This document shows positions 1 to 45,204 of a stretch of 45,204 nucleotides of DNA, in pieces; within the stretch, counting starts at the first letter, position 1, and every line of letters starts with the position of its first letter. The stretch is taken from positions 1 to 45,204 of the forward strand of contig JACAEL010000056.1 in assembly GCA_013388835.1 (NCBI GenBank), written 5' to 3'. The stretch comes from Candidatus Thorarchaeota archaeon (GTDB lineage: Archaea; Asgardarchaeota; Thorarchaeia; Thorarchaeales; Thorarchaeaceae). The translations under genes were made by a program, and so were the position numbers. The notes under the pieces were generated by a model. It saw only the letters and a program-made list of their open reading frames with translations, searched no databases and had not been told where the DNA came from.

Positions 1-178
1 AGACTGTTGGAGGGAGGGGGTCCGGTGGGGGAGGGAGGGGACAGAGAACAGGACGTGCGAGCACTACACACGAACACGACGCACAGATACTCATTGATGC
101 AGCCTGCTCAGTGGGAGGGATGCCGATTCAAGTCGAGGAACCAAGCATCGACCTACTGACCGTTGCCAGACACGAGAT

Positions 179-2353
179 CTACCCTTTGAAAGGATGGTTG
201 CTCGTCGTCCCTGCGGACGGGATGAACAGTGCTTCCCTCATCCGCACCCCACTCGTGGTCAAGAACGACCTGCCAGTGAAGACAAGCTCAGGGTGCTCTC
301 TCACGACCATTATTCTCAGAGGACAGGAATACTCGGATCTCAGCATATGCAGAACCTCTGCTACCACTTCAGTCGACTCCTCTTCGACCTCGCTCGGAGG
401 TAGAGTAACAGTCTTCAACAGTCGTTTCCTGTTCCTCGCGTACTGGTAGAGTATCGGGGGCAGCATGAGAGCGAACAACAGGAGAAACAGCACTCCGAAA
501 GGAAAAAGGCCCGATACAAGCGACGAAGAGGCACCCATGAATCCGATCACTAGTAGGAGAAAAGGAAAGAATGCCCGCACCATGCTGTTCTCCAACTCCA
601 GATACTGCCGCTCGATGCTTGGGGAAGGCCGCAGTGTCGTCGCTCTCTGCAGCTTCCGGAGGAGGGCTCTCGACGCGGAGATTCCACCCCACGAAAGAAG
701 GGCGAACTGCCCGGGAGGCCTTGGGACTGGCACGAATGGGCCGAGGTTGCTGTGTCCAGATTCCACTGCATCCAGATACGACAGAGCAAGAGAGAGCCGG
801 CTCCGCCATACTCCCCGGAACATCGCCCGCCTAACCAACGAGTACGACCACCACGCACCGGCTATGACGAATGATACCACTCCAAGGACAGACAGCAAGA
901 GGAACACATCAAGAACATTCTGATGGTGGAGCGCAGACAGGACCATCGCCGGAAAACTGAGCCCGAGAATTACCACCAACGCGGCATACAGGAACCGCTC
1001 GGGGCGCACACTCTCCTCGTAGACCTCGTCCTCTCCTTTAGCAACGCGGGTCAGGAAGAAGCGCAATGAGTGGGGCTGCCGCTCGATGGAGTCCGGAGAG
1101 AGCAGTGTAGGTGCCCACGAGTCTTCAAGAACCCCCTCGGTTGCATCCGCTGGGGAGACGGGTGAAACAGGTTCCCTCTCAGTCAGGACTGACACGTCTG
1201 TTTCAAATCCCTCCAGCGGAGCCAAGAGCAGGAGCGTGGCGGTTGTCGCATCCATACGTTGTCCACTAAACAGGGGGTCGAATGGCGCGAGGAGCACTGC
1301 GACCAAGAGTAGTCCTGACAGGAGAGTGAGGCTCCACTGGCTCGCGTATGACAGGGGGGCAGAGGAGATGAGGAGGCACGACACAGCGAGCAGGAGTCCC
1401 GAGATGAGGAATAGAACCCGATTCACCAATACCCGTCTGCGGAACTGCCCCTCTTTCATCCTCCAGTCACCATCAGGCAGGAGCTGCCTCATCTCGGATG
1501 GAGAAGCACGGAGTCGTCTGCTGTCGGACGATAATCCTGTCCGCGACCTCGCCTCCGTGGCCCTGATAAACTCGCCAATCGGTCCGCTCGCGCCCAGGAA
1601 CCCCTCGAGGGTCTTTTCAGCCAGCGCATCACTCCCTGATGTGCTCCTAGACCTGAGCGTGTGAATGACCTCGATGACGTAGATGGAGGCAACCTGCCAG
1701 AGGAACTCGGACTTGGTCTGATCTGAGGGCTCCTCCACTCGGAATACCCTCTGCATAAACTGCCCCTGACACCCGGACCAGAAGAGCACAGGGAAGAGAA
1801 TGAAGCCATCTGAAGAGTCCAGCATGGTACCGAGTGCAGAGGCCGAAACGCCGAACTGCAGGGTGAGAAGAGAGGGGATGCACATAAGGGAGGCCAAGAC
1901 CATCAAGGTGGACACGTTATAGTAGCCATAAGCAACAGCGAGTAGAACGCCGGCCACAATACCGACGAGCAGACACATGACGCCATGGAGTACGTACTTG
2001 AAGAAGAAGAACCAGTAACCAGCAACCACCTCGTTCGCCAAGAAGACGAGCAGGACACTCCCAAACATGCAGAGGTAGGGGACGACCACGGCGAGCTGGA
2101 TGCACCTTACGACCTGCTTGCGAGTTATGGGCAGGGGTATTGGATTGGGCTTCATCCGGCGATGTCTGAGGACCAGCAGAATGACGAAGGTGAGTGCTGC
2201 TGGGATGAGCACTAGGAGCGGGAACAACCCCACGATAAGAGGATGTGTATCAGTGGACTGGATGGCAGAATCCCCCTGTTGCTGAGTGTAGGCGTGGTCC
2301 ATGACAGATAAATGTTTTTCAGAGTCCAAGGGTTGACGTTCAGGCACCGTCAA
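179..2353 (-). CDS. Large multi-spanning membrane protein, unknown function
   Basis: I do not recognise the family. The 724-residue frame begins with TTG at 2353; an ATG at 2302 (residue 18, MDHAYTQ) is an equally good start. Hydrophobic segments lie at about residues 40-62, 87-110, 118-145 and 150-180, a pair near 312-355, another pair near 455-505 and a last pair near 595-640. Between them are long hydrophilic stretches (about 215-300 and 375-450), and the C-terminal 70 residues are soluble. The repeated arrangement of membrane pair plus soluble loop loosely recalls duplicated membrane scaffold proteins, but no diagnostic motif is visible. It is followed on the same strand by nothing in the window and is preceded by the unrelated-looking 2398-3132 gene, 44 bp upstream, so the two may be cotranscribed. 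That it is coding is likely because the frame is long and its hydrophobic pattern coherent. Confidence 0.75.
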   Translation of the reverse strand: MTVPERQPLDSEKHLSVMDHAYTQQQGDSAIQSTDTHPLIVGLFPLLVLIPAALTFVILLVLRHRRMKPNPIPLPITRKQVVRCIQLAVVVPYLCMFGSVLLVFLANEVVAGYWFFFFKYVLHGVMCLLVGIVAGVLLAVAYGYYNVSTLMVLASLMCIPSLLTLQFGVSASALGTMLDSSDGFILFPVLFWSGCQGQFMQRVFRVEEPSDQTKSEFLWQVASIYVIEVIHTLRSRSTSGSDALAEKTLEGFLGASGPIGEFIRATEARSRTGLSSDSRRLRASPSEMRQLLPDGDWRMKEGQFRRRVLVNRVLFLISGLLLAVSCLLISSAPLSYASQWSLTLLSGLLLVAVLLAPFDPLFSGQRMDATTATLLLLAPLEGFETDVSVLTEREPVSPVSPADATEGVLEDSWAPTLLSPDSIERQPHSLRFFLTRVAKGEDEVYEESVRPERFLYAALVVILGLSFPAMVLSALHHQNVLDVFLLLSVLGVVSFVIAGAWWSYSLVRRAMFRGVWRSRLSLALSYLDAVESGHSNLGPFVPVPRPPGQFALLSWGGISASRALLRKLQRATTLRPSPSIERQYLELENSMVRAFFPFLLLVIGFMGASSSLVSGLFPFGVLFLLLFALMLPPILYQYARNRKRLLKTVTLPPSEVEEESTEVVAEVLHMLRSEYSCPLRIMVVREHPELVFTGRSFLTTSGVRMREALFIPSAGTTSNHPFKG

Positions 2354-2397
2354 TCGGACAGGTATCGCCGCTTGAGGTCAGCTGCACCTGCGGCTTA

Positions 2398-3132
2398 TTA
2401 TGGCAGGTCCACCAGTGGCTTCAAGGTGAGATTGGGCTTCCTGCATAGGTAGGTCATATTCATAGAGGGGTCGTCGATACTGTGCCCTATCACCTTGTCA
2501 TCGTAGTCCCTGATCTTGCGGCATATGTCGAGCACATCGGCCGCTGTAAGGCACAGGGTCTCTGACAAGAGCCTGAGGTCGGTCCGTGGTCTGCCTCTTA
2601 CGATGTCGGTCACCAGCTGTTCCCATCGCTTCTTGAACGACAGTCGAAGGCTGGACAATGCCACGAAGTCAAGCAGCCACCTGTTGGCAGGCTGTCCAAT
2701 CGGGGTTGGTCTTCCGTCCCGTGCCCCATTCACAGTCGGCACGTTCAACTGGCGCGAAGAGGCGACCCGGTCCACAAACGTAGAGGTGTCAGTCCTCTTC
2801 GAATACCAGTCCGCATTTATCACCTTCCGAATCCTGCTGTCGTATCCCGGGTAGCCCTCGTCCTTCCAGAACGGCACGGAGAACTCTGGACTGGTCGCCC
2901 AACGACCCCACTTGATATACTTCGACTCGTCAAGCTTCAACATCCTCTCCCGAGCCAACTCCGCATCGGGGGCCAGTGGTCCGTCCTGCAGTCCAGCCAA
3001 CAACACTTCTGCCAGGTTCTCCGCTCCTGCCACCAAGTCTTCCTCTGCCCTCTTGACAAGACTCTCTGCATACCTCAGTGATTCTACGTAGTCCATCAAA
3101 ACCACCATCATCTGTAACCCTGTAATGGGCAC
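2398..3132 (-). CDS. Hypothetical protein next to Dam-like methylase
   Basis: A 244-residue soluble protein with no family I can name. The upstream ATG codons at 3132, 3108 and 3096 are all possible; residue 13 (MDYVESL) looks the most natural start because the preceding residues are hydrophobic filler. The first 70 residues are predicted helical (RYAESLVKRAEEDL), and the middle is rich in W, R and D. It is divergent from the adenine methylase at 3463, with about 330 bp between the starts. Divergence from a methylase raises the possibility that it is a restriction or accessory protein, but no PD-(D/E)XK, HNH or GIY-YIG signature is evident, so this is only a positional guess. Confidence 0.6.
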   Translation of the reverse strand: MPITGLQMMVVLMDYVESLRYAESLVKRAEEDLVAGAENLAEVLLAGLQDGPLAPDAELARERMLKLDESKYIKWGRWATSPEFSVPFWKDEGYPGYDSRIRKVINADWYSKRTDTSTFVDRVASSRQLNVPTVNGARDGRPTPIGQPANRWLLDFVALSSLRLSFKKRWEQLVTDIVRGRPRTDLRLLSETLCLTAADVLDICRKIRDYDDKVIGHSIDDPSMNMTYLCRKPNLTLKPLVDLP

Positions 3133-3462
3133 GCAGAATCACATAAGACTACTGCTTGAGGGGCGCTATCAGCTCACAACGTAGCACCGGTCAGTCCACA
3201 GAACGCCAAGTGATAAGCACTGTGGGCAGCACCTGACAATTCCGTCAGCACCTTCCAGAGAGTAAATGATTTGCAGTACCTGCCCAAATACCGAGATGCT
3301 TGGACTCTTGCACAAGGATTCAGCCTCAACCGACAGAGTAATCGTACGGGTCCTTCGCAGTGCCATGCAGACACGGCTGGGTGAGGTGGAACTCGACAGG
3401 GGAGTGGTACCAAATCAACAGATTGACTTATGTTAGAGCCGCTAGTGTTTCATAAGAAGAAC
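3133..3462. other. Intergenic region between divergent genes
   Basis: About 330 bases between the divergent hypothetical gene and the methylase. It contains short frames that look like chance. I see no tRNA, strong hairpin or repeat. It must carry the two promoters, but no TATA-like box stands out clearly. Confidence 0.4.
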
Positions 3463-4323
3463 ATGGACGTATCTACCATGCCGCGACCCATTGTCAAGTG
3501 GGCCGGAGGAAAAGGTCAGCTGTTGCAGGATATAGACAGCGTCCTGCCACCCTCCTTCAGAGATTACTACGAGCCATTTGTTGGTGGAGGCGCCCTGTTC
3601 TTTCACCTGTACCGCAAGGGACTCATAAGGAAGGCAGTACTATCCGATGCAAACGCCGAGCTGATATCGCTTTACGTGACAGTGCGCGACAGGGTCGAGG
3701 ACATCGTCGATGAGCTTCAAAGCGGAAGATATGTCAATGACAGCCAGACCTACTACTCAATCCGCAAGATGGTACCATCGGACCCGGTCATCCGGGCGGC
3801 CAGACTCATATACCTCAATCGGACTTGTTTCAATGGCCTATATCGAGTGAACTCCAGAGGCCAATTCAACGTCCCCTTCGGCAGGTATGAGAACCCTATG
3901 ATTCTTGACGAGGCCAACCTCAGAGCAGCAAGCACTGCTTTCTCAGGAGTGGAGTTTCGCGTCGGGGACTTTGAAGAGGCCGTGAGAGATGCTGAAACAG
4001 GCGACTTTGTGTATATGGACCCGCCATATGTGCCCATAAGCGACACCGCTGCCTTCACGTCGTACACAAAGGACGGGTTTGGACCCGAAGAGCAAGAACG
4101 GCTCGCCCATGTCTTTTCGGAACTGGACGAGAGAGGATGCTACGTCCTTGAGAGCAATTCAGCGACAAGCGTGATTAGGAATCTCTACACCAGATTCACA
4201 GTGACAGAAGTCTATGCAGCGAGGGCAATCAGTTCAGACGGTTCTACGCGAGGAAGAATACCGGAGCTCCTCATTAGGAATTACGAACCGAAGTCCTTGC
4301 AACTTCGCTTGGACCAGTTCTAG
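3463..4323 (+). CDS. dam: Dam-like N6-adenine DNA methyltransferase (D12 class)
   Basis: It transfers a methyl group from S-adenosylmethionine to adenine in a short DNA site; this class (DpnM, MboI and Dam relatives) often recognises GATC. From the start at 3463 (286 residues), the N-terminal motif VKWAGGKGQL is at 11-20, the SAM-binding motif EPFVGGGALF at 37-46, and the catalytic DPPY lies near residue 185. The D12-specific block NRTCFNGLYRVNSRGQFNVP lies between them. Upstream ATG 3430 adds eleven residues with no conserved content; ATG 3478 is also possible. The gene opens a run of restriction-modification genes and stands alone on this strand. The family assignment is firm. GATC specificity is an inference from the family. 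Confidence 0.93.
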   Translation: MDVSTMPRPIVKWAGGKGQLLQDIDSVLPPSFRDYYEPFVGGGALFFHLYRKGLIRKAVLSDANAELISLYVTVRDRVEDIVDELQSGRYVNDSQTYYSIRKMVPSDPVIRAARLIYLNRTCFNGLYRVNSRGQFNVPFGRYENPMILDEANLRAASTAFSGVEFRVGDFEEAVRDAETGDFVYMDPPYVPISDTAAFTSYTKDGFGPEEQERLAHVFSELDERGCYVLESNSATSVIRNLYTRFTVTEVYAARAISSDGSTRGRIPELLIRNYEPKSLQLRLDQF

Positions 4324-5088
4324 ACATGCCGGCAGAACCAGAGGTACTCGTGAGCGGCTTTCGGGACGTTTCTATCTTTCCACGTAGTGGTCTGCTGTGG
4401 CCTATATGGACAACCAGCCACATTCTCGAATACTGAACTGCTTGCTGGCCATGAACGAATTGTAGTGAAGCTGCGGCGCCGGGTCATTCTGTGTGTTCTG
4501 TCCGTAGGCCCCGAATGGTCTACCTTAGCAATGGTGCCCCAACAACGTAAAAGCAGCGTGGTAATTGCTACTTCCGTCGAGTCATGCCCAATACCCTGCT
4601 TGCACAAACAAGCGGCTTCAAAGTGAGTGTTCATACTGTCCTGAACACTAATCGGAGTCTGTCATGGTGGTCACTCCAGTGTTGCGAACTCGGTACCGCT
4701 CATCTACACGTGGCTAGATCGAACGACCCGGTGGCAACAGCCTCAAGACTCGATGTACTGCTGCCTGTCCACCTGCGTTGTTCTCCTGCACGCGATTTCC
4801 ATCTCGAACCCAAGCGGTTTGCTGCATAGCTTGACCGGCAGCAATACAGCAATTCTGTCCCTGCCGCCACGAGGCTTCCTTCGTCCTTTCGAAAGGGAGG
4901 TTGGCATTCCTCAGTGCCTTCGCAGAACTTATGAATCCACGTCAATCCATTGTGATCTCGGCTCATGTGGCACTCTTGAGTGGTGTTCACGGGTAAGAGA
5001 ACATGATACTGCAGGACTCGGTCACAGTTCTGGGCCAGTAAGACAAGGACATAAGTGCCAAGAGCCTTGGTCAGTTCCTTGTGAGATT
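4324..5088. other. Gap without convincing gene
   Basis: About 765 bases separate the methylase from the endonuclease. Open frames run through it, including an in-frame extension of the endonuclease back to 4753. Their translations are rich in Cys, Ser and His and show no domain, so I read them as non-coding. No tRNA, repeat or strong hairpin was seen. Confidence 0.45.
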
Positions 5089-6180
5089 ATGCCCAACTCT
5101 GGAGTATTCGTCACACTCTATGACACTGATACTTTGTCACTCTATCTTAGCAGGGGTGTATACGGAACTCTCATGCATCCCGCTGAAGATCTCAGGCGTA
5201 GCATGCATTTCCATACACTGGGCGATTACGCCTGCACGAGAGGGGAAACTCATGTGTTCTTCTTCCTCAAACGGTACATTGTCTATGGAGGACAGGTAGT
5301 CGGTCCGAAGAATCAAGGAGCATTCTTTCTTAACGGAACAACCAGCCCGATGGGCGAAAAGCAACGCGCACCACTTGTCTGGGATGAGTCAAAAAGGACA
5401 CCGCGGTACAGTCCATGTGCTGAACCGGGAGTATTCCAAGTGGGCGATAAGGGAAGATACAGCCAACCATATCTGATTCTATTCGAGGACTCAAGCGGCC
5501 TGAAGGGGAGGGCGATAGCGTCAGACCAGCTGTACTTCAGACTGGGAAGGTACCCATATCCTCTGCCGACAAACTCAATTCAGGACATGAGCTTCTGTAC
5601 GATGACACCGGGAGAGGTGTCTGTTGCCCTAGAACTGCTGAAGAGGGACTGCAAGAAACAGTATCCAGTTGAGTCGAAGGAATCTGTTGAGCTGGATGGG
5701 CACCCCATGCCGTTCAAACCTGATTATGGTATCGGAAGTGTGTGTGAGGCGTACAGAAAGTCGGAGCTACTCAATGAGGCACATCTTGAAGCAAGCGTGT
5801 TATCGAATCCGGAGCTGCTACCCAAATCCATGAGACCAGGGACGGCAACGGTATGCCGACAGGTGCCCATATCACCCTTCAAGCCCTACCAGATGGACAG
5901 GGCTGACATCTGCTACTATTCAGACCCATTGATCAGAGATGGAACACTCCCATCGAAGGTGATAGAGCTCAAGAACAAACCTGCAGGTACTCGTGAGATC
6001 GAACAAGTCACACGTTACTTTGACTGGCTGCAGCTTGTTGGCGAGAATGCTGTGAAAGACACCGAGCTGATTCTCTACGCACCTTCATTCCGAAGGACAG
6101 CAAGACTCGGGCAGGAATACAGGGACAACATCCATTTGGTATCGTTTGACTCCAGTAGCCATGAACAAGAACAGCTCTGA
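5089..6180 (+). CDS. Probable restriction endonuclease, PD-(D/E)XK type
   Basis: The frame is open from 4753, but only the part after ATG 5089 (363 residues) looks like protein. The N-terminal half contains GDYACTRGETHVFFFLKRYI (46-64), followed by GRYSQPYLILFED (122-134). This resembles small PUA/EVE- or DCD-like beta folds that read modified bases or RNA; that resemblance is tentative. The C-terminal half has LNEAHLEASVLSNPELL (228-244), like the E..LE..I..NP helix of NucS/DUF91 nucleases. It continues with RADICYY (271-277) and VIELKN (291-296), giving a plausible E229 or E234, D273, E293, K295 active site. The gene is convergent with the methylase at 6224, 43 bp away, a common restriction-modification arrangement. 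The nuclease call rests on motif reading, not on a known family hit. Confidence 0.7.
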   Translation: MPNSGVFVTLYDTDTLSLYLSRGVYGTLMHPAEDLRRSMHFHTLGDYACTRGETHVFFFLKRYIVYGGQVVGPKNQGAFFLNGTTSPMGEKQRAPLVWDESKRTPRYSPCAEPGVFQVGDKGRYSQPYLILFEDSSGLKGRAIASDQLYFRLGRYPYPLPTNSIQDMSFCTMTPGEVSVALELLKRDCKKQYPVESKESVELDGHPMPFKPDYGIGSVCEAYRKSELLNEAHLEASVLSNPELLPKSMRPGTATVCRQVPISPFKPYQMDRADICYYSDPLIRDGTLPSKVIELKNKPAGTREIEQVTRYFDWLQLVGENAVKDTELILYAPSFRRTARLGQEYRDNIHLVSFDSSSHEQEQL

Positions 6181-6223
6181 TTATGAGATCCAGTATAGCT
6201 GACATGCTGCAAGATCCCGAAAC

Positions 6224-7735
6224 TCACTTGGGCATATCCTTCTGGAAGACCAAGAGATACTCGTGTGCAATGGCCAACTCTTCAGGTCTTGTAGACGACA
6301 GGTCGGGATCGCTACAAACCACAACAATCAGCTCTCGTATTCTGAACGTGGGACCCAGAAGCTGCCAGACCTCCAAAGCAGGGCACACGGTCAAGTCGCC
6401 GACTCGATAATCTGATGCCCGAATTACAACGTGGCCGAATTGCCGAACGCAGTTCTCAATACGCCTGAGAAGCTCCACGACGTATGCATCAACTTGATGC
6501 CTCACGGGAAGTCGAATGTACACCATGTCGAACTGCTCCGGATCGGCTGCATCCGCACCATGACAGGATGTGTCATAACACGAGTGTGCAGCGTCTATTG
6601 CCAGTGTGTGGAGCCCACCATATCTGGCGACGATGTTTCCAAGCAACAGGCGTTCGTAGTTGGCTGAATCGAACACCCACGTTGTCTTGCACTCTAGTGC
6701 GGCCGGGTGCTCCAGCTCATCTAGGGAGAGTCGTCTGCAGGTGCATTCAGCTGTTTCCGTAGACATCATTGGCGTTGTCTTGTCATCAGGTTTGAGGAAG
6801 ATGGGGAGGTACTCCTGGGCGAGGAGAAGAAAGTTGTACCTCACACTGGATGAATACCAATACCCTGTTGTTCTGCAGTTGTGTTGACGCTTGATTATTA
6901 GGTCCCTCAGAACAAAGCCCTGTTCAAGGAACCTTTGGATAGTCATGAAGCCTAGAGGCACAACTCGCTTGTTCTTTCTCATGTCACCAATTAGAATGGC
7001 ACAGTGTTTTCCGGGCTTCAGAACACGAAAACACTCCTTGGCAACGCATTCCATGTCGACTAGGAAAGAGTCCAAAGGATGGAAGGATATGTCTCCCTCG
7101 ATACCATCACTATAATGGACAATGTCGGAATAGGGAGGATGGGTACACACAAGGTCGACAGAAGAGTCAGCAATTCCGGTCAGTTCTCTTGCGTCACCCA
7201 CCTGTACAACTGGCTCATAGATCCGCAGTGAATCATGACCCAAAGCCATTTGGGGAGGTACACTGAAACTCAGGTTGCGTAAGGTGGTTTCCACAGCAGC
7301 GGGCACGATGTCCCGAGCTATACACCGTCGTCCCAGCAATTTGGCTTCGACGGGTGTTGTGCCTCCTCCACAGAACGGGTCCAGAACTAGGTCGCCCGGA
7401 TTGCTGTATCGAAGTAACAGATTGCGAGGTATGAAGGGGGACCAGTTACCTCTGTAGTCGCCTGAGTGTGTTGCCCAACCACCTCGACTCTTGAAACTCC
7501 ACACAGTCGTCCGCTCGGGAGTGAAATCTCTTGGCTCAAGTTCGAAGTTCCGCCGTACACTGGAGAAGAGATTTCGATTCGTACCTGTCTTTCTGACCAC
7601 TGCTCGTTCGATGTCTCTAAGAGTAACAGAATACCGCTTCATGATTGATTCGTCCGAATCACCATTCGCCTTAGCGGCGAACAGTGCATCGAGTTCCTCT
7701 TCGTCAACCACAGAACTGACCTCTCGACAATGCAA
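6224..7735 (-). CDS. DNA methyltransferase with duplicated, degenerate second half
   Basis: A site-specific DNA methylase of the N4-cytosine/N6-adenine type, 503 residues, starting at ATG 7735. A short helical N-terminus (11-60) precedes motif I, LVLDPFCGGGTT (117-127), and motif IV, CTHPPYSD (197-204). The latter replaces the usual SPPY or NPPY with HPPY. The catalytic half ends with NFLLLAQEYLPIFLKP near 301-316. Residues 400-500 then repeat the same topology without the catalytic residues: DMVYIRLPV (403-411) takes the place of DLVCTHPPY, and AHEYLLVFQKD (490-500) echoes the first ending. The gene is convergent with the putative endonuclease and is probably its protecting methylase. The order of motif I before motif IV is clear. 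Which base is methylated cannot be told. Confidence 0.88.
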   Translation of the reverse strand: MHCREVSSVVDEEELDALFAAKANGDSDESIMKRYSVTLRDIERAVVRKTGTNRNLFSSVRRNFELEPRDFTPERTTVWSFKSRGGWATHSGDYRGNWSPFIPRNLLLRYSNPGDLVLDPFCGGGTTPVEAKLLGRRCIARDIVPAAVETTLRNLSFSVPPQMALGHDSLRIYEPVVQVGDARELTGIADSSVDLVCTHPPYSDIVHYSDGIEGDISFHPLDSFLVDMECVAKECFRVLKPGKHCAILIGDMRKNKRVVPLGFMTIQRFLEQGFVLRDLIIKRQHNCRTTGYWYSSSVRYNFLLLAQEYLPIFLKPDDKTTPMMSTETAECTCRRLSLDELEHPAALECKTTWVFDSANYERLLLGNIVARYGGLHTLAIDAAHSCYDTSCHGADAADPEQFDMVYIRLPVRHQVDAYVVELLRRIENCVRQFGHVVIRASDYRVGDLTVCPALEVWQLLGPTFRIRELIVVVCSDPDLSSTRPEELAIAHEYLLVFQKDMPK

Positions 7736-7758
7736 TGCGTGGACTCGATGGTTGTTGA

Positions 7759-7943
7759 CCGTTCATTCCTGATTCGACAGGTTGGACACAGGAGTTTTGT
7801 CGCTCCCAATTAACGGCACTTGGTCACTCCTCATGGTCTGATGGGGTGTCTAACTGACCTCAGTTTCTCAGTCTCCGCAAGGGGTATATAAGCACCACTT
7901 GGTCTCTGAGGTTGTCCAACTCATGGGCAGCTGTTGGAAACCA
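7759..7943 (+). repeat. Dispersed intergenic repeat, copy A (diverged)
   Basis: A diverged copy (roughly 70 percent by eye) of the 192-bp repeat at 22152 and 23118. Shared landmarks in order are CCGTTCATT at 7759, GTTGGACACAGGAG at 7781, the hairpin GGAGT/GCTCC at 7791-7806, GGTCACTCCTC near 7821, GACCTCAG, GGTATATA...GCACCAC near 7882, and TGTCCAAC...GGGCAGCTG near 7913-7932. GTTGGACA (7781-7788) is fully complementary to TGTCCAAC (7913-7920), so the copy can still close a long stem. It occupies the gap upstream of the 7735 methylase. A one-base deletion breaks the antisense reading frame seen in copies B and C. Confidence 0.8.
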
Positions 7944-8000
7944 CACAAGCCAGACACATGGAAGGGCGGCCTACTGGGAAGAACGACTGGTCGTCCGTAC

Positions 8001-10076
8001 TCATGGCTTTTGCATCACAACGATTGACTCATACCTTATGTTCCCACGAAGTGTCTTCTCCAGATACCTGTTGATTACCATGCGGGGCCTGAATCCTAAC
8101 ATGGCACCCAGCAGCAGTATTACTCGCTCGTTTTCCACCTCGACGTATACTCCACCATTGGAGTCATCAGCGGAACCCCCAGAGATCCATACCTTGACTG
8201 GGAGGTTCTCGGCATAGCGCAGAGCTAGTTCATCACCAGTTATGGGTGAGAGTTGCAACGCCTTCATGTTGTTTCGCACATTGTGTACTTCCACAGCACA
8301 AGTAGTGCACCCCATTGCGATGTGCCCCGGTTCCACTTCCTCAAGAGTGTCTGTCAGCTTGAAGTGATTGTTGCCAATCACAGTGGCGATCTGCGCATTT
8401 CGTTCTAACACGCGCATCTGCTCCGCAAGTGACTGCTTCATCAGGCAGTAGAAGTCGTAAAGGCGGTATGCATGGTCCTTCTTGCCATGGTACTCAAGAA
8501 GCCGAATCAGAGTGATTGCATAGCCGGGGAGACCTGCAGTGTTTTCCTTGACTCGCAGCCTCATCTCTTCATTATCATGCTTGGCCCGCGGGTTACCGCC
8601 CATCCTATCCTCAAGCTTCCTCAGCTCCTCGGGACTTCTCACCAGTCCCAATAGGGCGAGTTGAGAGATGTCATTGCCAATGTAGTCCAACGCAGTGGAA
8701 TACGGAGGCGAGTTCACATTCCCGTGAATGACCCTTATGGCCTCGACGCTACTGAGATCAGCCGCATCGGCCTGATACACGACTCCTCGACCAATCTTGA
8801 GTTGCAACACCTCCTTCAATTGATTGAATAGAGCACACCTGCGGTATATGTCCTCCAGTATAGTAGCGATCCGCTCACAGAAGTCCTTGTGCTTCTTCCC
8901 CTTCAGGTCACTGATACACATGGCCAAGCCGAGCATCAACAGGTTTCGGATGTCGCCAGTGTATCGCTCTTCGACTATCCGGCGCGCAAGCACTATCTCC
9001 TCAAGGACATGATTCGGTTCGAATTCATGATATACGTCCGGAGCCACAGCGCGTATCTGCTCGTAGATGTCCGGATCTGGTGGATAGGATGAAGATTCCA
9101 GAGTGACCTGCCCTTGATGCTGCACACGTAACAGGTTTAGCTCAGAGTGAAACACCTCCAGAAACTCGGCTATGGATGCGTCCAGTTGCGCGGGGCTCAC
9201 ATGCATCAGTGCGCATTTTGCATTTGACATCAGCACGGACATGGGATTGATCTCTACACCACAGCTGTCAAATCCCATTAGACAAGACTCAACCAAGAGA
9301 GTCCCGCTGCCTGCGAAGTTGTCCATTATGGTTCCCTCTTCACCGGGCCAGACAATATTGACAAGCGCTCTTGCCATCTTCGGATGGAACTTGCCCTTGT
9401 AAGGATGAAGACCGTGTGACAGATAGAGCGAGTTTTCGCCTCGTTCCGCGAGGTAATCTAGGAACCTCTTTCCCACCCGGGCCTTTGCGGAAGCAGGGAT
9501 TCGGTAGATGTGACGCATGAGATTGTCAAACATACTGTCCACAAACTCGTCCACCCGCTCTCTCCCAAGAGAGGGTGTAACCTTCGTGATATACTCCGAA
9601 TTCTCCAAGAAGTACTGACTCGTAATGATGCGGACTGCTGCTACGCCATTGGCGAAGAAGACGTTGCAGTTCTTTCCCACGCGGCCTTGCGGAAAGACAC
9701 TCCTGAGAAATGTGTCCCAGGACTCTGTCTCGTCTGCAATGTAGATCTCCCTTGTGTATCCCAGGCGATGAACCAACCTGGGTACATCGTATGGCCGCAC
9801 CCTCAGGCTCTCAAACCCTTGAATCTGCCCATATGCGGTCTCATGACAAAGGTAGTCTTGGAAGCGTACGATGTCACTCTCGTCACCTCTCAGTGTTGCC
9901 TGTGTGGCATCAATGAGCAGATCCATGGGTCTGCTTCTTAGTACATCAACAGGACTGCGTACAGGCTCAACCGAACCAACCAGGCTCTCAATCTCAAGAC
10001 GGGCTAATTCCACCTCATGCTCATCCTTGATGCTGTTGAATAGCTTGAAGTAGGCGTACACGGGCGCACCTGCCAT
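8001..10076 (-). CDS. DNA methyltransferase-like protein with THUMP-like N-terminus
   Basis: A 691-residue SAM-dependent methylase. The middle has HGLHPYKGKFHPKMARALVN (221-240), motif I as IMDNFAGSGTLLVES (250-264) and an acidic SAM-ribose contact in GVEINP (273-278). After a helical insert of about 170 residues comes motif IV, NVNSPPYS (453-460). NSPPY points to N4-cytosine or N6-adenine DNA methylation. The N-terminal 240 residues, beginning VYAYFKLFNS with a HEVELARLEIESLVG helix, look like the N-terminal and THUMP region of tRNA G10 (Trm11-type) methylases, whose motif IV would be DPPY. It is probably a DNA methylase built on a Trm11-like scaffold, but an RNA substrate cannot be excluded. 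It is co-oriented with the 7735 methylase, with repeat copy A in the gap. Confidence 0.85.
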   Translation of the reverse strand: MAGAPVYAYFKLFNSIKDEHEVELARLEIESLVGSVEPVRSPVDVLRSRPMDLLIDATQATLRGDESDIVRFQDYLCHETAYGQIQGFESLRVRPYDVPRLVHRLGYTREIYIADETESWDTFLRSVFPQGRVGKNCNVFFANGVAAVRIITSQYFLENSEYITKVTPSLGRERVDEFVDSMFDNLMRHIYRIPASAKARVGKRFLDYLAERGENSLYLSHGLHPYKGKFHPKMARALVNIVWPGEEGTIMDNFAGSGTLLVESCLMGFDSCGVEINPMSVLMSNAKCALMHVSPAQLDASIAEFLEVFHSELNLLRVQHQGQVTLESSSYPPDPDIYEQIRAVAPDVYHEFEPNHVLEEIVLARRIVEERYTGDIRNLLMLGLAMCISDLKGKKHKDFCERIATILEDIYRRCALFNQLKEVLQLKIGRGVVYQADAADLSSVEAIRVIHGNVNSPPYSTALDYIGNDISQLALLGLVRSPEELRKLEDRMGGNPRAKHDNEEMRLRVKENTAGLPGYAITLIRLLEYHGKKDHAYRLYDFYCLMKQSLAEQMRVLERNAQIATVIGNNHFKLTDTLEEVEPGHIAMGCTTCAVEVHNVRNNMKALQLSPITGDELALRYAENLPVKVWISGGSADDSNGGVYVEVENERVILLLGAMLGFRPRMVINRYLEKTLRGNIRYESIVVMQKP

Positions 10077-10169
10077 CTGTCAACAGATGACAGTCATGAC
10101 CAGCATTGATAAACATGCCCCAGAACCGCACCTCTTCGCCTCCGCGCTTATTCACACAACCTCATAATA

Positions 10170-10188
10170 CTACATTCTAAAGATGTAG
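10170..10188. promoter_or_regulatory. Inverted repeat in nuclease promoter region
   Basis: CTACAT (10170-10175) and ATGTAG (10183-10188) form a perfect 6-bp inverted repeat about 20 bases before the nuclease start at 10207. It could be an operator. Function is inferred from position only. Confidence 0.35.
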
Positions 10189-10206
10189 GTAGTCGCTCGC
10201 TTCATC

Positions 10207-10983
10207 ATGTCGGACTTCGCCAAGGACAAGAAGACAGGAGAGCTGGCGGTCAAGAAGGTATATGCGCTCTTGAAGAAAAAGGGGTATGGACCAAGGCTGC
10301 CTTTGGAACCTCAGAAGGACCATGACATAGTACTTGGCGACGGAAGGAAAGTCGAAGTGAAGTTCGATGTGGTCATGGACACCACTCATAACCTCGGAGT
10401 GGAATGGTGGAGTGACAGAGATGAGCATCTGGAAGGATGGGGGCAGTACTGCGAGGCCGACATCCTCATACAGTTCTACAACATGGATAACGCGGTCGTA
10501 GTGGATTGGCACAAGTTCAAGGAGTGGATTCGGGAGAATATGGATGAGTTGGAAATGAAACAGTCGAACTACAGCTCTGCAGATGTCATCCTCGTTCCCA
10601 TTGAGAAGATCCCTGAGCACGTCAAGATCCCAGAACTCGCTCAGATGTTCTCGCTAGAATACGACCTCGAGCAATGGGAGATAGATGCCATCACAGGTAA
10701 ACGACCGAGGATAGCAGCTGCAAGAAGCGGCAGGTCGATATGCGGTTCTTGTGGAGAGGCCATACCACGGAATGAACTGAGGATTCAGACGAGTGGATAC
10801 TGGATGCATCTCGAGTGTGCCATAGACAGCAGGGTAGTTTCCGTTGGATCACTCGAAAGGCTTTCGGGCTATGACATGCTTACTGAGCAGCAGGTCCAGC
10901 ACATTAGAGATCTTCTGGAGCACAAGAGCAACAGGACTGGCGGTACGCGTTGTGGCAAACAGACAGACCGAACCGACAACTGA
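10207..10983 (+). CDS. PD-(D/E)XK nuclease with C-terminal PARP-like zinc finger
   Basis: A 258-residue protein. The N-terminal 55 residues fit a PD-(D/E)XK nuclease core: a helix with E12 (KKTGELAVKKVYALLKKKG), then D40 in KDHDIVLGDG and EVK at 50-52. This core is shared by restriction enzymes and Holliday-junction resolvases. A helical middle follows. Residues 177-206 carry CGSC (C179, C182) and WMHLEC (H201, C204), with spacing and flanking Trp-Met-His like a PARP-type CCHC zinc finger, which binds DNA breaks or unusual DNA ends. It starts 130 bp from the divergent methylase at 10076 and so belongs to the same island. The C-terminal tail of about 50 residues is hydrophilic. Nuclease and zinc finger are read from motifs. 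The cleavage target is unknown. Confidence 0.78.
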   Translation: MSDFAKDKKTGELAVKKVYALLKKKGYGPRLPLEPQKDHDIVLGDGRKVEVKFDVVMDTTHNLGVEWWSDRDEHLEGWGQYCEADILIQFYNMDNAVVVDWHKFKEWIRENMDELEMKQSNYSSADVILVPIEKIPEHVKIPELAQMFSLEYDLEQWEIDAITGKRPRIAAARSGRSICGSCGEAIPRNELRIQTSGYWMHLECAIDSRVVSVGSLERLSGYDMLTEQQVQHIRDLLEHKSNRTGGTRCGKQTDRTDN

Positions 10984-11791
10984 ATGGCATACCAATGTGC
11001 ACACATCTCGATTCGATTGTCAGAGCCGTTTCCTTGAGAGATTCGACCGGAAAAAGATAGGGCTCGCCGGCAGTGTGCAACTACGCCTTTTCTTGGGTGA
11101 ATCGATCGTGGAGGATAGAGCCTTGACATGATAGAGAACATTATGCCGGTTCAGTCCGACCGACAATTCAAATCGTTTCTCGGGGGACCGGTCTTCTTTA
11201 ATGTGCGTCGGGTGGGATTTCGAGGGGGTTTCCTATCGGGGTCGTGGACTTATGGTCGCGTGTGCAACGGGTCGGAGCACGGTCGAGGAAGAGATAGCGG
11301 AAACAAAGGCAGGAGTGGATGAGATGTAGAGGAAAACGCGCCATGCTGTCAAGTATGGAACAATCTGTCAAGGCACTGTACCATTAGAAGTCGAATGGTG
11401 GACCACACTCACCTTACACCTGAGCAGAACTTGCCACAATGCTTCAGGGCACGTGGCGCTTGGCTTTCGGTGAGGTATGCGGGGGTACTGGCAAGAGTCT
11501 GTTGTCAGGAAGACGGAGTAGGACGCAAGGAACTTGTCACATCTGGGAAACGGCGCGGTAGTCATTGCACATGTCGAAATCTACCAGAGTGTCAAGTTGA
11601 CCTCAGTTGAGATGCTTGTGAAACGGGGCAGCAGGGTCCGATACCGTGCAGACTCACTAGCGTTCTCTCCATTGCAGTGACTCTGCTGCAGGAAACCAAA
11701 CAAGCTTCGCAGACGTCCGCTTTCAGCACTCTGCTTGGCTCAGTCACCTCGAAAGGCTCCGTGCTTGTCGATTCGCTTCGGTTCAAGAGAA
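10984..11791. other. Gap without recognisable gene
   Basis: About 800 bases between the nuclease and the 3' end of the GmrSD-like gene. Short frames here do not look like real proteins. The stretch 11190-11290 is G-rich on the plus strand. I saw no tRNA and no convincing copy of the dispersed repeat. It may hold a decayed gene of the defence island, but I cannot show it. Confidence 0.4.
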
Positions 11792-13462
11792 CTATGATAT
11801 GGTCCATATCTTGGTAGCAATCCTTGCGAAGGCCTTTTGGCGATCTTCTATCTGTTCGGGACCCCAGGTATCATAGGCATCAATCTCCCTTGTGATTTCA
11901 ATCTTGGACTTCTGGTATGTCTTCTTCTTCAAGTCAAATCCCTTATTCTGGATAGACCTGTTGAAACCTCGGTCAATGAGGGTCAGATTCCCGATACGAT
12001 AGACCCACTCCTCATAGCTCACGTCGCCTAGATTCTTCGTCCACTCCTCACTAGGATTCTTAGGCAGGACGTGCTCTAGATCAACAGATTCCTGCACATC
12101 CAGTTCCCTAGTATCACGCTTCGCCCGTTCAAGTTCCTTCAGGATATACTTCGCTGCTCTTTGTGATCTTATGGAGCATTCGGCGAAGTCCCTACGGAAT
12201 GCAGCATCGTCTGGAGCGTTCTTCTTTAGTTCACTGATGACCTCAGCGATATCAGTGCGGGAAGCATTCACCTTCCTGGCAAGCTCTCCGGCCTCAGACT
12301 CAAAGGATCCCGGTCGTTCGCCGCCAATCACAAACTTGCGTATCACGAAGTCAACACTCGCCTTTGCCATTTGAGCGAACTCCTTGGACTCTCGACCGAA
12401 TCTATCAGCGGTGGCAAGCAACAAGGGGTGGACTTGGGTTGCTCCGATGGACCTTAGTGCCGACAGGCATCTCCTCACTTCGTCGGTCCAGTTACCGCTC
12501 ACACGGATAACATCCAGATAGGTGTTGGACAGATTATCCAATTGGTCTACGACGTCCTTTGATTTCAATCCTAAACTGATTGCCTGCTTGACCTTTCGGT
12601 ATAAGTCAAACTTCCTGAGTAGTCCATGCTTGGACATCCAATAGTACCTAAAGAAGCGAAGATACTCGCCTTCTTTGAACTTACTGGACAATTCTGCCAG
12701 CTTCGATGACAGATGGGGACGGTCCGCTTCATCGGCTGCCGCTAGGAAGAAGCTCTTCAGGAGCTGCATATGCGAGAGCTCGGTTCCTCTAGCATTCACA
12801 CTCTCAAACACATGATAAGCGTCCGTGTCAACCGTGGTCTTGATAGACATCATGTAGACATTCTCTGTCAGATACTTATAGAACTGAGCTAACCATTCAT
12901 TTCCCTTATCTACCTCCTGAGATCTCTGGATGTGCTTACAGAAGAACAAATACGCATTGAGTATCCGTTTATTTGATTCAGTTCTTGCGTCATTCCGTTT
13001 CTGCTCATCTGTGGTGTTGCCTTTCAGTATATGACTTGAGAAAAACGGCTGATCCTCCCGTCCTAGCTTGACTCTGTCGTAACGCATTTTAGTAGCAACA
13101 TCGTAGTAGCACAGACTGTCCTTTATCCTATCTAGCAGATAATCGCCATCGCCGCATCGCTTGTTGCGGCCTGTTCCTTTCTTCCATGACTGAGTAGTTA
13201 CATCTCGCATTGCAGCCATCAGAATGCACAATGTTGCCAGCCTCTGCTGACCATCGACAATTTCAAAGTGCGGAAGCCTGTCAAGAGTCCTACTAATGAC
13301 TATCGTTGTTCCAAGAAAGTATTGCCTGATTCCCGAGTTCTTGGCTTCAAGTATGTCTTCCCAGAACGCCTCAATCACAGCTCTGTCCCAAGAGTAGCAT
13401 CGCTGATATTCGGGCACTATATAAATGTCAGGCCCATTGAAGATATCAAGTACTCTGACCAT
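11792..13462 (-). CDS. DUF262/DUF1524 (GmrSD-type) restriction protein
   Basis: A type IV restriction-like protein; GmrSD relatives use nucleotide hydrolysis to cleave modified phage DNA. From ATG 13462 (556 residues), the DUF262 domain carries VPEYQRCYSWDRAVIEAFW (16-34) and the ParB/Srx-like nucleotide motif IVDGQQRLATL (68-78). A helical middle of about 300 residues follows. The C-terminal DUF1524 domain has the His-Me nuclease-like VDLEHVLPKNPSEEW and YRIGNLTLIDRGFN. Both halves are intact in one chain, as in the fused GmrSD proteins. The frame is open back to 13543, but those 27 residues are not conserved-looking, so ATG 13462 is preferred. The IS end at 13569 sits about 107 bp upstream and may have separated the gene from its original promoter. 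Confidence 0.9.
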   Translation of the reverse strand: MVRVLDIFNGPDIYIVPEYQRCYSWDRAVIEAFWEDILEAKNSGIRQYFLGTTIVISRTLDRLPHFEIVDGQQRLATLCILMAAMRDVTTQSWKKGTGRNKRCGDGDYLLDRIKDSLCYYDVATKMRYDRVKLGREDQPFFSSHILKGNTTDEQKRNDARTESNKRILNAYLFFCKHIQRSQEVDKGNEWLAQFYKYLTENVYMMSIKTTVDTDAYHVFESVNARGTELSHMQLLKSFFLAAADEADRPHLSSKLAELSSKFKEGEYLRFFRYYWMSKHGLLRKFDLYRKVKQAISLGLKSKDVVDQLDNLSNTYLDVIRVSGNWTDEVRRCLSALRSIGATQVHPLLLATADRFGRESKEFAQMAKASVDFVIRKFVIGGERPGSFESEAGELARKVNASRTDIAEVISELKKNAPDDAAFRRDFAECSIRSQRAAKYILKELERAKRDTRELDVQESVDLEHVLPKNPSEEWTKNLGDVSYEEWVYRIGNLTLIDRGFNRSIQNKGFDLKKKTYQKSKIEITREIDAYDTWGPEQIEDRQKAFARIATKIWTIS

Positions 13463-13557
13463 AGACCAATTCAGGTTCTGACTCAGGCTGCACCGCCTCC
13501 GCGCAATCGCAACGCTTTCGGTGCTGTTGAAACATAAAAGCATTTAGTGATTGAATA

Positions 13558-13577
13558 CTCCTGTGAAATCACAGGAG
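13558..13577. repeat. Perfect palindrome at the left IS boundary
   Basis: CTCCTGTGA (13558-13566), AA, then TCACAGGAG (13569-13577) is a 9-bp perfect inverted repeat. The right arm is the tip of the IS left terminal repeat, and the left arm matches the tip of the opposite end. It looks like two IS ends abutting. Confidence 0.6.
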
Positions 13578-14544
13578 ATGGAGGACACTGTAACACCACA
13601 TTTGGGACACCACCTCTCACTTGAACCTCTCTGAGTCTTCGAGGTGTCATGTACAGCTGTGCAGGAGTACTGTCCTGTCTCCAAGCGAAGCATGGGGGCG
13701 TGTGTGGTTGTAGTACTCCATGTGCTCGTCCAGTTCCAGCCCCATACGACCGCTCTCCTCGTCAATCGTGCAATGCAACCGCTCCACCTTCCCGATGGCA
13801 TGGGTGGTTCCTTCTCGTACGCACATGCTGCACTCTATTCTTGATGCACCACTTCTGTCTGGAGCGCACTGACCCCTCTGCCTCTGAATGACGGGCACGA
13901 ACACCGACCCGTTGATCGTCAGCACCTGCAATGGCTGTCCATACCTCGTCACAGAGGCCCGGAGCGCCTCAAGGACCACCCTCGAGGATGAGCTCTCCCA
14001 CTCCACGCTTGAGATGAGGTAACGGCAGGCATCGTCTATCACGTCGAGGCGACAGATAGACGCTTCGGCCATCTCTGCCATAAGGCCACATGAAGTCGAG
14101 CTGCCACAACTCGTTGGGATGTTCTCCCGATTGACCACGGACGATAGTGCTTCTTCCTCCACCTATGAGTACGGATTAGGCCCAGTCGTCGCATCACCCT
14201 GTGGACGGTCATGTGACTGACACAGATGCCCTCTCGTCCCGTCTGACGATGGCTGCTGTCTTGACTGCGCCCATCCCTGTCACTCGCAACAGGCGCACTT
14301 TGTCAACCAGATGCTGAGTGACCACTGTATTCCGGCGCCTAGGTGCCGTCGACTTCGGCTCGAGTTTCTCAAGACAGTAGAGTTCATACGCCTTGCGCCA
14401 CCTGTAGACCGTGGAGCGGGACACACCGAACACCATGGCGGCCGCCCTAACGCTGTGTTCATACGAGTACTTCACAACTCGTTCTATTTGTGTCACCGGG
14501 GAGATCATTGTCATCACCAATTACAGTGATGATCTCTCCTGTGA
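13569..14544 (-). mobile_element. Degenerate IS481-like insertion sequence
   Basis: A roughly 976-bp element. Its left end (13569-13593) begins TCACAGGAGA and ends CACTGTAA; the right end (14521-14544), read on the minus strand, begins TCACAGGAGA and ends CACTGTAA with one base fewer between. These are terminal inverted repeats of about 25 bp. The transposase reads on the minus strand and is broken. No clear target-site duplication is visible, which fits an old insertion. The family is suggested by size and by the transposase having an HTH plus an rve-type core. It sits at the edge of the defence island. Confidence 0.8.
13640..14520 (-). pseudogene. Frameshifted IS481-like transposase
   Basis: The N-terminal part (14520 to 14209) is an intact helix-turn-helix: SVRAAAMVFGVSRSTVYRWR. 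The integrase core follows in other frames. The segment containing ELWQLDFMWPYG, which would hold the first catalytic Asp, lies near 14095 in a different frame from the flanking LDVIDDACRYLI. The second Asp of the usual TDNGS motif is replaced in TINGSVF, while GKVERLH and YYNHTRPHASLG of the C-terminus remain. At least two frameshifts and a lost catalytic residue make it non-functional. Confidence 0.85.
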
Positions 14545-15001
14545 CGCACTCATGTCTTAACGTTGTGTTAACACACAAGAACTGAACTCCAGAGGATGCA
14601 TATCGCCAAAGACCCGGCAACAGCCGCTCAGAAGCTGGACACTTAGTGACATGTCATAAGAGAACCCAAAGGATGTGTACGGAAGAGCTACACCAAAAGG
14701 CAATGGGATATGTGCAATTGTGAATAGGGGGGATTTCGGGGCGATGGTCAGGCTCTTCTTCTACGAGAAGATGCACCCTATGCTTGAGTGGACACCATAG
14801 TCTACGAATTGTACCGCAGAAGAACCGTGCAAGAACGAAGGCAAGGGGCACCACAGAGCTCCCACTGAGAGAGAGAAGGGGTGGACGGCAAGATTAAGTC
14901 GGGACAACCATCGACAGTAGGGCTCAGACTATTCTACCTCTCCGAACCTGCACCTTTGAGAGGAATAGTTTCACTTAATGACACCCGTCTCACACTCTCT
15001 G
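14545..15001. other. Gap to the right of the IS; possible repeat remnant
   Basis: No convincing gene. At about 14617-14644 the sequence GCAACAGCCGCTCAGAAGCTGGAC (shown here in part: CAGAAGCTGGAC) matches 20 of 24 bases of the reverse complement of the dispersed repeat's end, so it may be a fragment. The rest shows nothing I can name. Confidence 0.3.
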
Positions 15002-15195
15002 GAAGGCTCCAGCAGCCGCCTCGAAGTTGCACCGTCCTGAGCATGCACGGAGTGGTGCCCATGTATGCCCATGTGAACTGGAGCATACGAGGTCAACTCG
15101 ACACCTCAACTGGCCTCGAGAAGACACTCTCAAGTGCTGCTTTCTGGGAGTGACGGCACTCCGGTGTTTAACTCCGTCCGATCAAGAACAGATGG
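15002..15195 (-). repeat. Dispersed intergenic repeat, copy E (diverged, inverted)
   Basis: A full-length but diverged copy of the 192-bp repeat on the minus strand. Read on the plus strand, it shares AGCAGCCGCC at 15011, GAGTGGTGCCCATGTAT near 15050, TCGACACCTCA near 15098, CCTCGAGAA near 15114, CTGGGAGTGAC at 15144-15154 and ACTCCGGTGTTTAACT near 15158. These follow the same order and nearly the same spacing as the reverse complement of copy C. The 5-bp hairpin GGAGT/ACTCC (15147-15151 and 15158-15162) is kept with a different loop. The long end-pairing is not clearly kept. Confidence 0.7.
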
Positions 15196-15272
15196 TGCGG
15201 GCAGCGTGTCTAGTGTCACACGGCCGCGCTGCACGCACGCACGCGCTGGGCACGTTGCTGTGCTAGCAGAGA

Positions 15273-16067
15273 CTATGGAAGCACGACGAGGAAGTAATAG
15301 TAATAGAGGCCGATGAGTCCGAACCCAATCAGGGCGAGGAAAGCTGCATTACCGACCAGCCAGCCCTTGGCACGTTTCTTCGGGACTTTGAATGGTCCGA
15401 ACGTCTTCAGACCCACAGGAGCCTCATCAAGTGGGCTGACCACTCGCCAGAGTATCTCCCACGGGTTTGCCTTGGAGGGGAGTACATCGAGTGCCAGATG
15501 AGATGCATAACCGAGCATGAAGAATCCCAAGATGTAGAGCTCAGTTGGCTCAATGTAGTTGACCAGCTGACCAACAGTGCTGAAGACTATCATCATCAGG
15601 ATTCTGCCAAGTGTCGGGAGAAGCACGATCACAGGTAGGAGAAACGAGTGGAACACGATGTTCCGGTGCCGCTCAATGCCCAGGAAGGGGATGTCCCAGT
15701 CAGGCATCAGCGCACCGACAAGCACACTGATGGACCCAACGAAGATGGACATGTTCCCTGCGATGTGCACGTCATATATCCACTGGTGGATTACACAGCC
15801 GCCCAGGCCACCGATGAAGAACGTGATGAAGAGCAGAGCCGCTCCGGATGCCGCATTGGTGGTGGTCCGGTCGCCCATGCTCTTGTTAGGTGCTTTGTAG
15901 TAGAGTATGGGGGTTGCGACGACCGCCAGCAACAGGCCCCCACCGAGGTAGTACAGGATGAGAACATCGACAGAGAGATTCTCAAACCAGACTGTGAAGG
16001 CGTAGATTCCGGTGTACAGCGCAACGAAGAAGGAGAATGCGAATATCATGTGTGACAACTGATTCAT
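15273..16067 (-). CDS. YdjM/DUF457-like membrane-bound metal-dependent hydrolase
   Basis: A 264-residue membrane protein from ATG 16067 (MNQLSHM). The longer frame to 16181 adds a non-conserved tail. The conserved metal-site region reads GALMPDWDIPFLGIERHRN then VFHSFLLPV, followed by GYASHLALDVLPSK. This is the D..H....HR...HS...H...D pattern of the YdjM/LexA-induced DUF457 family. About six hydrophobic helices span the chain, and it ends with a membrane helix at GLIGLYYYYFLVVLP. Family members are predicted membrane hydrolases whose substrates are unknown. It is divergent from the small GTPase, with about 150 bp between the starts. The family call is good and the function is open. Confidence 0.8.
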   Translation of the reverse strand: MNQLSHMIFAFSFFVALYTGIYAFTVWFENLSVDVLILYYLGGGLLLAVVATPILYYKAPNKSMGDRTTTNAASGAALLFITFFIGGLGGCVIHQWIYDVHIAGNMSIFVGSISVLVGALMPDWDIPFLGIERHRNIVFHSFLLPVIVLLPTLGRILMMIVFSTVGQLVNYIEPTELYILGFFMLGYASHLALDVLPSKANPWEILWRVVSPLDEAPVGLKTFGPFKVPKKRAKGWLVGNAAFLALIGFGLIGLYYYYFLVVLP

Positions 16068-16223
16068 AGAGGAGACCCCTGCATAATTGTGATAGATGTG
16101 GCCCGTTTCACTTATCTCTTTCTGAGACGTCTTATTGGGCACACGTTGTCTATGTGCAATCGAGCAACTGTTATTAGCCACCTGCAGCCAGTATTGTCTA
16201 CTCCAAGGGGACCAGTTTCAGTG

Positions 16224-16736
16224 ATGCGCTCAAGGGACGTGATATCAATTCTCATCGCTGGCGAAGGAGGAGTCGGCAAGAGCACGCTCGTGAAGAACCT
16301 CATCACTGGGAGCTACCATCCTCAGACGCTCACAGTGGGACTCAATGTGGAAACATGGACGTACGAACACGGAGGGCGGAAACGTACGGTCACCATCATG
16401 GACGCTGGCGGTGAGGAACGGTTCCAGTTTCTCCTTCCCAGCTGGGCACGAGGCACAAGTGGCTGCATTCTGGCATTCGATCTCGGGCGCTTCATCAGCT
16501 TTCTCCACTTGCCGGACTGGCTTGGAATAGTCCTTGGAGCGATGAAGCCTGACAGGGTACTGCTGGTTGGAACGAAGGCAGATCTCGGAAATGATAGAGA
16601 GGTCCCAGGAGAACACGCTGAGGCATTCGCACGCGACAACGGTCTCATCGGCTATGTCGAGACAAGTGCAAAGATGAGCATGAACGTCGTGGAGGCATTC
16701 CAGATTCTTCTCGAGCGGATCAACATTGACAACTGA
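16224..16736 (+). CDS. Ras-like small GTPase
   Basis: A 170-residue GTP-binding switch protein of the Ras superfamily, characteristic of Asgard archaea when found in this form. From ATG 16224: the P-loop GEGGVGKST is at 13-21, the switch I Thr is probably T37, G3 is DAGGEE (60-65), G4 is GTKAD (116-120) and G5 is ETSAK (146-150). The Gln of the usual DxxGQE is Glu64 here, which may lower or alter GTP hydrolysis. There is no C-terminal Cys for prenylation, so any membrane association must be indirect. The frame extends upstream to 16089, but those 45 residues show no conservation and the P-loop strand starts right after MRSRD; GTG 16221 is an alternative start. A small CxxC protein and a 7TM protein follow on the same strand. 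Confidence 0.95.
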   Translation: MRSRDVISILIAGEGGVGKSTLVKNLITGSYHPQTLTVGLNVETWTYEHGGRKRTVTIMDAGGEERFQFLLPSWARGTSGCILAFDLGRFISFLHLPDWLGIVLGAMKPDRVLLVGTKADLGNDREVPGEHAEAFARDNGLIGYVETSAKMSMNVVEAFQILLERINIDN

Positions 16737-16832
16737 GCATCAGCTGAGTCAATCCACACCCGTTCGGCACCAGTGAGCCACAAGTACGTTGATAAAGCGG
16801 AACTCCATTACTGATGACGAGTGGACTCGACC

Positions 16833-17084
16833 ATGTCCAAAGGTGCAGTACGGGTCTTCTGTACGAGATGCCAAAAGTGGTATCCGACCCCAGTTGACTT
16901 GAGTAAGCTGAAGACCAGCCGAGCAGGTCTTTGGTCATTGGCGCTTCAGCACGGTGACCACGTTCTCACCATATACATTGACAAGGAACTGAAAGTGAGA
17001 GGAGAGGCGATTGCGGACTCCGTCTCCACAGAAAGGGAAGACAACACTTCGGACAAGGCGATCGACTTTTTCGAGAAGATGTGA
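16833..17084 (+). CDS. Small CxxC protein downstream of GTPase
   Basis: An 83-residue protein starting at ATG 16833; a GTG at 16821 is also in frame. It opens with a basic strand and VFCTRCQKWYPTPVD, a single CxxC knuckle that would need a partner or dimer to bind zinc. The rest has an alpha/beta pattern (LSLALQHGDHVLTIYID) and an acidic tail. I do not recognise a family. It lies 97 bp after the GTPase and 12 bp before the 7TM gene, so it may share a transcript with one or both. Confidence 0.65.
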   Translation: MSKGAVRVFCTRCQKWYPTPVDLSKLKTSRAGLWSLALQHGDHVLTIYIDKELKVRGEAIADSVSTEREDNTSDKAIDFFEKM

Positions 17085-17096
17085 GCGTGTATCCTG

Positions 17097-17858
17097 ATGG
17101 TCCTGAACCCAAATACGACAGTCATAGCGGCATCAGCAAACGCCATAACGGCACTCCTGTTCTTGTATGTGGCATACAGGCTGCTCAAGTTCTGGCAAAA
17201 GGGCAGAGACCCGCTTAGTGCGGCTCTGGCTACTTCAATTCTCCTCCTAGGATTGGGCCTCGCCGTCGAAGTGGCATCAGAGGTGGTGACCATCACTGTT
17301 GGGGTCAACGCGCTTGGTAACGCCCTGACGTACGCCTTCTTTGCACTCTTCATACTGTCATACCCTGTCCTAGCATACTTCTCTGTGGGTCTCTTCTACC
17401 CCAGGAACAGGTGGTATCTTCCGACCATCTCGTTTTCCGGTGGCTTTGCATTGGCCATAATACTCACGCAGGACATCGGGTACGGTCCGCCCCCAATCGC
17501 AATGGCACCATTCGCAGCACTGACGCTGGGCCTATATGTCCCCCTCTACATGGCCTGCAGACGAACTGCCCCAAAGGCACCCATGAAGGTCACGCAGATG
17601 AAGTTCGTTCTCGTAGGACGTTTCGCAGTGCTGTACATAGTCACATTCATACTATTCGGCCTGACTCCATTCTTTGGCGGCGAAGGGCAGGAGTTCATCG
17701 GAAACCTCTTCTTCCTTCTTGTAGCAGCTGTCATGATGATCACCGTGATTCACGCATGGTTTGGATGGGCCATGCCGGACTTCCTTCGGAGACGGTATTC
17801 TGAGGATGTGCCAGTCGTGGCAGACCAGGAGGACAAGCAACACTCTGTACAAGACTAG
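17097..17858 (+). CDS. Seven-helix membrane protein
   Basis: 253 residues with about seven hydrophobic segments (roughly 8-28, 42-66, 72-102, 110-128, 135-155, 175-195 and 203-228) and a short charged C-terminal tail. The even spacing and short loops resemble stand-alone 7TM sensor modules, but no catalytic or signalling domain is attached. Starts at ATG 17097, 12 bp after the small CxxC gene, so cotranscription is likely. No family is recognised. Confidence 0.7.
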   Translation: MVLNPNTTVIAASANAITALLFLYVAYRLLKFWQKGRDPLSAALATSILLLGLGLAVEVASEVVTITVGVNALGNALTYAFFALFILSYPVLAYFSVGLFYPRNRWYLPTISFSGGFALAIILTQDIGYGPPPIAMAPFAALTLGLYVPLYMACRRTAPKAPMKVTQMKFVLVGRFAVLYIVTFILFGLTPFFGGEGQEFIGNLFFLLVAAVMMITVIHAWFGWAMPDFLRRRYSEDVPVVADQEDKQHSVQD

Positions 17859-17920
17859 GTCCTTCTGCTGCTTCAGCGCACAAGAGCGTCGTCATGGGAT
17901 AGGATTGGTGAGCACGACGC

Positions 17921-17958
17921 ATCGCGAATTCGACCTGCTCCTCAGTACGATTCGCGAT
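17921..17958. promoter_or_regulatory. ATCGCGAAT inverted repeat
   Basis: ATCGCGAAT (17921-17929) and ATTCGCGAT (17950-17958) are perfect inverted copies 20 bases apart. A third related site, ATCGCGATT, lies near 18009. All are in the 250-bp gap before the Mrp promoter. They could be operator sites or a transcript-end hairpin; no T-run follows, so I favour an operator. Confidence 0.4.
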
Positions 17959-18113
17959 ATGACATCTTAGCGCTTCGACCATCAACAGATGTGGCCGCAG
18001 AAACACATCGCGATTGAGGGGCGTTGTAGTGCTCTCGCACTCCTGGATGCTTGCCTCGCATAGGACTCCTTCCTGCAGAGTAGAGCACACAAATGCGTGC
18101 GTCACATCAACAC

Positions 18114-18133
18114 GCTTATATGAATCTGGATTC
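18114..18133 (+). promoter_or_regulatory. Mrp promoter: TATA box plus GAATCTGGATTC operator
   Basis: A TATA-like GCTTATAT (18114-18121) is immediately followed by the palindrome GAATCTGGATTC (18122-18133), 36 bases before the Mrp start. The same palindrome, with A for the central G, occurs twice at the NifX-like promoter (21250-21274). Position between TATA box and expected start suggests repression or redox-linked control. Confidence 0.6.
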
Positions 18134-18168
18134 GAAAGAGTTCAGGAATCGCCATCTGGTGAGGAAGA

Positions 18169-18999
18169 ATGACACAGAAAGCGACGGACCGAGAGAGCAT
18201 GGTTCCACCTGAAGTCAGAGAGAGGATGAAGCAAGTCAAGCACAAGATAGTCGTGCTCTCGGGCAAGGGAGGAGTGGGCAAGAGTACGGTCTCAGCCAAC
18301 CTGGCGATGGCATTTGCAAAGATGGGAGCAAGCGTTGGAGTGCTTGATGTCGACATATACGGCCCCACAATTCCCAAGGTACTTGGCCTTGAGGGGCAGC
18401 ACCCGGAGGTGTCGGACAATTCGATCCAGCCCGTCGAGGGACCGCTCGGATCCAAGATAATGAGCATGGGCTTTCTGCTAAGGAATGCCGACGATGCTGT
18501 TGCATGGCGTGGACCGCTTGTCGCCAAGGCCATCACTCAGTTCCTCAGCGATGTCCAGTGGGGAGCTCTTGACGTCCTTGTTGTCGACCTGCCCCCTGGC
18601 ACTGGTGATGAGATACTCAGTATCCTGCAGTCAATACCAGCGGTCGATGGTACGCTTATTATCTCAACCCCACAAGAAGTGGCGGTGCTCGGTGCGAGGC
18701 GGGCAATCCAGCTCACACAGAAGATGGGTGTGAACGTCTTGGGCGTGGTGGAAAACATGGGTGAATATGTCTGCCCAAAGTGCGGTGAGCGATACAGGAT
18801 GATGGGTGAGGGTGCAGTGATACGGGCTGCCACTGACTACGGCGTAATGTATCTAGGCTCACTTCCAATGGACCCCGCCATAGTGAAGTTCTCTGACGAG
18901 GGCAGACCTTTCGTGATTGCAGCCCCCGAGTCCGAGTCAACCAAGGCATTCATGGCACTGGCAAAGAAGATATCCAATCTCATCGGGTTAGGCAAATGA
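18169..18999 (+). CDS. mrp: Mrp/NBP35-type iron-sulfur carrier ATPase
   Basis: A 276-residue SIMIBI ATPase that assembles and delivers 4Fe-4S clusters as a dimer. The deviant Walker A GKGGVGKST is at 32-40, DVDIYGPTIP at 60-69, VVDLPPGTGDE at 138-148, and the bridging-cluster motif CPKC at 202-205. These are the hallmarks of the Mrp/ApbC/NBP35 family. ATG 18169 is preceded by GAGGAAGA, a fair ribosome site; ATG 18199 is an alternative. It heads a run of four genes on this strand with short gaps (22 bp to the next), all linked to iron-sulfur handling. Confidence 0.95.
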   Translation: MTQKATDRESMVPPEVRERMKQVKHKIVVLSGKGGVGKSTVSANLAMAFAKMGASVGVLDVDIYGPTIPKVLGLEGQHPEVSDNSIQPVEGPLGSKIMSMGFLLRNADDAVAWRGPLVAKAITQFLSDVQWGALDVLVVDLPPGTGDEILSILQSIPAVDGTLIISTPQEVAVLGARRAIQLTQKMGVNVLGVVENMGEYVCPKCGERYRMMGEGAVIRAATDYGVMYLGSLPMDPAIVKFSDEGRPFVIAAPESESTKAFMALAKKISNLIGLGK

Positions 19000-19021
19000 G
19001 ACGAGGGCGGCGACAACCACA

Positions 19022-19885
19022 ATGATCCTTACCATCGCCTCTGGCAAGGGTGGTACGGGAAAGACAAGTGTGGCTGTCAACCTCGCCCTATCATTGGGAA
19101 ATGTCAGGCTCCTTGACTGTGACGTTGAGGAGCCAAATGCGCATCTACTCCTCGGCCAGCCACCGACCAAGACGCAGTCGGTCACCACACCAGTACCGCA
19201 GATTGACCCCTCGAAGTGTACGTTGTGCGGTGACTGTGCCCGTTTCTGCCGCTACCACGCCCTCTTCGTGGCCCCCAAGGAGGTCCTGTTCTACAAGGAC
19301 CTCTGTCACTCGTGCGGTGCGTGCTCGGTCGTGTGTCCTACCGGAGCTATAACTGAGGTCGGCCGTGAGATTGGCACACTGCACACTGCGACTGTGGGAG
19401 ACCTATTCCTCGCATACGGCCTGCTTGACATCGGAGAGCCCGTAGTGAGTCGACTCATCTCAGCTGTCAAGAGGCATATCGTGAGGGACGCTCTGAACAT
19501 CCTTGACGCGCCTCCCGGGACTGCGTGCCCTGTGATTGAGACGATGAGGGAGAGCGATTTCATACTGCTCGTGGCTGAGCCCACACCCTTTGGACTTCAT
19601 GACCTATCACTTGCGCTAGATGTGGTCGAACAACTTGGCATCCCACGAGGGGTCGTGCTGAACCGCGCAGGCTTGGGTGATGACTCAGTGCATGAGCTAT
19701 GCATTTCCAGAGATGTGCCTGTGCTTCTTGAGATTCCGTTCGACCGTAGGATAGCAGAGCTCTACTCAAGGGGTGTGCCCTTTGTCACCGTGATGCCCGA
19801 GTGGGCGCCCCGATTCCGCCGCATGTTCGAACACGTTCAGGAGATGACCAAAGGTGTACAGCCAAGTGGCAGTAGTCAGCGGTAA
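19022..19885 (+). CDS. MinD-type ATPase with two 4Fe-4S motifs (first of pair)
   Basis: 287 residues. The Walker A GKGGTGKTS is at 8-16, and the ferredoxin-like insert carries CTLCGDCARFC (C66, C69, C72, C76) and CHSCGACSVVCP (C95, C98, C101, C105), the ligands of two 4Fe-4S clusters. The rest is the MinD/ParA fold with DAPPGTACP. Proteins of this type occur as tandem pairs beside NifB/NifX-like and Mrp genes in anaerobes. Their role is thought to be in cluster assembly or electron transfer, but it is not settled. It starts 22 bp after mrp and its end overlaps the next gene by 32 bp, so translation is probably coupled. Confidence 0.92.
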   Translation: MILTIASGKGGTGKTSVAVNLALSLGNVRLLDCDVEEPNAHLLLGQPPTKTQSVTTPVPQIDPSKCTLCGDCARFCRYHALFVAPKEVLFYKDLCHSCGACSVVCPTGAITEVGREIGTLHTATVGDLFLAYGLLDIGEPVVSRLISAVKRHIVRDALNILDAPPGTACPVIETMRESDFILLVAEPTPFGLHDLSLALDVVEQLGIPRGVVLNRAGLGDDSVHELCISRDVPVLLEIPFDRRIAELYSRGVPFVTVMPEWAPRFRRMFEHVQEMTKGVQPSGSSQR

Positions 19886-20720
19886 GGGCGGCACAGGGAA
19901 GACTACCATCTGCGCAGCCTTTGCAGCCATGGCCGACGATGCAGTATTGGTGGACTGTGATGTTGATGCACCCGACCTTCACATACTCCTGCACCCCCAG
20001 ATCGTCGAGGAGTGGGACTATCAAGGTCTCCCACTGGCCGCAATCGACGCAGATGCGTGTACGATGTGTGGAATCTGTCGACAGGCCTGCCGATTCCACG
20101 CTGCCACCCCACCAACGATAGACCGAATTGCCTGTGAGGGCTGCGGTCTCTGCGCGTATCTCTGTCCCGAGCATGCAATCAAGATAGGTCCCCGAGTGTC
20201 AGGCAAGACCTACTGGTCCAACACACGTTTTGGGCCGCTCTCGCACGCGCGGCTCTTCGCAGGAGAGGGTACGTCGGGTAAGCTGGTCACCGAGGTCAGA
20301 AAGAAGGCATCTGAGATCGCATTGAGAGAGGGCCGCTCCATGATACTCATCGACGGGTCACCCGGGATAGGATGCCCTGTCATATCCACTCTGACGGGAG
20401 TTGACTTGGCCGTCATAGTGACAGAGCCAACGCTGACAGGGGCGCATGACATGGCAAGAGTGGTCGGTCTGTGTCGTGAGCTCGAGGTGCCGGCATCAGT
20501 CATTGTGAACAAGCACGATGTCAACCCAGACATGACGGAGCAGATTGAGGAAAGCTGCATGGAGTGGGGACTTGAGGTACTTGGTAGAGTCCCGTTCGAT
20601 CCCGTGATGGTCCACTCTATGGTCGCAACGCAGACACTGCCTGAGTTCGCCCCCCACAGTGAAGTCACACTACTACTCGCCAGAATGTGGGAGCGAATTG
20701 TAGACACCATCAACTACTAG
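19854..20720 (+). CDS. MinD-type ATPase with two 4Fe-4S motifs (second of pair)
   Basis: 288 residues from a GTG start at 19854, inside the end of the preceding gene. Walker A GKGGTGKTT is at 10-18; the two ferredoxin motifs are CTMCGICRQAC (C69, C72, C75, C79) and CEGCGLCAYLCP (C94, C97, C100, C104). DGSPGIGCP corresponds to the Walker B/switch region. It is a clear paralogue of the upstream gene, and the pair may act as a heterodimer bridging four clusters per complex. The 32-bp overlap and shared motifs support one operon. Confidence 0.92.
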   Translation: MYSQVAVVSGKGGTGKTTICAAFAAMADDAVLVDCDVDAPDLHILLHPQIVEEWDYQGLPLAAIDADACTMCGICRQACRFHAATPPTIDRIACEGCGLCAYLCPEHAIKIGPRVSGKTYWSNTRFGPLSHARLFAGEGTSGKLVTEVRKKASEIALREGRSMILIDGSPGIGCPVISTLTGVDLAVIVTEPTLTGAHDMARVVGLCRELEVPASVIVNKHDVNPDMTEQIEESCMEWGLEVLGRVPFDPVMVHSMVATQTLPEFAPHSEVTLLLARMWERIVDTINY

Positions 20721-20782
20721 ACCAGGGGAGGAGTGTCAGAACATGACGAAGTTTTATCTCATCAGTACGCTGAGGTTTCACT

Positions 20783-21217
20783 ATGCCTCGAAGGAAGATG
20801 CATAGGCTCGTCGAGGGCGAACCGCCGGTCTCCATATTCAAGCCAGCAGGAGTGCCAGCAAGAGAGCTAGAGGAGATACTCCTTGAAGTGGACGAGTTCG
20901 AGGCAATAAGACTGGCCGACCACATAGGCCTCGATCAGAGAGAGGCTTGCGAGGCAATGAATGTGAGCCAACCGACCTTCAACAGGATACTCAGTTCCGC
21001 AAGGAGGAAGATTGCAACAGCTATCGTCAAGGGGTGTGTACTGAGGATCGAGGGGGGCAACTACGTACTCCGTGATGGCTCAGGGGGACTCGAGTGCGTG
21101 CAGTGTGGTCACTTTCTGGGACCGGTCTCTTGCGAGACTTCTTCTTGCCCTAAGTGCGGCTCTCAAAGTCTCAGATGGACAAGGAGGTCTCAGAGGTGTG
21201 ACACCAACCCAGACTGA
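20783..21217 (+). CDS. DUF134 DNA-binding regulator with C-terminal zinc ribbon
   Basis: 144 residues. The start MPRRKMHRLVEGEPP and the block LLEVDEFEAIRLADHIGLDQ (34-53) followed by a helix-turn-helix (EACEAMNVSQPTFNRILSSA) are the signature of the DUF134/UPF0251 family. The C-terminal part adds ECVQCGHFLGP and CPKCGSQSLRW, a two-knuckle zinc ribbon. Family members lie next to NifX/NafY-like and MinD genes. Here it sits exactly between them, and the palindrome GAATCTRGATTC at both flanking promoters is a natural candidate for its binding site. A TATA-like TTTTATC lies near 20754, without that palindrome. Confidence 0.92.
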   Translation: MPRRKMHRLVEGEPPVSIFKPAGVPARELEEILLEVDEFEAIRLADHIGLDQREACEAMNVSQPTFNRILSSARRKIATAIVKGCVLRIEGGNYVLRDGSGGLECVQCGHFLGPVSCETSSCPKCGSQSLRWTRRSQRCDTNPD

Positions 21218-21232
21218 TCAGCTACCACAGAC

Positions 21233-21274
21233 TTTAAATTGCCTGTAATGAATCTAGATTTAGAATCTAGATTC
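21233..21274 (+). promoter_or_regulatory. NifX-like promoter: TATA box and double GAATCTAGATT palindrome
   Basis: A TATA-like TTTAAATT (21233-21240) is followed by two AT-rich palindromes, GAATCTAGATTT (21250-21261) and GAATCTAGATTC (21263-21274), whose centres are 13 bp apart. They cover the expected transcription start. A close relative occurs once at the Mrp promoter. Two adjacent palindromes suggest cooperative binding by a dimeric regulator, most simply the DUF134 protein encoded just upstream. Confidence 0.65.
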
Positions 21275-21334
21275 GATTGGTTCGGGAATAACACAAAACC
21301 GACCAGACGAAACCAATCCAAGAGGAAGATGCAG

Positions 21335-21754
21335 ATGACAAAGGTGGCTGTGAGTTCGACAGGCAGCAGTCTCAACTCGCCGATAGACCCGCGATTCGGG
21401 CGGTGTACATACTTCATAGTAGCGGATACTGACACCATGGAGTTCAAAGCAATTCCCAACCCAGCAGTCAATGCTGCGGGAGGGGCAGGAGTTCAGGCGG
21501 CGCAGACAGTGATTGCTGAGGGCGCAGAAGCCGTCATAACCGGCACTGTGGGTCCTCATGCGATGACTGCACTGCATGCAGCAAACAAGCAGATCCTGTC
21601 CTGCCCGGCCGGTACAGTGATGCAGGCCATTGAGTCGTACAAGAGGTCAGAACTGAAGACTCTGACCACCTCCGCTCCAGCTTACACAGGAGCAGGTATG
21701 GGTGGCCGTGGAAGAATGGGTCATGGTCATGGACGCGGTAGAGGAGGCTGGTGA
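21335..21754 (+). CDS. NifX/NafY-like iron-cluster-binding protein, Gly/His-rich tail
   Basis: About 139 residues of the dinitrogenase iron-molybdenum cofactor biosynthesis family (NifB C-terminus/NifX/NafY). From ATG 21335: VAVSSTGSSLNSPIDPRFGRC is followed by YFIVADTDT, then AGGAGVQAAQTVIAEGAEAVITG, the core of the fold. The C-terminus is a Gly, Arg and His-rich tail (GRGRMGHGHGRGRGGW) that may bind metal. GAGGAAG upstream fits starts at 21329 or 21335; the frame extends to 21239, but that part overlaps the promoter palindromes. There are no nif structural genes here, so a general iron-sulfur or metal-cluster storage role is more likely than nitrogen fixation. Confidence 0.88.
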   Translation: MTKVAVSSTGSSLNSPIDPRFGRCTYFIVADTDTMEFKAIPNPAVNAAGGAGVQAAQTVIAEGAEAVITGTVGPHAMTALHAANKQILSCPAGTVMQAIESYKRSELKTLTTSAPAYTGAGMGGRGRMGHGHGRGRGGW

Positions 21755-22122
21755 CCACGAGAAAAGTAGTGATCCCAACTGATGACGCAGAAGGCAAGAG
21801 CCTCGCAGGTCACTTCGGACGCGCGGAGTACTTTGTGGTCGTTGAGCTAGACGACGCGAATAGAGTGGTCAGGCGAGATGTCCACAACGTAAGAGGAGAA
21901 CACACCGGAGGCCACGGCTATACGCACGACAACATCATGCGGATGAATCCGGATGCCGTCATCGTTGGCGGCATGGGGCCTAGGGGCATAGCATCGTTCC
22001 AGAGCCGGGGTGTGGCCGTGCTGCAGGCCAACAGTCCCTCAGTAGATGAACTCGTGGCAGCATACATCAGCGGCAGACTCGGTGTGCTCACCGAAGGATG
22101 TCATGACGCGCATCATCACTAG
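21751..22122 (+). CDS. NifX/NafY-like protein (second copy)
   Basis: 123 residues from a GTG start overlapping the preceding stop (GTGA), so the two genes are translationally coupled. It has VVIPTDDAEGKSLAGHFGRA, YFVVVELDD and the PDAVIVGGMGPRGIASF core of the same family as its neighbour. A His-rich stretch (GEHTGGHGYTHD) and the terminal HDAHHH could bind metal. The two proteins are diverged paralogues and may form a heteromer. Confidence 0.88.
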   Translation: MTTRKVVIPTDDAEGKSLAGHFGRAEYFVVVELDDANRVVRRDVHNVRGEHTGGHGYTHDNIMRMNPDAVIVGGMGPRGIASFQSRGVAVLQANSPSVDELVAAYISGRLGVLTEGCHDAHHH

Positions 22123-22151
22123 CCAGCAGGGCCGACGCATCCCCGTTACGA

Positions 22152-22343
22152 CCGTTCATTTTTAGTTGGACAAAGTTTGACACAGGAGTCTTGTCACTCC
22201 CAGGAGACGGCACTGGGGTCACTCCTCGAGGTCTCATGAGGTGTCTAACCGACCTCGAGCTCTCAGCTCCCGCACGGAGGTATATATGCACCACGCAGTG
22301 ATGTCCAAGATTGTCCGACTTCTGGGCAGCTGCTGCTAACCCA
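22152..22343 (+). repeat. Dispersed intergenic repeat, copy B
   Basis: A 192-bp element about 94 percent identical (about 11 substitutions, no gaps) to copy C. It runs from CCGTTCATTTTTAG to GCTGCTAACCCA. AGTTGGAC (22164-22171) can pair with GTCCGACT (22313-22320), with one G-U pair. Inside are the hairpins GGAGT/ACTCC (22185-22189, 22196-22200) and CTCGAGGTC/GACCTCGAG (22225-22233, 22251-22259), and a TATATAT tract near 22280. The antisense strand is open in both B and C, but the differences change six amino acids and copy A breaks the frame, so coding is doubtful. Confidence 0.92.
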
Positions 22344-22731
22344 ATGAGGCACCGGGTCCCAGAGGAGGAGGGGGCATCCACCAGCTCCCAGTGGCCGAAC
22401 GGTTGATGGGGCAACATGGTATGTCGATGGACCAGCGTGGCCAATAGGAAACCGAAGCCTGCCAGGAGACACGACAGGAGAAGGCAGTCGATTGGAGAGC
22501 CCCAAGGAGTCTGAAGATGCTGAGTTCGGCAGGACTTGCCGCTGCAAAGGCGCAGTGACCGGAGTTGCTATGCACCCAACGGGCCGCGATGGCTAGGTTC
22601 CATTTCAAGTGATACGACAGATGCGTGGGAGGTCAGCGTGAACACCGATGGCGGCGCGCCGTTGACTCGGAAGCAGCGAGCCCAAGCTTCATGACTCATC
22701 ACGCCGCGTTTTCTCTGAGCACAGCCAGATC
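22344..22731. other. Gap between repeat copy B and the next frame
   Basis: About 390 bases with no gene I can support. No hairpin or repeat was noticed beyond copy B itself. Confidence 0.35.
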
Positions 22732-23067
22732 ATGAGAACACGCACGCCTATCACAGAACTAGTCGGGGAAGTCTCATCTTCTGTCAACCGTAGCCTGTTG
22801 ATTCGCAGACTGTTCTTCGACTTGCACACCCCCTTCCGAGAGATCAGAGAACTTGCGTTCCCCGAACTGTTTAACACAGGACGGCCCAGGGTCACTGCCA
22901 GAAGAAACGCGGACATTGAGATACTCGCCGCTCTTGGTTGTGACGACTGGCTGGAGTACACCGTTCTGAGGAGTAGGACATTCCCTTCGCAGAAGCGCAG
23001 GGCGCCTCACCTCATCATCACGGAGCAGTCAACGCAGCGGTCCTCAGACAGCTTCAGGCAAGTCTGA
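22732..23067 (+). CDS. Possible small protein between repeat copies B and C
   Basis: A 111-residue, Arg-rich frame starting at ATG 22732 (MRTRTPITELVGEVSS). It has amphipathic helices and a plausible LIRRLFFDLHTPFREIRELAF segment, but no recognised family and only a weak ribosome site. It is the only plausible gene in the 774-bp segment bounded by two direct repeats. An overlapping antisense frame also exists. It may be a decayed gene. Confidence 0.35.
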   Translation: MRTRTPITELVGEVSSSVNRSLLIRRLFFDLHTPFREIRELAFPELFNTGRPRVTARRNADIEILAALGCDDWLEYTVLRSRTFPSQKRRAPHLIITEQSTQRSSDSFRQV

Positions 23068-23117
23068 AGCTCACTCCAGGACACTTCACTGCTGGCCGTC
23101 ATAGCGCGCCGGTGATG

Positions 23118-23309
23118 CCGTTCATTTTTAGTTGGACATAGTTGGACACAGGAGTCTTGTCACTCCCAGGAGACGGCACTGTGGTCACTCCTCGAGGTCT
23201 CATGAGGTGTCGAACCGACCTCGAGCTCTCAGCTCCTGCACGGAGGTATACATGCACCACGCAGCGATGTCCAAGACCGTCCAGCTTCTGGGCAGCTGCT
23301 GCTAACCCA
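23118..23309 (+). repeat. Dispersed intergenic repeat, copy C
   Basis: Exactly 192 bp and ungapped against copy B, in the same orientation. AGTTGGAC (23130-23137) pairs with GTCCAGCT (23279-23286) using one G-U pair at a different position from copy B. A second block, TTGGACA with TGTCCAA, pairs completely. The hairpins GGAGT/ACTCC and CTCGAGGTC/GACCTCGAG are unchanged. It lies between the small frame at 22732 and the 3' end of the CPBP protease gene. Confidence 0.92.
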
Positions 23310-23360
23310 TGCTGGCTGATATGGGGGAAGGGGTCGCCGCATCGAGAACTGATGAGGTAT

Positions 23361-24224
23361 TCAGCTACTGCTGCCGGCGCTCGTATCAATGCCCTTGACG
23401 CGTACTCCTCTGGACAATGAGTCGATACCAAAGGCACCGGCGAGGACCACGATGATTACGAGCTCGACTACAATCATGAAGGGGATGGGGACAGCCGACC
23501 CCGCAGTCTGCATGAGGATTCCACCCAATGCATTGAAGCCGCCATGAAAGAGAGTCGGAGCAACGACATTCCCCTTGCCCCAGTTGTATAGCGCGCCATA
23601 GATGACCGATACGACTACGGTCTGAGAAACGAACACCACATATGAACCATAGACATCTGGCATCTGACTGCCGAACACAGCGAAGTGGGGCCAGTGCCAC
23701 AACGCCCAGATGAGACCAACAATGAGGCTCGATACAAGTGCGCTGTATCTCCTCTGCAGCTCAGGTTGCGCAAACCCTCTCCAGCCAATCTCCTCCCAGA
23801 CACTCACAAGTGCGGCGACGCACAGCATAGGCACGTACGGCAGCAGGTCGTCCATCGCAAGAGCATACACGCCGCCTGTCAACAGATACAGTGTGACCGC
23901 ACCATAGAATACCACAAGGGGGAGCAGCAGTGACAGAGCGAGAGCGGTCTTGTCCACCTCTTGTCCCGCAGCCGCAGAGAAGAGCTTCCGCACGCCTGCA
24001 CCTCTGTTCTGAGAGCGCATGGCGGCGGCAGCGGCAATTGTCGGAGACACTCCGCCAAGAATGACCAGGAGGGCTATCGGTTCGACCGGGAACAGTCCGT
24101 AAGAGGACAGGACCCAGGGAACATAGAAGATTGCGCCCAGGGCAAACACAACAGCAATGTACACTACGATTGAGTGCCAGGAAGACGATGACTGAGTTCT
24201 CGTACTACCATCCATGAGGCTCAT
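23361..24224 (-). CDS. CPBP (CAAX/Abi) family intramembrane protease
   Basis: A 287-residue membrane protein with about eight hydrophobic segments. The catalytic motifs of the family are all present: EEIGWRGF (144-151) as the EExxxR motif, ALWHWPHF (174-181) as the second motif, and FHGGFNALGG near 240 as the third His. Such proteases cleave within the membrane and process prenylated proteins or peptides, or confer self-immunity. The substrate here is unknown. The gene reads towards repeat copy C and follows the dehydratase gene on the same strand after a 52-bp gap, so the two may be cotranscribed. Confidence 0.9.
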   Translation of the reverse strand: MSLMDGSTRTQSSSSWHSIVVYIAVVFALGAIFYVPWVLSSYGLFPVEPIALLVILGGVSPTIAAAAAMRSQNRGAGVRKLFSAAAGQEVDKTALALSLLLPLVVFYGAVTLYLLTGGVYALAMDDLLPYVPMLCVAALVSVWEEIGWRGFAQPELQRRYSALVSSLIVGLIWALWHWPHFAVFGSQMPDVYGSYVVFVSQTVVVSVIYGALYNWGKGNVVAPTLFHGGFNALGGILMQTAGSAVPIPFMIVVELVIIVVLAGAFGIDSLSRGVRVKGIDTSAGSSS

Positions 24225-24276
24225 CCTCCGGTCTGCGGTGTGTCCGTGTTTGCAGTGATATCAACGTTTCGTGCGG

Positions 24277-25737
24277 TCAAGTGGCATCCGAGGTCCGAGC
24301 CAAGCGCTTTGCAAGTGCCTTCTTCTGTTCAACGTCGCTTAAGCGCGCAATCATGATGCGCTGTGCCTGCGGAGAGCCAGCGCCGTGCATCGACTCGGCG
24401 AGATACCCCACCGCAGCTCGTCCTAGTGTCAGGTTCTCAATCAGACGCAGCATCCTGATGCGGTCGGCGGTCTTCACTCCGTCGGCACCTGCAAGGTACT
24501 TCTGGAGGACTGGGCCGGTCTCAGGATCAGTGAGGTCACTTGCACTGGGACAGGTGACGAAGAGCCCCCCCGCAATGTCCTGAAGCAGTCGGGCAATCTC
24601 GTACGGGAACCTAGTGACATTCTGCTTGCACACATTGGCGAGCAAGATGTCAACAAGGAAGTTGCCAGCGGGAGTCTTCTGGCCTGCCGCCGAGCAGGCA
24701 ATGCCACAAGCATAGAGGGTCTCGTTCAAATGTGTCATCTCAGTCAGCTTGTCTTGAATATGGGATGCCTTCGCAACACCATTGTATTCTGCAATGCATG
24801 CCGCAGCCCCGACGAGGACATCACCTACCCCAACCTTACAACCACCGTAGCTCTGCCGGTGATACGCAGCAAAGGACTCAACAAGACGACCGCGGAACTC
24901 GGTCTCTCCATTCATGAAGACACGCTCGTTCGGCACAAACACATCGTCGAAGACCACCATGCACTCCTGTCCGCCATACATGGGGTTGCCGCAGTCAAGG
25001 TCCCCTTCAGGACTCGTGTCAAGCCTCCGCAGGTCGCACGATTGCCTGCCATAGTAGTACTCGATGCCATCTGCATCTGAAGGCACGGCACAACACACGG
25101 CATAGTCCGTGTCCTCAGGTCGCATGGCCAAGGTAGGCATGACCAAGTGCTCGTGGGAGTTGATGGCCCCTGTCTGATGCATCTTCGCACCACGTATTAC
25201 TATGCCATCTGAGTCCCGTGCTGCGACATGGACATAGAGGTCAGGGTCTCTCTGAGCAGAGGGTCGCTTGCCACGGTCTCCTTTGGGGTCCGTCATGGAG
25301 CCTGCAATGGTCCAGTCCTCGCTCTCGGCCTTCATGACGAATTCTCTGAACCGCTGATGGTAGTCCGTTCCGAGCTTCGCATCAATCTCGTAGGTGGTCA
25401 GAAAGACGGCGTTCATCGCATCCATGCCAACACACCTTTGAAAACATGTGCCGCACTTCTGACCGAGTATGCGCAGCATCTTGACCTTTGACAGGAGGTC
25501 CTCGGTGCTACAGTGCAAGTGACAGAACCTGTTCACCGTCGCTCCGGTGAGGAGGGACTTGGCTGTGGCAACGGTCCTGTACTCCGGTGCATGCGCAAGG
25601 TCGTAGGTAAGAGCAACGGAGTTCACAGAGGCCCGGACCAGAGGATGCTCGAGAGGACTACGCACCTTCTCGCCAAGCAGATGGACTCTCAGAGGCCGAC
25701 GCCTCTTGAGGCTCTCAATATACTCGGCACCAGTCAT
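24277..25737 (-). CDS. abfD: 4-hydroxybutyryl-CoA dehydratase / vinylacetyl-CoA isomerase
   Basis: This FAD and 4Fe-4S enzyme dehydrates 4-hydroxybutyryl-CoA to crotonyl-CoA by a radical route and isomerises vinylacetyl-CoA. From ATG 25737 (MTGAEYIESL, 486 residues), cluster ligands are C98 and C102 (CFQRC), H293 and C300 (HRQSYGGC). Their spacing matches Cys99, Cys103, His292 and Cys299 of the Clostridium aminobutyricum enzyme. The flavin-binding block HQTGAINSHEHLVMP (187-201) is also present. The family serves 4-aminobutyrate fermentation and archaeal 4-hydroxybutyrate carbon fixation cycles. No other gene of either pathway is nearby, so its pathway cannot be told. The frame reaches 25791, but the extension is not family-like. 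Confidence 0.95.
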   Translation of the reverse strand: MTGAEYIESLKRRRPLRVHLLGEKVRSPLEHPLVRASVNSVALTYDLAHAPEYRTVATAKSLLTGATVNRFCHLHCSTEDLLSKVKMLRILGQKCGTCFQRCVGMDAMNAVFLTTYEIDAKLGTDYHQRFREFVMKAESEDWTIAGSMTDPKGDRGKRPSAQRDPDLYVHVAARDSDGIVIRGAKMHQTGAINSHEHLVMPTLAMRPEDTDYAVCCAVPSDADGIEYYYGRQSCDLRRLDTSPEGDLDCGNPMYGGQECMVVFDDVFVPNERVFMNGETEFRGRLVESFAAYHRQSYGGCKVGVGDVLVGAAACIAEYNGVAKASHIQDKLTEMTHLNETLYACGIACSAAGQKTPAGNFLVDILLANVCKQNVTRFPYEIARLLQDIAGGLFVTCPSASDLTDPETGPVLQKYLAGADGVKTADRIRMLRLIENLTLGRAAVGYLAESMHGAGSPQAQRIMIARLSDVEQKKALAKRLARTSDAT

Positions 25738-25929
25738 TAGGACCACTGATATCAGACTCCAAGGGCAATCAACGTTACGCAAGAGAAACACATCGACGCA
25801 TATGAGCTATACCATCAACCGCTTATTGTCAGTCAGACTACGCAGTCACGTTCGGGCAAGGAATGCACCTAATAGGTATGACACAGAATCATTCAATAGA
25901 CTGGTTCCCATGACCACTCGCGGAGCGCC

Positions 25930-26727
25930 ATGCCATTCTTTGACTTCTCTGGCACAAGGATTCACTACGTCGACATCCAGCCGAAAGAGAGCACCTCCGT
26001 AGGCATGCCGATTGTCTTCGTTCATGGAGCCGGCTCATCGCACATATCGTGGAGTCTGCAACTCAGGGAGTTCTCCAAGACCAACAGGTCCATAGCTCTT
26101 GACCTCTCAGGCCACGGAGAGTCTGACGATGGCAAACCTGCTGTGTCAATAGAAGACGACTACACATCTGAGCTGAAGGGTCTGATCACTCACCTTGGTC
26201 TACAGGACTTCATCCTTGTCGGTCACTCAATGGGAGGCGCCGTGGCAATGAGCTACGTGCTTCGTGAAGACACAGTAAGACCCAGAGGACTGGTACTAGT
26301 CGACACATCAAGCTCACTCGACTTGTCGAAGCTTGCACTCGGGCTGGCAATTGAAGCAGTGGAGGACAGACTGCTTCTTTTCAGGAACAGGTCACTGGAG
26401 GAGTTCACCGACACTTACAAGATAAAGAGGATTGAAGAACAGACACGTCTGTCGAATCCGGAGGTGCTTCGCAGAGACCTTGCTGCCTGTGACCGCTTCG
26501 ACATCACGAGCAGGCTCAGTCAGATTGAGGTGCCCACCTTTGTCCTTGTTGGCGACGATGATGACATAGTCCCCCCACGCATTGCCAAGTCACTGCAGAA
26601 GTCGATACCGCGCTCCGACATTGCCGTGGTCCGCAAGGCCGATCATGCACCAATGATAGAGAACCCAGAGGAGTTCAACAGACTGCTTCGTCGATTCGTC
26701 AAGTGGGTTGAGTCACATGAGGCATGA
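25930..26727 (+). CDS. Alpha/beta hydrolase
   Basis: 265 residues of the alpha/beta-hydrolase fold. The oxyanion motif FVHGAGSSH is at 30-38, the nucleophile elbow is VGHSMGG (97-103, Ser100), the acid is probably one of the Asp residues in VGDDDDIVPP, and the catalytic His is in KADHAPMIENPEEF. The start PFFDFSGTRIHYVD is typical. It could be an esterase, lipase or C-C hydrolase; the sequence does not decide. It is divergent from the dehydratase, with 190 bp between them, and could share regulation with it. Confidence 0.93.
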   Translation: MPFFDFSGTRIHYVDIQPKESTSVGMPIVFVHGAGSSHISWSLQLREFSKTNRSIALDLSGHGESDDGKPAVSIEDDYTSELKGLITHLGLQDFILVGHSMGGAVAMSYVLREDTVRPRGLVLVDTSSSLDLSKLALGLAIEAVEDRLLLFRNRSLEEFTDTYKIKRIEEQTRLSNPEVLRRDLAACDRFDITSRLSQIEVPTFVLVGDDDDIVPPRIAKSLQKSIPRSDIAVVRKADHAPMIENPEEFNRLLRRFVKWVESHEA

Positions 26728-26980
26728 TGAGCCTGAAGCAGAAGTGCAGTTCAGATACCCTAGAGGAAATCATCCTTGAATGTCATGCTTCCTCGATATC
26801 ATCATCACCGCATGGGCACCAAGACCAGACTACGCTTTAGGAGTTATGGTCGTGTAATACCGCCTCCGTCATAGGTGGTCAGGCTCTGACGAAATGGTAG
26901 AAGCAGGGCCTCTTGACCCGAAGAAGGCCTATTATCGACGTGATGACTGAGTCAGCAGATGGTTGCAGAAGGTGTATCCA

Positions 26981-27766
26981 ATGACGACAGCGGAAACATC
27001 ACAGAAGAGACACCTCGGCATCTTTGCCGCACTGGTGATACCATTGTATCTCACCGCATGGTATGCGTTCAGACCGGTGGAGCCTGAGACCTCACGGATA
27101 GTCGAGTCAACGGGCTTCGTCTTGTGGTCACTGATTGCCATGCTACTGTTCCTGACGGTGGCAAGACAGTTCGCGTTCCTTCAGTCCAAGCCCGGGACGG
27201 TAATGACCTCCTTGTGCGTCGGTATGCTTCTATGGTGTGCAGCGGAGTCGACTTGGTTGTACTTCACTGTCATCGGTGTGGAACCATTCCCGTCGGTCGC
27301 AGATCTGTTCTGGATCGCAGGTTACGTGCCCATGCTGATTGGATTGGGAGTGAACGCACGAGGAATACCTGTCAAGTTCAAGCCCCTGACACTCGTGGTC
27401 TGGCTTACAGCCTCGACTGCAATTGTGCTGTTGACATCCATACTAGAGATAGTACCCATCCTCTATGGAGGCGCGGATGTCAGCACTCTGATAACAGTCA
27501 TCTACCCAGCCTTCGACTCTTTGGTGATATCGCTTGTTCTAGTAATCCTGTTCAAGTTCAAGGCAGGGCAGGTATCAAGACCATGGGCTGCAATTGCAGT
27601 AGGATTCATCCTCAACGCAGTCGGAGACATACTGTTCACATATGCAGACTGGCTTGGTCTTTATCAGGGCGCCTATGAACCAGTAGACTATCTTCTGGCA
27701 ATGGGCTATGCTGCATTCATACTGGGCGGTCTTCTGTTCAGGAGAATCTATGCGACCGAAGGATAG
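26981..27766 (+). CDS. Multi-spanning membrane protein
   Basis: 261 residues from ATG 26981 (MTTAETSQ); ATG 26963 adds six residues. About eight hydrophobic helices are visible. The loop PFPSVADLFWIAGYVPM resembles the PS.AD..W..GY loop in the membrane part of bacterial sensor proteins of the GGDEF/PAS type, but no cytoplasmic signalling domain follows. Instead, the longin-like gene starts 9 bp after its stop. That suggests one transcript and perhaps a membrane anchor plus cytoplasmic partner. Function unknown. Confidence 0.75.
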   Translation: MTTAETSQKRHLGIFAALVIPLYLTAWYAFRPVEPETSRIVESTGFVLWSLIAMLLFLTVARQFAFLQSKPGTVMTSLCVGMLLWCAAESTWLYFTVIGVEPFPSVADLFWIAGYVPMLIGLGVNARGIPVKFKPLTLVVWLTASTAIVLLTSILEIVPILYGGADVSTLITVIYPAFDSLVISLVLVILFKFKAGQVSRPWAAIAVGFILNAVGDILFTYADWLGLYQGAYEPVDYLLAMGYAAFILGGLLFRRIYATEG

Positions 27767-27775
27767 GCGGCCGGC

Positions 27776-28480
27776 ATGATCAAAGGTCTGATGGTCTTCC
27801 AATCTGATGGAACCCCTGTCTATTCGTATCCCGACGAGATGACCTCAGCCGACAGCCAGACCGTGGTCACCGGTCTAGTCCATGCAATACAGGTGTTTGC
27901 CAAGGACATGTTCGACAAGAAGACCGGGGCCATAAGCTCAGCAACCGTCTCCAACACGATGTTCACGTTTCGTACTCTGACACTGCGAGGTGAGGACGGC
28001 AAGCCCCTAGAGTACTGCTTCGTGGTCATGACTGAGGCAGGAAACAGGGAAGACGAAGCGAATGAGGTCTTGGAGTACTTGATGGTGACGTTTCTGGGTT
28101 ACGAGTCGGGCCGATTCGAGCGTATCCTACGGCAGGGCGTCACTAGCCAAGAGAGCTTCAAGTCGTTTGACAGTTACGCCATCAAGGTCATGACATCAGA
28201 CTGGCATGCGATCAGGAAGAAAGTCATACCCGTCGCCGCTAGCATCCTGCAGGGAGTGCTGAACGGACTGCGAGGGTATCTCTCTGTGGACCAGATACTC
28301 GCGTTCAGCCCGAAGCTGCAACGAATAGGGTCCACCTATGTATGGCTCTCGGACAGGCTTGACGAACACGGAGAACAGGAACTGCTAAGCAAAATTGAAC
28401 AGACCCTGAGAAGACTCTATGGACCAGGCGTCTTCGAATCAGTGTTGGAACAGGCGAAGAAAGATATGCTGACCGAATAG
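27776..28480 (+). CDS. Longin-like domain protein (Asgard type)
   Basis: 234 residues. The first 115 residues match the longin pattern in outline: a first strand and turn IKGLMVFQSDGTPVYSY, a helix with TGLVHAIQVFAKDMFD, then beta strands FTFRTLTL and YCFVVMTE, and a second helix DEANEVLEYLMVTFL. Longin and roadblock folds act with small GTPases in eukaryotes, and Asgard genomes encode many such proteins. The C-terminal half (about 130-234) is helical and unassigned. The gene starts at ATG 27776, directly after the membrane protein gene, and a strong hairpin follows the stop. The fold is inferred from pattern only; a profile search would decide between longin and roadblock. Confidence 0.6.
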   Translation: MIKGLMVFQSDGTPVYSYPDEMTSADSQTVVTGLVHAIQVFAKDMFDKKTGAISSATVSNTMFTFRTLTLRGEDGKPLEYCFVVMTEAGNREDEANEVLEYLMVTFLGYESGRFERILRQGVTSQESFKSFDSYAIKVMTSDWHAIRKKVIPVAASILQGVLNGLRGYLSVDQILAFSPKLQRIGSTYVWLSDRLDEHGEQELLSKIEQTLRRLYGPGVFESVLEQAKKDMLTE

Positions 28481-28510
28481 AGTAGGCCCGGCATCGAAAC
28501 CGGGTCTACT
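28481..28510 (+). terminator. Hairpin after the longin-like gene
   Basis: AGTAGGCCCGG pairs with CCGGGTCTACT across an 8-base loop, an 11-bp stem including one G-U pair, starting at the stop codon. No long T-run follows directly, so it may be a transcript-end or stabilising hairpin. Confidence 0.55.
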
Positions 28511-29057
28511 CACCACCTGCGGCATCCGCAGCCGCAGACCTAGACTAGCAACCTGACCAACCCAAGTTGAGAGCGTCGTCAATCAGAGCCGGAGTCTTGT
28601 TGACTCTCTTTCGAGTGTCGCGCTCCCTGCGCTTATGAACACTGGAGTGATTATGTCTTGCCACCATATCACCTCCTGACGCAGATACTCGGCGCTTGCC
28701 ATTCACCACTGACTCGTCCGAAAGACCAAACAGGGCAAGTGACAGACACAACCAGTGATGCAGTGGTGACACAAGAAGTAGGGCTCTCTCGACAGACGTC
28801 CACAACCAGTGGGATTACCAAGCTATCGTTCGAACCAATCATTTCTAGGCGGCATCGCCTGATACGGATTCCTGCAAGAATGCTAATAAGCTTTGATATG
28901 GCCAGAATTGGGCTCTATGAGCACTCTGTGGCCCCAGATGATAGTCACCCGACAAGAGAGTCAGTTCAGCCCAGTCACAGAGGAGCGGATGTCGTATTGG
29001 CGTTGTTGGAAGCGCTTATAGCATCTAGAGACACGAAGCTCACAAGGTTGACTCACC
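28511..29057. other. Gap without convincing gene
   Basis: About 550 bases. Frames on both strands look like chance. Around 28590 there is a short resemblance (GGAGTCTTGT) to the dispersed repeat, too short to count as a copy. A TATA-like stretch (ATAAGCTTTGATA) lies near 28885. Nothing else was seen. Confidence 0.35.
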
Positions 29058-29912
29058 ATGTACTCGAGCCCCGAGAGGTCCTTTACAACCATGACCACCA
29101 GGGAGATGGTATCACTCTGGTGGAGGGAGAGATGGGTCAGATACATGGTCTTCTCGCTGACACCCATTGGGTTTGTGGATGCCATCTACACCGTGCTTCT
29201 CTGGAACAGCAAAGGAGCGGAGTATGAGATCAATCCGATTGTGCGGCTGGCTCTCTCGACGGAGTGGTGGTACATCTGGTTTGTAACTGATGTCGTCTCA
29301 TTCTCGTTGTTTGCTATGGTCGCTGGTTCATACTACCTTCACACACGGTCGAGGATATTTGGTACCAAGACAAAGTGGCTGGCAGTACTCGTGGCATTCA
29401 GAGTGGCTGCTGCAACTCACAATATCCTGCTGTTCTACTCAGTATCCTATCCAGTCTTTGGGACTGCCCTCGCTGCACTTGTTTCATACCTCTTGCTCAA
29501 GCATCTGCTTGGCAGGACCGAGGACATATCGCGGAGAGGTCTCACGGACTACGTCAGATGGAAGTACTATCGTCTAAGGGACCACCTTGTTAGCAGGGGG
29601 CTGAAGATGACGCAGACGGAACCAAAGGAAGTCATGGTGCCAGCAGTCAAGGACTCAGTATCATCTACACTGAAAAGGGCAGGATACATCTCCGCCGGGG
29701 TGCTTGTGTTCGTCTCCACACCTTTCATACTTGCACTGGTTGGGGATCTGACAGGGCTCACGAGCTGGAGCGAGGTCTTCGGACCCTACGTCTTCTTCAA
29801 CGAGATATCCGGGCCTGCCTTCATTGTCGGCTTCGTGGTCATACTTGTCCTCACGGCTGCAATACTCCGTCTCTTGCTGGAAGCATTTGGCGACGAGGGT
29901 GGTGCGTGGTAG
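29058..29912 (+). CDS. Membrane protein with C-terminal FGPYVFF...GAW module
   Basis: 284 residues with an N-terminal block of about four membrane helices (to about residue 155), a charged linker (about 157-210) and a C-terminal two-helix module. The module reads LVFVSTPFILALVGD, then SEVFGPYVFFNEISGPAFIVGF and a last helix ending in GDEGGAW. The same module makes up the whole of the next gene. ATG 29058 or 29091 may be the start. No known family; cotranscribed with its shorter paralogue 18 bp downstream. Confidence 0.75.
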   Translation: MYSSPERSFTTMTTREMVSLWWRERWVRYMVFSLTPIGFVDAIYTVLLWNSKGAEYEINPIVRLALSTEWWYIWFVTDVVSFSLFAMVAGSYYLHTRSRIFGTKTKWLAVLVAFRVAAATHNILLFYSVSYPVFGTALAALVSYLLLKHLLGRTEDISRRGLTDYVRWKYYRLRDHLVSRGLKMTQTEPKEVMVPAVKDSVSSTLKRAGYISAGVLVFVSTPFILALVGDLTGLTSWSEVFGPYVFFNEISGPAFIVGFVVILVLTAAILRLLLEAFGDEGGAW

Positions 29913-29930
29913 TTCACAGGAGGCCTCAGA

Positions 29931-30218
29931 ATGACTGAAACAGATACAGTAGTCCATTCAACTCGCAAAGCGTGGCTGCTCAGGTCAATCTACATTCTTG
30001 TGTCAGTCGGAGTGTTCATCTTCATGCCATTCTTCTTGATTTGGCTGGGCTACGCAACGGGAGTCACATGGTGGAAGGAGACGTTCGGACCGTATGTCTT
30101 TTTCGACACGACAACGGGTCCCGCTTTTGTCATAGGCTTTGTTTCCGTGCTGTTCATGGTCGCCCTCATGATCTTCTTCATCATGAAGGCATTCGACACT
30201 ACAGAAGGAGCATGGTAG
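29931..30218 (+). CDS. Small membrane protein, paralogue of the upstream C-terminal module
   Basis: 95 residues, two membrane helices (about 17-45 and 63-85). Between them ETFGPYVFFDTTTGPAFVIGF aligns closely with the module ending the upstream protein, and both end in the same Gly-Ala-Trp tail (TTEGAW against DEGGAW). It starts at ATG 29931 after AGGAGGCC, a good ribosome site. Probably a partial tandem duplication; the two proteins may assemble together. Function unknown. Confidence 0.8.
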   Translation: MTETDTVVHSTRKAWLLRSIYILVSVGVFIFMPFFLIWLGYATGVTWWKETFGPYVFFDTTTGPAFVIGFVSVLFMVALMIFFIMKAFDTTEGAW

Positions 30219-30326
30219 GAGTAGCACATGGTGCGAGAGTGTCACAGTGGCATGACTCGCAGATGACCTGTGTTCTGCTTCCGCGAGTCATTGCCAACGT
30301 GCCGTGTCTGTGAGTCAGGGGGGGAG

Positions 30327-31358
30327 TCAGATGTGTGCCATCGTCAGTGCCATGATAGCCTTCTGAACATGAAGTCGATTCTCTGCGATGTCATACACGA
30401 TAGACCTAGGACCATCGCATACCTCGTCAGTGACCTCCGAGCCCCTATCGACAGGCCCACAGTGGATAAAGTATGCATTGTGGGTCTTTGCCATCCATTC
30501 GCGGGTTGTAATCCAGTCTTCGTACTTCATGGCCTTTGCAATCTCCCTCTTCTTGGCCTCATCGTAGCCGTGCCTTAGCGCATCCTCATAGAAGTGACCT
30601 GTCATCCAGTTTCGGGAGTAGACAAAGTCCGCGTTCTTGTATCCCTCTTCCAAGTCGTGGACAATCTCAAAGCGGCTGTTGGAGGCTGCTGCGTTATCTT
30701 CGCACCACTGGATGACCTGCGGATCAAGGTCATACCCCTCCGGGTAGCAGAGTGTCACATCCGTACCCAGATGCGTGTTTATCAGAATGCTCTCCTGCAC
30801 GGATGACCAAGAGCGTACCAGGCCACCCTTTGCCCAGACCTGCAGGAGTTTCTTCCCTTTCAGATTCTTACCAGCATGCATTCTCATTCCCATCACATCG
30901 GCAAGACCCTGACATGGATGGAATCGGTCGTGTGCCATACTTATGATTGGGACGCTCGCGTGCTGTGCATACTCCCGCAGAAGCTCGTCACCCTGACCAT
31001 ATCTCTCAATGGCTGTTTCAAGCACTCTGATGCCAATGCCGCAAGCATACCTGCTCATGACGTTCGCCGCGTCTTGAACAGTCTCGCCGGCGGTCTTTGC
31101 AGACTTCAAACGCATCGTCCCAGGTTCTAGGAACTGCGCATGTCCACCCAGCTCTGTGGCCGCACACTCGAATGACTGTCTCGTGCGGACGCTCGGATTG
31201 TAGAAGAACATGAAGAATGTCTTGCGATCAAGACAGTTCCGCAGCGGGTGGTCAAACCTGTGCTCTTTGAACTCAAATGCAAGCGACAGAGCACGTTCTA
31301 TTTCCTCGGCTGACCACTCCTGCGTTGTGATTAGATCCCGTCCATACAGCTCATTCAT
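30327..31358 (-). CDS. Aspartate/ornithine carbamoyltransferase superfamily enzyme, atypical
   Basis: 343 residues from ATG 31358 (MNELYGRD). The carbamoyl-phosphate site NPSVRTRQSFE (SVRTR at 56-60) and FHPCQGLAD (HPCQ at 147-150) are intact. The C-terminal substrate loop, HCLP in ornithine and aspartate enzymes, reads HCGPVDRGSEV (HCGP at 299-302). The ending DIAENRLHVQKAIMALTM is standard. Segments such as FFYNPSVRTR and MSRYACGIGIRV recall N-acetyl- or N-succinylornithine carbamoyltransferases, so the amino substrate may not be ornithine. The small gene at 31442 lies just upstream on the same strand. A carbon-nitrogen hydrolase, a family that includes N-carbamoyl amidases, is divergent. 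The superfamily is certain and the substrate is not. Confidence 0.88.
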   Translation of the reverse strand: MNELYGRDLITTQEWSAEEIERALSLAFEFKEHRFDHPLRNCLDRKTFFMFFYNPSVRTRQSFECAATELGGHAQFLEPGTMRLKSAKTAGETVQDAANVMSRYACGIGIRVLETAIERYGQGDELLREYAQHASVPIISMAHDRFHPCQGLADVMGMRMHAGKNLKGKKLLQVWAKGGLVRSWSSVQESILINTHLGTDVTLCYPEGYDLDPQVIQWCEDNAAASNSRFEIVHDLEEGYKNADFVYSRNWMTGHFYEDALRHGYDEAKKREIAKAMKYEDWITTREWMAKTHNAYFIHCGPVDRGSEVTDEVCDGPRSIVYDIAENRLHVQKAIMALTMAHI

Positions 31359-31441
31359 TCTGGAACACCGCATGGACGAGAGCGAAGCCGCCTTTAAGAC
31401 ATGTCGCCATGCCATCGGATACCAGAGGCAGCTTCACCAGC

Positions 31442-31678
31442 TCATGCCGCTCTCAGCTTCGCCTCTAGCTCCTTGATACTATTCTGAATCTGCGTGCCTC
31501 TGACAAGTGTCTTCATCAATCGGGTCTGATACTCCTCCTTGCTGATTCGCCCGCTCTGAAAGTCTTGATGCAACGTCTGACGTTCAGCACGCAACTGGTC
31601 AGCCGCTTTCCCCAGCGCCGCTTGTCGTATTCGCAACAGTGCTTTTGACTCACCCATTACACTTACATCTGTAGCCAT
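31442..31678 (-). CDS. Small coiled-coil protein with SHOCT-like motif
   Basis: 78 residues, almost wholly helical, with charged heptads (ALGKAADQLRAERQTLHQDF) and a short GRISKEEYQTRL segment like the SHOCT oligomerisation motif. It starts at ATG 31678. It lies 83 bp upstream of the carbamoyltransferase on the same strand and probably shares its transcript; a role as a small assembly partner is a guess. Confidence 0.65.
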   Translation of the reverse strand: MATDVSVMGESKALLRIRQAALGKAADQLRAERQTLHQDFQSGRISKEEYQTRLMKTLVRGTQIQNSIKELEAKLRAA

Positions 31679-31734
31679 TTGACCAGCTCCTGCATTGTAT
31701 GTTAGTAGATAATATCGCCTATGTGTTACTCATA

Positions 31735-31743
31735 CATATAAGG
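31735..31743 (+). promoter_or_regulatory. TATA-like box before the carbon-nitrogen hydrolase
   Basis: ACATATAAG in the 217-bp divergent region between the small gene at 31678 and the hydrolase start at 31896. It is the best TATA match in this gap. The implied leader is about 130 bases. Confidence 0.4.
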
Positions 31744-31895
31744 GTTGTCATTCGTCACGGCGCTTGGCGCGAACGAGAAGGCCATACGCATGTCCCCTTC
31801 ACGAGCTATATAGCCACCACACAATTGCCAGTGGTCGGCAGTTCTATATTCATGGAAGAAGGATAGGTAAGCCAAGCGAACAGGAAGAGATAGTC

Positions 31896-32762
31896 ATGAG
31901 AATGGTCAGGATTGGACTAGTCCAAGCGTGCTGGGAAGGCAATGTCACCAACGACGAGGAGATAAGAAGAGGCATCGAGAAGATGCTCAAGAAGCACGAG
32001 GGGTTCGTCGAAGAGGCTGCAAAGAAGCAGGTTAACATTCTGTGTTTCCAAGAACTGTTCAATGGCCCATACTTCGCTGCCGAGCAGGACCCACGATGGT
32101 TCAGGTTTACCGAGAGGATTCCCGGGCCCACATTCGACAGATTCGCACCTCTTGCAGAGAAGCATGGCATGGTCATCATCGCACCGATATATGAGGAGGA
32201 GTCACCCGGCTTCTACTACAACACATCCATGATTATCAACTGTGATGGATCGCTTCTTGGAATCTACAGAAAGAGCCACATACCGCACCAGCCACCGGGA
32301 TACTGGGAGAAGTTCTACTTTAGGCCCGGGAATCTGGGCTACCCAGTGTTCGAGACGCGTTTTGGCAGAATAGGAGTTTACACATGTTACGATCGCCACT
32401 TTCCTGAGGGCGCGAGGATACTGGGGCTAAACAACGCGGAGATAGTCTTCACACCGTCAGCAACGACCAGAGGTCATTCGGACCACCTCTGGACACTTGA
32501 GCAGTCCGCGCATGCCGTGGCAAATGGGTATTTCGTGGCCGCAATAAACAGGGTGGGCGATGAACCGTGGGGCATTGGACACTTCTACGGCACATCCTAC
32601 GTTGTCAACCCGAAGGGAGAGGTCTTGGTCAAGGGCTCGGACGACAAAGATGAGCTAGTAATCGCCGACATAGACTTGGACATGACTCGCGAGGTGCGCA
32701 ACTACTGGCCCTTCTTCAGAGACCGAAGACCGGAAACCTATGAGGACATACTTGGTCTCTAG
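31896..32762 (+). CDS. Carbon-nitrogen hydrolase, N-carbamoyl amidase/beta-ureidopropionase-like
   Basis: 288 residues of the nitrilase superfamily with the Glu-Lys-Cys triad: E53 in CFQELFNGPY, K126 in YRKSHIP and C164 in YTCYDRHFPE. FNGPYFAAEQD and the HQPPGYWEKFYF insert resemble beta-ureidopropionase and N-carbamoylputrescine amidase, which split N-carbamoyl compounds into amine, CO2 and ammonia. ATG 31896 follows GGAAGAG. The longer frame to 31764 has no family similarity. Being divergent from a carbamoyltransferase suggests that the two act on related carbamoyl compounds, in opposite directions or in sequence. Confidence 0.92.
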   Translation: MRMVRIGLVQACWEGNVTNDEEIRRGIEKMLKKHEGFVEEAAKKQVNILCFQELFNGPYFAAEQDPRWFRFTERIPGPTFDRFAPLAEKHGMVIIAPIYEEESPGFYYNTSMIINCDGSLLGIYRKSHIPHQPPGYWEKFYFRPGNLGYPVFETRFGRIGVYTCYDRHFPEGARILGLNNAEIVFTPSATTRGHSDHLWTLEQSAHAVANGYFVAAINRVGDEPWGIGHFYGTSYVVNPKGEVLVKGSDDKDELVIADIDLDMTREVRNYWPFFRDRRPETYEDILGL

Positions 32763-33003
32763 TCAGCCATACGTTGCAGAGTGGTGTAGCAGTTGTTTGA
32801 AAGCCGGGCAGTCGTGGACTTGTGTTTCGAATCGGCACATTCCGATGCCGAGTCACGGGACTGAGGTTATCCCAACGACAGACGAGCTGACCTCAAGAAA
32901 CGGAGAAGCCTCGCTACATGCACATGGGAGTGAGAAGGCATCCACGTCCTGCTCAGCCCAACAATGAGCGATTCTCGTGAGTACAAAAGGCTATAACGAC
33001 TGC

Positions 33004-33696
33004 ATGAACGCTCTCAAACAAGGGGTCTTCGACATGGGAGATACCAACAATGACGTCTGGCTGGACATACAGAGGATGCGCACTCGTGCAATCAGACGGG
33101 CGATCTGCGGCGCAGCAATGCTGATGTCCTTACTACTGCTGCAGCTTGCCCTCTTCTTTCTTCAGGACGCTGTCTCTGCCCAGGTAATCATTGTCATCAT
33201 GGTAAATCACTTGATCACTGGGATGGCAGGAATCTTCTTACTGGTATACTATGGCACGGGGTGGATAATGCTCCTTCACAACATGAAAGAGCTGGCCCTA
33301 CTCGCACCGCCTTCTCCGGTCTTGGTCGGACGTCGCGCGGTACTCCGGAAGGGACCGGTCTACGGTGTCGGCGGCATGGCAGACTTCCTTATGTTTGTTG
33401 GCTTTTGTGATTCAAGAGAACTGCAGGGTGGCAAGACGAGACTACCACGGGTCGTACCAATATGGCAATACAGCCATGTGATTGGAGGGCTGCGTGTGAC
33501 GCGTCGGGAGGGCTTCTATTCCGTACCCACCGCCGAAGGGCGTCATGTCACTGGTGACGGGGTCTTGTACGGACTACTCAGTTTCACTCTAGGACGCATA
33601 TCGATACCGATTGTTCACACGAGAGAGCAGCTGGACGCGGTGGTGAGCGCACTTGCTGCTGAAGTCACATCTTACGGTGCAGGACGCCTCCAGTGA
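33004..33696 (+). CDS. Two-helix membrane protein with PH-like C-terminal part
   Basis: About 230 residues from ATG 33004 (MNALKQGV); starts at 32977 and 33037 (MGDTNN) are possible. Two strong membrane helices lie near residues 37-58 and 62-92. The rest, with GLRVTRREGFYSVPTAEGRHV and VLYGLLSFTLGRISIPIV, is strand-rich and could be a small beta domain. No family recognised. Confidence 0.65.
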   Translation: MNALKQGVFDMGDTNNDVWLDIQRMRTRAIRRAICGAAMLMSLLLLQLALFFLQDAVSAQVIIVIMVNHLITGMAGIFLLVYYGTGWIMLLHNMKELALLAPPSPVLVGRRAVLRKGPVYGVGGMADFLMFVGFCDSRELQGGKTRLPRVVPIWQYSHVIGGLRVTRREGFYSVPTAEGRHVTGDGVLYGLLSFTLGRISIPIVHTREQLDAVVSALAAEVTSYGAGRLQ

Positions 33697-33765
33697 GCTT
33701 CAGAAGTCCCTTGAAGCGCACTCGCGATTGCTCTCATAAGAAACGGCAGTGACAATAAGGAATCT

Positions 33766-33774
33766 CTTATATCG
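33766..33774 (+). promoter_or_regulatory. TATA box of the flavodiiron gene
   Basis: CTTATATCG, 32 bases before the ATG at 33806, which implies a very short leader. The identical nine bases precede the rubrerythrin gene (35013-35021). Confidence 0.6.
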
Positions 33775-33805
33775 CTCTAGGCCGCATCTGTGTTGATGAC
33801 CGACT

Positions 33806-34990
33806 ATGCACAGAGAGATTGCTAAGGGCGTATACTATGTTGGTGTAGACGACCACCACACCCAGCTGTTTGAGAACCTCTGGGCTCTGCCGTTCGGGGT
33901 CTCCTACAACGCCTATCTGATAGTGGACGAGAAGATAGCCCTCGTTGAGACCGTGAAGGGGCCGTGGGCCAAGGAATGGATGGACAACATCTCAGAGCTT
34001 GTCGACCCCGCCAAAATAGACTACATAATACTCAATCACATGGAGCCGGATCACACAGGATCGCTGCCGGATATTGCTGCAGTGGCAAAGAACGCCACTC
34101 TGGTCTATACGCCAAAGGCCTCGTCGATGCAGAAGAGCTTCTACGACGTGCCACTGCGTGAGAAGACAGTCGAGGACCTCGAGGAGATCTCACTGGGCTC
34201 GAAGACTCTCAAGTTCGTCCACGCGCAGTTCTTGCACTGGCCGGAGACGATGATGACATACATCATGGAGGACCAGATTCTCTTCTCGTGTGATGCGTTC
34301 GGGGCGTTTGGTGCACTGAATGGAAAGCACTTCGACGACGAAATAGACCTGCGGATGGTCGAGTCGGAGAGTCGAAGGTACCTGTCGGCCATAATCACCT
34401 CATATCTCAAGTTCATTCAGCAGGGCATAGCCAAGGTCAAAGGACTCGGGATTGGCATCAAGGTCATCGCTCCAAGTCACGGACCCATATATCGAAAGGA
34501 CCCGATGTGGATAGTGACGAGATATGACGCATGGAGCAGGCCAGAGATGGAGAAGTACTGCACCATAGTCTACGGGACAATGTACGGCTTCAACCACAGG
34601 GTGGCAATGAAGCTGAAGAAGGCGCTGATGGAGCTCGGAGTGGAAACGAGAGTCCACAATGTGTCCTACAGCGAAATGAGCAGAGTAGTCACGGACTCTG
34701 TGAGAGCCGGGGTGCTCGTCATAGGCACGCCCACCTACGATGCATTCCCGTTCCCCAAGGTGTGGGCGTTTGTCAACGAAGTTGAAGGTAAGAGATTCCC
34801 CAAGAGACCGATAGCGCTGTTCGGTAACTATGGCTGGGGAGGCGGGGGTCTGAAGAAACTCCGAGCGCAGCTTGAGGGAGCCAAGTTCGAGGTAATAGAG
34901 CCAGTGATTGAGGTCCATGGGAGAGATACTGCATCTGAGGAGGAGAACATCCGAGTACTCGCCAACAAGATTGCAGCGTTGCTGAAGTGA
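33806..34990 (+). CDS. fprA: Flavodiiron protein (A-type flavoprotein, oxygen reductase)
   Basis: It reduces oxygen to water (or NO to N2O) using a diiron site and FMN, protecting anaerobes. The metallo-beta-lactamase domain carries all iron ligands: H78, E80, D82, H83 (NHMEPDH), H144 (FLHWPE), D163 (SCDAFG) and H225 (SHGPIYR). The flavodoxin domain starts near residue 250 (IVYGTMYGFN) and contains GTPTYDAFP and GNYGWGGGG. At 394 residues it is a normal two-domain enzyme without a C-terminal rubredoxin. The electron donor could be F420H2, as in methanogen FprA, or a rubredoxin reduced by the flavoprotein at 41451. The promoter resembles that of the downstream rubrerythrin. Confidence 0.97.
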   Translation: MHREIAKGVYYVGVDDHHTQLFENLWALPFGVSYNAYLIVDEKIALVETVKGPWAKEWMDNISELVDPAKIDYIILNHMEPDHTGSLPDIAAVAKNATLVYTPKASSMQKSFYDVPLREKTVEDLEEISLGSKTLKFVHAQFLHWPETMMTYIMEDQILFSCDAFGAFGALNGKHFDDEIDLRMVESESRRYLSAIITSYLKFIQQGIAKVKGLGIGIKVIAPSHGPIYRKDPMWIVTRYDAWSRPEMEKYCTIVYGTMYGFNHRVAMKLKKALMELGVETRVHNVSYSEMSRVVTDSVRAGVLVIGTPTYDAFPFPKVWAFVNEVEGKRFPKRPIALFGNYGWGGGGLKKLRAQLEGAKFEVIEPVIEVHGRDTASEEENIRVLANKIAALLK

Positions 34991-35012
34991 ACTGAGAATC
35001 CCCAACTCTAGC

Positions 35013-35078
35013 CTTATATCGTAAGTGGCAGACCAAAGCACATTCCGATAGGAGAACGGGACCTCTAACTGGAGGTCC
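35013..35078 (+). promoter_or_regulatory. Rubrerythrin promoter and leader hairpin
   Basis: TATA box CTTATATCG (35013-35021), then, after the expected transcript start, a 7-bp perfect hairpin GGACCTC/GAGGTCC (35059-35065 and 35072-35078) in the roughly 60-base leader. A ribosome site GGAGG follows at 35089. Confidence 0.55.
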
Positions 35079-35100
35079 AGTCCTGTGCGGAGGAAGAAAG

Positions 35101-35685
35101 ATGAACCTAAGAGGAACACAGACCGAGAAGAACCTGCTAATCAGTTTCGCTGGCGAGTCCCAGGCGCGAAACCGATACACCTACTATGCGAGCATAGCTC
35201 GCGATGAGGGGTACATACAGATAATGCAGGTCTTTCAGGAGACCGCTGACCAGGAGAAGGAGCATGCAAAACGCTTCTTCAAGATGCTGAAAGAAGGTGG
35301 TGCCACGCCCGAGCTCGAGGTGGGCTACAAGTTTCCGACAGGTCCAATGGGCACTACCGAGGAGAACCTGCGCGCTGCTGCGGCAGGGGAGAAGCATGAG
35401 TTCAGCACTATGTATCCCGGCTTTGCGGCTGTAGCTGAGAAGGAAGGATTCCCAAAGATAGCAGCCCTGTGGAGGATGGTGGCAAAGGCTGAAACATGGC
35501 ATCACGAGAGGTATGTCATGCTGGCAGAGAACATAGCCAAGGGACGCGTCTTCAAGCGAGAGAACAAGGTGAAGTGGCGATGCATCAACTGTGGATACGT
35601 GCATGAGGGAGAGGCTCCGCCCGAGAGATGTCCCGCATGCGACCACCCAAAGTCGTACTTCATGATCCACGATGCCAATTACTAA
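35101..35685 (+). CDS. rbr: Rubrerythrin
   Basis: A peroxide reductase with a diiron four-helix bundle and a C-terminal rubredoxin-like iron site, 194 residues. The bundle ligands are E19 (AGESQARNRY), E52 and H55 (QEKEHAKRF), E97 or E100 and E131 with H134 (AETWHHERY). The rubredoxin domain has CINCGYVHEG (C161, C164) and CPACDHPKS (C177, C180). It lies 110 bp after the flavodiiron gene with its own promoter sharing the same TATA sequence, so the two are likely regulated alike but transcribed separately. Confidence 0.97.
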   Translation: MNLRGTQTEKNLLISFAGESQARNRYTYYASIARDEGYIQIMQVFQETADQEKEHAKRFFKMLKEGGATPELEVGYKFPTGPMGTTEENLRAAAAGEKHEFSTMYPGFAAVAEKEGFPKIAALWRMVAKAETWHHERYVMLAENIAKGRVFKRENKVKWRCINCGYVHEGEAPPERCPACDHPKSYFMIHDANY

Positions 35686-35829
35686 TCATGAGAGAACATA
35701 CCTGAACGCAAAAACAGAAACAATCAATTCTGTGCGACTCGGCTCAGACAGGCACGTTCCAACTGTGGCGTTGCGCGGCGGCCTGTGATGCCACCACAAC
35801 CCGCGTACCATAGGGTCCTGCCTCGCCTC

Positions 35830-35866
35830 CCGTTCATTCTCAGCCGGACGGGGCTGGACACAGGAC
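35830..35866 (+). repeat. Dispersed intergenic repeat, fragment D
   Basis: CCGTTCATTCTCAGCCGGAC followed by GGGGCTGGACACAGGA matches the first 36 bases of the 192-bp repeat with a handful of mainly transition differences. The similarity fades after about 35866. It lies in the gap between rubrerythrin and the HAD gene. Confidence 0.55.
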
Positions 35867-35982
35867 CCTCTCCTCAGCTGTGGTGCCTGTGTGTCTGGGT
35901 ATGTCAGCCGCCAGGCACGACAGGTTCAGAAACACCTGACGTCGTACACGAGTCCCAGACACCAAGACAGGAGAGATGAAAC

Positions 35983-36702
35983 ATGCCAAGGGCTTTGCTA
36001 TTTGATCTTCACCACACGCTGACCAAGACATGCGAGTCCCAAGGAGGACTCTTCCGAACGGTCTGCAGCAGATTCGGAATCGATCTCACTAGACATTCAG
36101 TTCATGTGCTCGACAAGGCACTGAGCGAGTCACTCAGCTCGATTCACGAGTATCAGCTGGCACACAATGTGGAGTATACGTGGTTTCCGCAACCGGAGGA
36201 CTGGCTGAAGGCAGACAGAGAGCTGTTCAGGAATCTGGGTTATGAGGACATGAGCGACACAACGCTCATGTCACTGAGGAGGGAATACATACACGAGTTC
36301 GGAAACGGCTGGGAGACACTTCACGAACAGGCAGAGCCTACACTGAGGGAGCTACGCAGGAGGGGGTATGTATTGGGTCTCTGCACCAGAAGGGGCCTTG
36401 ACCCACGGCACCTTCTTCAAAAGTGGGGTGTGGATGATGTCTTCTCTGTAGTAGAATACTCAGCCGTTGTTGGATATCAGAAACCAAGCCCATTCACTCT
36501 TCTCAGAGCTGCAGAAGCGCTCGGCCTGAACCCCAGACTCTGTGCATACGTGGGAAATGCAGTGGACGCTGATGTGGCTGCAGCAGTCCGTGCAGAGATG
36601 GTACCGGTGCTGCTGACTTGGGCGGGCCCAGAGAGTGACACCGTTGTCCCAGAGGGGACACTCGTACTGAACGAGATTAGAGACCTCCTGAAGCACTTCT
36701 GA
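35983..36702 (+). CDS. HAD-superfamily hydrolase with altered motif I
   Basis: 239 residues. Motif I is LLFDLHHTLT: the nucleophile D8 is present, but the second Asp (D+2), normally the general acid/base of phosphatases, is His10. Motif II is probably CTRRG, motif III YQKPSPF and motif IV YVGNAVDADVAAA. A cap domain lies between residues 20 and 110. His at D+2 is unusual; dehalogenase- and phosphonatase-like relatives also lack Asp there, so a reaction other than ordinary phosphate-ester hydrolysis is possible. The gene starts at ATG 35983, after GGAGAG. No partner gene is apparent. Confidence 0.85.
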   Translation: MPRALLFDLHHTLTKTCESQGGLFRTVCSRFGIDLTRHSVHVLDKALSESLSSIHEYQLAHNVEYTWFPQPEDWLKADRELFRNLGYEDMSDTTLMSLRREYIHEFGNGWETLHEQAEPTLRELRRRGYVLGLCTRRGLDPRHLLQKWGVDDVFSVVEYSAVVGYQKPSPFTLLRAAEALGLNPRLCAYVGNAVDADVAAAVRAEMVPVLLTWAGPESDTVVPEGTLVLNEIRDLLKHF

Positions 36703-36819
36703 CCAACCATCTCGTAAGACTTGGTAGTTCAGGCTACGCTTCATATGGTGGTGGTCTGCCGAAGGTGCACACACACCATACCTCTAAATACCGCTGAATA
36801 GCTCGTAATAAGGAGAGTC

Positions 36820-36843
36820 ATGCACCACCACCACGAGGAATGA
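36820..36843 (+). CDS. Seven-codon leader peptide with four histidines (uORF)
   Basis: ATG, four CAC codons, GAG, GAA, TGA: Met-His4-Glu2. It is preceded at proper spacing by AAGGAGAG (36810-36817), and its stop overlaps the first ATG of the next gene (36840). A TATA-like TCTAAATA lies near 36783. The ribosome site fits this little frame better than the main gene, so translation may start here and re-initiate. Confidence 0.4.
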   Translation: MHHHHEE

Positions 36844-37772
36844 TGATGACTCTGACCCACCGGACTAAGCAGGACACACTCATAGAACGCCTCTTTCTCT
36901 CAGTCAACGTGGCGTCCATAGTCGCCATCCTGACATGGGGAGTGTTCTATGCAGGATACCTACTCACAAACGAGGCGATTCTTCAGTCCATACTGGATGC
37001 CCTGGCGAACTGGGACTTTCTTGCCTTCCAAGCGGCCATTGAGAGCGTGACCTCAGGGATAATCTCCAGTGACGGATGGGTCAGTGTGGCGATAGGTCTT
37101 GGGTTGCTCTTCATGTCCATCCTCTTCGTACTGAACACAGGAGGCATTGTCTTCTCGGTCTTCATCCACAGGTCGTTCAGTGCCGGAGGAACCCCGACCC
37201 TGAGGTGGTGGCGTCTCAGCATCTCGCGCTTGTATCTAACAGTGAGGCTTGTGTTCTTCATTGCGTTGTACAAAGCCAGCAGCGCCACTGGTTTCGACAT
37301 TCTTCTCAAGCGCTTTCCGGACAACACAGTGCTGAATCTCTCGTTCTTCTTCAGTAGTGCGCTGAGTCTGGGGACAATCATCGTGTTGGCGAGCGTCATC
37401 AAAGTGGTTGTGTATGAGCTGGCCAGATACGAGACCATGATTGAGTCGAATAGGACCAGAATCTCTAGGGCACTGAAGGAGTACCTTGACCGATGGAGAA
37501 ACCAGATGATACTCATAGAGGAGGCGCTGTTTTCTGACGATGTTGGCTACGTCAGGGCCAAGCTGGAGGACGCGACTCGCGACATGAAGTCCGATGTAAG
37601 ACTCCTCGAACGCTCACGATCGGACTTGGACCGGATTGCATCGCCGCAGGAGATAATCCGCAAGCTCTTGCTGACGTTCATAGGAGTGGTGATCATCCAG
37701 ATGGCTGCGGACATAGTCCTGTATGTCGGATGGGGACGTGTATTAGACCTCATTATGGGGTGGATTCTGTGA
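36840..37772 (+). CDS. Membrane protein with cytoplasmic coiled coil
   Basis: 310 residues starting with three consecutive ATG codons. Membrane helices are near residues 22-45, 80-110, 127-145 and 165-195. A charged helical stretch (about 200-275, SNRTRISRALKEYLDRWRNQ onward) is followed by a last helix (LLLTFIGVVIIQMAADIVLYV). No family recognised. The ParA-like gene begins 22 bp after its stop, so the two are likely one operon; a membrane anchor for the ATPase would be a reasonable guess. Confidence 0.8.
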   Translation: MMMTLTHRTKQDTLIERLFLSVNVASIVAILTWGVFYAGYLLTNEAILQSILDALANWDFLAFQAAIESVTSGIISSDGWVSVAIGLGLLFMSILFVLNTGGIVFSVFIHRSFSAGGTPTLRWWRLSISRLYLTVRLVFFIALYKASSATGFDILLKRFPDNTVLNLSFFFSSALSLGTIIVLASVIKVVVYELARYETMIESNRTRISRALKEYLDRWRNQMILIEEALFSDDVGYVRAKLEDATRDMKSDVRLLERSRSDLDRIASPQEIIRKLLLTFIGVVIIQMAADIVLYVGWGRVLDLIMGWIL

Positions 37773-37794
37773 GCACACTGGAGGTTGAAACCAG

Positions 37795-38856
37795 ATGAGA
37801 GAACCCATGACTATTGTGGTCACCTCTAACAAGGGAGGTAGCGGCAAGACACCTATAGGAATCAGCACCGTCATTTGGGCATTGTCAAAGCAGCAACCGT
37901 GGAGAGTACTGGCAATTGACATCAACCACACAAACCAAGACCTCTTTCAAGCCCTATCTCATCTCTCCCCCGATGGTGAAGGGAGATTTGAGACCGCTTT
38001 CACCCTCCCAAAGACTGGGACCGCGTACTATCTCCCCTTGAGCGACCGGCTTCACCTCGTCCGTTCCCGAGCGTTCCAGCCGCTGTCACCACCCCAGGTT
38101 TTTGAGATGATTGGCTCCGCTTCCGCCGAGTATGCGAAACAGAAGGGGCAACCGCGATTTGAACCGGACTTGATAGTGCTCGACGCGAACTACTGCTTCC
38201 CCAGCTACAGAATGACCGAGGCGCCAACGGGCAAATACCCTGCCATGTACTTCTTCAACATCTGGAGCATAACCAGCCCGCATGAACTCAGAACGCCTGT
38301 CGACTATCGTACGGCCATCAGCGAGTTTAGAGATGCCTCTGGAAACCAGACATGGGACTCGACCAATTTCATACACATATTTACCCTTCTCGAGAAGGAG
38401 CGGAAGATATCGTCTGAGGTGACGAGACTAGTGAAGATGCAACGAGCTATCTACTCGGTCGCTGGCTCGGATGACCTCGCGGACCTCTATAGGCGAACAG
38501 TGCTGGATACCACGACGAAAAGCACGGGATTCTCGTTCGACCAGATACAGAAGGATGTGTTCACACCAATACTTGCCGAGATCGAGTCGCTGACGGTTGA
38601 GGACCCGTCCGCATACTCTGAAGATGTCATGAACGCCAGATGGATTGAGCGACTCAACATCTTTCTGTCGACTCACAGAGTCTATCCACTCAACGTGCTC
38701 CCTCTTCCTCACCACTATCCCCACCTGAGAAGGAATGTTGTCGACATGATACTTCGAGAGCGGCTGAGTCTGGACCTAGTAAAGCGCATGTTCGGGGACT
38801 TCTTCACATGGATGAGCATGTTCATGGAAAGACGCTTTGCAGAGACCGGTCAGTAG
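37795..38856 (+). CDS. ParA/MinD-like ATPase, unusual P-loop
   Basis: 353 residues. The N-terminus IVVTSNKGGSGKTPIGIST is a deviant Walker A with the signature lysine, in which the residue after GKT is Pro rather than Thr or Ser. DIN takes the place of the DxD usual in the next motif (LAIDINHTNQDL), and LIVLDANYCFP is the Walker B region. The C-terminal half (about 175-353) is longer than in typical ParA proteins and unassigned. The partner is probably the membrane protein encoded 22 bp upstream. Positioning or sorting of a membrane or DNA-bound complex is the family expectation. There is no ParB-like gene here. Confidence 0.8.
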   Translation: MREPMTIVVTSNKGGSGKTPIGISTVIWALSKQQPWRVLAIDINHTNQDLFQALSHLSPDGEGRFETAFTLPKTGTAYYLPLSDRLHLVRSRAFQPLSPPQVFEMIGSASAEYAKQKGQPRFEPDLIVLDANYCFPSYRMTEAPTGKYPAMYFFNIWSITSPHELRTPVDYRTAISEFRDASGNQTWDSTNFIHIFTLLEKERKISSEVTRLVKMQRAIYSVAGSDDLADLYRRTVLDTTTKSTGFSFDQIQKDVFTPILAEIESLTVEDPSAYSEDVMNARWIERLNIFLSTHRVYPLNVLPLPHHYPHLRRNVVDMILRERLSLDLVKRMFGDFFTWMSMFMERRFAETGQ

Positions 38857-39053
38857 AGCATACGCCACATTCATGCTCCACAATCCCATCCCACTTCCTC
38901 ATGGGACGTAATATGTCACACGGGCTTGCTCTGAACCACCTTGACCAGTGACGCGATGGGTGGCCGCATACAGAGACGCAATCACTTGATATACCCGGAC
39001 TCTCCTACGTATGTCAACGGGCAACGGGAAGTTGTAAGCACGGCCCTGCGGCG
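38857..39053. promoter_or_regulatory. Gap with short hairpin and TATA-like box before the Mre11-like gene
   Basis: TCCCAT (38884-38889) pairs with ATGGGA (38901-38906), a possible end signal of the ParA transcript. TTGATATAC near 38986 is a TATA-like box for the nuclease gene. So the Mre11/Rad50 pair may have its own promoter. Confidence 0.4.
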
Positions 39054-40145
39054 ATGAGGGAAATGGTCCGAGTAGTACACATCTCTGACTCCCATCTGGG
39101 ATGCTCCATGTTCCAACTGGCCGAGAGAAGAGAAGACTCACGTCGATGCTTTAGAAAGGCAATCGACATGGCCATGCGCCACAAACCTGACGTGATTGTG
39201 CACACAGGAGATCTCTTCGACTCGCCAGACCCTGCTCCTGAAGACCTCAACACAGCTCTTGAGGCATTCAGGGGAATCAAAGACCAAGTTGAGGTGTTTG
39301 TCCTACAGGGCAACCACGACCTCCACTACGGATTCAGAAGGGGAATCAGTCCAATACGCACTCTTGAGGCGGCAGGCGTCGTGAAGGGCACGGGAGACAA
39401 GGTCTACGCGAGACATGTGATCGACGTTGACGGAGAGTCTGTAGAGATTCATCTCATATCCTGGACGAGAATGGAAGAGGTCACCCGGCTGGCTCACTCA
39501 ATCAGGCCTTCAGAAGAGACTGCTCTGCTCTTCTGTCACGACATACCAGATGACAGAGAGAAGATGCCCCCTGACTTCGACTACATAGGCTTTGGACACG
39601 GACACAACTTCTGGCTGGATGAAGAGCTCCGGATGGGCAGACCGGGCTCGACGTGTGTTGTAGACTGGAAGAAGGAACTCGAAGGAAAGAAGAAGCTGAT
39701 AGTCATCGACATCTCAGACGCAGGAAACAAGTACCTCACAGAGACACTGAATGATGTTCGCGAGTTTAAGCTTGTGAGAGGGCTTAACATCACGGGCATG
39801 GGACCCGATGAGGCCAACGGCTTCCTCCGAAAGAAGATAGCCGAGCTCTCGGTCAGGAAGATGACCAGTCCAATCGTAATAATCGAAGTCAATGGCATGG
39901 TTGACGCGGAGACTGACAATTCAATCAGACGGGCTGAACTGCTGGAGCACGGTCTCAAGACTCTCGACCCGCTGTTCCTGCATATCGAGCCGAACTGGAG
40001 GTGTCTGGGCGCCCGACCGGTCGTGCTCAGGGAACCACTGAACGTTGAGAGGTCCGTCGCAGACTACATGGAACAGACCGGCGAAACAGACTCACAAAGC
40101 TTGCTTTCACTATTGAGAGAGATAGAGGAGGGGTCTGCAAATTGA
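39054..40145 (+). CDS. Mre11/SbcD-like metallophosphoesterase nuclease
   Basis: 363 residues. The two-metal phosphoesterase motifs are complete: HISDSHLG (9-16), HTGDLFDS (about 49-56), LQGNHDLHYG, FCHDIPD and FGHGHNF. This set is typical of Mre11/SbcD DNA-end nucleases. The C-terminal 130 residues are alpha/beta and acidic at the end, as expected for a Rad50-binding region. It shares a four-base overlap (TTGA) with the Rad50-like gene, so the pair is coupled and surely forms a complex. It is somewhat shorter than many archaeal Mre11 proteins. Whether it is the housekeeping repair nuclease or a specialised relative depends on whether the genome also has a full-length pair. Confidence 0.92.
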   Translation: MREMVRVVHISDSHLGCSMFQLAERREDSRRCFRKAIDMAMRHKPDVIVHTGDLFDSPDPAPEDLNTALEAFRGIKDQVEVFVLQGNHDLHYGFRRGISPIRTLEAAGVVKGTGDKVYARHVIDVDGESVEIHLISWTRMEEVTRLAHSIRPSEETALLFCHDIPDDREKMPPDFDYIGFGHGHNFWLDEELRMGRPGSTCVVDWKKELEGKKKLIVIDISDAGNKYLTETLNDVREFKLVRGLNITGMGPDEANGFLRKKIAELSVRKMTSPIVIIEVNGMVDAETDNSIRRAELLEHGLKTLDPLFLHIEPNWRCLGARPVVLREPLNVERSVADYMEQTGETDSQSLLSLLREIEEGSAN

Positions 40146-41446
40146 TCAACAAGATCAGACTGAGAGACTTCAAGGTGTTCTCAGACCAAGAGCTCAGCTT
40201 CGGCGAAGGAATCACATCGATAGTTGGTCCAAACGGAACAGGAAAGACAACAGTCCTTGAGGCCATTGAGTTTGCACTGTTCAAACAAGTGAGAAGAAAG
40301 GACAAGCAGGTCCGACGAGTGGAGGACTTCATCCGACACGGGCAGAACAACGCAAATGTGGACCTATGGTTCACAGCACCCGTCAATGGCAGAGAATACA
40401 AGGTCTCGAGGTCAATCCATAAGGGGCAGACAAGTGCGGACCTGTATCAGGCGGGCGACAAGAGCCCGCTGGTGTCGGGTCCCGAGAAGGTGGACGCGGA
40501 GATTGTGAAACTACTGGGCGTAAACCGGGACGCCTTCTCCGCTCTCACATATGTTCGGCAGGGAGAGATAGACCAACTATCAAGGAAGACCCCCAAGGAG
40601 AGGAAGGAATACCTCTTCGACATGATGGGACTCGGGATGTACACTGCTGTGGCTGGTAGGGTCCAGAAGAGAGCTGCAGAGATAGCGAAGGAAGTCAAGG
40701 GATTGGAAGAGTCCAAACAGAAGCTCTTGGAACTGAGGGGACACTTTCCGGCTCAAGATGACGTGCTAGCTGCAGTTCAAGCAGTGAAGCGCCTTGAGGG
40801 GTCGCTTGGAAGCAGTCCGGACATCGATGTGATAAGTAGGGTACTGGAAGCGGTGGAGTCTGCACTAGTAAGGATCTCAACGGACATAGACTCCTTGGAC
40901 CTGTCGAAGAGCCAGGATACACTGAAGAAACGGTCAGAGCTTGCCAAGCGGCTCAGGCAGATAGTAGAGGCCATCCCGCAAGTGGCAGAAGAACAGCTCA
41001 GACCACTAGTGAGAGAAGAGGCAAAGGCCATCTTCCTGAACATCTTCGGCGACAGATACAGTGACCTCGTCCTAGACGATGACTACAAGGTCTCACTCTA
41101 CAATGTTCAGGGACATCCGGTTCCTCTTGTTGCAGCCTCCGGTGGAGAAGACGTGTGTGTCAACTTCGCGCTCAGAGTGGGAGTCAACACCGCTCTCCAG
41201 AAGTATGCTGCATCGAATCAGGCCTTCAAGGGGAGCGCGCTCAAGCTCATAATCCTCGATGAACCGGGTGCGGGTCTGGATGCTCAACGCAGGAGATGGC
41301 TACCCGAAGCAGTGAGAGCACTGGAGTCAGTCAGACAGGTGATTGTTGTCACGCACATGGACGAGTTGCGCGAAGCCGCTGACACTGTCATCTCACTCAC
41401 ACCCCAGGGCAAGGGAAGGCAGCCGGCAGTGGAAGTCCAGCACTAG
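40142..41446 (+). CDS. Short Rad50/SMC-like ATPase without zinc hook
   Basis: 434 residues, about half the length of usual archaeal Rad50. The ATPase parts are intact: Walker A GPNGTGKTT (29-37), Q-loop YVRQGEIDQLSR (137-148), ABC signature ASGGEDVCVNFALR (332-345), Walker B LIILDEPGAGLD (369-380) and switch His in VVTHMDE (402-408). The segment between the two halves (about 165-290) is a short helical linker with no CxxC hook; the only Cys in the protein is in the signature block. The TTG start at 40142 overlaps the nuclease stop. So it can form the ATP-clamped head dimer, but not the long hooked arms of Rad50. Confidence 0.9.
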   Translation: MINKIRLRDFKVFSDQELSFGEGITSIVGPNGTGKTTVLEAIEFALFKQVRRKDKQVRRVEDFIRHGQNNANVDLWFTAPVNGREYKVSRSIHKGQTSADLYQAGDKSPLVSGPEKVDAEIVKLLGVNRDAFSALTYVRQGEIDQLSRKTPKERKEYLFDMMGLGMYTAVAGRVQKRAAEIAKEVKGLEESKQKLLELRGHFPAQDDVLAAVQAVKRLEGSLGSSPDIDVISRVLEAVESALVRISTDIDSLDLSKSQDTLKKRSELAKRLRQIVEAIPQVAEEQLRPLVREEAKAIFLNIFGDRYSDLVLDDDYKVSLYNVQGHPVPLVAASGGEDVCVNFALRVGVNTALQKYAASNQAFKGSALKLIILDEPGAGLDAQRRRWLPEAVRALESVRQVIVVTHMDELREAADTVISLTPQGKGRQPAVEVQH

Positions 41447-41450
41447 AACA

Positions 41451-42638
41451 CTAGGTCTCAAAGATGCTCTCCCGCATATCGGTGACGTCTGTTCCGGATG
41501 TGACAAGCTGTCTGAGCTTGAGTGCGACCTTCTTGTCCCCAAGTGCGATGCCTCCCACCACAACATGATCCTTCAGGACGGCCTTGAAGTAGGTCCCGGC
41601 ATCAGCATCGGAAGACACGATGGACTCGTATTCTGTCGACAGGGGGTTGATGACCCCCAGCGAAGTCAGGTCAATCCCTGCCACCTGAAGCGTGTTTGAC
41701 GGCACGATGCCATCAAAGGCCGCGGAGCCATGCTGCACAATGTTCTGCGCGGCAACCCGGCCCGTTTCAAGTGCGGCCGGAATGATCCCCCAAGTCTGTC
41801 CGTTCCACTCGATACAGTCGCCCGCCGCATAGACGCCATCTGCAGATGTCTTCATCGTTGAATCGACCTTGACCCCCCTTCCGCACAGCAGTCCGGACTC
41901 CTGGGCCACCGTCTTGTTTGGCCTGACACCCGCCGCAATCACTACCATGTCCCCCTTCACCTTGTCGCCTCCTGAAGACATGACCCCAGTGACACTCTCA
42001 TGGCCGATGATCTGTTCACAGTTGAAACCCAGAAGAAGCTCGAGACCCGTGGCCTTCAGACGTTCGGCCAGCATGCTGCTTGCGCCGTCGTCCAGCTGCT
42101 GTGGAAGTAGTCGCGCAATGTTGTTGATAACGACTAGCTCTCTACCCCTGGCCTTCATTGCAGCTGCAAGCTCTATTCCGAGTATTCCACCGCCGATGAC
42201 AATGGCGCGTCTGGCAGTCGCAATCGCTTCCTTGATGCTGATGGCGTCATCCAGCGTACGAAGCACATACACATTCTTCTTCTCCGTCCCGTGTATGGGG
42301 GGCACAAGCGGAATACTACCTGGCACGACCAATAGCCGGTCATATGAGAAGTGCGTGGACTTGCGAGTCAACAGGCTCCTAGAAGAGAGCTCGATACGAA
42401 CCACGGTCTCATCCAGATGAAGCGAGATGTCTTGCTTCCTGTACCAATCCACATCATACTGAATGACCTTCTCTTGTGGGATTCGTCCAGCAATGAACTC
42501 GATGAGTTTGGGTTTCGGATAGTATGCGTACTTTTCGTCCGAGAACACATCGATGGTAACCGAAGACTCCAGCTTACGAATCTCTCGAATCGCGGTCACA
42601 GCAGCGACTCCATTGCCCATGATTCCGATGCGCGTCAT
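41451..42638 (-). CDS. FAD-dependent NAD(P)H oxidoreductase, rubredoxin/nitrite-reductase-like
   Basis: 395 residues from ATG 42638 (MTRIGIMGNGVAA). It has the N-terminal FAD motif GIMGNGVAAVTA, the NAD(P)H motif VIGGGILGIELAA and the second FAD motif VYAAGDCIEW. No redox-active CxxC is seen. The overall layout matches NADH:rubredoxin reductases and the flavoprotein part of NirB. In this genome it could supply electrons to a rubredoxin that feeds the flavodiiron protein or rubrerythrin. The frame extends to 42719 without family similarity. It is convergent with the Rad50-like gene, 4 bp apart. Confidence 0.9.
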   Translation of the reverse strand: MTRIGIMGNGVAAVTAIREIRKLESSVTIDVFSDEKYAYYPKPKLIEFIAGRIPQEKVIQYDVDWYRKQDISLHLDETVVRIELSSRSLLTRKSTHFSYDRLLVVPGSIPLVPPIHGTEKKNVYVLRTLDDAISIKEAIATARRAIVIGGGILGIELAAAMKARGRELVVINNIARLLPQQLDDGASSMLAERLKATGLELLLGFNCEQIIGHESVTGVMSSGGDKVKGDMVVIAAGVRPNKTVAQESGLLCGRGVKVDSTMKTSADGVYAAGDCIEWNGQTWGIIPAALETGRVAAQNIVQHGSAAFDGIVPSNTLQVAGIDLTSLGVINPLSTEYESIVSSDADAGTYFKAVLKDHVVVGGIALGDKKVALKLRQLVTSGTDVTDMRESIFET

Positions 42639-42721
42639 TGTGCGACTCACCAGGGGACGAACTGAGACAGCAAAGAGACGACTCGGCCTTTTGAGTTCGA
42701 CGGAGCCATCGGTTGACAAAG

Positions 42722-42729
42722 GTTTTATC
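42722..42729 (+). promoter_or_regulatory. TATA-like box of the surface protein gene
   Basis: GTTTTATC, 24 to 31 bases before the possible TTG (42746) and GTG (42755) starts. The spacing favours a nearly leaderless transcript and the GTG start. Confidence 0.4.
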
Positions 42730-42745
42730 CTGTTGACTGTATGGT

Positions 42746-45097
42746 TTGAGTCTGGTGATTCACACGATATCGCAGGTTAGGGGTGGCCTAGTCCTCACGG
42801 CCACTACAATAGTTGTCTTGCTTATCTGCAGCAATGCACTACCAGTGCATGCTGCCGTGGCAACACTATGGGACATGGAATACACACAGGTTCTGACAGA
42901 AGATACTAACGGCCATTCCTACGTGGTCGACGATGACCCGTACGATTGGGCCACCTTTCCAAACTATCTGCTGCATAGGCAGGACGTTGGCATAAACGCT
43001 ACGTATTACTATCGGACGGAATGGGATAGAGAAGAAGAAGTGCTGGCAGGTCCGTCTGAGACGCTCATATACCTCGACGAGCCTTCCGAGTCGTGGGGGT
43101 GGCTGTCCAACACCACGGTTCTGACCAGATTCTTGGAACTGTCTAACATGACCAATGAGGACCTGAGTCTCACTGTCCGTATGCACAGGATGGAGTATGG
43201 GTTGAATGTCGGGGCACCCAACACCATACTTCTGAGGTCAGGCTACGCAGCTGTGGGCACCTTCAACCTCACGAACGAGGAATTCATTCATGTGGCACTC
43301 TCGTCCAACCAGGACGACATTGCGATCATGGCTGTGGTGTTCGGTCCAGACCATCGTGGCCTCGGGGAAGCACAGCTGACAGAAGGCGAATCGACAGTCA
43401 TGCCCTTCAGGACTTCGGGTCCCGGAATGTATTATATGTTATTCATCAGCGAAGGATTCAACAGCGCCTACATGTCCGTCGACGTCACAATCACTCCCAT
43501 CACCCCGACTGCACTGTCTGCCGGATCGTATGTGGAGGGCACTCTTGAAGGTGGTGAGATTGTGTTGAATGATGATGGATCAGTCACACACAGGGAGAGA
43601 GTCCCGCAGGCACACACCTACAAGTTCGCCACTAACTCTACTCATCCGGGGCTGATTCACCTCCGAGTGAACTATCCTGAAATGGTCCTGTATCCCGCTT
43701 TCAGTCCCTACGCAATCATCACTAGCACAGCGAATACAGAGACCGGAATACCAGCGGTCTTCCTCGATGCCATGGACATAAACTATGGAGTGTATCCCTA
43801 TCAATCGTTCCAAGGTGAGGTGTACTATCTCACGGTGATTGGTCAGGATGGTGCCACGTACACAATATACAACGAGGTCCCATCGCTCAACTTACTGCCA
43901 GTCAACAGTGAGTTCTACATCGACAATATACTGCAGCAGAGGAGGACAGTTGCCTACTCACTTCCGCTTGCTACAGACAGTGTCTTGAAGGTCAATTCCT
44001 CACTTACGGTTGGCGGATTCGAATGGAGGGTCTTCCGAGTGTTCGAAGACATGAACTACAGGGTCCTATCCGTGTCAGCTTCAGACAACTTTGACCTTGC
44101 TCAGACCTACTACCTGCCAGCCGGCAACTACCTCGTCGTCGGAAGGAGCAGCACCGAAACTAGAGGACTCTATGAGTTCAATCTCGGTCCAGTGGTCAGC
44201 GGCGCTGGCGGCGTAGCCGTAGACAATGGGAGACTGATAGGGCTCAAGGTTCCCACACAGGTCTATGACCTCTACACCATGAATGTCACCTTGACCACAC
44301 ACGATAACATCACAGTGAGCACGGGCATCAGCATGATCACCAACCTCGGAATGGAGATGGTATCGTCATCTGCAACGCTGGGCAATAGACAGAACGGATT
44401 GAGGTGGGAGGCACATGGTGCGAACCGAACTACCCTCAATACCGGTGCGGTCTTCAATGATGGCTTTGGGGTCATCGTGCTTTCTCCGTACAGCGTCGTT
44501 AACAACACAGGTGGGTTGGGCGGCAATCATTACTATCACTATACGGTCGACTACTTCGTGACATTCGAAGAATGGGACTACTTCAATGGTTCATCAACGT
44601 TCTCAGTAGCAGCAAGCCCGGTCTGGCATAACATAACACTCGGAGACCCCGGCGATGCCGAAGAGAACTACAAGATCACGATGGGATGCACACCTGATAC
44701 ATGGTTCACAGTTGAGGTGTTCACAGACGATGTGAGCGACTGGGAAGTGTCAGTGTACCAGAGCATAGACGGAAAGAGTCAGTTCATACCTTGGTATGAC
44801 ATTGAGAACGATGTACTCGAAGGCACTGTCGAGAAAGCCAAGTTCCAAGTGGGATCTTTGACGGACGAGCTCGTATTCTTCTTCAGTATCGACAGAAGTC
44901 TGGTCGATGAGGGAAGACTAGACATCAGAGTCACCCCTCATGTCATGAACTACATGGCAGCTCCACCAATCGTATACAGAGCTGGCTCAGCTGTGCAACC
45001 AACCGGCGAGTTCCCGGTACTGGCCCTTGCGGGCGTGAGTGTGGCTGCTGCTGTTGTGGTCATTGCAGTTGTAGTCTACTTGAAGAAGAAGAAGTAG
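42746..45097 (+). CDS. Large secreted surface protein with C-terminal membrane anchor
   Basis: 783 residues. The start is TTG 42746 or GTG 42755. A signal peptide (GGLVLTATTIVVLLICSNAL, cleavage probably after VHA) leads to about 720 extracellular residues rich in Thr, Ser, Asn, Tyr and beta-strand patterns, with many N-glycosylation sequons (for example NNTG, NGSS, NITL). The end is ALAGVSVAAAVVVIAVVVYL plus a run of lysines, a single membrane anchor. Repeats such as YYLPAGNYLVV resemble Ig- or pre-peptidase-like beta domains, but no named domain is certain. Probably an S-layer-associated or adhesion protein. Confidence 0.85.
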   Translation: MSLVIHTISQVRGGLVLTATTIVVLLICSNALPVHAAVATLWDMEYTQVLTEDTNGHSYVVDDDPYDWATFPNYLLHRQDVGINATYYYRTEWDREEEVLAGPSETLIYLDEPSESWGWLSNTTVLTRFLELSNMTNEDLSLTVRMHRMEYGLNVGAPNTILLRSGYAAVGTFNLTNEEFIHVALSSNQDDIAIMAVVFGPDHRGLGEAQLTEGESTVMPFRTSGPGMYYMLFISEGFNSAYMSVDVTITPITPTALSAGSYVEGTLEGGEIVLNDDGSVTHRERVPQAHTYKFATNSTHPGLIHLRVNYPEMVLYPAFSPYAIITSTANTETGIPAVFLDAMDINYGVYPYQSFQGEVYYLTVIGQDGATYTIYNEVPSLNLLPVNSEFYIDNILQQRRTVAYSLPLATDSVLKVNSSLTVGGFEWRVFRVFEDMNYRVLSVSASDNFDLAQTYYLPAGNYLVVGRSSTETRGLYEFNLGPVVSGAGGVAVDNGRLIGLKVPTQVYDLYTMNVTLTTHDNITVSTGISMITNLGMEMVSSSATLGNRQNGLRWEAHGANRTTLNTGAVFNDGFGVIVLSPYSVVNNTGGLGGNHYYHYTVDYFVTFEEWDYFNGSSTFSVAASPVWHNITLGDPGDAEENYKITMGCTPDTWFTVEVFTDDVSDWEVSVYQSIDGKSQFIPWYDIENDVLEGTVEKAKFQVGSLTDELVFFFSIDRSLVDEGRLDIRVTPHVMNYMAAPPIVYRAGSAVQPTGEFPVLALAGVSVAAAVVVIAVVVYLKKKK

Positions 45098-45104
45098 ACC
45101 GACA

Positions 45105-45140
45105 GGCAGAGGCCTTGCCGCCTCTGCCACTCCTTTTGTT
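45105..45140 (+). terminator. Terminator hairpin after the surface protein gene
   Basis: GGCAGAGGC (45105-45113) pairs perfectly with GCCTCTGCC (45120-45128) across a six-base loop, followed by TCCTTTTGTTGT. A classical stem plus T-rich tail, 7 bp after the stop codon. Confidence 0.8.
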
Positions 45141-45204
45141 GTGACTTCCAGCCCCATCACTCACTGCTAGCAGACACTTCATCGCTGGACGAGCAGAGCT
45201 GTAC

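Follow-up and report, generated by a model that had tools for sequence, protein, structure and literature searches.

Cas12 descends from TnpB, and the eukaryotic Fanzors arose from the IS607 branch of TnpB. In some bacteria, stand-alone omega-RNA (HEARO/IscB) loci occur without an adjacent nuclease gene and are presumed to act in trans; these involve a different nuclease (IscB) and are not known to be IS607 MITEs with a promoter of their own. Elements of the IS607 family (IS607, IS1535, ISC1926, ISXfa1) encode a serine recombinase, TnpA, with an N-terminal MerR-type helix-turn-helix, and a TnpB with a right-end reRNA (PMC6188088, PMC10711439). Exchange takes place at GG, (G)GG is preferred as target and no duplication is made (PMC6188088), and a fixed right-flanking nucleotide is part of the reRNA scaffold (PMC10711439). 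Terminal-only derivatives, called PATEs, have been described in archaea (PMC3119063), and IS607 elements and the guide RNAs of TnpB are likewise known.

Here we analysed a 45,204-nucleotide stretch of DNA (the window), which is contig 56 in a 3.01-Mb, 125-contig assembly of a Candidatus Thorarchaeota archaeon. Sequence comparison indicates that a repeat in this window is quite probably a non-autonomous IS607-type MITE of Thorarchaeota carrying a TnpB guide-RNA (omega-RNA/reRNA) gene. A search of mostly open-access papers found no earlier description of an IS607 MITE family with its own covarying, promoter-linked guide RNA kept across an Asgard class.

The MITE and its larger parent transposon share with the IS607 family a GG core, a (G)GG target, the lack of inverted repeats and of duplication, a fixed right-flanking base and a TnpB right-end RNA; the parent also shares the serine recombinase TnpA with its N-terminal MerR-type helix-turn-helix. 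In contrast to that family, the parent is ~9 kb long, with a TnpB of ~720 aa and an extra protein of 1,400-1,960 aa, and the MITE has no protein genes. The Haloquadratum PATEs are likewise high-copy archaeal non-autonomous derivatives of TnpB transposons without inverted repeats or duplication, but they belong with IS605 (Y1) rather than IS607, and the published account presents them as joined termini and does not describe an omega-RNA linked to a promoter (PMC3119063). The RAGATH-18 reRNAs of bacterial IS607 TnpBs resemble the MITE RNA in being structured right-end reRNAs with pseudoknots, a flank-derived guide and a G-rich TAM, which is AGGAG or GAGGG (PMC11061315). However, their structure differs, and they lie in cis with tnpB, whereas the MITE RNA is mostly found on tnpB-less elements. 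An earlier note on this DNA had not recognized the repeat as a known family, and this holds for Rfam: a search of the window at the gathering score and of eight loci at lax thresholds gave no relevant match, including to RAGATH-18. The Aloposons of Heimdallarchaeum are also Asgard transposons that encode giant proteins; unlike the parent described here, they encode Otus/Ephialtes proteins of 3,000-6,000 aa and integrate at tRNA sites, and TnpA and TnpB are not mentioned in their description (PMC8813620). Identity with Aloposons was rejected on the basis of the random GGGT sites and the different gene content.

Copies of the repeat and their insertion sites

The earlier note had listed two 192-bp copies, B (22152-22343) and C (23118-23309), a diverged copy A (7759-7943), an inverted copy E (about 15002-15195) and a fragment near 35830, all between genes. 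We confirmed that B and C are each 192 bp long and 94% identical, and all window copies lie between annotated-type ORFs. The remaining members of the list were recovered by a covariance model (R1), the training of which included copy B and left out A, C, E and the fragment; in the window the model found these five places and no others. Four of them lie on the minus strand, with E values from an unfiltered search: B (22151-22342, E = 5e-25), C (23117-23308, E = 6e-23), the diverged copy A (7758-7943, full length by alignment, with the RNA part at 7758-7875, E = 3e-14) and the fragment (35829-35902, E = 0.005). The diverged copy E (15002-15196) is inverted, with its RNA part at 15075-15196 on the plus strand (E = 6e-10). 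In copy B the GGGT target copy occupies 22339-22342 and the element proper runs from 22338 down to 22151; the exact units between GGGT and flank are 22151-22338 (B) and 23117-23304 (C). The right-flanking nucleotide of copy C is C, not the usual T. Copies B and C have the same orientation and are 774 bp apart, with a 111-aa ORF without a Pfam match (22732-23067) between them. The pair might act as a compound element.

The search for further copies proposed by the earlier note yielded many. Model R1 matches 71 places in the source genome, and blastn with copy B as query gave 44 hits in this genome from 40 scored of 107 candidate regions; both copy numbers are search-based counts, and those of the model can take in tnpB-linked ends. 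Across the Thorarchaeota class, 34 of 47 genomes and 11 of 13 genera contain model matches (580 in total), while a model search of ~149 sampled other Asgard genomes gave none. Among GTDB r220 contigs and in IMG/VR, an exact pattern had no match, because that pattern is specific to the source genome. The MITE units are 187-201 bp long and code for no protein. A tRNA-derived element was dismissed, as the window has no tRNA.

In RNA orientation, the layout of the element is GGGT-NN-GCAGCAGCTG...AATGAACGG-T. The two ends differ from each other and terminal inverted repeats are absent, as in IS607 ends. The left junction is GGGT and the right junction is CGGT. When everything that follows GGGT, up to and including ACGGT, is taken out, four genes broken by insertions regain a continuous reading frame. 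They encode a GDSL hydrolase (L046), an Rv0428c-type acetyltransferase (L040), a HAD hydrolase (L053) and, in the source genome, a TnpB (L004/L066). In the first three of these, a Pfam match spans the rejoined junction. The interrupted tnpB (L066, G000:C91) is a second one, of a different subfamily, and its RuvC/Zn-ribbon end is intact. In a nested insertion (L009/L072), one copy lies in the left-end GGGT of another. From the gene-restoring removals and this nested insertion it follows that an empty site has a single GGGT and that the target is not duplicated, a pattern that fits exchange by a serine recombinase at a GG core. Of the right flank, the base directly following ACGG is constant (T in 57 of 62 cases) and all else is random; beyond GGGT, the left flank has no consensus. 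Random flanks with a fixed right-flanking nucleotide are expected of IS607.

Repeats of the TTGGACA type recur at 10-bp spacing at both ends (53 of 54 spacings at the RNA end and 39 of 43 at the left end) and are candidate TnpA sites. In copy B two of them lie at the left end (22302-22318, minus strand), inward of the GGGT target/core (22339-22342, minus strand) on the putative TAM side, and two, TGTCAAAC and TGTCCAAC, at the right end (22165-22182, minus strand), where GTCC also forms a pseudoknot with GGAC. The end pairing of AGTTGGAC with GTCCAACT that had been described is present, but it originates from the recurrence of these repeats at each end. GTTGGAC/GTCCAAC also resembles the core motifs of integron attC sites; this identity was rejected because the order is reversed (GTT... 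first).

A covarying RNA and a TATA-like box

A structured RNA occupies one end of the element, on the minus strand in copy B, and terminates at the element border. It consists of helix I, a long-range helix II, hairpin III, a pseudoknot and a pairing between the loop of hairpin III and the 3' end. In copy B, all on the minus strand, the predicted omega-RNA scaffold begins with helix I and ends with the fixed flanking T (22151-22257). Within it, helix I (22227-22257) pairs 22251-22257 with 22227-22233, helix II (22185-22225) pairs GGAGT at 22221-22225 with ACTCC at 22185-22189, and the loop of hairpin III (22199-22218), CCGT, pairs with the 3'-end ACGG.

Folded as a single sequence, neither strand of copy B is significantly stable (z of -0.8 and -1.3), so the structure was judged by covariation only. 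Among 29 diverse sequences, 89.9% of cells are paired and 14 of 28 pairs show double changes; none of 500 shuffled controls of these sequences attains any of five measures, and sliding the partners abolishes the signal. With 72 distinct model-aligned sequences, an alignment that leans to the model, 15 of 19 pairs in nested helices show double changes. The covariation test suggested in the earlier note thus has a positive outcome, at pairings other than the hairpin it named: GGAGT-6-ACTCC is present but lacks covariation support (three double-changed cells in one pair), whereas the pairing of GGAGT with a distant second ACTCC has double changes in four of six pairs, the two outer pairs in 11 sequences each. 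Serine recombinases act on duplex DNA. Since the IS607 TnpA is such an enzyme, the covariation argues for RNA. The two possibilities initially raised, a structured RNA and a foldback element, are each right in part: the repeat is a mobile element, and it contains a covarying RNA. It is not a foldback, however, and the RNA lies on the opposite strand.

Upstream of the RNA, 41 MITEs sampled class-wide have an A+T content of 80-98% at each of model positions -15 to -10, and GG at -20 and -19. The centre of this TATA-like box is ~26 nt before helix I, which is the usual archaeal TATA-to-start distance. The class-wide form is YTTWWATA. In copy B the box is CATATATA (22281-22288, minus strand); the boxes of the source genome's copies (CATATATA, CATGTATA) are weaker than those found elsewhere, and CATATATA is the form in recent copies. 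A T-run terminator after the guide is not enriched. Neither the box nor helices I and II occur in the left-end-to-tnpA stretches and tnpB-linked ends that we examined. The MITE is therefore not just a fusion of parental ends, and a simple internal deletion is insufficient as the origin of the whole element. It resembles a guide-RNA gene packaged to stand alone, apparently with its own promoter.

The IS607-type parent, TnpB and competing readings

Both MITE ends match transposons whose products are TnpA, a serine recombinase of the IS607 family, and an unusually large TnpB of ~720 aa. At least seven loci (L082, L083, L084, L093, L094, L097 and L099) have a MITE-type left end just upstream of an IS607-like tnpA, and the MITE right-end core follows 54 tnpB genes. 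The TnpA of L148 (the same gene as in L084) scores 156 bits against the NCBIfam IS607 model NF033518 (cut-off 110); it is the one TnpA scored in this way, the others being recognized from PF00239 matches and motifs in common. Locus L148 holds an entire parent element, about 8.7 kb long, with left end, tnpA, an opposite-strand ORF of 1,874 aa, a 727-aa tnpB and right end, and more than a dozen loci have a similar layout with an ORF of 1,400-1,960 aa ahead of tnpB. The cognate TnpBs are usually 710-770 aa long, match PF07282 and show the expected RuvC/Zn-ribbon motifs on inspection of the alignment. Those of L147-L156 (alignment A4; ~720 aa) are nearly double the usual size, with an extra N-terminal part of ~300 residues. 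An alignment search with TnpB found hundreds of relatives in GTDB, nearly all from Candidatus Thorarchaeota and one from Lokiarchaeota, along with weak matches to a few archaeal or Thermogemmatispora records; the same search of viral contigs found none. In a further element (L156:5588-7920), left end, tnpB and right end occur without tnpA, so that tnpB moves or persists independently of the transposase as well.

The source genome retains remnants of such parents. MITE-type right ends follow decayed tnpB genes on C6 and C55, and a 451-bp relic on C12 (L068) consists of a left end, a remnant of the TnpA helix-turn-helix, the TnpB C-terminus and a right end. The assembly has no intact cognate tnpA or tnpB, only decayed tnpB pieces, and no PF00239 recombinase. 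For this reason, the copies in this genome may be inactive leftovers of past spread, even though some share 98% identity.

The 54 tnpB-linked 3' ends carry hairpin III, GGAC/GTCC and AATGAACGGT. In the 44 of them that were aligned, hairpin III, the loop-to-3'-end pairing and GGAC/GTCC are common to the MITEs and have covariation of their own, and CTTG/CAAG stands in place of the MITE helix II strand. As 54 tnpB genes have this RNA core at their 3' ends, the MITE RNA is very probably the scaffold of a guide (omega) RNA for TnpB, with flanking DNA as the guide. The predicted guides of copies B (22131-22150, minus strand) and C (23097-23116, minus strand) are unique flanking DNA, as suggested by the random flanks and by IS607/TnpB biology (PMC10711439), and no two of 61 sampled predicted guides are alike. 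TnpB and the RNA also co-occur: 26 class genomes have both, eight have only the RNA, none has only TnpB and 13 have neither (Fisher p = 1e-6 over 47 genomes, not corrected for phylogeny and with a model that also scores tnpB-linked ends).

The MITE could instead be a plain passenger that keeps the ends needed by TnpA, its RNA-like structure being a functionless relic of the tnpB-linked right end. TnpA recognition and descent would explain the common right-end core and the 10-bp repeats, the source genome is without an intact cognate tnpB, and the haloarchaeal PATEs are comparable terminal-only derivatives (PMC3119063). We nevertheless consider this unlikely, since a relic would not retain the pairing of helices I and II through double changes, as these MITE-internal helices do across 11 genera, and the helices and the box are missing from the examined parent ends. 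Domestication by the host, whereby the RNAs, alone or with a nuclease-dead TnpB, would regulate or protect host loci, fits the conserved promoter-like box and structure and the many copies in genomes without intact TnpB (71 in the source genome and 50 in G006). We give it only a slim chance: random flanks, guides that are all unlike and several copies that break genes speak for mobility and not for a conserved regulatory locus.

Derivation from an IS200/IS605 (Y1 HUH) element such as a PATE, with the hairpins acting as single-stranded DNA ends, would account for the lack of terminal inverted repeats and duplication, the subterminal structure and the fixed short target. It is hardly credible here, given that a Y1 TnpA occurs in two of the 47 class genomes and is absent from the window's own genome, that the MITE-type left end is instead found at IS607-like tnpA genes, and that the GG core and the fixed right-flanking base are IS607 traits.

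Proposed mechanism and the giant parental protein

Expression of the MITE RNA and its binding by TnpB are predicted from sequence features. TnpA supplied in trans would bind the TTGGACA repeats, spaced 10 bp apart, at either end of the MITE and mobilize it. The TATA-like box would start transcription at helix I, giving a scaffold of ~107 nt that runs into the flank, and the first ~20 nt past the fixed T would become the guide. A trans-acting TnpB with the MITE RNA could then cut the empty site, either once the element has excised or on a sister chromosome. In the empty site the guide sequence directly follows GGGT; judging from the junctions, the likely TAM is GGG(T). The occupied site would be spared because CGGT instead of GGGT adjoins the guide-matching sequence there, and repair from the occupied copy would keep or spread the MITE. 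That helices I and II were not found at the examined tnpB-linked ends is a counterpoint to any TnpB accepting the MITE RNA.

A broader proposal, to which we assign slightly short of an even chance, is that promoter-bearing guide-RNA genes are packaged class-wide as IS607 MITEs and reprogram a trans-acting large TnpB with each insertion, as a miniature gene drive, helices I and II having evolved specifically for the stand-alone RNA. If true, a protein-less element would defend and spread its insertions via RNA-guided cutting, with guides matching its own empty sites. The main reading already gives an Asgard DNA repeat a concrete identity and a testable job. On that reading, a natural IS607-type guide-RNA family near the eukaryote lineage, separate from its nuclease and equipped with its own promoter-like box, illustrates one route to a trans-acting guide and effector, as in CRISPR.

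The large TnpBs of ~720 aa and the giant RecA-like/nuclease-like protein of the parent are a further resource. The latter, of 1,400-1,960 aa, is encoded between tnpA and tnpB on the opposite strand (L148:4155-9776, L147:1908-7007, L151:4015-9327, L150:1347-6827 and L152:2914-7902, plus others) and has no sequence match in Pfam, NCBIfam, PADLOC or PDB. An AlphaFold model of its first 1,150 residues (mean pLDDT 68.5) gave weak Foldseek matches to Elp6, KaiC, Dmc1/Rad51 and DnaB, which suggests a RecA-like ATPase part. A PD-(D/E)xK-like motif (VDL...LEIKTK) is conserved in this protein. In a variant parent, a separate Rad51-like protein (PF08423; L149:6565-7575) is encoded between tnpA and tnpB.

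Follow-up and report, generated by a model that had tools for sequence, protein, structure and literature searches.

The zinc hook is usually counted among the basic elements of Rad50; canonical Rad50 combines a bipartite ABC ATPase head carrying six motifs with long coiled-coil arms and a CxxC hook. The gene pair reported here shares its head fold, its motifs and its Mre11 partner with archaeal Mre11-Rad50 (M. jannaschii 3auy, 3av0 and 5dny; P. furiosus 3qku), including the nuclease motifs of Mre11; two helices are also predicted at the C-terminus of the nuclease, where Rad50 would bind. In contrast to these complexes, it has no zinc hook, its arm is approximately 120 residues long, it forms a separate clade, and neither HerA nor NurA was recognised alongside it. 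The ASRPs (coalescin, Sph) and arcadin-4 are archaeal SMC/Rad50 relatives, as is the short Rad50 of this pair, referred to below as mini-Rad50; unlike mini-Rad50, most ASRPs carry a zinc hook (PMC9389158). Hook-free heads with arm stubs have been combined with Mre11 in truncated laboratory Rad50-NBD constructs: P. furiosus Rad50 residues 1-195 joined through a linker to residues 709-882 formed an active complex with Mre11 in the absence of the hook and most of the arms (PMC8824468). Mini-Rad50 resembles these constructs, but it is natural and contains no engineered linker.

The window, that is, the whole stretch of 45,204 nucleotides of Thorarchaeota DNA that was analysed, contains the pair at the positions listed in Table 1. 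A hookless or short Rad50 of this kind was not described in the titles and abstract openings of the open-licence papers that a literature search listed, which is weak evidence of absence.

Architecture of the mini-Rad50 and Mre11-like pair

The TTG start of mini-Rad50 was found within the TGA stop of the Mre11-like open reading frame, giving a 4 bp overlap. The Mre11-like gene was directly upstream of mini-Rad50 in all 20 loci with upstream sequence (L040-L059), and wherever the spacing between the two genes was measured (19 loci and the window, 20 of 20) it ranged from -4 to +9 bp. The coupling of a mini-Rad50 to an Mre11-like nuclease, which the preliminary description had proposed from this one stretch, was thus confirmed by the same pair in the loci of relatives.

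Table 1. Coordinates of the gene pair, its parts and neighbours in the window, and of membrane-type Rad50 genes in other Asgard loci
Feature	Position	Strand	Evidence or remark
Flavodiiron-type protein	33806-34990		Near the pair
Rubrerythrin	35101-35685		Near the pair; also nearby in 3 loci
Membrane protein	36840-37772		Before the pair; no family match
ParA/MinD-like P-loop protein	37795-38856		Directly before the pair; sub-threshold MipZ match only
Mre11-like nuclease, 363 aa	39054-40145	+	Pfam Metallophos E 5.8e-12, motif alignment, AlphaFold2
Hookless mini-Rad50, 434 aa	40142-41446	+	Pfam, NCBIfam, motif alignment, AlphaFold2
N-terminal ATPase lobe, residues 1-157	40142-40612	+	Walker A 29-36, Q-loop 137-141
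Short arm, residues 158-285	40613-40996	+	AlphaFold2 helices; no cysteine
C-terminal ATPase lobe, residues 286-434	40997-41443	+	Signature, Walker B 369-375, D-loop, H-loop
Rubredoxin-reductase-like oxidoreductase	41451-42719		Opposite strand to the pair
Putative membrane-type Rad50	L174 1809-4187		
Putative membrane-type Rad50	L175 2008-4371		
Putative membrane-type Rad50	L176 4328-6691		
Putative membrane-type Rad50	L177 2113-4479		
Putative membrane-type Rad50	L178 5249-7624		
Putative membrane-type Rad50	L179 5393-7759		
Putative membrane-type Rad50	L185 2199-4517		
Putative membrane-type Rad50	L189 4238-7465		
Putative membrane-type Rad50	L192 440-2866		
Putative membrane-type Rad50	L030 34-2364		
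Putative membrane-type Rad50	L032 46-2409		
Putative membrane-type Rad50	L163 2584-5268		

The best NCBIfam match of mini-Rad50 was the archaeal Rad50 model (E 3.8e-44), and the Pfam AAA_23 match had an E-value of 3e-25; both libraries placed the protein among the Rad50/SbcC/SMC ATPases. The archaeal Rad50 model matched across both head lobes, which excludes a chance open reading frame. Walker A (GPNGTGKT, residues 29-36), Q-loop (YVRQG, 137-141), signature (ASGGED, 332-337), Walker B (DEP, 373-375), D-loop (376-380) and H-loop (H405) were all present, and across all 19 aligned members the six motifs were unchanged or differed by conservative substitutions only, so that the earlier statement that every catalytic motif of the ATPase is kept extends to the family and the head is that of a canonical Rad50. 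With 150.8 bits at best, mini-Rad50 missed the curated NCBIfam Rad50 cut-off of 1000; two hooked Rad50s scanned in the same way also fell below curated cut-offs, and so did the other Mre11s of the lineage that were scanned. It was likewise below the ASRP, arcadin-4 and RecF cut-offs (32.5 against 300, 72.2 against 860 and 54.5 against 172 bits, respectively). The AlphaFold2 model (pLDDT 88.2) aligned with MjRad50 (3auy_A) over 358 residues with a Z score of 32.9 and an rmsd of 3.6, and the solved chains closest to it were truncated archaeal Rad50 heads.

The best NCBIfam match of the partner was among the Mre11/SbcD nucleases (E 2.9e-22), below the curated cut-off. The phosphoesterase motifs DxH, GD, GNHD, H and GHxH were found in all 18 aligned sequences: D12, H14, D53, N87, H88, D89, H162, H182 and H184 were invariant, and of ten motif positions only position 56 varied (D, H or E). 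The nuclease thus retains its metal ligands. Besides these motifs the protein contains a capping region. Its AlphaFold2 model (pLDDT 90.8) had M. jannaschii Mre11 from the Mre11-Rad50-DNA complex (5dny_A, E 1.2e-18) as the best Foldseek match, and two predicted helices (331-342 and 347-358) end the protein at the position expected for the helix-loop-helix that binds Rad50. By homology and motifs, the pair belongs to the Mre11-Rad50 lineage, and its ATPase is a variant lacking the hook, as distinct from a canonical Rad50.

The departure from canonical Rad50 lies in the hook and the long coiled-coil arms, both of which are missing. Measured from the conserved MMGL (161) to AExQL (281), the arm in the window is 120 residues long, close to the 125 or so first estimated, and the range over all 19 aligned members was 116-120 residues, although mean pairwise identity within the family was 37% in the arm compared to 61% in the N-lobe and 72% in the C-lobe. 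CxxC was absent from all 20 sequences of the alignment (the window and 19 loci), as was any arm cysteine, the only cysteines being in the heads. When L021 (G012) is read from an upstream start, the N-terminal extension so gained has a CxxC at residue 3, which lies outside the arm. Whole proteins were 424-458 aa in the window and the 19 aligned loci, compared to 661-1003 aa for the hooked archaeal Rad50s analysed. As a control, 13 hooked Thorarchaeota Rad50s were found to be near-constant in length as well (691-700 aa). Constant arm length therefore shows constraint, yet it does not set the mini form apart.

Helices were predicted by AlphaFold2 at residues 166-200, 205-222, 226-249 and 252-302. 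This arrangement suggests that the arm folds back on itself as an antiparallel hairpin, the breaks near 201-204 and 250-252 lying opposite each other and the apex falling near 223-225. A near-invariant LP occupies positions 202-203, and a further helix break lies at 250-252. Arm insertions and deletions fall in the loop around 223-226, which is poorly conserved, and identity at the tip was 31%.

Distribution, descent and other Rad50 sets

Scanning GTDB contigs for a pattern from one protein, the one search in which bacteria were covered, gave 23 loci: 18 from Thorarchaeota, two labelled 'archaeon', two labelled 'Lokiarchaeota' and one from Chloroflexota. The Chloroflexota match was a weak Walker A match, and the other 22 loci were in archaeal records. 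The 20-sequence alignment left out L051 and L060, which contig ends truncate, the relic L061 and the unrelated L062, and the 19-row alignment of mini-Rad50 additionally left out L047, a near copy of L046. In separately assembled relatives the pair recurred with its neighbourhood, at 46-57% identity.

Within the Thorarchaeota family of the window, mini-Rad50 was found in 24 of 47 genomes (in G005 and G024 as a contig-end fragment only), and these genomes overlap with the scanned loci, so that the two are not independent counts. Mini-Mre11 was found in exactly the same 24 genomes, a co-occurrence that is partly expected from the linkage of adjacent genes; weak matches in G218, G011 and G021 (E 1e-16 to 1e-22) were other Mre11s. 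In G009, a 55-residue C-terminal scrap of mini-Rad50 lies beside the same oxidoreductase that follows the pair elsewhere (L061 5995-6159, which is the same stretch from PRDJ01000075; L077 6942-7106), and no trace of mini-Mre11 was detected in the stretch at E <= 1e-3. These findings indicate that the pair can be lost.

No short, complete homologue was found outside the family, either in the Asgard search (227 genomes in all, E <= 1e-30) or among 392 relatives that overlap these genomes and include other archaeal phyla (E <= 1e-36). Matches outside the family covered the N-lobe only and came mostly from frames of 661-1005 aa, a few being cut by contig ends. A short-armed homologue as near as an ordinary Rad50 should outscore such N-lobe matches, because both lobes would align at once. 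No mini-Rad50 relative was confirmed on viral contigs and no phage or plasmid match covered at least 80% of the query, and a mobile or viral origin was rejected on these grounds.

A hooked-type Rad50 of approximately 700 aa was present in 47 of 47 family genomes. In the genome of the window, one contig (C14) starts such a cluster with a 431-aa gene, followed by a HerA-like helicase (PF01935, E 4.5e-15), then Mre11 and last a Rad50 of 700 aa whose hook is CPTC at 347. The second, full-length Mre11-Rad50-HerA-NurA cluster for which a search had been recommended was thus found as to Mre11, Rad50 and HerA, NurA being assigned by position alone, as the 431-aa gene at its place matched no Pfam or NCBIfam model. 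Since the same genome holds this cluster, the mini pair is distinct from the housekeeping pair, as had been supposed. No HerA or NurA match occurred among the eight scanned neighbours of the mini pair in the window; in the hooked clusters scanned, HerA was recognised, and NurA in one case. A third Rad50, of approximately 934 aa, was found in 5 of 47 family genomes. The full-length copies in G008 and G018 carry CPKC and lie beside a HerA-sized gene (L064 2077-8743 and L067 1927-8593, respectively), and both HerA and NurA were recognised by models in the G008 set (L064).

Other changes at the apex were observed among Asgard Rad50s. Twelve proteins of 772-1075 aa are without CxxC and carry at the apex a hydrophobic stretch that, from sequence, resembles a transmembrane hairpin (Table 1). 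Peak hydropathy there was 2.3-3.0 over 19 residues, and the same scan gave no apex peak in the hooked rows or in mini-Rad50. Most of these genes are preceded by an Mre11-like gene and by a gene of about the size of HerA. Anchoring of a break-repair complex in the membrane would, if true, be a greater surprise than the mini pair. In L167 (4832-7543), a 903-aa Rad50 has CPILNEQC in mid-protein in place of CxxC, possibly a variant hook whose cysteines are spaced further apart.

In a tree of 65 Rad50/SMC head sequences, the 21 mini-Rad50 rows formed one clade (100/100), as did the Thorarchaeota rows of approximately 700 aa (100/98) and the 12 membrane-hairpin rows (100/99); this tree was built without six of the 13 Thorarchaeota hooked rows and without L161, L167 and E. 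coli. An earlier tree of 58 rows gave the mini-Rad50 clade at 100/99, and the rows of approximately 700 aa likewise formed a single clade. In trees rooted on two SMCs, Rad50 and SMC were split at 100/98 with mini-Rad50 on the Rad50 side, and the 65-row tree did not resolve how the mini, 700-aa and membrane-hairpin clades join. The placement recommended at the outset thus gave mini-Rad50 a deep and fully supported clade of its own, and for this reason mini-Rad50 is an old paralogue and not a fresh truncation. The separate clades also rule out that the hooked Rad50 of this genome was recently truncated to give it. The Mre11 tree contained mini (16 rows, 100/100), membrane-type (7 rows, 100/99) and housekeeping (4 rows, 100/99) clades; it joined the mini and membrane-type clades weakly (87/68), and the Rad50 tree did not join them. 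Because the Mre11 and Rad50 trees give the same groups, the mini pair is an old paralogous pair that has travelled together.

A probable clamp without tethering, and the alternatives

We think it fairly probable that the pair represents an ancient Mre11-Rad50 paralogue passed on vertically, with a Rad50 made of a head and a short, fixed-length helical arm, which works as an ATP-gated clamp and cutter without tethering; its activity and role are what we infer from sequence and predicted structure. Two mini-Rad50 and two mini-Mre11 would form the usual head complex, with the helix-loop-helix of Mre11 docked on the base of the Rad50 arm. ATP would close the heads on DNA, and its hydrolysis would open them, after which Mre11 could cut ends or hairpins. 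The short arm would serve as the Mre11 docking site and as a lever. With 53 ascending residues at 1.5 A, it would reach approximately 8 nm at most and, having no hook either, would not bridge distant DNA ends. Tethering and long-range resection would consequently be left to the housekeeping hooked Mre11-Rad50-HerA set. The minimal end-processing clamp offered in the preliminary description is compatible with the predicted fold and motifs, and its cutting activity is a presumed one.

The least improbable alternative is that the complex still tethers DNA, through a non-zinc apex contact of the short arms or through a separate protein that replaces the hook. The paired helix breaks (LP at 202-203 and 250-252) hint that the joint or tip is organised, and stable apex dimerisation was argued to be essential in vivo (PMC6969161), a view also drawn from hook-replacement experiments. 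In yeast, truncation of the Rad50 arm is reported to have abolished or impaired functions (PMC5082667). A hook-free machine may therefore need another dimer contact or a partner. However, the loop at the presumed tip (223-226) is where arm insertions and deletions fall and is poorly conserved, and apart from Mre11 no neighbouring gene is found in every locus. We consider tethering by the mini pair unlikely.

An assignment to defence, as an ATPase-nuclease pair akin to the Rad50-like ATPases of MADS or Lamassu, was also weighed. The PADLOC model mad3 (PDLC04135, 374 positions), which describes the short Rad50-like ATPase of MADS, was matched end to end by mini-Rad50 (residues 2-432, E 1.2e-33), LmuB was matched at E 6.7e-21, and presence of the pair is patchy (24 of 47 genomes, plus one relic). 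However, the hooked 934-aa Rad50 matched mad3 at E 2.4e-31, a score hardly below that of mini-Rad50, and LmuB at E 2e-36, so both matches are generic. T4 gp46, a phage SbcC-like protein, keeps a zinc-binding apex. Mini-Rad50 matched the phage family phrog_77 at E 7.8e-37, but no phage record covered at least 80% of it; the coil of phage SbcC-like proteins is shorter than that of cellular Rad50 (PMC3175470). The neighbourhood is conserved and metabolic, with no variable island, and the viral-contig, phage and plasmid searches gave no confirmed or full-length relative that would point to defence. The defence system suggested in the preliminary description is thus improbable.

The neighbourhood of the pair in the window has the appearance of an oxygen or peroxide detoxification region, with a flavodiiron-type protein, a rubrerythrin and a rubredoxin-reductase-like oxidoreductase. 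The last gene is convergent and directly downstream in 17 of the 20 loci with downstream sequence, one gene further in L043 and missing from L050 and L059. The two genes preceding the pair in the window, encoding a membrane protein and a ParA/MinD-like protein, were rejected as parts of the system, as none of the 23 loci had a homologue of either in its flanks. A role in repair under oxygen or peroxide stress would agree with the recurrent oxidoreductase and with rubrerythrin near the pair in the window and three loci, but opposite strands mean that no transcript is shared, common descent alone can conserve neighbours, and a HAD hydrolase scored under every curated phosphoglycolate phosphatase cut-off. 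We regard such a link as slightly less probable again than a role in defence.

That mini-Rad50 is an assembly error or what is left of a full-length Rad50 in decay, for which the decayed relic at the conserved place in G009 might speak, has next to no probability: the full-length orthologue at the locus that this explanation predicted was not found, the same-length gene lies behind the same Mre11 at 20 loci elsewhere and occurs in the 24 genomes, its motifs are invariant, and its deep clade stands apart from the hooked copies, which rules out error and pseudogene alike.

Implications for Asgard Rad50

The archaea that host the mini pair stand near the origin of eukaryotes. We suggest, tentatively, that two Mre11-Rad50 jobs may be separated in them, a hooked machine that tethers and resects and a hook-free machine with a fixed arm that clamps and cuts, and that the Asgard Rad50 apex may be a swappable part: a hook, a membrane anchor or nothing. 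For structural studies, the mini pair offers a head complex that is small and already trimmed by nature. Because conserved hook-free and hooked forms of Mre11-Rad50 occur naturally side by side, it could be asked directly which functions need tethering.
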